From positions 1-34,505 of IMG/VR virus record IMGVR_UViG_3300047362_001095: a stretch of 34,505 nucleotides of DNA. One strand, written 5' to 3'. The stretch comes from a virus. Of this stretch, positions 1 to 34,505 are shown piece by piece (the stretch's first letter is position 1; each line of letters begins with the position of its first letter). Below the pieces are notes generated by a model. That model was not told where the DNA came from, did no database searches, and saw nothing but the letters and a program-made list of their open reading frames with translations. Made by a program: the position numbers and the translations under genes.

Positions 1-1106
1 ACGAAACACTTAAACGTGTAGTGCTAGAAAGTGCTGACTTAATTGAAAAGGGCGAATACGATCCAATTGAAAAGCTAGTCAAGGATGCGGTACAAATTAG
101 TCTAACACGTGATTTGGGACTTGATTACTTTGAAGACCCACGTAGTCGATTGAGCGCACTCAAAGACAACAACGGACAAATGACTACAGGCTGGCCTTCG
201 CTGGATCGTAAATTGTTTGGCGGATTCAACAGAGGTGAGTTGGAAATTTTTGCAGGAGGTTCTGGGTCTGGTAAGAGTTTGTTTATGCAAAACTTAGCTG
301 TTAACTGGATGCAAGAAGGAAAGAATGGTGTTTTTATTACACTAGAGCTTAGTGAAAATCTTTGTAGTATGCGTATCGATAGCATGACCACTGGTATACC
401 CAGCAGAGACATTTTCAAGGACCTCGACGGTGTTGAAATGAAAGTCAAAATGATGGGCAAAAAGTCTGGCAAGCTACAAATCAAGTACATGCCAGCACAG
501 AGCAATGTTAATGATATTCGTAGCTATCTTAAAGAGTTGCAAATCAAGACTGGGCTCAAGTGTGATTACATTTGTGTTGACTACTTGGATCTGCTTATGC
601 CAGTTAGTGCAAAAGTTAGCCCAAGTGATATGTTTGTTAAAGACAAATATGTAAGTGAGGAATTGCGTAACTTAGCAAAAGAGTTTGATATGATTGTAGT
701 TACTGCTAGTCAGTTGAATAGAGGAGCAGTAGAAGAAGTTGAGTTCGACCACAGTCATATCTCCGGAGGCATTAGTAAAATTAATACTGCAGATAATGTG
801 TTTGGTATCTTTACTACTCGTAGCATGAGAGAAACTGGACGTTATCAACTACAGCTAATGAAAACACGTAGTAGTAGTGGTGTTGGACAAAAGGTAGAAT
901 TAGCGTTTGATGTTGATAGTTTGCGTATTGTTGATGCTGGGGACGAAGATGATTATAGTCCGCCGCCAAATAGTACAGTATACGATACACTAAAGAAAAA
1001 GTCTACAGTTACTGATTCATCTACAGCAGATCTTTCGCCAAAAATCAAAGCAGATGTGCAGAGTACCAAATTACAAAGTATGATAGCAGGATTGAAGAGT
1101 AGTTAA
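1..1106 (+). CDS. T4 gp41-like replicative DNA helicase (DnaB/RecA-fold), 5' truncated
   Basis: Hexameric helicase that unwinds the fork ahead of the phage polymerase. The reading frame is open to the window edge (codons start at base 3), so the N-terminal part lies outside; T4 gp41 is about 475 residues and about 367 are visible. Counting from the GTG at 21, the Walker A motif GGSGSGKS is at 79-86 and the Walker B segment YICVDYLD at 183-190, followed by a TASQLNRG motif near 228-235 typical of DnaB-family helicases. The Ser/Thr-rich tail of about 60 residues looks disordered. The stop codon overlaps the start of a 25-codon ORF (TAATG). Family assignment is secure; the gp41 orthology is inferred from phage context. 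Confidence 0.9.
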   Translation, partial: ETLKRVVLESADLIEKGEYDPIEKLVKDAVQISLTRDLGLDYFEDPRSRLSALKDNNGQMTTGWPSLDRKLFGGFNRGELEIFAGGSGSGKSLFMQNLAVNWMQEGKNGVFITLELSENLCSMRIDSMTTGIPSRDIFKDLDGVEMKVKMMGKKSGKLQIKYMPAQSNVNDIRSYLKELQIKTGLKCDYICVDYLDLLMPVSAKVSPSDMFVKDKYVSEELRNLAKEFDMIVVTASQLNRGAVEEVEFDHSHISGGISKINTADNVFGIFTTRSMRETGRYQLQLMKTRSSSGVGQKVELAFDVDSLRIVDAGDEDDYSPPPNSTVYDTLKKKSTVTDSSTADLSPKIKADVQSTKLQSMIAGLKSS

Positions 1107-1183
1107 TGACTTGCCCTGATGCATTTAATTGTTTAAATTTAGAAATTAAAGATAATAAAACATACATTTCGGTTAAAAGATGA
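1106..1183 (+). CDS. Possible 25-residue peptide coupled to helicase and radical SAM genes
   Basis: The ORF starts inside the helicase stop (TAATG) and its TGA overlaps the ATG of the downstream radical SAM gene (ATGA), so it is stitched to both neighbours by the arrangements used for translational coupling. It has no good Shine-Dalgarno of its own, and neither does the downstream gene, which fits a coupling role. The peptide has two cysteines (residues 3 and 9, in MTCPDAFNC) and a basic end. It could be a true small protein, a substrate of the adjacent enzyme, or only a ribosome relay. No homologue is recognised. Confidence 0.35.
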   Translation: MTCPDAFNCLNLEIKDNKTYISVKR

Positions 1184-2181
1184 TATCAATTAAGCAAATC
1201 AAACATGTTGAGCTAGAAATTAGTAGCTACTGCAATGCCAGTTGCCCATTGTGTCCTCGAAACTTATTCGGCTATGAAAAAATTGATCTTGGATATATTA
1301 AAAAACACCTGTCACTGGACGAAATAAAAAAAATCTTTAGTAGAAATTTCTTAAAACAGATTGAAAAATTTACGTTTGAAGGCAACTTCGGGGACCCCTT
1401 AATGAATCCGGAGTTATTATCTATAGTAGAATATCTCGATACACCTATAGATATTTTAACTAATGCAAGTTTACAAGACGAGACATTTTGGAAAAATCTA
1501 GCAAAGTATTCAGTTACTGTTTACTTTGCACTTGATGGGTTAGCAGATACACACAGTATCTATAGACGAAACACTGATTACGATAAAATTTTAAAAAATG
1601 CCAAGGCGTTTATTTCAGCCGGCGGCAATGCTGTGTGGAAAATGATTAGATTTGAGCACAATCAGCATCAAATACCAGCAGCTGAAGGTTTAAGCAAAGA
1701 ATTGGGATTCTCAAAGTTTGAATTAGTAGATCACGGTAGAAACAGCGGACCAGTGTTTGATCGCGATGGTGAGTTAGAACGTGTACTTGGAGATTTTTCA
1801 GGCAGTATTGATTTGTCTCATTATATTGATATTATACAGCACGGTGATATGTTGATCGAAGACATTGACGATCAAATAAAAGAATCTGTTAAGTGTGTTT
1901 CGCTAAACAACAACAGCATTTATATTAGCAGTACCGGTGATGTATATCCGTGTTGTTTCATGGGATTTGCGCCGTATACATACGGTCATGGCAGATGGCA
2001 TCAGCCCGTTAATAAACAAATTAGTGAATTAGTATCAAACAATAACGCATTAAAGTACAGTTTAGAAGAATGTATCAATTGGTTTAATTTGATTCCTGGC
2101 TGTTGGAATAAAAAAACATTCGATGATGGCAGATTGATTGTTTGTGATTCTAGTTGTGGAATAAAAAATACATCGATCTAA
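1180..2181 (+). CDS. Radical SAM protein with C-terminal SPASM/twitch-like cysteines
   Basis: Iron-sulfur enzyme that would cleave S-adenosylmethionine to start radical chemistry; the substrate is unknown. The cluster motif CNASCPLC (C18, C22, C25) is near the N-terminus, followed by EGNFGDPLMNPEL, which stands in for the GGEP SAM-binding motif, and LTNAS. The C-terminal third carries GDVYPCC, a CINWFNLIPGC stretch and CDSSCG, resembling the auxiliary-cluster binding region of SPASM/twitch enzymes. The domain order is the usual one, unlike the three radical SAM genes at 16.3-19.9 kb. There is no clear ribosome binding site; the start overlaps the upstream small ORF. At 333 residues it is of normal length. 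Family confidence is high, function unknown. Confidence 0.85.
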   Translation: MISIKQIKHVELEISSYCNASCPLCPRNLFGYEKIDLGYIKKHLSLDEIKKIFSRNFLKQIEKFTFEGNFGDPLMNPELLSIVEYLDTPIDILTNASLQDETFWKNLAKYSVTVYFALDGLADTHSIYRRNTDYDKILKNAKAFISAGGNAVWKMIRFEHNQHQIPAAEGLSKELGFSKFELVDHGRNSGPVFDRDGELERVLGDFSGSIDLSHYIDIIQHGDMLIEDIDDQIKESVKCVSLNNNSIYISSTGDVYPCCFMGFAPYTYGHGRWHQPVNKQISELVSNNNALKYSLEECINWFNLIPGCWNKKTFDDGRLIVCDSSCGIKNTSI

Positions 2182-2206
2182 ACTTAGAAAACTATTTTAA
2201 AAATTA

Positions 2207-2214
2207 AATAAATA
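2207..2214 (+). promoter_or_regulatory. Late promoter motif AATAAATA
   Basis: Matches the T4-like late motif NATAAATA. In T4 this element covers about -13 to -6, which would put the transcription start at about 2220, the A of the next start codon. Confidence 0.6.
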
Positions 2215-2219
2215 CAATT

Positions 2220-2462
2220 ATGAAAAAACAAACTCGTAGTATCCTTGAAGAAATTAGTAACATGGTTCCTCATGAGGACCGTGCAACAGTCATTGAAAGC
2301 CGTGCAAACCATGCAATTACTAGTGCTATTAATGTTATTAATATGATACACGAAAATTTCGACCCCACTACAGCCGCAGATTTAGAACGAAAACTAATCA
2401 ACAGTATACGTGGCAGAGATGGCAAAAAATTTAGTCGCACAGTAAGAAAGCATAGACAATGA
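2220..2462 (+). CDS. Conserved-looking phage protein of 80 residues, unknown function
   Basis: Small, mostly helical protein with a basic C-terminal tail (GRDGKKFSRTVRKHRQ), which suggests nucleic acid or head-interior contact, but this is only an inference. The start codon lies five bases after a late promoter motif and has no Shine-Dalgarno, so the transcript may be leaderless. It overlaps the next gene by ATGA, so the two are probably translated together. A late promoter and position among small virion-like genes make a structural or assembly role plausible. Not recognised as a named family. Confidence 0.75.
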   Translation: MKKQTRSILEEISNMVPHEDRATVIESRANHAITSAINVINMIHENFDPTTAADLERKLINSIRGRDGKKFSRTVRKHRQ

Positions 2463-3121
2463 GTTATACGTTTATCAAAGATTTAGGCGAAGCTAGGGTA
2501 TTTAGAAACCCAACTAACCTACCGGAAGTAGGTATAGGAAATATAGCAGATAACTTTTTTAACAGTGCACTGGCATTGCAAATTATGAAATATGAAAATC
2601 CTAAAGCTGCTAAAGATTATGCACAGCGCACACTATCCGGTGGCTTGTCTGGTTGGCGTAGTAGTGGAAGCGATTTTAATAATATGGCTCAGATTTTAAT
2701 TAATCCGGATAGATATAGCGATCGTTTAACAAACGACCGTAGAGTAACAGTGCCAAGCCTGCAGCTTAAATCTTGGCTAAGGAATATTGCACAAGGCAAA
2801 AACGATGCCAATTATGATAGAAAATTCTTTCTAGCATTGCAAAGACAGCTGGGAGTTAAGAGCCCAGGGTTAATCGGTGCTAGACGAGTAGTTGCTGATT
2901 GGGATAGGTCCCTAGGCAACGAGCGTACTCAGGCAATAGCTAGAGTACACAGAGGTTTAAGTCGAGACCTCAAGCAAGTCGACTTTTATGCACCATTTGC
3001 ACGTGTTGCAAAAAAAGCAGGTGCTGAAACCACCAAAACCAGCGGCGTTCCATTGTGGGCAAAATTGGCTGCCGCTGGCGCTGGCGGATACTATGTAGGC
3101 AAGAAAGTTGCCGGTTGGTGA
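2459..3121 (+). CDS. Unknown phage protein with Gly/Ala-rich C-terminal hydrophobic segment
   Basis: A 220-residue protein starting within the stop of the upstream gene (ATGA). The body is rich in Arg and Asn and appears soluble. The last 25 residues form a Gly/Ala-rich hydrophobic stretch (LAAAGAGGYYVGKKVAGW) that could insert in a membrane or act as a flexible tail. It shares the late transcription unit of the preceding gene. A virion or ejected protein is possible, but I do not recognise the family. Confidence 0.75.
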   Translation: MSYTFIKDLGEARVFRNPTNLPEVGIGNIADNFFNSALALQIMKYENPKAAKDYAQRTLSGGLSGWRSSGSDFNNMAQILINPDRYSDRLTNDRRVTVPSLQLKSWLRNIAQGKNDANYDRKFFLALQRQLGVKSPGLIGARRVVADWDRSLGNERTQAIARVHRGLSRDLKQVDFYAPFARVAKKAGAETTKTSGVPLWAKLAAAGAGGYYVGKKVAGW

Positions 3122-3127
3122 TAAATA
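3120..3127 (+). promoter_or_regulatory. Late promoter motif GATAAATA
   Basis: NATAAATA motif overlapping the stop of the preceding gene. The predicted start near 3133 leaves a leader of about 25 bases containing AAAGGA before the ATG at 3158. Confidence 0.65.
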
Positions 3128-3157
3128 ATAACATATTAATAGTCAAAGGATGAACAA

Positions 3158-3430
3158 ATGGCAGAACTAACAAACTCGAACGCTTCAGTAACTAACAGCA
3201 ATGGCGTAGGTTCAACTACTCGTGTTGTTACAATGAGCAAAAGTAGTATTACACAAGACGAAATGAAAGCGGCAATCCAAAAAGCCGAAGGCGAAGGCAA
3301 CACTGTTGCTGGTACTATCGTTGAAGCTAACGTAGTAACACTTCTACTTCAGGGTGCAGGTATCACTGATGGTAGTAGCTACGGCGCAGCTGGCGTTACT
3401 AGTGCAACTACACTAACATTTACTCAGTAA
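3158..3430 (+). CDS. Small virion-like protein (90 residues)
   Basis: Thr/Ser/Gly/Ala-rich protein beginning MAELTNSNASV, low in charge and likely beta-rich, like small decoration or tail proteins of marine myophages. AAAGGA lies seven bases upstream of the ATG. It has its own late promoter and its own terminator, so it forms a monocistronic late unit, as expected for an abundant structural protein. Start and overall style resemble the next gene (MAEVTRVNG...), and the two could be distant relatives. Exact function is unknown. Confidence 0.8.
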   Translation: MAELTNSNASVTNSNGVGSTTRVVTMSKSSITQDEMKAAIQKAEGEGNTVAGTIVEANVVTLLLQGAGITDGSSYGAAGVTSATTLTFTQ

Positions 3431-3450
3431 TTTCTGTATAAGTGTATAAA

Positions 3451-3480
3451 AAAGAACGGTTTTTAAGCCGTTCTTTTTTT
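3451..3480 (+). terminator. Rho-independent terminator
   Basis: Stem AAAGAACGG/CCGTTCTTT with an 8-base loop, running into a T tract. It closes the single-gene unit at 3158. Confidence 0.9.
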
Positions 3481-3489
3481 ATGACTTAA

Positions 3490-3497
3490 GATAAATA
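3490..3497 (+). promoter_or_regulatory. Late promoter motif GATAAATA
   Basis: NATAAATA motif 39 bases before the ATG at 3537. The leader contains TTTGGAGA as ribosome binding site. Confidence 0.65.
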
Positions 3498-3536
3498 TTA
3501 GTAGCGTAGTAAACGCAATAATTTTGGAGATAAAAA

Positions 3537-3941
3537 ATGGCAGAAGTAACTCGTGTAAACGGTGACGTACTAAGCGGTGTTAATCAAAACACAGCAGTCG
3601 GTGAACTTGTTAGCTTTAGCGGTAGCCAACCAGAAGCATATGCAATTGTTGTTGCTGATGGTACAAGTACAGCACAAGACATTCGTGCAGAAGGTCAAAC
3701 TGGCGAAAGTATTGAAGCAATTTTGTTTGAAGTTCTAACAAAAGCAACTATCACTTATATGCAAATTGAAAACGACACCAGTGGTCAAATTAGCATTATG
3801 CTAGAAGGCGGCGGCAGCGGCTGGACTGCAACAACAATGCAAACAGCAATTCGTGCACTAGGTGCAACAGTTGGCTCAAACGATATCGATGTTACAGGCA
3901 CAACAGTGACTAACATTGGTCTGAAACTAGCAACTAGCTAA
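3537..3941 (+). CDS. Small virion-like protein (134 residues)
   Basis: Acidic, Thr/Gly-rich protein with alternating hydrophobic residues suggesting beta structure and a Gly-rich segment (LEGGGSGW) near residue 90. It is preceded by a late promoter and GGAGA site and followed by a strong terminator, again a single-gene late unit. This arrangement fits an abundant capsid-decoration or tail protein. No named family is recognised; the assignment as structural is inferred from context and composition. Confidence 0.8.
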   Translation: MAEVTRVNGDVLSGVNQNTAVGELVSFSGSQPEAYAIVVADGTSTAQDIRAEGQTGESIEAILFEVLTKATITYMQIENDTSGQISIMLEGGGSGWTATTMQTAIRALGATVGSNDIDVTGTTVTNIGLKLATS

Positions 3942-3961
3942 TAAAATATTAAACACAACAT

Positions 3962-3993
3962 AAAAGGCTGCTATATACTTTAGTAGCCTTTTT
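3962..3993 (+). terminator. Rho-independent terminator
   Basis: Twelve-pair stem AAAAGGCTGCTA/TAGTAGCCTTTT with one G-U pair and a 7-base loop, ending in TTTTT. Closes the gene at 3537. Confidence 0.92.
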
Positions 3994-4025
3994 CATTGGC
4001 TTAAATAGTAGCACAGGCACTTATT

Positions 4026-4451
4026 ATGAATCACGTCTATAACATTTATACCACCGTAGATATTACTCCTACGGGTATCAATTCCACAAATACAACTCAA
4101 AATGATGATTATCAATTAAAGCGAAACCAACAACGAAACTTTGATACTCTGTGTCAAGTGATAAGTTTACGGTCAAATATACACAATACATCAGTTTTAA
4201 CATACCAATATTACAATATACCCGAATCGGGCTACAGCATTGTATTTCCAGATCCAAATTTACCCGAGTATATTACCATATGGCAGTTGAAGTTTTTTTG
4301 CGACAGGCAAATGGTTTTTGGTGAAAATCACGAAGCGTTATACAACGATTTGCACATGGTACCCGTTGTACCTGCATTAACTGAAACTGTACCACAATAT
4401 CCTCCGTATTTTATAAGTTTTGGGCAGCTGAAGAATATTTTTATAAAGTGA
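4026..4451 (+). CDS. Unknown phage protein (141 residues)
   Basis: Soluble protein rich in Tyr, Asn and Pro, with no signal peptide or membrane segment. The leader lacks a strong Shine-Dalgarno; a weaker late-type element TTAAATAG lies at 4001-4008. Aromatic and Pro-rich composition and neighbourhood suggest a virion component such as a tail or neck protein, but no motif supports a specific role. Confidence 0.65.
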   Translation: MNHVYNIYTTVDITPTGINSTNTTQNDDYQLKRNQQRNFDTLCQVISLRSNIHNTSVLTYQYYNIPESGYSIVFPDPNLPEYITIWQLKFFCDRQMVFGENHEALYNDLHMVPVVPALTETVPQYPPYFISFGQLKNIFIK

Positions 4452-4586
4452 CAGTTAAACTTTCAAATATTCAGTGTTAAATAATAATGTGATTCGGAAG
4501 CAATGAGTTCCGAGCTCGAGGCATATTATACCTAAGGCTACGCATTATGGCAACTGTAACATTGAGTGAAAATAATAGGAGTTGTG

Positions 4587-4865
4587 ATGTCTACCACTGA
4601 ATACGAAAAGCATAATTTAGAAGCACACGTGGACCTGTGTGCCGAAAGGTATGAGCAACTAAAACAGGAACTGGAAAATTTGCAACACGGACAAATAGCA
4701 ACAAATCAGCGTCTTGATAAACTTGAAGAAATGATAGAACAAATCGCAAAAAGTCTATCAGAAAAAGAAAACTCAGCGTTACGGTCGATAATTAAAATTA
4801 GCGGAACCTTGATACTTACACTACTAGGAGCTATAGGTGGTATTTTTTGGTACCTGATAACATAA
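4587..4865 (+). CDS. XhlA-like coiled-coil protein with C-terminal membrane anchor
   Basis: A 92-residue protein. Residues about 15-65 form a heptad-rich coiled coil (QLKQELENL, RLDKLEEMIEQIAKSL) and the last 25 residues are one hydrophobic helix (LILTLLGAIGGIFWYLI). This layout matches haemolysin XhlA-type proteins that assist phage holins. The start at 4587 is preferred over an in-frame one at 4566 because AGGAG lies seven bases upstream. No endolysin is adjacent (one lies at 31.3 kb), so a lysis role is inferred only. Confidence 0.6.
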   Translation: MSTTEYEKHNLEAHVDLCAERYEQLKQELENLQHGQIATNQRLDKLEEMIEQIAKSLSEKENSALRSIIKISGTLILTLLGAIGGIFWYLIT

Positions 4866-4914
4866 AATAGTGTTTTTAATGTATAAAGTACAACTGTCTC
4901 CAGGGGTTAACATT

Positions 4915-5106
4915 ATGGTTAATACCCTGGAGTTTGAGATTTTAAAATATATAAAAAAGTCTAAGAATTTGTCTTATAATAACTTGAATTCTGATGTCAA
5001 ATGTGTTATAAATAAATTATTGTCAAAAGGTTTAGTAATCAAATCCAAAAAGGGTGACCATGTCTCAGTACAACTACACAGAAGAACAATCTTACCAAAA
5101 AATTAA
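4915..5106 (+). CDS. Small winged-helix-like protein
   Basis: A 63-residue protein whose pattern (LEFEILKYIKKSKNLSY, then VKCVINKLLSKGLVIKSKKG) resembles a winged helix: three helices followed by a beta hairpin. That would make it a small DNA-binding regulator. The start with AGGGG nearby is favoured over upstream in-frame starts. The end overlaps the next gene by 47 bases, which is long for this genome, so either start could be slightly off. The fold call is by eye only. Confidence 0.5.
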   Translation: MVNTLEFEILKYIKKSKNLSYNNLNSDVKCVINKLLSKGLVIKSKKGDHVSVQLHRRTILPKN

Positions 5107-5518
5107 TAATTTTTTTGCTAAAGAAATCCAAAATCTAAAAGTTCCAGTTATAGACAATCGACCTAACCGTGTTAGTGTTGGTCCTTATCGTGTTATTACA
5201 AATGGTAAACTTTACGAAATTTGGAAAGGAAGCCAGCACCTATACGACTTTCTTCGTCGAAGTTGGGGAGTTGGCTATGCTTTAAGCTTGTACCAAAATA
5301 ACTCTTTGTGTACACAAAAACTTCTAGAATATAACAGTCTCTACAGTAGACTTGCAGAAAAAAGATTTATGTATAATTATCACTTAAATATTGCCCAGAG
5401 ACGTAAAGATGCAGGAAAACAGGATATATTTTGGTGTCGATTAAGTCGAGTTGAATCAGAGATTTCTTCACTCGAATACAAAACAAATACAATTTTAAAA
5501 AGTATTCAACTTAGATAA
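5060..5518 (+). CDS. Unknown phage protein (152 residues)
   Basis: Soluble protein with a central basic and aromatic region (GPYRVITNGKLYEIWKG) and a helical C-terminal half. AAGGGTG precedes the chosen start (MSQYNYTEE); an in-frame start six bases upstream is possible. It lies before a late promoter and the acidic head-type protein. No domain is recognised. Confidence 0.7.
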   Translation: MSQYNYTEEQSYQKINNFFAKEIQNLKVPVIDNRPNRVSVGPYRVITNGKLYEIWKGSQHLYDFLRRSWGVGYALSLYQNNSLCTQKLLEYNSLYSRLAEKRFMYNYHLNIAQRRKDAGKQDIFWCRLSRVESEISSLEYKTNTILKSIQLR

Positions 5519-5521
5519 ATA
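5514..5521 (+). promoter_or_regulatory. Late promoter motif GATAAATA
   Basis: Overlaps the end of the preceding gene. The leader to the ATG at 5545 contains AAGGAT. Confidence 0.6.
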
Positions 5522-5544
5522 CTCTTATAATAAGGATTTGACTC

Positions 5545-6693
5545 ATGAGATTAGGCGAGATGAACGAGATTAGTGCCAAAAAGCTAAATGAAAACATGCA
5601 ATCGCGTGTTGGTTGGAATTTTGGAGATCTTTCCAAGTTAACAGTGGCTCAAGCAGGCGAGCTACTTGAGACAGTTGACAACAAACTACAAGCAATTAAG
5701 ATCAATAACTTGCACGAAAGTGAAAAAAACACAGCATACAACGGCATGATGTTAGCAAAGCAGGTACTCGAAACTTACCTGTCCGAAGCAACAGATACAC
5801 ATTGCTCAGATGCTTGCTGCGGAAGTGATGTAAAAGCAGAAGATTGCACTTGTGCACCAACATGTAAACATTGTAATTGCAATGCAGTTACTGAAGGTCG
5901 TATAAGTGATATGTTAATTGACGATTCGGAAAAAATGTCAAAAGAAGAATTTGCTAAAAAGCATGGCAAACAAATGGCAGATGAGTATTATGAATCAGTT
6001 AACGAAGCTGAAGAAGTAATAGAATTAGACACAAATCGTTTAGTACTCGAAGCAGACGCAGCAAAAATGATTGATCGTATAATGACCATGTCACGAAAAG
6101 AAATTGGTGATATTGGCAAACGCTTCCGCAATGGTGGCACACTACACAAAGCAATTCTAGCACAAGGCGGTACATTTGATACTAAAGGTCTAGACGAAGC
6201 GTTTGATATAGTATACGATGAAGTAGACGAAGCACATTATAATGCACTAGGTCACCACGAAATGCACGAAGCAACACCAATGATGGAAGACGAAGTTGGC
6301 GAAGCAGAAGCATTAATGGCAGCACAGGATATGGTTGATCGTATCCAAGGCATGCTAGAAGATGTAGGCGAAATGCTAAACGAAGAACTACCACCGTTAA
6401 CAGACAGCTTACGCCGTAGTGCTGGTGCTGATGCAGCAGCTTCATTTAATTCTGGTTCTAGTGAAACACTAAACAGTCTATTAGAAGCTTGCCGTAGTTC
6501 AAGAGAAGCAATGGCAAACAATGTAGCAGCTCTAAGTAGTGGCGAACCAGTTGCAATGGGAGACGTTGAAACAGCAGAACCAGAAGCAGCGCCAGATATG
6601 GACGCAGATGCTGAGATTGATTTAGATGATTTTGAAACAAGCGATGCTGCACAAGGTGGTGAAGAGCCACTAGGTCGTTCTAAGAGAGACTAA
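5545..6693 (+). CDS. Acidic head-type (core/scaffold-like) protein with a cysteine cluster
   Basis: A 382-residue, very acidic, mostly helical protein from a late promoter. The start MRLGEMNE contains an L-x-E motif like sites cut by T4-type prohead protease gp21. Residues about 86-114 hold eight cysteines in 27 positions (HCSDACC, CTCAPTCKHCNC), which could bind zinc or another metal. The last 60 residues are Asp/Glu/Ala-rich and probably disordered, and end GRSKRD. Composition and context suggest an internal head or scaffold protein. The next gene has similar ends and starts in the stop codon (TAATG). The role is inferred. Confidence 0.65.
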   Translation: MRLGEMNEISAKKLNENMQSRVGWNFGDLSKLTVAQAGELLETVDNKLQAIKINNLHESEKNTAYNGMMLAKQVLETYLSEATDTHCSDACCGSDVKAEDCTCAPTCKHCNCNAVTEGRISDMLIDDSEKMSKEEFAKKHGKQMADEYYESVNEAEEVIELDTNRLVLEADAAKMIDRIMTMSRKEIGDIGKRFRNGGTLHKAILAQGGTFDTKGLDEAFDIVYDEVDEAHYNALGHHEMHEATPMMEDEVGEAEALMAAQDMVDRIQGMLEDVGEMLNEELPPLTDSLRRSAGADAAASFNSGSSETLNSLLEACRSSREAMANNVAALSSGEPVAMGDVETAEPEAAPDMDADAEIDLDDFETSDAAQGGEEPLGRSKRD

Positions 6694-7043
6694 TGCGTTT
6701 AAGTGAAATTGAATCACAAAGTGTAACAGAAAAGAAGGGCTCACTTGAGACCCTTCTTAACATGTTGAGAGCCAAAGCAAATAACAAAGGCGTTGGATCA
6801 AAAATCAGCATCGACAGTTTAAACAGTTTAATGCAGAACCTTGGTTATAGTATCACTTATAGTGAACTAGATGCTTTTGTCAAAAGCGACGAAACAATTG
6901 ATAATCTTATTGCTGATTACAATCAAGAAATTGTAACTATAAACACTGTTACTACTATTGATAAAGACGGTGAAGAGTTTGAAGCAGGCAACCAAGACAC
7001 TGTGAAAAAGATGGCAAAACGTGCTTCAAAACGCAGAGATTAA
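6693..7043 (+). CDS. Small protein paired with the acidic head-type protein
   Basis: A 116-residue protein translated from a TAATG overlap with the gene before. Its first residues (MRLSEIES) and last residues (KRASKRRD) resemble the ends of its upstream neighbour (MRLGEMNE...GRSKRD), while the middles differ. The middle is helical and charged. Shared ends suggest a common targeting or processing signal, perhaps for entry into the prohead, but this is inference. Confidence 0.7.
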   Translation: MRLSEIESQSVTEKKGSLETLLNMLRAKANNKGVGSKISIDSLNSLMQNLGYSITYSELDAFVKSDETIDNLIADYNQEIVTINTVTTIDKDGEEFEAGNQDTVKKMAKRASKRRD

Positions 7044-7045
7044 GG

Positions 7046-7072
7046 TTGACAAATGCCTGATCCTATTATAAT
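7046..7072 (+). promoter_or_regulatory. Host-type (sigma70-like) promoter, leaderless
   Basis: GGTTGACA at 7044-7051 with TATAAT at 7067-7072 (15-base spacer), or TAATAT at 7069-7074 (17-base spacer). Either puts the start within a base or two of the ATG at 7080, and no Shine-Dalgarno is present. Confidence 0.75.
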
Positions 7073-7079
7073 ATAAAGT

Positions 7080-7763
7080 ATGACATTAATAAACCCTAAG
7101 TACACGTATGAAAAACTCAAGCGTGTTGAAGTCGACGGTAAGCGAAAATATGCAGCACCCGGCGGCAATCCTGTGGCAAGTGTAACTACTATCCTTAGTG
7201 CAACAAAAGACATGAGTCATCTTATTGCATGGAAGAAACGTGTCGGCGAAAAGAAAGCACAAGAAATTGTAACAGAAGCTAGCAGTGTTGGTACACGTAT
7301 GCACAAGTACCTTGAAGACTATGTCGACAATGGAGTGTGGACAGAAAAAGCTGGTAGCAATCCGTATGCACAACAAGCATATAATATGGCTTGTGTAATC
7401 CGAGATAACGCAATGGTAGATGTTGACGAAATCTGGGGAAGTGAAGTTCCTTTGTATGTACCAGGAATCTATGCAGGTACCACAGATTTAGTCGGGCAAT
7501 ACAAAGGAAATCCATGTATTATGGATTTTAAGCAATCGAATAAACCTAAAAAAGAAGAATGGGTATACGACTATTATCTGCAATTAACAGCATATGCACT
7601 TGCACACAATGAAGTTCATGGAACAGATATTCGCGAAGGACATGTGTTTATGTGTAGCCGTGATTTAACTTATCAACAGTTTGACATTTGGCCCAACGAG
7701 TTCGACGACTGGGCGCAGGAATGGTGGAGTCGCTGCGAAGAATATTATTCTAAGTTTGGGTGA
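7080..7763 (+). CDS. PD-(D/E)XK (RecB/Cas4-like) exonuclease
   Basis: A 227-residue nuclease for phage DNA recombination, repair or host DNA breakdown. The core motifs are in order: GTRMH (71-75), E122, GTTDLV with D136, IMDFK with D149 and K151, and the Q motif YYLQLTAYA (165-173). These are the metal-binding and catalytic residues of the family. It is single-domain, without helicase parts, as in other T4-like marine phages. It has its own host-type promoter giving a leaderless transcript, so early expression is likely although the flanking genes look late. Confidence 0.85.
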   Translation: MTLINPKYTYEKLKRVEVDGKRKYAAPGGNPVASVTTILSATKDMSHLIAWKKRVGEKKAQEIVTEASSVGTRMHKYLEDYVDNGVWTEKAGSNPYAQQAYNMACVIRDNAMVDVDEIWGSEVPLYVPGIYAGTTDLVGQYKGNPCIMDFKQSNKPKKEEWVYDYYLQLTAYALAHNEVHGTDIREGHVFMCSRDLTYQQFDIWPNEFDDWAQEWWSRCEEYYSKFG

Positions 7764-7769
7764 TAAATA
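7762..7769 (+). promoter_or_regulatory. Late promoter motif GATAAATA
   Basis: Overlaps the stop of the nuclease gene; the leader contains AAAAGGATATC before the ATG at 7798. Confidence 0.65.
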
Positions 7770-7797
7770 TCTTATATAAGTTTAAAAGGATATCATA

Positions 7798-9351
7798 ATG
7801 CCTATTGTTAGCATTAGTAAAATTCAAAATCGTTACGGACTAAGTGACAATGGACCTAGTAATTCTAGCACATTGCAATTATCAACTGCAGAGCTAGGTT
7901 GGGAAATTGATTCAAGAAGGTTGTTTATTGGTAATGGCCCTGTCAGTGAAGGTGCACCACAAATTGGTAATACTGAAATACTAACACAGCACAGCGATAT
8001 ACTAGGAGTTAGCTCGGGTTATCAGTACAAAGGCGAAGCCGCAGGATATACTGCAGAAACTGGCACTAGTGCAAGCGACCCTACAGTAAGAACATTGCAG
8101 CGCAAATTAGATGACTTTGCTAGTGTTAAAGACTTCGGCGCCAAAGGAGATGGCACAACAAACGATACAGTTGCTATTAATAGAGCATTCTTTGAGCTGT
8201 TTTCAAGACAAGAAAATGCTCAAGTACGCAGAAGTTTGTTTTTTCCAGCTGGTGTTTATTTGGTTGATAATACTATTAAAATACCTACATATGCAAAAGT
8301 ATACGGAGACGGAAAGCAATCGACGATCATTAGACAAACCGAGGTTAGTCCTGGGTTTGCATTTGCAGACAGTAACCAGCGATTAAGTCCGGATATGGTT
8401 CCTACTTATCCAAGTTTTATTGAAATTAATGATATAAGCTTTGAAAGCACACAACAAGGTACTGTATTAGAAATTGCTAATAGTCAGAACTGTGTGCTAA
8501 GAAGGGTAGGCTTAATTGGATCACTTAGTAATGCACCAACTGCAATAGGCGGCGGCGATTCAACAGTGTTTATACATTCGGAACAGGATACAACTAGAAA
8601 CATTGTGTTTGAACAATGTGATATATCAAACAACGTATTTGGCATTTTAGCCGACGACAATATGCAAAGCATACTGTTTAATGGCTGCCACTTTCACAGT
8701 TTGTTTAAAGGTGCACAACTTGGCGAAAATCTTACCGGCACTGGTCCTAAAGGATTAAAAATTACCAATAGCTTCTTCAATGACATCTCTAATGCAGGCA
8801 TTCATGCTTATGATGATATTTCTGGCATAGTTAGTGCTTATAACTATTTTGCTGATGTGGGTAATAGTTTAAATGGTGTAGGTAATCCTACTTCTGATAC
8901 TGTTATTTTCCAAGGAAATGGAAATGCTAGTATAAGCGATATTTTTGATAGATCTGACTCAGACAACGAGAGTTTTTTGAGAATTAATATCAGCGGCAAG
9001 TCGTCGTATGCTTTGAATACTCCAGATGGTGTGTACTACGGCTATCATAAAACCGAAGCTGGCAAACTTGCAACGTTAACAGCAGGTTTAACAGACACAA
9101 GCACTGGTTTATCGTTTAGTAGTACAGACCAAACATCAACGTTGATTTATTATACTGCAACCAAAGACATCGATCAAAGGCAAGGTACTTTGAGGATCAC
9201 TGGTGCAAATATCACAGACGAGTACAACGAAACAACAGATCTTGAGCTGACATTTGATGTAGTAGATAGTGCCGGCACAATCGCACTGAACTATACACTG
9301 GCAGCAGGCACTGACGTAACATTCAAATATAGAATTGAACGTTTAACTTAA
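7798..9351 (+). CDS. Tail spike/fibre protein with pectate-lyase-type beta helix
   Basis: A 517-residue virion protein for binding or cutting host surface glycans. Residues 1-70 resemble the particle-attachment domain common in marine phage fibres (STAELGWEIDSRRLFIGNGP). From about residue 109 comes the pectate lyase superfamily start (SVKDFGAKGDGTTNDT), then beta-helix rungs with recurring NCVL, ILFNG and IVFEQC-type strands to about residue 385. The last 120 residues form a separate beta-rich domain, perhaps receptor binding or trimerisation. A late promoter and AAAAGGA site precede it. Catalytic residues cannot be identified by eye, so enzymatic activity is uncertain. Confidence 0.85.
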   Translation: MPIVSISKIQNRYGLSDNGPSNSSTLQLSTAELGWEIDSRRLFIGNGPVSEGAPQIGNTEILTQHSDILGVSSGYQYKGEAAGYTAETGTSASDPTVRTLQRKLDDFASVKDFGAKGDGTTNDTVAINRAFFELFSRQENAQVRRSLFFPAGVYLVDNTIKIPTYAKVYGDGKQSTIIRQTEVSPGFAFADSNQRLSPDMVPTYPSFIEINDISFESTQQGTVLEIANSQNCVLRRVGLIGSLSNAPTAIGGGDSTVFIHSEQDTTRNIVFEQCDISNNVFGILADDNMQSILFNGCHFHSLFKGAQLGENLTGTGPKGLKITNSFFNDISNAGIHAYDDISGIVSAYNYFADVGNSLNGVGNPTSDTVIFQGNGNASISDIFDRSDSDNESFLRINISGKSSYALNTPDGVYYGYHKTEAGKLATLTAGLTDTSTGLSFSSTDQTSTLIYYTATKDIDQRQGTLRITGANITDEYNETTDLELTFDVVDSAGTIALNYTLAAGTDVTFKYRIERLT

Positions 9352-9387
9352 ATTCAACTTGACGTGCACAGGAGCACAACCAATAAA

Positions 9388-9699
9388 ATGGCTGATAATC
9401 AAGGATTAAACTCTCCGATTAACAATTTCCAGCAACTAATGGTAATTACCGCAGAAGAATGCGGTGAACTTACACAGGTTTGTATGAAGATTATGCGCAA
9501 GTATAATTCGGTTGACAATTTTGAAAAAGAAGAGTATAGTAAATTGTTAGTCGAAGAAGCAGGTGATGTATTATGTATGCTAGAATTAATGAGCGAAAAT
9601 GGACTATTTGATTGGCAACAAATATACAATTGTGCCGATGTTAAACGTAAAAAACTCAAGACTTGGAGTACACTGATCAATGAAAAAGAAACTCAATAA
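9388..9699 (+). CDS. MazG-like nucleotide pyrophosphohydrolase
   Basis: A 103-residue all-alpha NTP pyrophosphatase-type protein. It carries the metal-binding pattern EECGE (ITAEECGELTQ) followed about 40 residues later by EEAGD (LVEEAGDVLCM), typical of the MazG/HisE fold. Phage members may act on (d)NTPs or alarmone pools. The ATG at 9388 is preferred over an upstream GTG at 9364 because AGGAG lies before it, though the 13-base gap is long. It overlaps the next gene by 20 bases. Confidence 0.75.
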   Translation: MADNQGLNSPINNFQQLMVITAEECGELTQVCMKIMRKYNSVDNFEKEEYSKLLVEEAGDVLCMLELMSENGLFDWQQIYNCADVKRKKLKTWSTLINEKETQ

Positions 9700-10882
9700 A
9701 ATTAAAAAAGCAGCCGTGTTGTCGCCATTGTCGCTGGCATTAGCAGCATGCAATAGTAGCAGCAATTCATCAACCGAATCGAATGTAGTACCTGTTACAA
9801 ATTCATCGACCGAATCGAATGTAGTACCTGTTACAGTAGCCGTACTTGATTATTTTAGATCTCCGGAATACGGCGGCACCGATCACGGTGATAAAGTTGT
9901 GTATGCTTTTAATAGTGCAAGTACAACAGAAAATGAAGTACTTGAATACGAGTTACGACTTGATTTATACGAAAACCCAATTCGTGAAATTTTGCAAAAT
10001 AAAAGCCCAGATGTTATTAATACCAGCTGGAAGGTTGATGATATTTACGCCGAATCTCCTTTTGTAATTGCATTTAACGATGCCGAAGAAGGTTCGAGTT
10101 TGCGTGACATATTGGATACTGGTCTTGCAGTATGGAACAACAACACAACTATTGTTGCTTCGGCTGGCAATGATTATCAAAATGGTTCCGCAAGTGGGCC
10201 GTGGGCGTTGAGTATCTTTCCGGTTGTGGTTGGTGCCTTAGATGAAAACACCGGAGATATTGCTGATTACAGCAATAGAGGAGAAGAAGTTGTACACTTT
10301 TACCACTCGGGCGAAAGCAATGGAAATATAGGAACAAGCTTTAGTGCTGCTTATGTTTCAAGTATGGTTACTGATATTAAAAATCAACTTCCCGGTATTA
10401 GCGAAAGTTCAGTACGTACACTGTTGGAAAAAAATAGCGAATATGATCTTACCGGAGGTATGTACGTACAAAAGCTAGATGAACTAACAACGTTAGATGT
10501 ATCAATTGATACTCGTGTACGTGTTGAAGCAGCGTTTGAACTGTTTGAAGGTCGCAATCCTGCACAAGAAGAACTTGACCATTGGGTTAATGAAATTGAC
10601 AACAACGGACTAGACATACGACAGCTAGCACATGACTTTGCTGCTAATGGCATCGAAGAAGGTGGTGTTCCACCAATCGAAAAGATGCAAGCATTTTATC
10701 ATTTTTGGCTTGGCCGCGAAGCCGAAGACAGTGAAATTGCCGATATGCTACTAAATATTGCTGACGCAAAAAAATGGGGTCCGGTATTTGACAAAGAAAT
10801 ATTCAACGAAATTGGACCAGACTTTGCTTATAACTGCACTTTTAACAATTACGAAGCATTGCTTACTGTTGATATTGTCTGA
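9680..10882 (+). CDS. Subtilisin-like (S8) protease lipoprotein with DUF4214-like repeats
   Basis: A 400-residue predicted exported lipoprotein. A basic start and hydrophobic stretch lead to a lipobox LAAC with Cys24. After a 24-residue linker (two 12-residue repeats) comes a subtilase domain with VAVLDYF (D57), DHGD (H69), VINTSW (113-118), SAGN (N164, oxyanion hole) and GTSFSAA (S220). The Asp-His spacing of 12 is much shorter than usual, so the domain is compact. Residues about 283-385 hold two helical repeats like DUF4214 (FEGRNPAQEELDHWV; FWLGREAEDSEI). It could alter the infected envelope, for example by blocking superinfection. Fold confidence is good; role unknown. Confidence 0.8.
   Translation: MKKKLNKIKKAAVLSPLSLALAACNSSSNSSTESNVVPVTNSSTESNVVPVTVAVLDYFRSPEYGGTDHGDKVVYAFNSASTTENEVLEYELRLDLYENPIREILQNKSPDVINTSWKVDDIYAESPFVIAFNDAEEGSSLRDILDTGLAVWNNNTTIVASAGNDYQNGSASGPWALSIFPVVVGALDENTGDIADYSNRGEEVVHFYHSGESNGNIGTSFSAAYVSSMVTDIKNQLPGISESSVRTLLEKNSEYDLTGGMYVQKLDELTTLDVSIDTRVRVEAAFELFEGRNPAQEELDHWVNEIDNNGLDIRQLAHDFAANGIEEGGVPPIEKMQAFYHFWLGREAEDSEIADMLLNIADAKKWGPVFDKEIFNEIGPDFAYNCTFNNYEALLTVDIV
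9764..9835 (+). repeat. Two tandem 36-bp repeats in the subtilase linker
   Basis: Copies at 9764-9799 and 9800-9835 differ by one base (A/G). They encode two 12-residue NSSTESNVVPVT units between the lipidated Cys and the protease domain. Confidence 0.95.
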
Positions 10883-10902
10883 TAAAGGAATTTAATATTC
10901 AG

Positions 10903-11352
10903 ATGTGGTTTAATCAATCTCCTGATTATCGTATTCTTTTGTGGCGGGAATGGCGAAATGAGTTGGAAAAACTTTCACTAAGTGAGGCAATAAATAAAGT
11001 AGCGCAGGACTGGGCCAAGGTTCCTACTGTAACACATTATTTGGCACCCGATCGAATTGCAGACTGGCCAAATCCTTGGCAGTTGGTTACCGACAATCTG
11101 TATTGCGATTTAAGTATTACACTAGGTATATATTATAGTCTAGCTCTGCTCGAAAAAACAGAAATAACAGATCTAAGATTACAAATTTATCGGACACCCG
11201 AGGGTTGGCTTAATTTATCATCGGTCAACCAGGAGAAATATGTGCTTAATTATCATCATGGTAAAGTTGTAAATAGATCACAACTTAATATGTGTGAAAA
11301 AGAATTGGTTTTTGAATACTTAGATATTGATTTATGCAGTAAATTTAAGTAA
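10903..11352 (+). CDS. Unknown conserved-looking phage protein (149 residues)
   Basis: Soluble protein with Trp-rich N-terminal half (WFNQSPDY, WREWRNE, DWPNPWQL) and a YCDLSITLGIYYSLAL segment followed by a beta-rich part. The Cys after a Trp/Pro loop recalls papain- or transglutaminase-like folds, but a catalytic triad cannot be established. AAAGGAA lies upstream. It sits just before the ribonucleotide reductase genes and could be transcribed with them. Confidence 0.7.
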   Translation: MWFNQSPDYRILLWREWRNELEKLSLSEAINKVAQDWAKVPTVTHYLAPDRIADWPNPWQLVTDNLYCDLSITLGIYYSLALLEKTEITDLRLQIYRTPEGWLNLSSVNQEKYVLNYHHGKVVNRSQLNMCEKELVFEYLDIDLCSKFK

Positions 11353-11391
11353 ACTAAACACAACAATAGAGTATTAGCAAGGAAATAATCA

Positions 11392-13725
11392 ATGAGTAAA
11401 ATTCTAGTAACTAAGCGAGATGGATCTCGGGAGGAGCTCGATATTGAAAAACTACACAAAGTAGTATTTGAAGCGACTGAAGGTGTTACCGGAGTTAGTC
11501 CAAGTGAAGTTGAAATTAAAAGTCAAATACAATTTTACAATAACATTACCAGTAGCGATATTCAGGAAACCTTAATCCGTGCAGCATCTGAGCTTATTAC
11601 TGAAGAAACTCCAAATTATCAATATGTAGCAGGTAGATTAATTAACTATCATTTGCGTAAGCAAGTATATAATCAATTTAAACCTTGTCATGTTAAAGAA
11701 TTAGTACAAAAAAACACAGACCTTGGTTACTACGATCCTGATTTATTAGGCTACTACAGCGACGAAGAATGGGATCGTATTGATGGTTTTGTAAAGCATA
11801 CCCGTGATGAAGACTTAACGTATGTTGCTATGGAACAACTACGTGGCAAATATTTGGTGCAAAACCGTGTAACAAAACAGGTATACGAAACACCACAGAT
11901 GTGCTATATATTGATCGCTGCGACATTATTTCACAACGAGCCAAAGGAAACACGTTTACAAATTGTAAAGGAATATTATGATGCTATCAGTCTACATGAT
12001 ATTAGTTTGCCTACTCCTGTTATGGCTGGTGTTAGAACTCCACAGCGCCAATTTAGTTCGTGCGTTCTTATCGAAACTGATGATAGCCTTGACAGTATTA
12101 ATGCTACTAGTTCTAGTATTGTTAAGTATGTAAGCCAAAAAGCAGGTATTGGAATTGGCGCAGGCGGTATTCGTGCTATTAACTCTCCTATTCGCAACGG
12201 TGACACAGCACATACTGGTGTGATTCCTTTTTATAGAATGTTTCAAAGTGCTGTAAAAAGTTGTAGCCAAGGTGGTGTACGTGGCGGCGCAGCTACGTTG
12301 TATTATCCAGTATGGCACTATGAAGTAGAAGACCTATTAGTACTTAAAAACAACAAAGGCACTAACGAAACACGAATTCGACAAATGGACTATGGTGTAC
12401 AGTTTAACAAACTAATGTACGAACGTTTGTTAACAGGTGGCGATATTACTCTTTTCTCGCCCCACGATGTGCCAGGACTATATGAAGCATTCTTTGCTGA
12501 CCAGGATAAGTTTAAAGAACTATACGAACGTGCCGAACGAAACACCCGCATTAGAAAGAAAACTATTAAAGCAAATGACTTGTTTAGTGCATTTATGCAA
12601 GAGCGTAAAGATACTGGGCGTATCTACTTACAGAATGTAGATCATGCCAATACACACAGTAGCTTTGATCAAAGCATACATCCAGTTCGCCAAAGTAACC
12701 TTTGTGCAGAAATTGACTTGCCAACTAAGCCTCTTAACGATCTAAACGACCCAGACGGACGCATTGCATTGTGTACACTTAGTGCAGTTAACTGGGGAAA
12801 TATTAAAACACCAGCAGATTTTGAACGCCCGTGCAGACTAGCAGTTCGTGGACTAGACGCATTGTTAAGCTATCAAAACTATCCAGTTCTTGCTGCCAAA
12901 GAAAGCACTGAAGACTTTCGCCCATTGGGTGTAGGTATTATTAACTTTGCTTATTGGTTAGCTAAAAACGATCTTAGCTATACTAACGACAACGCACTTG
13001 ATAAAGTAGACGAGTTTGCTGAAGCATGGAGTTACTATTTAATACAAGCCAGTGCCGACTTAGCAGCTGAAAAAGGTGCCTGTAGGTTAAGCGACGAAAC
13101 AAAGTACGGCCAAGGTATTGTGCCATGTGACACACGCAAAACAGAAGTTGACGAACTAGTAAAACACAAAGAGCGCATGGACTGGAAAGGACTACGCAAA
13201 CAACTAGCAATGACAGGCATTCGTAATGCTACTACAATGGCACTTATGCCAAGTGAAACTAGTGCGCAGATTGCTAATGCTACAAATGGCATTGAGCCGC
13301 CACGTAGTCTTATCAGTATTAAACAAAGCAAAGATGGTATTCTTAAACAAGTTGTTCCAGAGTATCGTCGTTTAAAAAACAAATACGAGTTGCTATGGGA
13401 TCAAAAAAGTCCAGAGGGTTATATTAAGATCATGGCTGTTTTACAAAAATGGATCGACCAAGGTATTAGTGTAAACACAAGTTATAATCCACAATACTTC
13501 CCAGATGAAAAGATTCCAATGAGTACAATGCTACAACATTTGGTTATGTTTTATAAATACGGCGGCAAGCAATTATACTATTTTAATACATTTGATGGCG
13601 CAGGAGAAGTTGATGTTGATAAACTATCTCAAGACATGTTAAGCTCCAATACTAACAATAAAACAATTGATGATTTTCAAACACAAGAAGAATACGATGA
13701 CTATTGCGAAAGTTGCGTAATTTAA
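11392..13725 (+). CDS. nrdA: Ribonucleoside-diphosphate reductase class Ia, alpha subunit
   Basis: Makes dNDPs for phage DNA synthesis together with NrdB. The 777 residues start with an ATP-cone (ILVTKRDGSREELDIEKLHK, residues 4-23). Active-site residues align with E. coli NrdA: C224 and C461 (redox pair), N436, C438 and E440 in NLCAEIDLP, and the C-terminal relay pair C772 and C775 in CESC. AAGGAAA precedes the ATG. It is followed by nrdB and a glutaredoxin in one operon. Full length and intact. Confidence 0.97.
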   Translation: MSKILVTKRDGSREELDIEKLHKVVFEATEGVTGVSPSEVEIKSQIQFYNNITSSDIQETLIRAASELITEETPNYQYVAGRLINYHLRKQVYNQFKPCHVKELVQKNTDLGYYDPDLLGYYSDEEWDRIDGFVKHTRDEDLTYVAMEQLRGKYLVQNRVTKQVYETPQMCYILIAATLFHNEPKETRLQIVKEYYDAISLHDISLPTPVMAGVRTPQRQFSSCVLIETDDSLDSINATSSSIVKYVSQKAGIGIGAGGIRAINSPIRNGDTAHTGVIPFYRMFQSAVKSCSQGGVRGGAATLYYPVWHYEVEDLLVLKNNKGTNETRIRQMDYGVQFNKLMYERLLTGGDITLFSPHDVPGLYEAFFADQDKFKELYERAERNTRIRKKTIKANDLFSAFMQERKDTGRIYLQNVDHANTHSSFDQSIHPVRQSNLCAEIDLPTKPLNDLNDPDGRIALCTLSAVNWGNIKTPADFERPCRLAVRGLDALLSYQNYPVLAAKESTEDFRPLGVGIINFAYWLAKNDLSYTNDNALDKVDEFAEAWSYYLIQASADLAAEKGACRLSDETKYGQGIVPCDTRKTEVDELVKHKERMDWKGLRKQLAMTGIRNATTMALMPSETSAQIANATNGIEPPRSLISIKQSKDGILKQVVPEYRRLKNKYELLWDQKSPEGYIKIMAVLQKWIDQGISVNTSYNPQYFPDEKIPMSTMLQHLVMFYKYGGKQLYYFNTFDGAGEVDVDKLSQDMLSSNTNNKTIDDFQTQEEYDDYCESCVI

Positions 13726-13739
13726 TAAAGGACACACAC

Positions 13740-14879
13740 ATGAGCGTTTTTGACGTTAAAAACAAAATAGATCACACTAAAGTGACAGCATTTTTGGATC
13801 CATCAGGTGGGCCAACTATTCAACGATATGATACTATGAAGTATCCAAGTTTCGATAAGTTCACAGATCAGCAACTTGGTTTCTTCTGGAGACCAGAGGA
13901 AGTTGACGTATATCGAGATTCTAAAGACTTTAAGGCGTTAACCAATCACGAGCAACATATTTTTACAAGTAATCTAAAACGCCAAATTCTATTAGACAGT
14001 GTACAAGGGCGAGCACCAGCAGAAAGCTTTGGTAACATTGTAAGTTTGCCGGAACTTGAAAATTGGATCATCACTTGGACATTTAGTGAAACTATTCACA
14101 GTCGTAGTTATACACATATTATTCGCAATGTGTACAGCAACCCAAGTGAAATCTTTGATGGCATGCTTGATATTCAAGAAATTGTAGACTGTGCCGATGA
14201 TATCAGCAAATACTATGATAAGCTAATTGAAATGTCATATTGGTATAATCTATTAGGTGAAGGTACACATCAAATTGTTTCCAATCGTGAAGCACGTAAC
14301 GTAACAGTTGATTTGTACGAGCTTAAAAAACTACTCTATCTTGCTCTTATGAGTGTAAACATTCTTGAAGGTGTTCGTTTCTATGTTAGCTTTGCTTGTA
14401 GTTGGGCTTTTGCCGAAGCAAAGAAAATGGAAGGCAATGCTAAAATTATTAAGTTTATTGCTCGTGACGAAAACCTACATTTGGGTAGCACACAACTATT
14501 ACTAAAAACACTTCCAAAAGACGACCCAGACTTTGTTAAAATTGCAGAAGAAACACAAGAAGAGTGCATTCAGATGTTTGTTGATGCTGTAGAGCAAGAA
14601 AAAGCATGGGCACACTATTTGTTCAAAGACGGTTCAATGATTGGACTTAATGAGCAGTTATTAAATGAGTATGTTGAATATATTGCTGGACGCCGTATGG
14701 AAAAAGTAGGATTGCCTAAACTGTATAAGGTATCACAAAATCCACTTCCATGGACACAGAAATGGATTTCGGGTGCAGATGTACAAGTTGCTCCGCAGGA
14801 AACCGAAATTACAAGTTATGTAAATGGAGGTACAAAGCAAGATGTTGATGAAGATACATTTAAAGGATTAAGTTTATGA
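13740..14879 (+). CDS. nrdB: Ribonucleoside-diphosphate reductase class Ia, beta subunit
   Basis: Supplies the tyrosyl radical to NrdA. The 379-residue protein shows SETIHSRSY with E117, H120 and Y124, matching E. coli E115/H118/Y122, and DENLH with the second Glu/His iron ligand pair. So it is the tyrosyl-radical type. The ATG at 13740 is preferred over an in-frame upstream start inside nrdA because AAAGGA lies eight to ten bases before it. The stop overlaps the glutaredoxin start (ATGA). Confidence 0.97.
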   Translation: MSVFDVKNKIDHTKVTAFLDPSGGPTIQRYDTMKYPSFDKFTDQQLGFFWRPEEVDVYRDSKDFKALTNHEQHIFTSNLKRQILLDSVQGRAPAESFGNIVSLPELENWIITWTFSETIHSRSYTHIIRNVYSNPSEIFDGMLDIQEIVDCADDISKYYDKLIEMSYWYNLLGEGTHQIVSNREARNVTVDLYELKKLLYLALMSVNILEGVRFYVSFACSWAFAEAKKMEGNAKIIKFIARDENLHLGSTQLLLKTLPKDDPDFVKIAEETQEECIQMFVDAVEQEKAWAHYLFKDGSMIGLNEQLLNEYVEYIAGRRMEKVGLPKLYKVSQNPLPWTQKWISGADVQVAPQETEITSYVNGGTKQDVDEDTFKGLSL

Positions 14880-15127
14880 TTTATATATGGGGCAAACCGG
14901 CATGTCCAAGTTGCGCAAAAGCAAAAGCATTTTGCGAGCAACGTGGCTACCAATTTGAGTATTTAGAACTAGGCAAAGACTTTCAAAGAGAGCGTGTGCT
15001 TGAAGAATTTCCAGAAGCAAGGACATTTCCGCAAATCGTAGCAAATGGGCTAAAAGTAGGCGGTTACGAACAGTTTATAAAATACGTCGAAGAAACAAAC
15101 TTTACAGGAACAGGATATACACTGTAA
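14876..15127 (+). CDS. Glutaredoxin (NrdC/NrdH-type), reductant for ribonucleotide reductase
   Basis: An 83-residue thioredoxin-fold protein with the redox motif CPSC (IWGKPACPSC), the cis-Pro motif TFPQI and a GGYEQF segment, all standard for glutaredoxins. Its ATGA overlap with nrdB indicates co-translation, and its task is most likely to re-reduce NrdA. A basic 29-residue ORF starts in its stop codon. Confidence 0.93.
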   Translation: MIYIWGKPACPSCAKAKAFCEQRGYQFEYLELGKDFQRERVLEEFPEARTFPQIVANGLKVGGYEQFIKYVEETNFTGTGYTL

Positions 15128-15216
15128 TGGCATTACGTAAGCCACGAGCAACCAAAACTAAAATGAAAGTTGCTGCTAAAAAAGCAACTAAAATTGGCAA
15201 AAAGAGAAAAAAATGA
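15127..15216 (+). CDS. Very basic 29-residue peptide coupled to the Nrd operon
   Basis: The ORF starts in the glutaredoxin stop (TAATG) and its TGA overlaps the next ATG (ATGA). Fourteen of 29 residues are Lys or Arg (MALRKPRATKTKMK at the start, GKKRKK at the end), with Ala and Thr between. Such a peptide could bind nucleic acid or, if exported, act on membranes. The double overlap and the clean bias towards Lys/Ala codons argue for a real gene, but it is short. Confidence 0.6.
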   Translation: MALRKPRATKTKMKVAAKKATKIGKKRKK

Positions 15217-15527
15217 TTATCGAAAAACCTATCAATGAAAATTCACCAATAACAATTAAAACAACAGGCGGCGACGAAATTATTGCTCGCTTTGTGTCCG
15301 AAGACGAATCAACAATTACTGTTCTCAAACCATTGGCATTGATGTCTACGCAACAAGGCATGGGCCTAGCTCCTTTTGCTTTTACAGTTCCGCTAGATGC
15401 TAAACTTACATTGTATAAAAGTGCCATAGTGTTTATAGCAAAAACAGAAGAACAAATGGCAAGTCAATACATGAATAGTACTAGTACTGTTGTTACAGCC
15501 CCACCTGGTCAGTCATTTAAAATTTAA
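15213..15527 (+). CDS. Small beta-rich protein, possibly Sm/Lsm-like
   Basis: A 104-residue protein whose first 60 residues have the rhythm of an Sm-like barrel (ITIKTTGGDEIIARFVSEDE, STITVLKPLAL), which would bind RNA or form a ring. The rest is hydrophobic beta followed by a Ser/Thr/Pro tail. It overlaps the basic peptide ORF and is in the Nrd transcription unit. The fold is proposed by eye and is uncertain. Confidence 0.65.
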   Translation: MIIEKPINENSPITIKTTGGDEIIARFVSEDESTITVLKPLALMSTQQGMGLAPFAFTVPLDAKLTLYKSAIVFIAKTEEQMASQYMNSTSTVVTAPPGQSFKI

Positions 15528-15543
15528 ATTAAGTTTGGATAAT

Positions 15544-15627
15544 ATGGAACGCCAAGAACCTTATCACGAATACATTTTACGCAAAACAAGAGAAGACAGA
15601 GAGTCGAATAATACTAATAAAAAGTAG
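15544..15627 (+). CDS. Small charged 27-residue ORF
   Basis: ATG preceded by TTTGGATA at a good distance and ending in the left arm of the terminator. The peptide begins MERQEPYHEYILRKTRED and is highly charged. It would be the last gene of the Nrd unit. Short length makes it tentative. Confidence 0.5.
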   Translation: MERQEPYHEYILRKTREDRESNNTNKK

Positions 15628-15645
15628 CCCTAGGGCTACTTTTTT
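15619..15645. terminator. Bidirectional terminator between convergent genes
   Basis: Near-perfect palindrome: stem AAAAAGTAGCC/GGCTACTTTTT around CTAG, with T tracts on both strands. It serves the Nrd unit (+) and the oxygenase-like gene at 15652 (-). Confidence 0.92.
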
Positions 15646-15651
15646 ATTTTG

Positions 15652-16290
15652 TTAAGAAGTTGGATACTGTGTCATTATTGTTAGTGCAATTAGCATGCTG
15701 TAACGATCTTTGGTTTTACTTAAATTTCCGCCGTCGTGCCAAACATCATTGTCGTTGACTTGCATCCACCCGTCACCTAAGTTAGTGGTGCTTCTAGCAT
15801 ATTCTTTTTCGTCATTGTATGATCTAAAGAAATAAGTTGCTAGCTCTGGGTCATCCTGTGCATTTAAGCTGATACCACCTGTGGCAGCTAGCAATCTAAA
15901 GTCAATATGTCTACCACATTCAAAGCTTGGTTTGTCTTCGGTAAACTCACCGTGAAAACTGGTGTTTTTAATAAACGCATCTTTGGTCATGCCATAGTTG
16001 CCTCTGATATTTGGCGATGTTTCAAACAGGTAATCAACTAAATCCGCTTTGCTTGAATCAAGATGGAAAAAGCTTTGCATTTCTTGCAACAGTTTACTTT
16101 GTGGCTGTAGTATTTTAAAACGCAAAGGCCATATCTCGTACCCAGTTGTATTGGTTTCGCTAAACTTTCTCCATTTTTCGTTTTTAAGTTCGTTTACTAC
16201 TTCTTCGTGACTGTAAGGAAAGTTGAACTTAATACGATAAAGTTGATGTTCACGATGCTCAACTTCTAAGCTATAATTTTTATGACTCAT
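15652..16290 (-). CDS. 2-oxoglutarate/Fe(II) oxygenase-like protein
   Basis: A 212-residue protein. The C-terminal half has the expected facial triad and co-substrate residue: H128-x-D130 in RHIDFRLL, distal H185 in VWHDGG, and R196 in DRYSMLIALTI, with a plausible double-stranded beta-helix between. Such enzymes hydroxylate or demethylate proteins, nucleic acids or small molecules; many T4-like marine phages carry them with unknown targets. GAAGGTA precedes the start. It is divergent from a radical SAM operon and shares its late promoter region. Confidence 0.65.
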   Translation of the reverse strand: MSHKNYSLEVEHREHQLYRIKFNFPYSHEEVVNELKNEKWRKFSETNTTGYEIWPLRFKILQPQSKLLQEMQSFFHLDSSKADLVDYLFETSPNIRGNYGMTKDAFIKNTSFHGEFTEDKPSFECGRHIDFRLLAATGGISLNAQDDPELATYFFRSYNDEKEYARSTTNLGDGWMQVNDNDVWHDGGNLSKTKDRYSMLIALTIMTQYPTS

Positions 16291-16301
16291 GTTATACCTT
16301 C

Positions 16302-16329
16302 GATAAATACTATTATAATGATATTTATG
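16302..16329. promoter_or_regulatory. Divergent pair of late promoter motifs
   Basis: GATAAATA at 16302-16309 on plus and CATAAATA on minus (complement of 16322-16329), 12 bases apart and facing each other. With T4 spacing, the predicted starts are about 16315 (+) and 16316 (-), so the two transcripts would begin at adjacent bases. Confidence 0.65.
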
Positions 16330-16334
16330 AATTA

Positions 16335-17552
16335 ATGAAAACTAATAATTGTATATTGGCAGATCAGGGCTTGCATCTACACAACAGTGGAAGATGCAAC
16401 AGTTGTAGCGACAGTCAGTCATATTGGACTGATGACCAAAACAACCCAATGGATTTAACTACACATTCTTTAGAAGAAATATGGAACAGTAAGAGTAGAC
16501 AGGACTTTTTGGAAGATCTTCGTAACGGTATCGATCATCCAAACTGTGAAAAGTGTTGGCAAAAAGAGCGTGTTGGTATAAAAAGCAAAAGACAAATCAG
16601 CAATGAGCTGTGGCAGTTAAATGATAAACAAACACCTCAATATATTGACTTAAAATGGGGCAATGTGTGCAACTTAAAATGTCGACATTGCAATCCGTGG
16701 ACCAGTAGTAAATGGCTAAAAGATTGGTATGAGATTGAACGAAATGGTGTCCAGGACTATAAAGATTATCTTAATGAGTTTAGATCAACACAAAAAAGCT
16801 ATCACTCAGACAACAGAGATAATTTCCACACTACATTTAACCAATGGTTTGCTGATAGCAAACATATAATGCTGTATGGCGGCGAAGGAATGTATGTTAA
16901 AGATGTACAACGTATGTTTTCGCATGCGGTAGCAAATGGTAACAGCAAAGATATTGATGTTTATATCAATACCAATGGCACAATCTACAGTGAAGAATGG
17001 ATTGAGTTGTTGAGTAATTTTCGCAGTGTACGAATGGCATTTAGTATTGACGGAACACACGATAGTTTTGATTACATACGATCCGGTGCTAACTGGAATC
17101 AAGTAGTTGAGAATTATAAAAAGTATTCGTTAATTGACAACATACAAACACAAATTGTCACAACAGTGTTTACTTTAAATGTATACGATATTGTAGATAT
17201 ATTGCGCACATTGTATGATACATTAGATACTGTACCTGCTGTAAACTTTGTATATGGTCCATTGTGGTGGGATATAAGAATACTACCCGATGATATTAAG
17301 AAAAAGATACATGACTATCACAGCACCTTACTAAATAAGTCTATACACGAATTGCCAACTGGCATATTTGAAAATATCAAGCTTGAAGTTAAAAAAGTAC
17401 ACGACTTTTTGTTTGATAATATAGACGATAGCGACAAAAAATTTAACACAATGAAACAATGGATCAATGGTGTTGATTTGCAAAGACAGGAAAAATTTGA
17501 TAAAGTTTTTCCTGATTATAACAAAATACTAAAGGTATACAATGACAATTGA
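16335..17552 (+). CDS. N-terminal-twitch radical SAM protein (1 of 3)
   Basis: A 405-residue iron-sulfur enzyme. The radical SAM motif is CNLKCRHC (C112, C116, C119) with YGGEG near residue 180 and INTNGT downstream. Before it lies a Cys-containing region (C6, C21, C24, C71, C74 with HNSGRCNSCS and CEKC) that resembles the auxiliary-cluster twitch fold, here placed N-terminally rather than C-terminally. The substrate is unknown; SPASM/twitch enzymes often modify peptides. The start lacks a clear Shine-Dalgarno and lies about 20 bases after a late promoter start. It overlaps the next gene by 11 bases. Confidence 0.88.
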   Translation: MKTNNCILADQGLHLHNSGRCNSCSDSQSYWTDDQNNPMDLTTHSLEEIWNSKSRQDFLEDLRNGIDHPNCEKCWQKERVGIKSKRQISNELWQLNDKQTPQYIDLKWGNVCNLKCRHCNPWTSSKWLKDWYEIERNGVQDYKDYLNEFRSTQKSYHSDNRDNFHTTFNQWFADSKHIMLYGGEGMYVKDVQRMFSHAVANGNSKDIDVYINTNGTIYSEEWIELLSNFRSVRMAFSIDGTHDSFDYIRSGANWNQVVENYKKYSLIDNIQTQIVTTVFTLNVYDIVDILRTLYDTLDTVPAVNFVYGPLWWDIRILPDDIKKKIHDYHSTLLNKSIHELPTGIFENIKLEVKKVHDFLFDNIDDSDKKFNTMKQWINGVDLQRQEKFDKVFPDYNKILKVYNDN

Positions 17553-18831
17553 ACAAAAACCATTTCCAATAAAAACCGAAACAGCCTGTCAGCTAAAATG
17601 GAGCCACAGTACGGTCTTTTTGACTCAAAATCAAAGCAGTAGTTGTCACCGTGTCCAAGGAACAACTATTGGCGAAGACTTTGACTTTCACAATACACCT
17701 GCTAAACTTCTTGATAGAGAAAAAATGCTTCAAGGTGAGTGGCCTGGCAGAGGTTGCGAGCATTGCAAGGAAATTGAAGATGCTGGTGGACAAAGCGACA
17801 GAATGTTGCACTTAAACTTTCCTGGATTAGGAGCTCCTCCGGAAGTTGCAGCTGGGGACTTAACAGCAACAAATGTTACACCACGTTGGTTAGAAATTTA
17901 TTTTAGTAATTTATGTAATTTGAGTTGCTTGTATTGTGGGGAACATTTTAGTAGTAGTTGGCAGAGCGAAAACAAAAAGTTTGGTCATATTACTACAGCA
18001 ATGGAGATGGGTGAACCTCCAGAAATGGACTACGCTAAAAATGTAGAAACCGGAAGCGAAAAGTTGTTCAAATGGCTAGATAAAAACGTTCATCATTTGT
18101 ACAATTTGATGATTCTTGGCGGAGAACCTTTTACACAGCCTCAATCAGATCAACTATTAGATTTTCTTGGAACTAGGCACAATCCAAATCTTACATTGAC
18201 ATTTTTTAGTAATTTAAGTATTGACCACGAGCGTATGAAAAAACGATTCAAAAAAATGCAGGATCTTAAAGACAACGGTCACTTGGCTGAGATTCATATT
18301 ATTGCCAGTCTCGACGGCTGGGGTCCTGAAATCGAATATGTACGCTCCGGGCTAGATTTATCGCTATTTGAAAAAAATATGAACCATCTTGTGTATGAAA
18401 CAGATGTTCGTCTCGGAATAAACGCAGCCTGGATGAGCTTGTCAACATCTACTATGCCTGAGTTGATTAGAAAAATCAACAACTGGAGTACCAACCAGCG
18501 CCCGATATTTTTTAGCTTAATGCAAGCAGCCGGAAACAAATATGTGCATCCAGATATCTTTGGACCTAAGGTTTTAGATTGGGGATATAGAGAAGCAGTA
18601 GAAATGTTCGAAACACAAGGCAACAATGTTAAAGAAGGTTATAAGACTTACCTCGAGGGCATTATGAAGAAAATCGAAAATTCTCAGCCAGACATAGAAG
18701 CACAAAAGGCATTGCACAAATATTTAACTATATTAGATGAACGTCGCGGAACCAACTATAAAACTCTTTTTCCAGATATCTACGAAGAAATTAAAAAATC
18801 TTTACAATTAAACAGTGAGCCCAATGAATGA
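17542..18831 (+). CDS. N-terminal-twitch radical SAM protein (2 of 3)
   Basis: A 429-residue paralogue of the upstream gene. N-terminal cysteines C16, C35, C72 and C75 (GCEHC) precede CNLSCLYC (C125, C129, C132), then ILGGEPF (the GGEP SAM-binding motif) and ASLDGWG. The C-terminal 60 residues are helical and charged, ending EPNE. The start is inside the previous gene and the end overlaps the third radical SAM gene by 8 bases, so the three are co-translated. Substrate unknown. Confidence 0.9.
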   Translation: MTIEQKPFPIKTETACQLKWSHSTVFLTQNQSSSCHRVQGTTIGEDFDFHNTPAKLLDREKMLQGEWPGRGCEHCKEIEDAGGQSDRMLHLNFPGLGAPPEVAAGDLTATNVTPRWLEIYFSNLCNLSCLYCGEHFSSSWQSENKKFGHITTAMEMGEPPEMDYAKNVETGSEKLFKWLDKNVHHLYNLMILGGEPFTQPQSDQLLDFLGTRHNPNLTLTFFSNLSIDHERMKKRFKKMQDLKDNGHLAEIHIIASLDGWGPEIEYVRSGLDLSLFEKNMNHLVYETDVRLGINAAWMSLSTSTMPELIRKINNWSTNQRPIFFSLMQAAGNKYVHPDIFGPKVLDWGYREAVEMFETQGNNVKEGYKTYLEGIMKKIENSQPDIEAQKALHKYLTILDERRGTNYKTLFPDIYEEIKKSLQLNSEPNE

Positions 18832-19855
18832 TCTTCGTTCCCATATACCTGACGATAAAAAGTGGCTTGCTGAAAACTTAATTGTAGACTTTGGTAAGCC
18901 CAAAAGCCTCAACTTGTTTTGCAAAGATCCGTTTGACGGATGTAGCATTGATCGTTTTGGTAGTGTATTTGTTTGCACGTGCGATGGAAAATTGCCTGTC
19001 AGTGTTGGCCATATTATGGACTTTGAATCACTAGAACAGATATGGACAAATGATATTGCCCAACAACTACAGCAAACCATACTAGAGCAAAAGTTTACCT
19101 ACTGTGATGTAAACAATTGTGGTATACTTCATAGCAATACTGCGGATGCAGACAGTTACTTTAAAAGTCACAGAAGAAAAGAAATATTCTTAAACATTGA
19201 CGAAAGTTGTAACCTACAATGTCCTAGTTGTAGAGACACAATGATTTATATCAAAAATGGTCAGCAATACACAGATAAAATAAAATGGGTCAATCACTTT
19301 CACGATCTGCTTAAACAATATGACGGCGCACTAGACTTGTATACCAGCGGAAATGGCGATCCATTTGCTAGTGAAATATACCAAGAGTTTTTGCTTACTT
19401 GCAAATTAAAAAGTAGTCAAAAGTTTAATTTTCTTACAAACGGATTACTGCTTAGACAACGCTTTAGTGAAAATCCTTATTTGGTTAAAAACACCAGTCT
19501 CATAATGATAAGTATCGATGCCGGGAGTAAAGAAGTATACGAAGATGTACGCCGCCCTGGTAAATGGGAAAAGTTAGTGGATAACTTGGACTGCTTACAC
19601 ACACTGTCAAAACAAGGTATTTCTGCGCAGTTGAATTTTGTAATACAACGTGCCAATTATCAAGACATACCGAATTTTATTGAATTAGCGAAAAAATATG
19701 AATTCAGAACACACTACGCTTTGCTAGAAGATTGGCGCACGTTCGACGGAGGATTCTATAAAGAAAACGCTGTACATGAAGAAAGTCACCCTGATCACCA
19801 AAGCTGGTTAAGAATTTACAATATGTTTGAAGATAAGATCAACTTAGCCAGATAA
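18824..19855 (+). CDS. N-terminal-twitch radical SAM protein (3 of 3)
   Basis: A 343-residue protein with an especially clear N-terminal auxiliary-cluster region: LFCKDPF (C33), C40, GSVFVCTC (C51, C53), C94 and C99. The radical SAM motif CNLQCPSC follows (C129, C133, C136), with TSGNGDPF in place of GGEP and LTNGLL after it. The ATG at 18824 is chosen over an upstream in-frame GTG because it overlaps the previous stop closely. Divergent from its two neighbours, so the three probably do different steps or act on different substrates. Confidence 0.88.
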   Translation: MNDLRSHIPDDKKWLAENLIVDFGKPKSLNLFCKDPFDGCSIDRFGSVFVCTCDGKLPVSVGHIMDFESLEQIWTNDIAQQLQQTILEQKFTYCDVNNCGILHSNTADADSYFKSHRRKEIFLNIDESCNLQCPSCRDTMIYIKNGQQYTDKIKWVNHFHDLLKQYDGALDLYTSGNGDPFASEIYQEFLLTCKLKSSQKFNFLTNGLLLRQRFSENPYLVKNTSLIMISIDAGSKEVYEDVRRPGKWEKLVDNLDCLHTLSKQGISAQLNFVIQRANYQDIPNFIELAKKYEFRTHYALLEDWRTFDGGFYKENAVHEESHPDHQSWLRIYNMFEDKINLAR

Positions 19856-19869
19856 CAAAAGGAAAAGAT

Positions 19870-20148
19870 ATGTGGGAAACAATATCAAGAATGTCTACTG
19901 ATACACTGTGGATTTATACAGCAATCGCAGGAAGTATATTCGGTGCGTTATTCGTTTACTGGATAAAAGATACATACATTGCTTTTTGGGCAATAAACAA
20001 ATGGCAATCAACATTAGACTTTTTAGTCAATCGTTGGGGCTGGACTTGGTTCAAGCATAATCCAGATGCATGGAAGGCAGCTAATCCAAAACTTACAAAG
20101 AAAATTGAAGAACTAGAATCACGTATATCAAATCTCGAAGGAAAATAA
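19870..20148 (+). CDS. Small Trp-rich membrane protein with coiled-coil tail
   Basis: A 92-residue protein: one membrane helix at about 14-33 (LWIYTAIAGSIFGALFVYWI), a Trp-rich amphipathic middle (AFWAINKWQ, RWGWTWFKHNPDAW) and a coiled coil at the end (LTKKIEELESRISNLEGK). AAAGGAAAAG precedes the ATG. It lies directly after the radical SAM trio and before the transporter, so it could anchor or couple them, but no homologue is recognised. Confidence 0.7.
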   Translation: MWETISRMSTDTLWIYTAIAGSIFGALFVYWIKDTYIAFWAINKWQSTLDFLVNRWGWTWFKHNPDAWKAANPKLTKKIEELESRISNLEGK

Positions 20149-20150
20149 TA

Positions 20151-20270
20151 ATGGATATGGAACATTATTGCAGAGTACTAAAAGAACACGAAGCACGTAG
20201 AGCCAGCACAAATGAACGAAATATGTACTGGGCACGTTATCAAAAAGAAAGCAAGGAAAACAATGTTTAA
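20151..20270 (+). CDS. Small 39-residue charged ORF between radical SAM and SbmA genes
   Basis: ATG two bases after the preceding stop, with AAGGAAAA upstream. The peptide starts MDMEHYCRVLKEHEARRAS, has a single Cys, is strongly charged and helical, and ends KESKENNV. Its stop overlaps the start of the transporter gene (ATGTTTAA). As a short peptide-coding gene between modifying enzymes and a peptide transporter it is a candidate substrate, though it lacks a recognisable leader/core division. Confidence 0.55.
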   Translation: MDMEHYCRVLKEHEARRASTNERNMYWARYQKESKENNV

Positions 20271-21237
20271 TTTTTTCAAAGTACGCAAGTGGCTATTATG
20301 GAGCTGGTTGGGTACAATTATTATTTTAAGTTCTCTTTGGGTACAGGTTGAAATTGATGTTAAAATCAACGAATGGTTTGGTCAATTTTACAACATGATC
20401 CAAGCAGCACTGGCAGAACCAAATGCTATTACAATAGGTGAATACTGGGCAAGTCTTGGTAGTTTTATTTCGCTAGCTGCCCTTTACGTTGCCATTGCTG
20501 TGGTAGTGAGTTATTTTACATCGCACTATCTGTTCCGTTGGAGAGCAAGTATGGTTGAATGGTATCACAGTGTGTACGATAAAGCTCGTACAATTGAAGG
20601 AGCCGCACAGCGTGTACAGGAAGATACTATTAAGTTTAGTCGCATTATGGAGGGGTTGGGCACAAGTTTTATTGAATCGATTATGGTTTTAGTACAGTTT
20701 GTTCCTATACTACTAGGACTAAGTGTTGGTATTCCAATCTTCTTCTTTGGTGATTGGCAGTATGGATTAGTAACAGGTGCTCTTATATGGAGTATCGGCG
20801 GTACAATCTTTTTAATAATGTTAGGTTGGTTATTGCGTCTAGTCGGAGTAGAATATGATCTACAAAAGAAAGAAGCAGCATATCGTAAGATACTTGTTAT
20901 TGCTGAGGACGATGAAAACATAAGACCAAAAACAATTAATGAATTGTTTAACGATGTACGTGGTATTCACTTTAAAAGTTATTTACGCTACTTGTATTTT
21001 AACATAGGGCGTGTTGCGTATCTACAAGCAAACGTATTAAGTGCGTATGTATTCCTAGCACCGGCTATTGTAGCAGGAGCAGTAACACTTGGCGTTATGC
21101 AACAGATTATTCGTGCGTTTGGGCGTGTCGAAGGATCAATGCAGTATTTGTTCAAAGCATGGCCTACACTGATTGAATTGATGAGTGTGTACAAGCGTCT
21201 AAGAGAATTTGAGCGCCAAATTAAAGAGCTTGATTAA
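20263..21237 (+). CDS. SbmA/BacA-family peptide transporter, N-terminally short
   Basis: Inner-membrane importer of peptides (microcins, bleomycin, host defence peptides) in bacteria, driven by the proton gradient. The 324 residues carry family hallmarks: YLFRWRASMVEWY, IEGAAQRVQEDT, EAAYRKILVIAEDD, YFNIGRVAYLQ and LIELMSVYKRLREFE. E. coli SbmA is 406 residues; here about 80 N-terminal residues including the first membrane helix are missing. The ATG at 20263 is preferred because AAGGAAAA precedes it and the peptide upstream of it is unlike the family. It follows the radical SAM trio. Identity is firm; direction and substrate in infected cells are unknown. Confidence 0.92.
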   Translation: MFNFFKVRKWLLWSWLGTIIILSSLWVQVEIDVKINEWFGQFYNMIQAALAEPNAITIGEYWASLGSFISLAALYVAIAVVVSYFTSHYLFRWRASMVEWYHSVYDKARTIEGAAQRVQEDTIKFSRIMEGLGTSFIESIMVLVQFVPILLGLSVGIPIFFFGDWQYGLVTGALIWSIGGTIFLIMLGWLLRLVGVEYDLQKKEAAYRKILVIAEDDENIRPKTINELFNDVRGIHFKSYLRYLYFNIGRVAYLQANVLSAYVFLAPAIVAGAVTLGVMQQIIRAFGRVEGSMQYLFKAWPTLIELMSVYKRLREFERQIKELD

Positions 21238-21302
21238 ACTAATGTTAGCGTCCACATTGTAACAGCTTTGTAAATAATAGTATCAACTTATGAGGACATA
21301 CA

Positions 21303-21518
21303 ATGTCAGACGCTGAACTCAAGTTCGCAAATGAACTGCATTACGCAGTCAAGGGTCATCTCATCAATCCTAATTATAGTGATGAGGAAATCAGAAAAAT
21401 AAAAGACAGTTATCTAAAACGCTTGTGGGGAAACCATGAGCGTTTAGTTAATTGTAGCGACGACTTTGAAAAGGCATGGACGCAGTGCATAGCCAAAAAA
21501 ACTCTTGACAATGCCTAA
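21303..21518 (+). CDS. Small helical protein (71 residues), unknown
   Basis: Soluble, charged, helical protein with one clear ribosome binding site (GAGGA) before the ATG. It has two Cys and no recognisable motif. The end of the gene overlaps the -35 region of the tmRNA promoter (TTGACA at 21505). A weak late-type element GTAAATAA lies at 21270-21277. Confidence 0.7.
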   Translation: MSDAELKFANELHYAVKGHLINPNYSDEEIRKIKDSYLKRLWGNHERLVNCSDDFEKAWTQCIAKKTLDNA

Positions 21519-21536
21519 AAAGTAGTGTTATAAATA
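21505..21536 (+). promoter_or_regulatory. tmRNA promoter: TTGACA and TATAAATA combined
   Basis: TTGACA (21505-21510), an 18-base spacer, and TATAAATA (21529-21536). The latter is both a host-type -10 (TATAAA) and an exact T4 late element. Start predicted near 21542. Confidence 0.7.
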
Positions 21537-21541
21537 TACTG

Positions 21542-21815
21542 TAACGTTGAAGCAATTCAAACGCTATACTGGACCCGGGGGCGGTACCCGGCGACTCCAC
21601 CATAAACACATTTACCGAGTGTGCTTATGATGGGGTCGAAATAGGATCGACAGGTAGTTAATAGAGTTAGTGGAGTTACCGGGATGTAAGCGCCGTTACC
21701 GCGAACGAACTTTATAATTGCAAATGACAATTATGCGCCAGAGATGGCATTAGCAGCCTAAGGGTATGTGGGGGAGGGTACTGCCTAGCAACAGAAGTGC
21801 CACCGCTACAATATA
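21542..21815 (+). ncRNA. ssrA: Circularly permuted (two-piece) tmRNA
   Basis: Rescues stalled ribosomes by trans-translation. The 3' (acceptor) half comes first: T-stem CCGGG/CCCGG (21575-21579/21587-21591) with a 7-base loop GGCGGTA, then acceptor strand CGACTCC and encoded ACCA (21592-21602). After a 29-base spacer the coding half starts GGGGTCG (21632-21638), which pairs with CGACTCC over seven positions (one G-U). The tag ORF at 21720-21761 reads ANDNYAPEMALAA then TAA, a proper ssrA-type tag. GC-rich pseudoknot-like sequence follows to about 21815. This permuted order is typical of alphaproteobacteria (also some cyanobacteria and betaproteobacteria). Outer ends are approximate. Confidence 0.93.
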
Positions 21816-21831
21816 ACGCATCCAATACCAC

Positions 21832-21860
21832 TTGACTTTTAGGTTATTTTGTGTTATATA
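21832..21860 (+). promoter_or_regulatory. Host-type promoter with extended -10
   Basis: TTGACT (21832-21837), 17-base spacer ending TGT, TATATA (21855-21860). Drives the small genes from 21891. Confidence 0.7.
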
Positions 21861-21890
21861 TACTATATAAATCACACATAGGAGACACAC

Positions 21891-22244
21891 ATGACAAAGC
21901 CAATTGGCTGGGAAACCACTATTACTGAATTAGTAAACATTCCGCGAGATATGTGGAATAGTATTATGACAGTTGAAAATTCACCACTAAAAAACTTAGA
22001 CCCAATGGTAGGACACATGATCTTCCAATGCTTGTTCTTTGTTTGGAGTGGACTGTTTGCTGTAATGGTAGGCAGCTATTATATCTTCGGTATTAGTGCG
22101 TTATTTCATATGGCACTAGTAAGTGGAATTACAATTACATTAGTAACATTTCGTACCGCAGAAAAAAATCCAGAGTCGCTTAACAAACTACTAAAGTCTG
22201 GTCGCAAATACACTGGTCGTGGCGCCGGAGGCGAACATGAGTAA
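21891..22244 (+). CDS. Two-helix membrane protein (117 residues), unknown
   Basis: Two hydrophobic segments (about 45-68, MIFQCLFFVWSGLFAVMVGSYY, and 70-92) flanked by soluble ends; the C-terminus is basic and Gly-rich (GRKYTGRGAGGEHE). A host-type promoter and AGGAG site precede it. It overlaps the next membrane protein by 8 bases, so the two may form a complex. Early position and membrane location would suit host-envelope modification, but no family is recognised. Confidence 0.75.
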   Translation: MTKPIGWETTITELVNIPRDMWNSIMTVENSPLKNLDPMVGHMIFQCLFFVWSGLFAVMVGSYYIFGISALFHMALVSGITITLVTFRTAEKNPESLNKLLKSGRKYTGRGAGGEHE

Positions 22245-22401
22245 TCCAAACTTTAACGGGTTAGTATGGGCGTTTTTAGCAGTCATTTTAACTTTAACTG
22301 TATTGCCAATTGGTATTACTATACTTACACTGGGTGTAGATGATTATGCTAGCAATTGTAAGCAAGCAATTCATATGCCTTGCTTTGGGTTAGTTGATTA
22401 G
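22237..22401 (+). CDS. Single-helix membrane protein (54 residues)
   Basis: Starts within the preceding gene (MSNPNFNGLVW) and has one membrane helix (FLAVILTLTVLPIGITILTL), then a short tail with two Cys (SNCKQ, MPCFG). The ATG at 22237 is chosen over an upstream in-frame start. The next ATG follows the stop immediately (TAGATG). Probably acts with the upstream membrane protein. Confidence 0.7.
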   Translation: MSNPNFNGLVWAFLAVILTLTVLPIGITILTLGVDDYASNCKQAIHMPCFGLVD

Positions 22402-22593
22402 ATGGATTATACAATTCTAAATAAACAAACAGGCGAAACATTCACAATGAAGTTTTCCAACAAGTCGCAGTTGATAACATGGCTAGCCGAAACAGGATGG
22501 GAATGCCTAGGCAGAACTACGAGCTATTTGCCAACTAGGCATGTACGAATGCAACCCGAACAACAAGAAGAATTTGCTGGCTGGGGCAGTTAA
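22402..22593 (+). CDS. Small soluble protein (63 residues), unknown
   Basis: Begins MDYTILNKQTGETFTMKF directly after the preceding stop. Trp-containing mixed alpha/beta composition, no membrane segment and no recognised motif. Belongs to the operon from 21891. Confidence 0.7.
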   Translation: MDYTILNKQTGETFTMKFSNKSQLITWLAETGWECLGRTTSYLPTRHVRMQPEQQEEFAGWGS

Positions 22594-22629
22594 CTCACCA
22601 GCATAAAATTTAAACATAAAGGATAAGAA

Positions 22630-23049
22630 ATGATTAAACTAATGACAGCACTAGGTCTTATTCTCGCCCTTGTCACACCGGCACTCGCAGAGGATTTGAC
22701 AATTGAAATGCTCAATAAACGTGAGGACGGTGCCAAGATGGTATACTCACAAGAAGTTGCCACTATCGAAGTTGGCGACACAATTACTTGGGTACCAACA
22801 TCAAAAGGTCACAATGTAGAATTTATTGCTGGTCCCGATGGTTGGGACGCACCACGTAAATCCAAACTCAACAAAGAAGTTTCAATTACATTTAATATGC
22901 CGGGTATCTATGTATACCAATGTTCACCTCACAAGTCAATGGGTATGATTGGCATTGTAGCAGTTGGTGACGGAGATAACGATGTATCTAAAGCCAAAGT
23001 AAGAGGCAAGTCAAAGAAAAAACTTAAAAAATTACTTGCTGAACTATAA
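22630..23049 (+). CDS. Pseudoazurin-type blue copper protein (exported)
   Basis: Periplasmic electron carrier. A 20-residue signal peptide ends ALA before EDLTIEML. The mature protein matches pseudoazurin: KREDGAKMVYSQE, then GDTITWVPTSKGHNVEFI with copper ligand H61, and YQCSPHKSMGM with C98, H101 and M106 in the family spacing. A Lys-rich tail follows. In alphaproteobacteria pseudoazurin donates electrons to nitrite or nitrous oxide reductases and can feed other oxidases. AAAGGATAAG precedes the ATG. All four ligands are intact, so it should bind copper. It is an auxiliary metabolic gene candidate. Confidence 0.92.
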   Translation: MIKLMTALGLILALVTPALAEDLTIEMLNKREDGAKMVYSQEVATIEVGDTITWVPTSKGHNVEFIAGPDGWDAPRKSKLNKEVSITFNMPGIYVYQCSPHKSMGMIGIVAVGDGDNDVSKAKVRGKSKKKLKKLLAEL

Positions 23050-23130
23050 GATATGTCTGGAAACTTTGTAAACAAAATTCCAGAGTTTTGTATGACATAA
23101 CTCAACTGAATGTATACAAGGAAATAGAAC

Positions 23131-23340
23131 TTGAGCGGACAAAGACGCTTTTTAAAAATGTGGGCAAGAACAGTTGGAATGCCAATTGGACTTAGTGATG
23201 ATGACAAACCAGAGTTCTTGCCCATTCGACAAAAAGATGTAAGACGAGCGCTAGCGTTTAGAACGTTTTGGATCGTACTACACATATTAACCTGTTGTGC
23301 TATTATAGCAGGCAACGGCAGAACATTAGGATTTTGGTGA
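23131..23340 (+). CDS. Small membrane protein (69 residues), TTG start
   Basis: Basic N-terminal region (SGQRRFLKMWARTVG) and one hydrophobic helix near the end (FWIVLHILTCCAIIAG). TTG at 23131 with AAGGAAAT upstream is favoured; an ATG at 23158 is the alternative. The next ATG lies two bases after the stop, so it is co-transcribed. Unknown role. Confidence 0.6.
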   Translation: MSGQRRFLKMWARTVGMPIGLSDDDKPEFLPIRQKDVRRALAFRTFWIVLHILTCCAIIAGNGRTLGFW

Positions 23341-23341
23341 T

Positions 23342-23557
23342 ATGAAACCTAACAAACAGTTTGAACTATCAATTCGTGACGTCGAAGTTATTGAATCAGC
23401 ACTAAGAGCAAAAGCAGGGCGCAGAGGTTTAGCTATTGCACAAGGTGATGTATCAGCACAACTGCATAAGGAAATGATTGAGATACAAGAACTTTTAGGT
23501 AGAATACACAATCAAAAGAATTGGTTCAAGCCCGACGGCTTTGTACCGGGAGGATAA
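23342..23557 (+). CDS. Small helical protein (71 residues), unknown
   Basis: Helical protein with pattern SIRDVEVIESALRAKAGRR and a second helix IEIQELLGRIHNQK, ending DGFVPGG. This hairpin style is common in small conserved proteins of marine phages. No enzymatic motif. The GGGAGG inside its last codons serves the next gene. Confidence 0.75.
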   Translation: MKPNKQFELSIRDVEVIESALRAKAGRRGLAIAQGDVSAQLHKEMIEIQELLGRIHNQKNWFKPDGFVPGG

Positions 23558-23560
23558 CAC

Positions 23561-23767
23561 ATGTCAATGAATCACGATAAGAAACCCGTAGACGAAGAAC
23601 TTGAGCGTATGAAGGCTGAGTTTCTTGCTAAAGGTGGAGAGATTACCAAAGGTAAAACTAAAGCAATGCCTAGCGAACTGGGTATTAGTAACAACCAGTG
23701 GAACAACAAACTGACCAAAGCTGAAAAAGATGCCAAAAAATCTCCTATTGCAGATGATGAACAGTGA
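23561..23767 (+). CDS. Small protein with GGEIT motif (68 residues)
   Basis: Starts MSMNHDKKPVDEELERMKAE, then EFLAKGGEITKGKTKAMP and a helical tail with SNNQWNNKL. The E-F/Y-x3-GG-x-(I/V)-T motif is shared with the gene at 24429, and similar short segments recur in marine phage proteins. Strong GGGAGG site. Charged and soluble; role unknown. Confidence 0.75.
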   Translation: MSMNHDKKPVDEELERMKAEFLAKGGEITKGKTKAMPSELGISNNQWNNKLTKAEKDAKKSPIADDEQ

Positions 23768-23913
23768 ACTGGATTGAAATAGATAAAATACTCTACGGCA
23801 TTATAGCACGACATGATGCCGTAGAGGATATGCTTAAAGAAGCTAAGATACAATTCAAGTGGAATGATAGGCAAGCAGAAACAGCGTTATTGCCGTTACT
23901 TACACGCAAATAG
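23764..23913 (+). CDS. 49-residue protein, GTG start
   Basis: Starts by a GTGA overlap with the upstream stop. The peptide (MNWIEIDKILYGIIARHDAV...) is helical with a hydrophobic stretch and basic end LLPLLTRK. Tight coupling and good composition support a real gene. Unknown function. A promoter begins directly after its stop. Confidence 0.6.
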   Translation: MNWIEIDKILYGIIARHDAVEDMLKEAKIQFKWNDRQAETALLPLLTRK

Positions 23914-23917
23914 ACTA

Positions 23918-23946
23918 TTGACAGTTATTTGATTATGTGCTACTCT
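23918..23946 (+). promoter_or_regulatory. Host-type promoter with extended -10
   Basis: TTGACA (23918-23923), 17-base spacer ending TGC, TACTCT (23941-23946). Precedes the gene at 23980. Confidence 0.6.
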
Positions 23947-23979
23947 ATATTATAACAACTTACTACGGAGCGTAAATTT

Positions 23980-24366
23980 ATGACTATGCACTTGGTTGGC
24001 CCTTACATGACCACAACTAAATATAATAATAAGAAGTCCAAACGCAAGAAGACTGCAAAGCAATTAAAAGCAGAAGCAGAACATGAAAAATTTATGCGTA
24101 AAATGGGTGTGAGTCAAGAGCAACTTGAAGGTAAATTGTATGATAAGTACGGTAAACGCAAAAGTGTCAATGAACGCCCTGATTATAATACTGGTCCACG
24201 TATGACAAGCGATACAATTGCAGGACACGGTGCAGCAAAAGAGTCAATGGTTTATAGCGGCGAACGTAAACTTCTTGGAATTGCCACAATGCACAAATCA
24301 AATATGGTTCCTGTTTTTGCCGACAAGAAAGAAGATGCCAAAGATATTGCTGCAATGCGCAGATAA
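23980..24366 (+). CDS. Basic conserved-looking phage protein (128 residues)
   Basis: Begins MTMHLVGPYMTTTKYNNKKSKRKKTAK, followed by a Lys-rich helix, then a Gly/Ser middle and a C-terminal segment ERKLLGIATMHKSNMVPVFADKKEDAKDIA. The same overall plan occurs in many marine phages without known function. The basic N-terminal half suggests DNA or RNA contact. GGAG site upstream. A second in-frame ATG lies six bases inside. Confidence 0.8.
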   Translation: MTMHLVGPYMTTTKYNNKKSKRKKTAKQLKAEAEHEKFMRKMGVSQEQLEGKLYDKYGKRKSVNERPDYNTGPRMTSDTIAGHGAAKESMVYSGERKLLGIATMHKSNMVPVFADKKEDAKDIAAMRR

Positions 24367-24369
24367 TAG

Positions 24370-24397
24370 TTGACACTGTTACAGAGTATGTTACTTT
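24370..24397 (+). promoter_or_regulatory. Host-type promoter
   Basis: TTGACA (24370-24375), 16-base spacer ending TGT, TACTTT (24392-24397). An alternative is TTACAG with TATAGT at 24403-24408. Precedes the gene at 24429. Confidence 0.55.
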
Positions 24398-24428
24398 AAT
24401 AGTATAGTAAGAAAAAAGGATATGTATT

Positions 24429-24623
24429 ATGAGTTCTCGTATACAAGATGATAAAGACGCAGAAGCACAAGCCGAACAACAAAAAATTGACAACATGATT
24501 AAAGAATACTTCGACACCGGCGGCAAAGTTACAGTATTTGAAAAATATGCCCGCAGTGAAGACATTGAATACACAACCGGTTGGGGCAAAAAACGAAAGA
24601 AAACACCAAATTCGGACAAATAG
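24429..24623 (+). CDS. Small protein with GGKVT motif (64 residues)
   Basis: Acidic helical start (QDDKDAEAQAEQQKIDNMI), then EYFDTGGKVTVFEKYARSED and a basic end with WGKKRKKTP. Shares the GG-x-V/I-T element with the gene at 23561. AAAAAAGGAT upstream. Probably early, given its promoter; role unknown. Confidence 0.75.
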   Translation: MSSRIQDDKDAEAQAEQQKIDNMIKEYFDTGGKVTVFEKYARSEDIEYTTGWGKKRKKTPNSDK

Positions 24624-24627
24624 TTGG

Positions 24628-24656
24628 TTGACACCCGGCACTTCACGTGCTACAGT
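24628..24656 (+). promoter_or_regulatory. Host-type promoter with extended -10
   Basis: GGTTGACA ending at 24633, 17-base spacer ending TGC, TACAGT (24651-24656). Precedes the gene at 24696, which has AAGGAG. Confidence 0.65.
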
Positions 24657-24695
24657 GTAAGCATAAGTTAGACAAACGCATAAGGAGCATATGCA

Positions 24696-25133
24696 ATGGG
24701 AACTCGTTCGGCAATTGGTTACAAAACACCAGAAGGCAAAATCCGTGCAAAGTATTCACACTATGACGGATATCCTTTGTATACAGGTGCAATGTTGCAA
24801 CAATACTACCAAAATAATGATAAAATTGTACAGATGGTAGAGCTAGGCGACCAGTCGTGTATTGCTCCTAGCGTATGTCCAACAGACGAGTCGCACTCGT
24901 TTAGCACTCCGCAAGAAGGCGTTATTGTATTCTACGGACGTGACAGAGGAGAAAGCAATACAGACGCAGTCGAGTTTGAAACTGTGCAGGAGTTTGTTGA
25001 ATACTACACAGACTCAGGTTGCGAATACTTTTACCTGCACACCGCCGGCGGTTGGATTGTGCACAATTGTTCCAACGCAGATGCAAACGGCTATCCTGTG
25101 TTTGATTTTGTCCAAACAGTGATGTCAACTTGA
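24696..25133 (+). CDS. Conserved-looking phage protein (MGTRSAIG family), 145 residues
   Basis: Begins MGTRSAIGYKTPEGKIRAKY, then HYDGYP and VIVFYGRDRGE, segments that recur in a widespread but uncharacterised family of phage proteins. Soluble, with aromatic and acidic patches and a Cys-containing C-terminal half. Own promoter and strong AAGGAG site suggest high early expression. Function unknown. Confidence 0.8.
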   Translation: MGTRSAIGYKTPEGKIRAKYSHYDGYPLYTGAMLQQYYQNNDKIVQMVELGDQSCIAPSVCPTDESHSFSTPQEGVIVFYGRDRGESNTDAVEFETVQEFVEYYTDSGCEYFYLHTAGGWIVHNCSNADANGYPVFDFVQTVMST

Positions 25134-25156
25134 CTTTAATTAATTAAAATCAAGTT
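25127..25156. repeat. Inverted repeat after the MGTRSAIG gene
   Basis: AACTTGA/TCAAGTT and TTTAATT/AATTAAA arms form one long hairpin with a single C/A mismatch. There is no downstream T tract, so it may be an inefficient or bidirectional terminator, an RNA-stability hairpin or an operator. Confidence 0.7.
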
Positions 25157-25165
25157 ATTGACTTT

Positions 25166-25173
25166 GATAAATA
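25166..25173 (+). promoter_or_regulatory. Late promoter motif GATAAATA
   Basis: Ends seven bases before the ATG at 25181, so the predicted transcript has about a 2-base leader and no Shine-Dalgarno. Confidence 0.6.
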
Positions 25174-25180
25174 CAGTACT

Positions 25181-27520
25181 ATGAAACTGTATCATTATTT
25201 TACATTGTTTGTAGCATTAACTATTTCTGTATGTGCTGCATATTACAGTATTGTTGGTCTTACTGCTATCTTTGCTGCCAGTGTACTTCCGATTATTATT
25301 ATGGGAAGTGTATTAGAGCTGGCAAAGATAACAGGTGCTGTTTGGCTAAAGATATATTGGAAGTCAGCTACGTTTTGGCTTAAATTGTACCTAGTGCCAG
25401 CTATTGCTATCCTGATGATTATTACCAGTATTGGTATATTTGGATTCTTGAGCAAAGCTCATATTGAACAGACTGCTGCTGCAGAAGAAGGCGTAGCACA
25501 AATAGATCGTATTGCTGAGGATATTGTCCGCCAACAGCAGATTATCAATACAGCAAGCAAAAGAATTAAAGAAGCTGAAGCCAGTGTAGGCAAACGAAAC
25601 AGCGAAGTACAAAGTCAAATTGACAAAGAGCAAGAACGCATCGACACAGCGTACGATAGAATACAGCCAGCGATCGACGAGCAAAATACTATTATTCAAA
25701 CACAACTAAATGCATTAGATGAACAAATTTCAGTGTTTGAAAGGGAAATAGAAAGCTTAGACAAAGAAAATATACGTCTACAACAGCTGGTCACGGGGTA
25801 TAGAGACGACTTAAAAAACATCAGTGTCTTGAGCATAGAAGAACAAGTACAACCTTATAAAGATCAAATTGTTCAATTAGATGCCGACTTAGTGCGCATC
25901 AATACACAAGCAAATGAATACGAGCAACGTATTAGCGATCTACAACTCGACAACAGTACTGTAGAATCAATTGACGCACAAATTGTTGCGCTCGAGGATA
26001 ACATTGTGGTTACTACAAACAAGCTACAAAGCAGAGAGCGCATCAAGATCAAAGAAGGACAGGCTGTTATTGGTGTAACAGACGATGGGGTATTTGGCGG
26101 AAATACCAGACGAGCATTAGCAGCTTGGGTAGAAGCACAACAAACTCGTATTGCGCAGCTACAAGAGCAAACAAATGGTGTAAGAACTGGAGCACAAACT
26201 GCACTAGAAAACGAAAGATCACGACTAACAGAACTTGTTGTTGACTTACGTGGACCACAAACAGAAAACATCAACAATCGTAAACAAGCACTACTAAACA
26301 GCATTGATTCAGTGCGTAGTCAAGGTATAGCAGACGCACAAGTTGCTAAAAACGAACTACAACAAAAAATAAACACTGTGCTCAATGATAACATTCCGCA
26401 AAATCGCAAGGCTAGGCAGCAAGCACAAGATTCTATCACTGCTCTACAAACACAGGATAGTCCAGTTATTAGAAGAGCAAGAGATGCTATTAAGGATCTT
26501 AGAACAGGTGCCGACGCACAAATCTCTGCTAGTAACAATTTGATACAGCGACTACGTGATAGTTTAATTGTTGGCAACAGTGCTGAAGTAGATACTATAG
26601 TACGTTCTCAGCAACAAAAGATAACTATAGCAAACACACAAATAGATCAACTAAACGAGCAAAAGTACGAACTTGAACGAAAAGCACGTGAACTAGAAGC
26701 AGAAGTAGGACCAATTAAGTATGTAGCTGAAGTATTTTATGGCAATAGTACAAATGAAAACATATTAGAAGACAGTGTACGCTGGATGATATTGCTACTG
26801 GTTATTGTTTTTGATCCACTGGCAGTTATTCTAACACTAGCAGCCGTAGGTGGTATTACAAACTTTGGCATTCAAAAAAAAAGTTCAGCGAGTAGTACTA
26901 TAGTTGAAACTGTAGAAGTTGAAAAGATTGTTGAAGTAGAAGTTCCTGTAGAAACTGTTAAAGAAGTAGAAGTAATAAAAGAAGTTGAAAAGATTGTTGA
27001 AGTAGAAGTTCCTGTAGAAACTGTTAAAGAAGTAGAAGTAATAAAAGAAGTTGAAAAGGTAGTCGAAGTTCCGTTTGAAGATACCGAAAAAGTAAACGAG
27101 TTAGCAACTGAAGTAGAAGAGCTATTAGACACTATTAGTATTCAACAAAAAAAGATTATTAGATTAGAAAAACAATACAACAGAGTACGTAATCAACCAG
27201 CTGCTAAACCAGACTTTGATCTCGGAGACGTAAGCGGAGCTAGCTTCGGTGCTACTTGGCCAGCGCAACCAAGTAAAGGTCAGCTATTTTTAAAAAATGA
27301 CACCATACCAAACAAGTTATACAAATGGAATGGAAGAAAATGGATTGAAGTTGATATTGCCAGAGTTGATGATACTCTAGCATATGATCTAGAATACATT
27401 AAATGGCTGATTGCTGAAGTTAAACACGGTCGTAAAGAGTACGAAGAATTAACCGATATCGAACAGAGCCAAATTAAGAGTTATATTAGAGAACAAGGTA
27501 GCAATGAAGACATTAAATGA
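25181..27520 (+). CDS. Giant membrane-anchored coiled-coil protein (779 residues)
   Basis: N-terminal membrane helices (about 5-50 and 65-90), then about 430 residues of coiled coil rich in Gln, Glu and Arg, another membrane helix near 530-555, and a C-terminal cytoplasmic or virion-interior region. Near residues 290-315 a segment (GVTDDGVFGGNTRRALAAW) resembles a peptidoglycan-binding repeat. After the last membrane helix come two identical 22-residue VE-rich repeats and a small folded end (WNGRKWIEVD). It could be a virion or envelope-spanning scaffold. It starts from a late promoter without Shine-Dalgarno. The ORF is certain, the role unknown. Confidence 0.85.
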   Translation: MKLYHYFTLFVALTISVCAAYYSIVGLTAIFAASVLPIIIMGSVLELAKITGAVWLKIYWKSATFWLKLYLVPAIAILMIITSIGIFGFLSKAHIEQTAAAEEGVAQIDRIAEDIVRQQQIINTASKRIKEAEASVGKRNSEVQSQIDKEQERIDTAYDRIQPAIDEQNTIIQTQLNALDEQISVFEREIESLDKENIRLQQLVTGYRDDLKNISVLSIEEQVQPYKDQIVQLDADLVRINTQANEYEQRISDLQLDNSTVESIDAQIVALEDNIVVTTNKLQSRERIKIKEGQAVIGVTDDGVFGGNTRRALAAWVEAQQTRIAQLQEQTNGVRTGAQTALENERSRLTELVVDLRGPQTENINNRKQALLNSIDSVRSQGIADAQVAKNELQQKINTVLNDNIPQNRKARQQAQDSITALQTQDSPVIRRARDAIKDLRTGADAQISASNNLIQRLRDSLIVGNSAEVDTIVRSQQQKITIANTQIDQLNEQKYELERKARELEAEVGPIKYVAEVFYGNSTNENILEDSVRWMILLLVIVFDPLAVILTLAAVGGITNFGIQKKSSASSTIVETVEVEKIVEVEVPVETVKEVEVIKEVEKIVEVEVPVETVKEVEVIKEVEKVVEVPFEDTEKVNELATEVEELLDTISIQQKKIIRLEKQYNRVRNQPAAKPDFDLGDVSGASFGATWPAQPSKGQLFLKNDTIPNKLYKWNGRKWIEVDIARVDDTLAYDLEYIKWLIAEVKHGRKEYEELTDIEQSQIKSYIREQGSNEDIK
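26918..27049 (+). repeat. Two perfect 66-bp tandem repeats within the coiled-coil gene
   Basis: Copies at 26918-26983 and 26984-27049 are identical, with a partial third from 27050. They encode VEKIVEVEVPVETVKEVEVI-type 22-residue units. Perfect identity points to recent duplication by slippage. Confidence 0.95.
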
Positions 27521-27923
27521 TCCCGAGCACATATTGGTCACTCCTCCGGACCGATACTGGAGTGATGCATTTAACATACTTCTAGTTGATTTTGATCTAC
27601 TTTTGGTCGAAAACATAATCAATCCGTTGCGCAGTAGTCCTGTCAATCTAGCTATACATCTGTACACTTCTACCGACAATGACAATGAATGGCTACTAAA
27701 TGTAGCAAATGCTTGTGATATAGTTGTTCTAAACCTAACTCAGATCACAAATAATGATATATTTAAAGGTCAACTCATAAGTAAACACAATGTTTGGTAT
27801 ACCGGAAGACGGTACCTCGATGGCATTTGGCAGGGACATACAGATGATGTATTAACCACATTGTTACTCGAGATTGATAAAAAAATATACAAGGAAACCA
27901 ATGAACAACAGTTACAACAATGA
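27504..27923 (+). CDS. Unknown phage protein (139 residues)
   Basis: Alternating hydrophobic strands and helices (FNILLVDFDLLLVE, CDIVVLNLTQI) suggest a Rossmann-like or flavodoxin-like alpha/beta fold. The first residues overlap the upstream coding end by 17 bases and the end overlaps bS21 by 23 bases, so all three are co-translated. No catalytic motif is recognised. Confidence 0.7.
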   Translation: MKTLNDPEHILVTPPDRYWSDAFNILLVDFDLLLVENIINPLRSSPVNLAIHLYTSTDNDNEWLLNVANACDIVVLNLTQITNNDIFKGQLISKHNVWYTGRRYLDGIWQGHTDDVLTTLLLEIDKKIYKETNEQQLQQ

Positions 27924-28128
27924 CACAAAAAATGGCACTACGGTGTATGTAAAGAACAACGACATAACCCGTGCATTGCGTAAATTGAAAAAAAAGCTAC
28001 AAACAGAAAAAGTTTTTCAAACAATTAAAGAAAAAGAATACTTTGAAAAGCCCAGCCTCAAGCGAAAAAAAGCTAAGGCTAGTGCTGCAAAACGTTGGAA
28101 AAAATATCTAGCTCAACGTGATGACTAA
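27901..28128 (+). CDS. rpsU: Ribosomal protein bS21 (phage-encoded)
   Basis: A 75-residue bS21 homologue. The diagnostic parts are VYVKNNDITRALRKLKKKL (15-33) and EYFEKPSLKRKKAKASAAKR (46-65), matching bacterial S21 (RRxEFYEKPxxxRKRAKAxAxKR). bS21 sits at the small-subunit platform near the anti-Shine-Dalgarno and helps initiation; phage copies are known from several marine phages and may replace the host protein. The ATG at 27901 fits the family length, and the overlap with the previous gene provides coupling. Confidence 0.92.
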   Translation: MNNSYNNDTKNGTTVYVKNNDITRALRKLKKKLQTEKVFQTIKEKEYFEKPSLKRKKAKASAAKRWKKYLAQRDD

Positions 28129-28200
28129 AGTGTTGCTGTAATACTACACCTTGCATTTTTATAAAGCAATAAATTGTATTATTACTGATTTTCCTTTAGT

Positions 28201-28236
28201 GTAGTAATAACTAAACAAGTAGTAATACATAAACAA
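28201..28236 (+). repeat. Two adjacent 18-bp direct repeats in an outer-membrane gene leader
   Basis: GTAGTAATAACTAAACAA and GTAGTAATACATAAACAA (16 of 18 identical) abut each other, 13 bases before the ATG at 28249. They could be binding sites for a regulator or an RNA element. Confidence 0.8.
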
Positions 28237-28248
28237 GGAAATATCAAA

Positions 28249-29025
28249 ATGAAAAATACTTTTATTGCAACTATTGCATTAACTTTAATTGCAGGTGCAG
28301 CATTTGCCGAATCACCACTTAGTGGTGAAATTGAACTAGAATTCAAAGAAAACTCAATTTCAGAAAAAATTGCCGGAACAATGGGTCTTGACCTAGGTGT
28401 TGATATGCAAGGACTAGCAGCAGTTGATCTAGACTTTGAAGTTGACGAAGATGGCAACGGATCACTAGCAGACTGGACAGTTGGTAAAACTGTAGCAGGC
28501 GTAGGCGTAGCGTTTGGCACAGACAATGGCGTAATGCCAGGTGCAGAAGGTGAGCAAACACTAGCAGCACCAGCAATGACAGAGTCACTAGCATTGTCAA
28601 TGGGCACAGCAGCAGTAGCAGTAGGCTTCACAGACTGGAACACAGACATCACAGACATTAGTAATGTACAAGGTGCATACACAATGGGTGTAGCAGGACT
28701 TGATGTAACAGCAGCAGCAGACTACAACTTGGACAGTGAAAACACTGTACTTGGCGCAGGTGTTGCAGGTGTTGAAGTAGTCGGCGTAGACCTCGGCGGC
28801 ACAATGACATACGATGTAGACGCAGAAGTATTTGGCTTCGAAGGTGTAGCAACAGCATATGGTATTACAGCATACCTAAACGGTGATGACACAGATGCAC
28901 TACAAAACGTAGGTGGTGAGTATGTGCATGGTCTAGGTGAAGGTATTGACTTGTCAGCAGGTGCTAACTATAATCTAGACACAGAAGATTTTGCTCCAAC
29001 AGCAGCCCTCAGCTTCTCATTCTAA
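28249..29025 (+). CDS. Outer-membrane beta-barrel (porin-like) protein
   Basis: A 258-residue exported protein. Signal peptide ends AFA after residue 20. The mature chain has alternating hydrophobic/polar strands with Gly-rich turns (VAGVGVAFG, AVAVGFTDWN, GVAGLDVTAAADYNLD), a second copy of the YNLD motif near the end, and terminates SFSF, the C-terminal aromatic signal used by barrel-assembly machinery. It is acidic. Its own terminator follows. Phage barrels can change the surface of an infected cell, for example to block phage adsorption or permit uptake. Function is inferred. Confidence 0.8.
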   Translation: MKNTFIATIALTLIAGAAFAESPLSGEIELEFKENSISEKIAGTMGLDLGVDMQGLAAVDLDFEVDEDGNGSLADWTVGKTVAGVGVAFGTDNGVMPGAEGEQTLAAPAMTESLALSMGTAAVAVGFTDWNTDITDISNVQGAYTMGVAGLDVTAAADYNLDSENTVLGAGVAGVEVVGVDLGGTMTYDVDAEVFGFEGVATAYGITAYLNGDDTDALQNVGGEYVHGLGEGIDLSAGANYNLDTEDFAPTAALSFSF

Positions 29026-29055
29026 GTTAAAATTAGCAGAAGATACTTTGGCATC

Positions 29056-29080
29056 AAGGGGCGTTTCGGCGCCCCTTTAT
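29056..29080 (+). terminator. Rho-independent terminator
   Basis: AAGGGGCG/CGCCCCTT stem with a 6-base TTTCGG loop, then TTATTT. Closes the outer-membrane gene. Confidence 0.9.
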
Positions 29081-29116
29081 TTGTGACTAAATAACAGCAT
29101 ATAATGAGGGCTAACT

Positions 29117-29434
29117 ATGTGGGCAAGATTCAAAAAATGGTGGAGCGTTGATCATGTAGTTGATTTAGCAGTTGATATGTTTTTATTATTATTTGAAGTA
29201 ATAACTTCACCGATATTAATAGTAATGCGGCTTGCAAGATATCTTATAGGAGAATATGTCCTTGATAAAATTAAAAGCGGCATTAAACGTATTATCAACT
29301 GGTTAAAGAAAAAACCTCGTTGGGTAAGTATTGTTGTGATACCTGTGTTATTATTCACATCATTGATCATTCTAATCTTTGTGTGGATCTTTGGTGAAGC
29401 ATGGGGCGAGTTTATAATAGAAGAATTTGGTTGA
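29117..29434 (+). CDS. Membrane protein (105 residues), unknown
   Basis: Two hydrophobic segments (about 13-34 and 72-93) separated by a basic region (LDKIKSGIKRIINWLKKKPRW). The basic loop implies cytoplasmic placement. GAGGG upstream. A weak late-type element CTAAATAA lies at 29087-29094. Role unknown; a small-holin or envelope function is possible. Confidence 0.7.
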   Translation: MWARFKKWWSVDHVVDLAVDMFLLLFEVITSPILIVMRLARYLIGEYVLDKIKSGIKRIINWLKKKPRWVSIVVIPVLLFTSLIILIFVWIFGEAWGEFIIEEFG

Positions 29435-29458
29435 CAATAGAACATAATATGTTAATAT
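29431..29458 (+). promoter_or_regulatory. Host-type promoter upstream of candidate small RNA
   Basis: GGTTGACA (29429-29436), 16-base spacer, TAATAT (29453-29458). Starts inside the stop of the preceding gene. No ORF follows before 29701, so it may drive an RNA. Confidence 0.6.
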
Positions 29459-29464
29459 AAATTA

Positions 29465-29608
29465 CGAAGATAGATTGTTCAAATAACAAATACTCGGTCA
29501 TCGGCGAAAACAAATAAATTCTTGATTATCGCTGCTAACAGGCATATAATCAAGTAGGGTGGTTACTGAATAAACCCGCGACACACCACGGTTAGTGTGT
29601 CATTTTAA
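29465..29608 (+). ncRNA. Candidate small RNA with two hairpins
   Basis: Non-coding, from the promoter above. A perfect 9-pair stem CTTGATTAT/ATAATCAAG (29521-29529/29546-29554) has a 16-base loop. A second stem GACACAC/GTGTGTC (29580-29586/29595-29601) runs into ATTTT and looks like a terminator. Between lies GGGT...ACCC. No ORF of note. It does not match tRNA, 6S or other families I know. This is a hypothesis from promoter, structure and terminator in order. Confidence 0.5.
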
Positions 29609-29615
29609 AAATATG

Positions 29616-29647
29616 TTGACAAAGCATAAAAAAATATTGTATAAATA
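29616..29647 (+). promoter_or_regulatory. hsp20 promoter: TTGACA and TATAAATA combined
   Basis: TTGACA (29616-29621), 18-base spacer, TATAAATA (29640-29647); same arrangement as the tmRNA promoter. Start near 29653. Confidence 0.7.
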
Positions 29648-29653
29648 AAACAT

Positions 29654-29694
29654 GGGCGCCGAAAGGGCTCTACGTATCTTGCTTATAAAGGAGA
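29654..29694 (+). promoter_or_regulatory. Possible ROSE-like RNA thermometer in the hsp20 leader
   Basis: First hairpin: GGGC-G-CC/GG-GCTC around a GAAA tetraloop (29654-29670). Second: TCTTGCTT (29677-29684) pairs with AAGGAGA (29888-equivalent region 29688-29694), leaving one bulged G and a 3-base loop. It sequesters the Shine-Dalgarno with a TTGCT element, the hallmark of ROSE thermometers of alphaproteobacterial small heat-shock genes. Confidence 0.5.
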
Positions 29695-29700
29695 AATGAA

Positions 29701-30150
29701 ATGACAAGATTAACAACTCTAGACTTACCTACATTCGCTCGTGCCACTGTTGGCTTTGATAGAATGTTTGACGAAATGACACGTTCATTTGAAAACACAA
29801 AATCAAATGGTTATCCTCCATACAACATTGAACAAATCGACGAAAATGAATATATGATTTCACTTGCAGTTGCAGGCTTTGGTATGGATGACTTAGACAT
29901 TACACTGGAAAAAAATGTTTTGACAGTTGAAGGTAATGTACAAAAGACCAACGAGGGAAAAAATTATCTACACAAAGGAATTGGCGGTCGCAATTTCCGT
30001 AGACAATTTACACTAGCTGAACATATTGAAGTTGAAAGTGCAGGACTAGATTTAGGTATGCTTAATATTCACTTGGTGCGCAACGTACCTGAAGCAGAGC
30101 AACCTAAAAAAATTGCTATTTGCACACCACTAAACACAATTGAAGGCTAA
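29701..30150 (+). CDS. hsp20: Small heat-shock protein (Hsp20/IbpA-type)
   Basis: ATP-independent chaperone holding unfolded proteins. The 149 residues hold an N-terminal segment (RATVGFDRMFDEM), an alpha-crystallin domain from about 38 to 138 (PPYNIEQIDENEYMISLAVAG, LEKNVLTVEGN, IGGRNFRRQFTLAEHIEV) and a short C-terminal tail. Many T4-like marine phages carry such a gene. AAGGAG is partly paired in the leader hairpin described above. A terminator follows, so it is a single-gene unit. Confidence 0.95.
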   Translation: MTRLTTLDLPTFARATVGFDRMFDEMTRSFENTKSNGYPPYNIEQIDENEYMISLAVAGFGMDDLDITLEKNVLTVEGNVQKTNEGKNYLHKGIGGRNFRRQFTLAEHIEVESAGLDLGMLNIHLVRNVPEAEQPKKIAICTPLNTIEG

Positions 30151-30157
30151 CAGTCTA

Positions 30158-30182
30158 GGGGGGAGTAATATCCCCCCATTTT
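30158..30182 (+). terminator. Rho-independent terminator
   Basis: GGGGGGA/TCCCCCC stem with GTAATA loop, then ATTTT. Closes hsp20. Confidence 0.85.
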
Positions 30183-30195
30183 AAAAGGATAAAAA

Positions 30196-30501
30196 ATGAG
30201 CAGCAAGACTGAAACAAACGTGGCAGAAAAGACACTGATAAAGTTTTCTCCGCCCGGTGACCATAAAGTAATTTATTTAAATGATGATATAACTCCTATG
30301 GAGTTTGTTATTGAGAGCTTAGTTGATATATTTAAGCATGACTTTTCGTCTGCAGAATTGCTAACCATGAGAGTTCACGAACAAGGTAGTGCTGTTGTGG
30401 CTGTACTTCCTTTTGAAATTGCCGAACACAAGGGAATTGAAGTTACCTTATCTGCACGTAAACAAGGATATCCTTTTCAGCTAAAGATTGAACCAGAATA
30501 A
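30196..30501 (+). CDS. clpS: ClpS-like adaptor protein
   Basis: Adaptor that delivers N-degron proteins to ClpAP and shifts Clp substrate choice. The 101 residues include the conserved pocket segment YLNDDITPMEFVIESL (27-42; N29, D30, D31, T33, M35) and VHEQG with H61, followed by FEIAEHKGIEV and SARKQGYPF. All main substrate-pocket residues of the family are present, so it should bind N-degrons. AAAAGGAT precedes the ATG. It begins just after the hsp20 terminator, and the SGNH-like gene starts two bases after its stop. Confidence 0.9.
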   Translation: MSSKTETNVAEKTLIKFSPPGDHKVIYLNDDITPMEFVIESLVDIFKHDFSSAELLTMRVHEQGSAVVAVLPFEIAEHKGIEVTLSARKQGYPFQLKIEPE

Positions 30502-30503
30502 AA

Positions 30504-31298
30504 ATGATTGATTTTAGCTCTTATGCCCTACCCTCAATATCTCCAACGTTGATTAGTAGTATAGACGAGTTAGCGTATTATGGACAGGACAACAAAAAGA
30601 ATACTCTTGTTTATCAAGATCAAGACATATCTCGTTACAGACTAAAAGAAGGCATTTATGAGTATGAGTATGACTTTAATCAGTATGGATTCAGAGACAA
30701 ATGGAATATAGACACAGACAAATCTAATATTGCTTTTTTTGGGTGTAGTTTTACATTTGGAGAATATGTTGATTCAGTAAATATTTTCTCAGCACAGGTC
30801 GCCAGAGCAACATCGTATAATGGTTTTAACTTCGGATTGCCTGGTATAGGAATAGAGCGCATTGCATACATATTTTCGGCTGTAAACCGTGTAATTGATT
30901 TAAAATATGCAGTAGTGACTTTACCAGACTGGAATCGTATGTTGTACTTAAACAACGACAAGCACGGTATTAGGTACTTGGATTTAATACACAGTAGCGG
31001 GCATAATGGCGAGATTGACCGAGTTAAAAAATCCATCTACACATTCGGTGATGATTATTTTATACACCAAGCTATCAGGAATATAAATTGGATGATTGAT
31101 ATTGCAGCAAGGCATTCGGTAAAACTATTATTAAGTAGCTGGTCACCGGTAACTAATGCTTTAATTGAGGATGTATTCTCTGATCATGCAATTGGTATAT
31201 TCCAGACTTTAGATTATGCATTGGATCAGATGCATCCAGGAACAAAATCACATACAATATACACTAAGCAAATTATTCAAAATTTATCCATAAAATAA
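30504..31298 (+). CDS. SGNH/GDSL hydrolase-like protein
   Basis: A 264-residue alpha/beta protein with IAFFGCSFTFG (Ser82 at the nucleophile position of block I), FGLPGIG (110-116, block II) and DQMHPGTKSH (D241 and H244, block V). Such hydrolases remove acyl groups from glycans or lipids. No signal peptide is visible, so it acts inside the cell or on the particle. It follows clpS by two bases. Activity is inferred; the block III Asn is not obvious. Confidence 0.7.
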   Translation: MIDFSSYALPSISPTLISSIDELAYYGQDNKKNTLVYQDQDISRYRLKEGIYEYEYDFNQYGFRDKWNIDTDKSNIAFFGCSFTFGEYVDSVNIFSAQVARATSYNGFNFGLPGIGIERIAYIFSAVNRVIDLKYAVVTLPDWNRMLYLNNDKHGIRYLDLIHSSGHNGEIDRVKKSIYTFGDDYFIHQAIRNINWMIDIAARHSVKLLLSSWSPVTNALIEDVFSDHAIGIFQTLDYALDQMHPGTKSHTIYTKQIIQNLSIK

Positions 31299-31320
31299 AT
31301 GCCGAGTAATCGGCATTTAT
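31295..31320. terminator. Bidirectional terminator between convergent genes
   Basis: Perfect 11-pair stem ATAAATGCCGA/TCGGCATTTAT with GTAA loop, serving the SGNH-like gene (+) and the endolysin gene (-). Confidence 0.88.
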
Positions 31321-31342
31321 GTGTTTATATTTTATTTTTTTA

Positions 31343-32218
31343 TTAGTCAGCGAGCAGTTTAGCAAATGTTGCAGGTCCTGCAACACCGTCGGATGTAAGT
31401 CCGTTTGATGCTTGCCATGCTTTAAGTGCACGTTCAGTACCAGGACCAAAGTCGCCGTCTGCACCAATACCTAATGCTTCTTGCATTATTTTAACACCAT
31501 CGCCCTTGGAACCTTTGCGTAGTACACCGATATCATCTAAAATTTCTGAAATATCATCGTCGTCTGCTGCTAAATCCTCTGCGTCCATGCCTAATACTTG
31601 CATAGCATGCATATAACGTTTCTTACGATCGTCGAGACCAATTGATCCTCCGTTGATTTTCTTAGTCATGCGTTTTACATCGTCACCGTCTGCGATTAAG
31701 TTTAGATTGTTTGCGTCCCAAAACCAACATGCTGATTCAATAGCACCGGCTGGTGTTGCTACATAACTTGCTGCTTCCTCGGCTGTCATGTCTACAGTAG
31801 CGCCAAACCGTGTATAGTTTTCACGTCCTGTTAATTGCTTTAGTCCACGTCCGCGGAATCTCCAACCATCGCCTTCTTGTACGTTGCCCATTTTGTACTT
31901 ACGATACTCGTCCATGTATACATAGTTTGCAATCATCTCAGGTTGGCGATGGTATTCCTCTGCATCACGTTTTGGAGCTGGACCAAAGTAACGTCCAAAT
32001 ACAGCACGTAATGCTTTTGACGAATAGTTTAGGTTTTCTTCTAGGCGTTTAAATCCAGCTGATTCGTGTGCACATTGGCTTAGGAAGTGTGCTACTCTGC
32101 GTTCAGTTGTAATGCCGTATTTTGGTAATAGTTCGCATAAAGCATCAAACCAATCATCAGCATCTGCTGAAATTATTTCTGCCAAATGTTCTTTCGTAAA
32201 ATCGAATTCAAAACTCAT
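31343..32218 (-). CDS. GH19-type endolysin with C-terminal peptidoglycan-binding domain
   Basis: Muralytic enzyme for lysis. The 291 residues start with a GH19 chitinase/lysozyme domain: SQCAHESAGFKRLEENL with the probable catalytic E52 (and E60 nearby), FRGRGLKQLTGRENY (121-135), and ACWFWD. Residues about 222-289 are a peptidoglycan-binding type 1 domain (RKGSKGDGVKIMQEALG, GDFGPGTERALKAWQ). The start at 32218 has AAAGGAT; an upstream in-frame start would add 35 unrelated residues. No signal peptide, so a holin is needed for release. A late promoter motif lies on the same strand. Confidence 0.92.
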   Translation of the reverse strand: MSFEFDFTKEHLAEIISADADDWFDALCELLPKYGITTERRVAHFLSQCAHESAGFKRLEENLNYSSKALRAVFGRYFGPAPKRDAEEYHRQPEMIANYVYMDEYRKYKMGNVQEGDGWRFRGRGLKQLTGRENYTRFGATVDMTAEEAASYVATPAGAIESACWFWDANNLNLIADGDDVKRMTKKINGGSIGLDDRKKRYMHAMQVLGMDAEDLAADDDDISEILDDIGVLRKGSKGDGVKIMQEALGIGADGDFGPGTERALKAWQASNGLTSDGVAGPATFAKLLAD

Positions 32219-32244
32219 TGGGATATATCCTTTGTTGATAAAGA

Positions 32245-32252
32245 TATTTATT
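32245..32252 (-). promoter_or_regulatory. Late promoter motif AATAAATA (minus strand)
   Basis: Predicted start near 32239 leaves a leader of about 21 bases with AAAGGAT before the endolysin ATG. Confidence 0.6.
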
Positions 32253-32261
32253 TTAAAAAGG

Positions 32262-32290
32262 TTGACCGAAACACAAAAGTAAAGTATAGT
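32262..32290 (+). promoter_or_regulatory. Host-type promoter, leaderless
   Basis: GGTTGACC (32260-32267), 17-base spacer, TATAGT (32285-32290). The ATG at 32297 lies six bases after the -10, at the predicted start. Confidence 0.75.
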
Positions 32291-32296
32291 AACAGT

Positions 32297-32665
32297 ATGA
32301 AAGTAATTTTTGGAAAACAGCAAGCCAATGAGATTGGCGATAGAATGACAGTTTTAGAACTGGATACATTCTTTGAACCCGGGCTATCTGAGCCTATTGT
32401 TGCATATGCAGTACTTGACAATACTACAATTCCGTTGCAAGAAATTCCTGTGTTGGAAAATTTTGTCGAGCTGCACAATAATATGATGTCCGAATATCGC
32501 AAACGCAATTGGAATTACTGCGAGCAAGCTATTGAACATCTTCGAGGAAAATGGAAAGGAGAACTAGATAGTTTCTATCAAAGCTTCTCTGATCGTTTAG
32601 ATGAACTCAAAGATGCCAGTTTGTCCAAGGACTGGACTGGCATTATTATAAATACACATGCTTAA
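32297..32665 (+). CDS. Unknown conserved-looking phage protein (122 residues)
   Basis: Soluble protein starting MKVIFGKQQANEIGDRMTVLE, a pattern seen in hypothetical proteins of T4-like marine phages. Beta-rich first half, helical second half (LHNNMMSEYRKRNWNYCEQAIEHL). The ATG at 32297 is chosen because the promoter -10 ends just six bases before it, which excludes the longer upstream reading. A TATAAATA sequence at 32647-32654 lies in its last codons. Confidence 0.75.
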   Translation: MKVIFGKQQANEIGDRMTVLELDTFFEPGLSEPIVAYAVLDNTTIPLQEIPVLENFVELHNNMMSEYRKRNWNYCEQAIEHLRGKWKGELDSFYQSFSDRLDELKDASLSKDWTGIIINTHA

Positions 32666-32885
32666 TTCAGCAATTAAATAAAAAAGTACATTAGAACCAG
32701 CAATAATAACAAAGTTGGACGAAAAAGATATATTAAAGATGTAATGAATTTTTTGATTAAAGTACACATTGTTTACCGTGGTGTATTATTTTAATTTATT
32801 TTTAGTGAGCACTGTGTCACTGCAATGCATATACAGAGGCGCAAACGGTTACTTTGATATAAACAAACTTGTAGGATTGATAAAA

Positions 32886-33089
32886 ATGCTAGAATCAATT
32901 TTGTATGACGAAATAACATATTGGTTATTGGGTACAGCTATTGTATTTACAATGCTTGGGCGTCAACTAGCTGTTAAAGATAGTGTAACAAATATTGTCC
33001 AAAATACTATTGACAGCTTAATTGCTCAAGGTTACATTAAGACCAAAGGCGAAGGCGACAATGTTGAGATTCTAAAACATTGGGAATAA
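32886..33089 (+). CDS. Small membrane protein (67 residues), unknown
   Basis: One hydrophobic helix (ITYWLLGTAIVFTMLG, 10-25) followed by a soluble, helical end (DSVTNIVQNTIDSLIAQGYIKTKG, then EILKHWE). This plan recurs in small proteins of marine myophages. The ATG at 32886 has AGGA upstream; the frame stays open to 32769 and a GTG at 32805 is an alternative start. The 220 bases before it (32666-32885) hold no other gene I can support. Confidence 0.65.
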   Translation: MLESILYDEITYWLLGTAIVFTMLGRQLAVKDSVTNIVQNTIDSLIAQGYIKTKGEGDNVEILKHWE

Positions 33090-33094
33090 AAACT

Positions 33095-33109
33095 TACAGA
33101 TATACTGTA
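33095..33109. promoter_or_regulatory. Dyad overlapping a possible metK -10 element
   Basis: TACAG-ATATA-CTGTA inverted repeat; TATACT at 33101-33106 could be a -10 with a weak TTGGGA -35 (15-base spacer). Operator-like position before metK. Confidence 0.35.
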
Positions 33110-33125
33110 GAAAGAATTAATCATA

Positions 33126-34205
33126 ATGAATAACTATATTTTTACTAGCGAAAGTGTTAGTGAAGGGCATCCGGATAAGGTTGCAGACCAAATCTCGGAC
33201 GCACTCGTTGATGCAGGGTTAAAAGCAGGCGACGAAACAACTCGTGTTGCTATTGAAACACTTGTAACTACCAATCACGTAACATTAGCAGGCGAAGTAA
33301 AAAACTTTAATGTGAGCAAAGACGAAGTCAAAGACATTGTTTGTAATACTGTTAAACGTATCGGATATGAGCAAGATGGGTTCCATTGGGATAATCTAAA
33401 CATCTACAATGAAATCCATAGCCAGAGTACCGACATTGCCTTGGGCACTGATGATTTTGGTGCAGGCGATCAAGGTATTATGTTTGGTTATGCGTGTAAC
33501 GACAACGATGCATACATGCCAGCACCAATTTACTACAGCCACGAAATACTTAAAGAACTTAAAAGTCAAAGACAGCATGTATTAGGTCCTGATGCAAAGT
33601 CACAGGTTAGTGTAGAGTATGCAGGCAGAAAAGTTAAGCGCATCGACCAAGTTGTTATTAGTACACAGCACAGCGAAGGACAAGTAGAGCAAGCAAGAAA
33701 TATTAGTAAACTTGCTGCAATGAATGTATTGGGAGATTTAATTGATGACCGCACGAAATGGCATCTTAACCCTACTGGTAACTTTGTTATTGGTGGTCCC
33801 GACGGTGATGCAGGTGTTACTGGACGCAAAATCATCGTGGATACTTACGGTGGTTTTGCTCCTCACGGCGGCGGGGCTTTTAGCGGAAAAGATCCTACAA
33901 AAGTAGATCGCAGTGCAGCCTACATAGCAAGATGGCTAGCTAAAAATGTAGTAGCAGCAGGAATGTCCAATTGGTGCCAGATTCAGCTAAGTTATGCTAT
34001 TGGTGTAAAAGAACCTACCAGCATTTATGTATACAGTGACGGCGATAGCATTTCCATCCAAGGCTTTATTAAAAAGCATATTGACTTAACGCCAAAGGGT
34101 ATTATTGATCGATTTGGTATGTTTAACTTCTATGAGTATAGTAATAACTGTGTATACGGACACTTTGGTAACAAGGATGTTCCGTGGGAGAAAATTGGCT
34201 GGTAG
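33126..34205 (+). CDS. metK: S-adenosylmethionine synthetase
   Basis: Makes SAM from methionine and ATP. The 359 residues follow bacterial MetK closely: FTSESVSEGHPDKVADQISD with the catalytic His, GAGDQGIMFGYA, PDAKSQVSVEY, VIGGPDGDAGVTGRKIIVDT, GGGAFSGKDPTKVDRSAAY and YGHFG-PWE near the end. It is about 25 residues shorter than E. coli MetK (384), by a loop and tail loss, but no active-site motif is missing. The start lacks a clear Shine-Dalgarno. With four radical SAM enzymes in this window, a phage SAM supply is the likely purpose, inferred. Confidence 0.96.
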   Translation: MNNYIFTSESVSEGHPDKVADQISDALVDAGLKAGDETTRVAIETLVTTNHVTLAGEVKNFNVSKDEVKDIVCNTVKRIGYEQDGFHWDNLNIYNEIHSQSTDIALGTDDFGAGDQGIMFGYACNDNDAYMPAPIYYSHEILKELKSQRQHVLGPDAKSQVSVEYAGRKVKRIDQVVISTQHSEGQVEQARNISKLAAMNVLGDLIDDRTKWHLNPTGNFVIGGPDGDAGVTGRKIIVDTYGGFAPHGGGAFSGKDPTKVDRSAAYIARWLAKNVVAAGMSNWCQIQLSYAIGVKEPTSIYVYSDGDSISIQGFIKKHIDLTPKGIIDRFGMFNFYEYSNNCVYGHFGNKDVPWEKIGW

Positions 34206-34208
34206 TGG

Positions 34209-34237
34209 TTGACAGCATAGATAATGTATCGTATAGT
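34209..34237 (+). promoter_or_regulatory. Host-type promoter
   Basis: GGTTGACA (34207-34214), 17-base spacer, TATAGT (34232-34237). Leader contains AAGGAG before the GTG at 34270. Confidence 0.8.
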
Positions 34238-34269
34238 ATATACAACAACGGATACTAAGGAGAACAGCC

Positions 34270-34505
34270 GTGAAAAATATCTTAACTACTGTAGCAGCCA
34301 TTGCACTGGCAACACCTGTTTTTGCAAACGAAGCCGCAAGCAATGTTCGTGTGTTTGATCACACAAAAACTGTTACAGCAACCGTACCAGTTACTACAAC
34401 CGAGTGTTATGATGTAGAAGTTCCAATATATGGACGCACACAAGGCAACGGTGCATCAGGCGGTGATGTACTAGGTGGAATGATACTTGGAGGCCTGCTT
34501 GGCAA
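34270..34505 (+). CDS. Exported glycine-zipper protein (17-kDa-antigen-like), 3' truncated
   Basis: GTG start with AAGGAG. Signal peptide of 19 residues ends PVFA. A Thr/Val-rich region (TVTATVPVTTTECYDVEVP) is followed by SGGDVLGGMILGGLLG, the start of a glycine-zipper membrane segment as in rickettsial 17-kDa antigens and other outer-envelope proteins. There is no lipobox. The window ends within the gene. Surface or periplasmic role likely, function unknown. Confidence 0.8.
   Translation, partial: MKNILTTVAAIALATPVFANEAASNVRVFDHTKTVTATVPVTTTECYDVEVPIYGRTQGNGASGGDVLGGMILGGLLG

Follow-up and report, generated by a model that had tools for sequence, protein, structure and literature searches.

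Phage electron carriers have been known chiefly from cyanophages, where they assist photosynthesis; cupredoxins have already been found in these phages. The cyanophage plastocyanin PetE (phrog_515) is a secreted type-1 copper carrier of T4-like marine phages with photosynthetic hosts. Its gene travels with the oxidase PTOX as a carrier-plus-oxidase pair (PMC3037559). Sequence reads of viral cbb3 oxidase have also been described, in an early report (PMC3474794). The methylophage Melnitz and the pelagimyophages are likewise marine T4-like phages, with streamlined heterotroph hosts and a permuted tmRNA; no pseudoazurin or DoxX homologue of theirs was found in the phage isolate collection. Cellular pseudoazurins include the classical proteins (Achromobacter 1bqk, Alcaligenes 1paz, Paracoccus 1adw and Sinorhizobium 3tu6) and those of marine Alphaproteobacteria (Rhodobacteraceae MED-G08, Ascidiaceihabitans, SAR116 and SAR11), which are stand-alone chromosomal genes in genomes that mostly bear an aa3 oxidase.

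Here we describe a pseudoazurin-type gene in a 34,505-base IMG/VR virus record, an incomplete genome (hereafter the window, meaning the whole stretch of DNA that was analysed). Its product resembles the classical pseudoazurins in the fold of the full mature chain (Z 19–21), the four copper ligands, the signal peptide and three of four docking lysines. Unlike them, it is virus-encoded, belongs to a distinct marine subclade and scores slightly below the cut-off of the NCBIfam pseudoazurin model TIGR02375. It is about 30% identical to cyanophage PetE, which belongs to another cupredoxin branch. In the phage isolate collection searched, no relative was found and only cyanophage plastocyanins matched, at about 30% identity; the open literature searched held nothing relevant on phage pseudoazurins. 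A pseudoazurin family in phages of presumed heterotrophic Alphaproteobacteria and linked to oxidase-like and DoxX genes, as described below, was found in neither.

The pseudoazurin gene and its copper site

An initial annotation of the window had proposed a virus-encoded pseudoazurin with a signal peptide and an intact copper site. The coordinates, the plus strand, the signal peptide and all four ligands are as it claimed, in a record that is indeed viral:

22618–22623, + strand: likely ribosome-binding site AAAGGA, six bases ahead of the ATG (from the sequence)
22630–23049, + strand: pseudoazurin-type blue copper protein, 139 amino acids (PF00127, TIGR02375, PDB pseudoazurins, AlphaFold2 model and fold match)
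22630–22689, + strand: Sec-type signal peptide of 20 residues, cleavage after A20 between ALA and ED (from the sequence)
22810–22812, + strand: codon of copper ligand H61 (sequence and alignment to 1bqk)
22921–22947, + strand: copper ligand loop with C98 (22921–22923), H101 (22930–22932) and M106 (22945–22947) (sequence, alignment and viral conservation)

The protein matches Pfam PF00127 (E 3.5e-16) and TIGR02375 (105.3 bits, E 1.5e-30), and pseudoazurins are its top matches in a sequence search of the PDB (E 5e-26); these scores greatly exceed chance. Because 105.3 bits lies below the TIGR02375 equivalog cut-off of 109.85 bits, we do not claim functional equivalog status; the near cellular relatives likewise score slightly below this cut-off. 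The AlphaFold2 model (pLDDT 86.6) has 3tu6 as its top fold match (Z 21.1, r.m.s.d. 1.2 over 119 residues). Solved pseudoazurins match it with Z 19–21 over 113–119 residues, that is, over the whole mature chain and the C-terminal helix, whereas plastocyanins reach Z 12.9 at most, over about 90 residues of the barrel only. The pseudoazurin fold is characterised by a cupredoxin barrel of about 120 residues and a C-terminal helical extension, and the model shows this arrangement; in the fold alignment, mature pseudoazurin chains start (residue 1) at its residue 21. Two other identities were considered and rejected: plastocyanin (TIGR02656, 38.5 bits against a cut-off of 87.85; C-terminal extension present; poorer fold match) and amicyanin (TIGR02657, 46.5 bits against 110.2). 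Profile scores, fold match and the tree presented below thus agree with the group named in the initial annotation.

The ligands H61, C98, H101 and M106 align residue by residue with H40, C78, H81 and M86 of Achromobacter pseudoazurin 1bqk, reproducing the His-Cys-His-Met set of a type-1 copper site with the C-x2-H-x4-M loop of the family. The motif is present in all 55 distinct viral sequences drawn from the best 80 of at least 261 contigs together with the window. The window gene is under purifying selection (dN/dS 0.07–0.18 against eight relatives), and the copper site is intact, as had been claimed. The reading frame encodes a complete type-1 copper protein of pseudoazurin fold with an export signal, and this protein would load copper.

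Viral family, cellular relatives and host

A scan of IMG/VR yielded at least 261 contigs encoding relatives of the window pseudoazurin. The longest of these records encode a T4-type major capsid protein and are classed, from this gene content, as T4-like phages. Phylogenetic placement puts the viral sequences in one clade (SH-aLRT 96), with a single cellular row inside it on a weakly supported branch. This clade sits within that of the marine alphaproteobacterial pseudoazurins (SH-aLRT 100), and 20 classical pseudoazurins are placed apart from both; the alignment has few columns and the inner branching of the tree is uncertain. Three contigs (L082, L091 and L092) assigned to metagenome-assembled genomes (MAGs) of Muricauda, Neomarinimicrobiota and Rhodobacteraceae resemble phage DNA, a sign of misbinning, and were counted as viral; of these, L091 has a viral-type sequence that falls outside the viral clade.

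With misbinned phage contigs set aside, the cellular relatives found are marine Alphaproteobacteria, except for one in a MAG labelled Gammaproteobacteria (L108). They are 45–67% identical to the window protein, the closest being Rhodobacteraceae (61–67%), followed by Rhodospirillaceae/Rhizobiales-type, SAR116 and SAR11 sequences. Acquisition of this gene type by T4-like phages from marine Alphaproteobacteria is the best explanation of these relationships.

Other genes of the window bear on the host. A permuted, two-piece tmRNA of alphaproteobacterial type lies at 21501–21807 on the + strand (RF01849, 135.6 bits; not detected by ARAGORN) and is also carried by the related phages L032, L045 and L023. 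Because a SAR11-like tmRNA also occurs in Melnitz, a methylophage with a gammaproteobacterial host (PMC9004378), the tmRNA alone is not proof of host, and we rejected it as such. The window also encodes an SbmA/BacA peptide transporter (20212–21237, + strand) that is 80–84% identical to SAR11 and SAR116 homologues; among phage isolates, four records match it, all at less than 60% identity. The host indicated by these sequences is likely a marine alphaproteobacterium. An inner-membrane peptide uptake protein such as SbmA/BacA is an unusual phage gene. Two further observations concern related phages: a glutamine riboswitch (RF01739) at 20145–20193 of L032, as reported for Melnitz, and small DUF1127 proteins (PF06568) near the pseudoazurin in about 16 viral contigs, including L021, L048 and L062. 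DUF1127 is common in Alphaproteobacteria.

Subunit-IV-like and DoxX neighbours

In related phages, the gene directly upstream of the pseudoazurin often encodes a protein that is about 70 residues long and has a single transmembrane (TM) segment, and the gene directly downstream often encodes a DoxX-family membrane protein. The corresponding part of the window reads as follows:

21891–22244, + strand: small membrane protein with two hydrophobic stretches (its profile occurs in 53 of 84 loci around viral pseudoazurins)
22237–22401, + strand: small one-TM protein conserved in the neighbourhood (cluster 4, 32 contigs)
22402–22593, + strand: small soluble protein encoded immediately ahead of the pseudoazurin and conserved around it (cluster 22, 11 contigs)
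23053–23100, + strand: 5' remnant of the viral DoxX gene, MSGNFVNKIPEFCMT then stop (15 codons plus stop)
23119–23134, + strand: 3' remnant of the viral DoxX gene (DNA comparison)

The protein at 21891–22244 has a distant homologue in Melnitz and matched no Pfam family convincingly.

All 11 sampled upstream proteins match PF07835 (COX4_pro_2, aa3-type cytochrome c oxidase subunit IV), the best at 24.8 bits against a cut-off of 22; many members of the family score below the cut-off. Exactly one PF07835-matching place is held by 16 of 20 long viral records, six above the cut-off. By profile search, 63 of 84 loci have a COX4_pro_2-like gene, always on the pseudoazurin strand, and in 41 of 82 it lies no more than 150 bp upstream. 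Profile comparison (hhalign) of the viral proteins with host subunit IV gave 94.7% probability, P 5.7e-8 and 38% identity over 29 columns; a search of the PDB with the viral profile found no subunit IV chain. By these matches, the neighbour gene reads as encoding a relative of aa3 oxidase subunit IV.

The match is nevertheless short, at about 29 residues and one TM segment, and the viral proteins have an additional invariant cysteine where the TM helix ends; in most sequences its surroundings resemble a lipobox. This cysteine could belong to a lipobox, and the subunit-IV reading would then be weaker: the protein would be a viral lipoprotein or generic one-TM protein, the cluster a set of host-takeover membrane genes and the oxidase link accidental. 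Although the weakness of the match in many members fits such a protein too, every sampled member matches PF07835, the matching place is one per record and near or adjoining the pseudoazurin, and the profile comparison is significant, so that we consider an accidental link somewhat unlikely. Basic residues (K/R) before the TM segment and acidic ones (D/E) after it suggest that the viral subunit-IV-like protein exposes its extra tail to the periplasm.

The DoxX assignment rests on PF07681, matched by 12 of 12 members (best E 1.1e-8). DoxX is present in 58 of 84 pseudoazurin loci on the pseudoazurin strand (profile search), and the reverse test found a pseudoazurin inside the fetched flank in 71 of 80 viral DoxX loci, part of these contigs being common to the first pseudoazurin set. 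In some phages the order of the pseudoazurin, subunit-IV-like and DoxX genes is shuffled, with the genes remaining within about 1.6 kb. Close DoxX relatives occur in 2 of 15 cellular genomes, both times on the pseudoazurin contig. The AlphaFold2 model of the viral DoxX protein shows four long helices at low confidence (59) and was set aside as a fold-search query.

The window holds a reduced version of this arrangement. Profile search detected no subunit-IV-like gene in it, and the only window match of the DoxX profile is the 5' remnant (13.7 bits, E 0.17). The remnants were traced by DNA comparison with L002 and L009; relative to L002, about 340 bp between them are missing, and the window DoxX gene is the remnant of a deletion. 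The window pseudoazurin is intact and constrained, so it seems to be of use on its own, unless the other two genes lie elsewhere in the incomplete genome.

Proposed role and alternatives

We lean towards a role as a virus-encoded, secreted, iron-free carrier supplying electrons to the aa3 oxidase of the host, the partner being presumed from gene content. The protein would be exported via Sec during infection and would load copper in the periplasm. There it would accept electrons from the bc1 complex, or from another donor in the periplasm, and pass them to the aa3-type cytochrome c oxidase; as a shuttle free of haem and iron, it would supplement the c-type cytochromes or take their place. Such shuttling could go on while host gene expression is shut down, presumably to the benefit of the phage. 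A copper carrier needs neither haem nor the cytochrome c maturation system, which suits iron-poor seawater. Maintenance of periplasmic electron flow during infection, as suggested in the initial annotation, is the most reasonable use, with donor and acceptor both putative.

In many related phages the pseudoazurin would form one piece of a small respiratory cassette, together with the subunit-IV-related one-TM protein and the DoxX-family protein. A respiratory-takeover cassette, made up of pseudoazurin, viral subunit IV and DoxX, in marine T4-like phages that infect heterotrophic Alphaproteobacteria is a tentative proposal. No more firmly, and by analogy, we suggest that this cassette might re-route or sustain host O2 respiration as a counterpart of cyanophage petE/PTOX, which parallels the pairing of viral pseudoazurin and oxidase-like gene (PMC3037559). 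In cellular genomes, the pseudoazurin of the marine clade is not adjacent to oxidase genes; the phage gene differs in its association with subunit-IV-like and DoxX genes. A respiratory role, if true, would extend phage electron carriers to aerobic respiration and to phages of abundant ocean heterotrophs, using an iron-sparing protein in an iron-poor environment, and the regular linkage of the gene with oxidase-like and DoxX genes points to a specific, testable partner.

The gene content of 15 genomes holding the nearest cellular relatives bears on the partner. Being mostly MAGs and single-amplified genomes (SAGs), these may be incomplete, and absence of a gene is therefore not final for any single genome. 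The aa3 oxidase CtaD was matched in 13 of 15, over the cut-off in 12. Unlike the classical pseudoazurin setting, NirK over the cut-off and the cbb3 oxidase CcoN were each found in 0 of 15, and there was no convincing cd1 NirS (weak partial matches in two genomes, to proteins of 329–349 residues). The initial annotation had described a carrier of respiratory/denitrification type; the respiratory half fits, whereas the denitrification half is not supported by the gene content of these genomes. No Cytochrom_C match was seen in 22 viral records.

Donation to NirK, cd1 NirS or NosZ of low-oxygen hosts would fit the fold and ligand loop, which are those of classical pseudoazurins. The lysines K10, K38, K57 and K77 of the classical chain are implicated by docking studies; alignment to 1bqk shows the first three kept as K30, K59 and K77 of the window protein, whereas the fourth is Gln in the viral proteins (Q97 of the window protein). 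Gene neighbours also separate the two groups. Within 1.5 kb of classical pseudoazurins, 49 proteins include NnrS (3), ApbE (2), Crp-like regulators (2) and NosL (1), whereas NnrS, NosL, ApbE and Crp/Fnr-type regulators are absent from the listed families of 91 marine-clade neighbours, and the viral clade lies outside the clade having NnrS, NosL and ApbE neighbours. No denitrification cassette was seen in the phage. Together with the missing reductases and cbb3 oxidase, this makes a denitrification role quite unlikely, although some SAR11 are reported to have a pseudoazurin adjoining nirK and cbb3 genes (PMC12816887).

The carrier might instead be reduced by host dehydrogenases or oxidases in the periplasm, aiding catabolism during infection. 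At SAR116 loci such as L099 (6357–7971), the pseudoazurin relative adjoins a urate oxidase-type membrane protein (N-terminal domain) and a small transthyretin-like protein; together these two might act as electron donors. This neighbourhood is limited to one SAR116 subgroup, however, and no dehydrogenase gene is conserved adjoining the viral pseudoazurin, which leaves such a role improbable. We likewise attach little probability to a periplasmic copper buffer or trap (protecting the cell or scavenging for virus or oxidase) or, in a variant, a donor of copper to the oxidase with DoxX and the subunit-IV-like protein aiding assembly: a single-copper protein, membrane proteins as neighbours and one classical relative near CopB would suit it, but every copy conserves the ligand loop, and the genes recognised adjoining the viral gene include no copper exporter or chaperone.

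Further genes of the window lie on the + strand. A secreted, porin-like beta-barrel protein (28249–29025) has no match among phage isolates and has relatives near the pseudoazurin in about 20 related viral contigs. By eye, four proteins (1180–2181 and 16335–19855) resemble radical-SAM/SPASM enzymes in their cysteine motif, and the genes at 29701–30501 and 33126–34205 read as Hsp20, a ClpS adaptor and S-adenosylmethionine synthetase.
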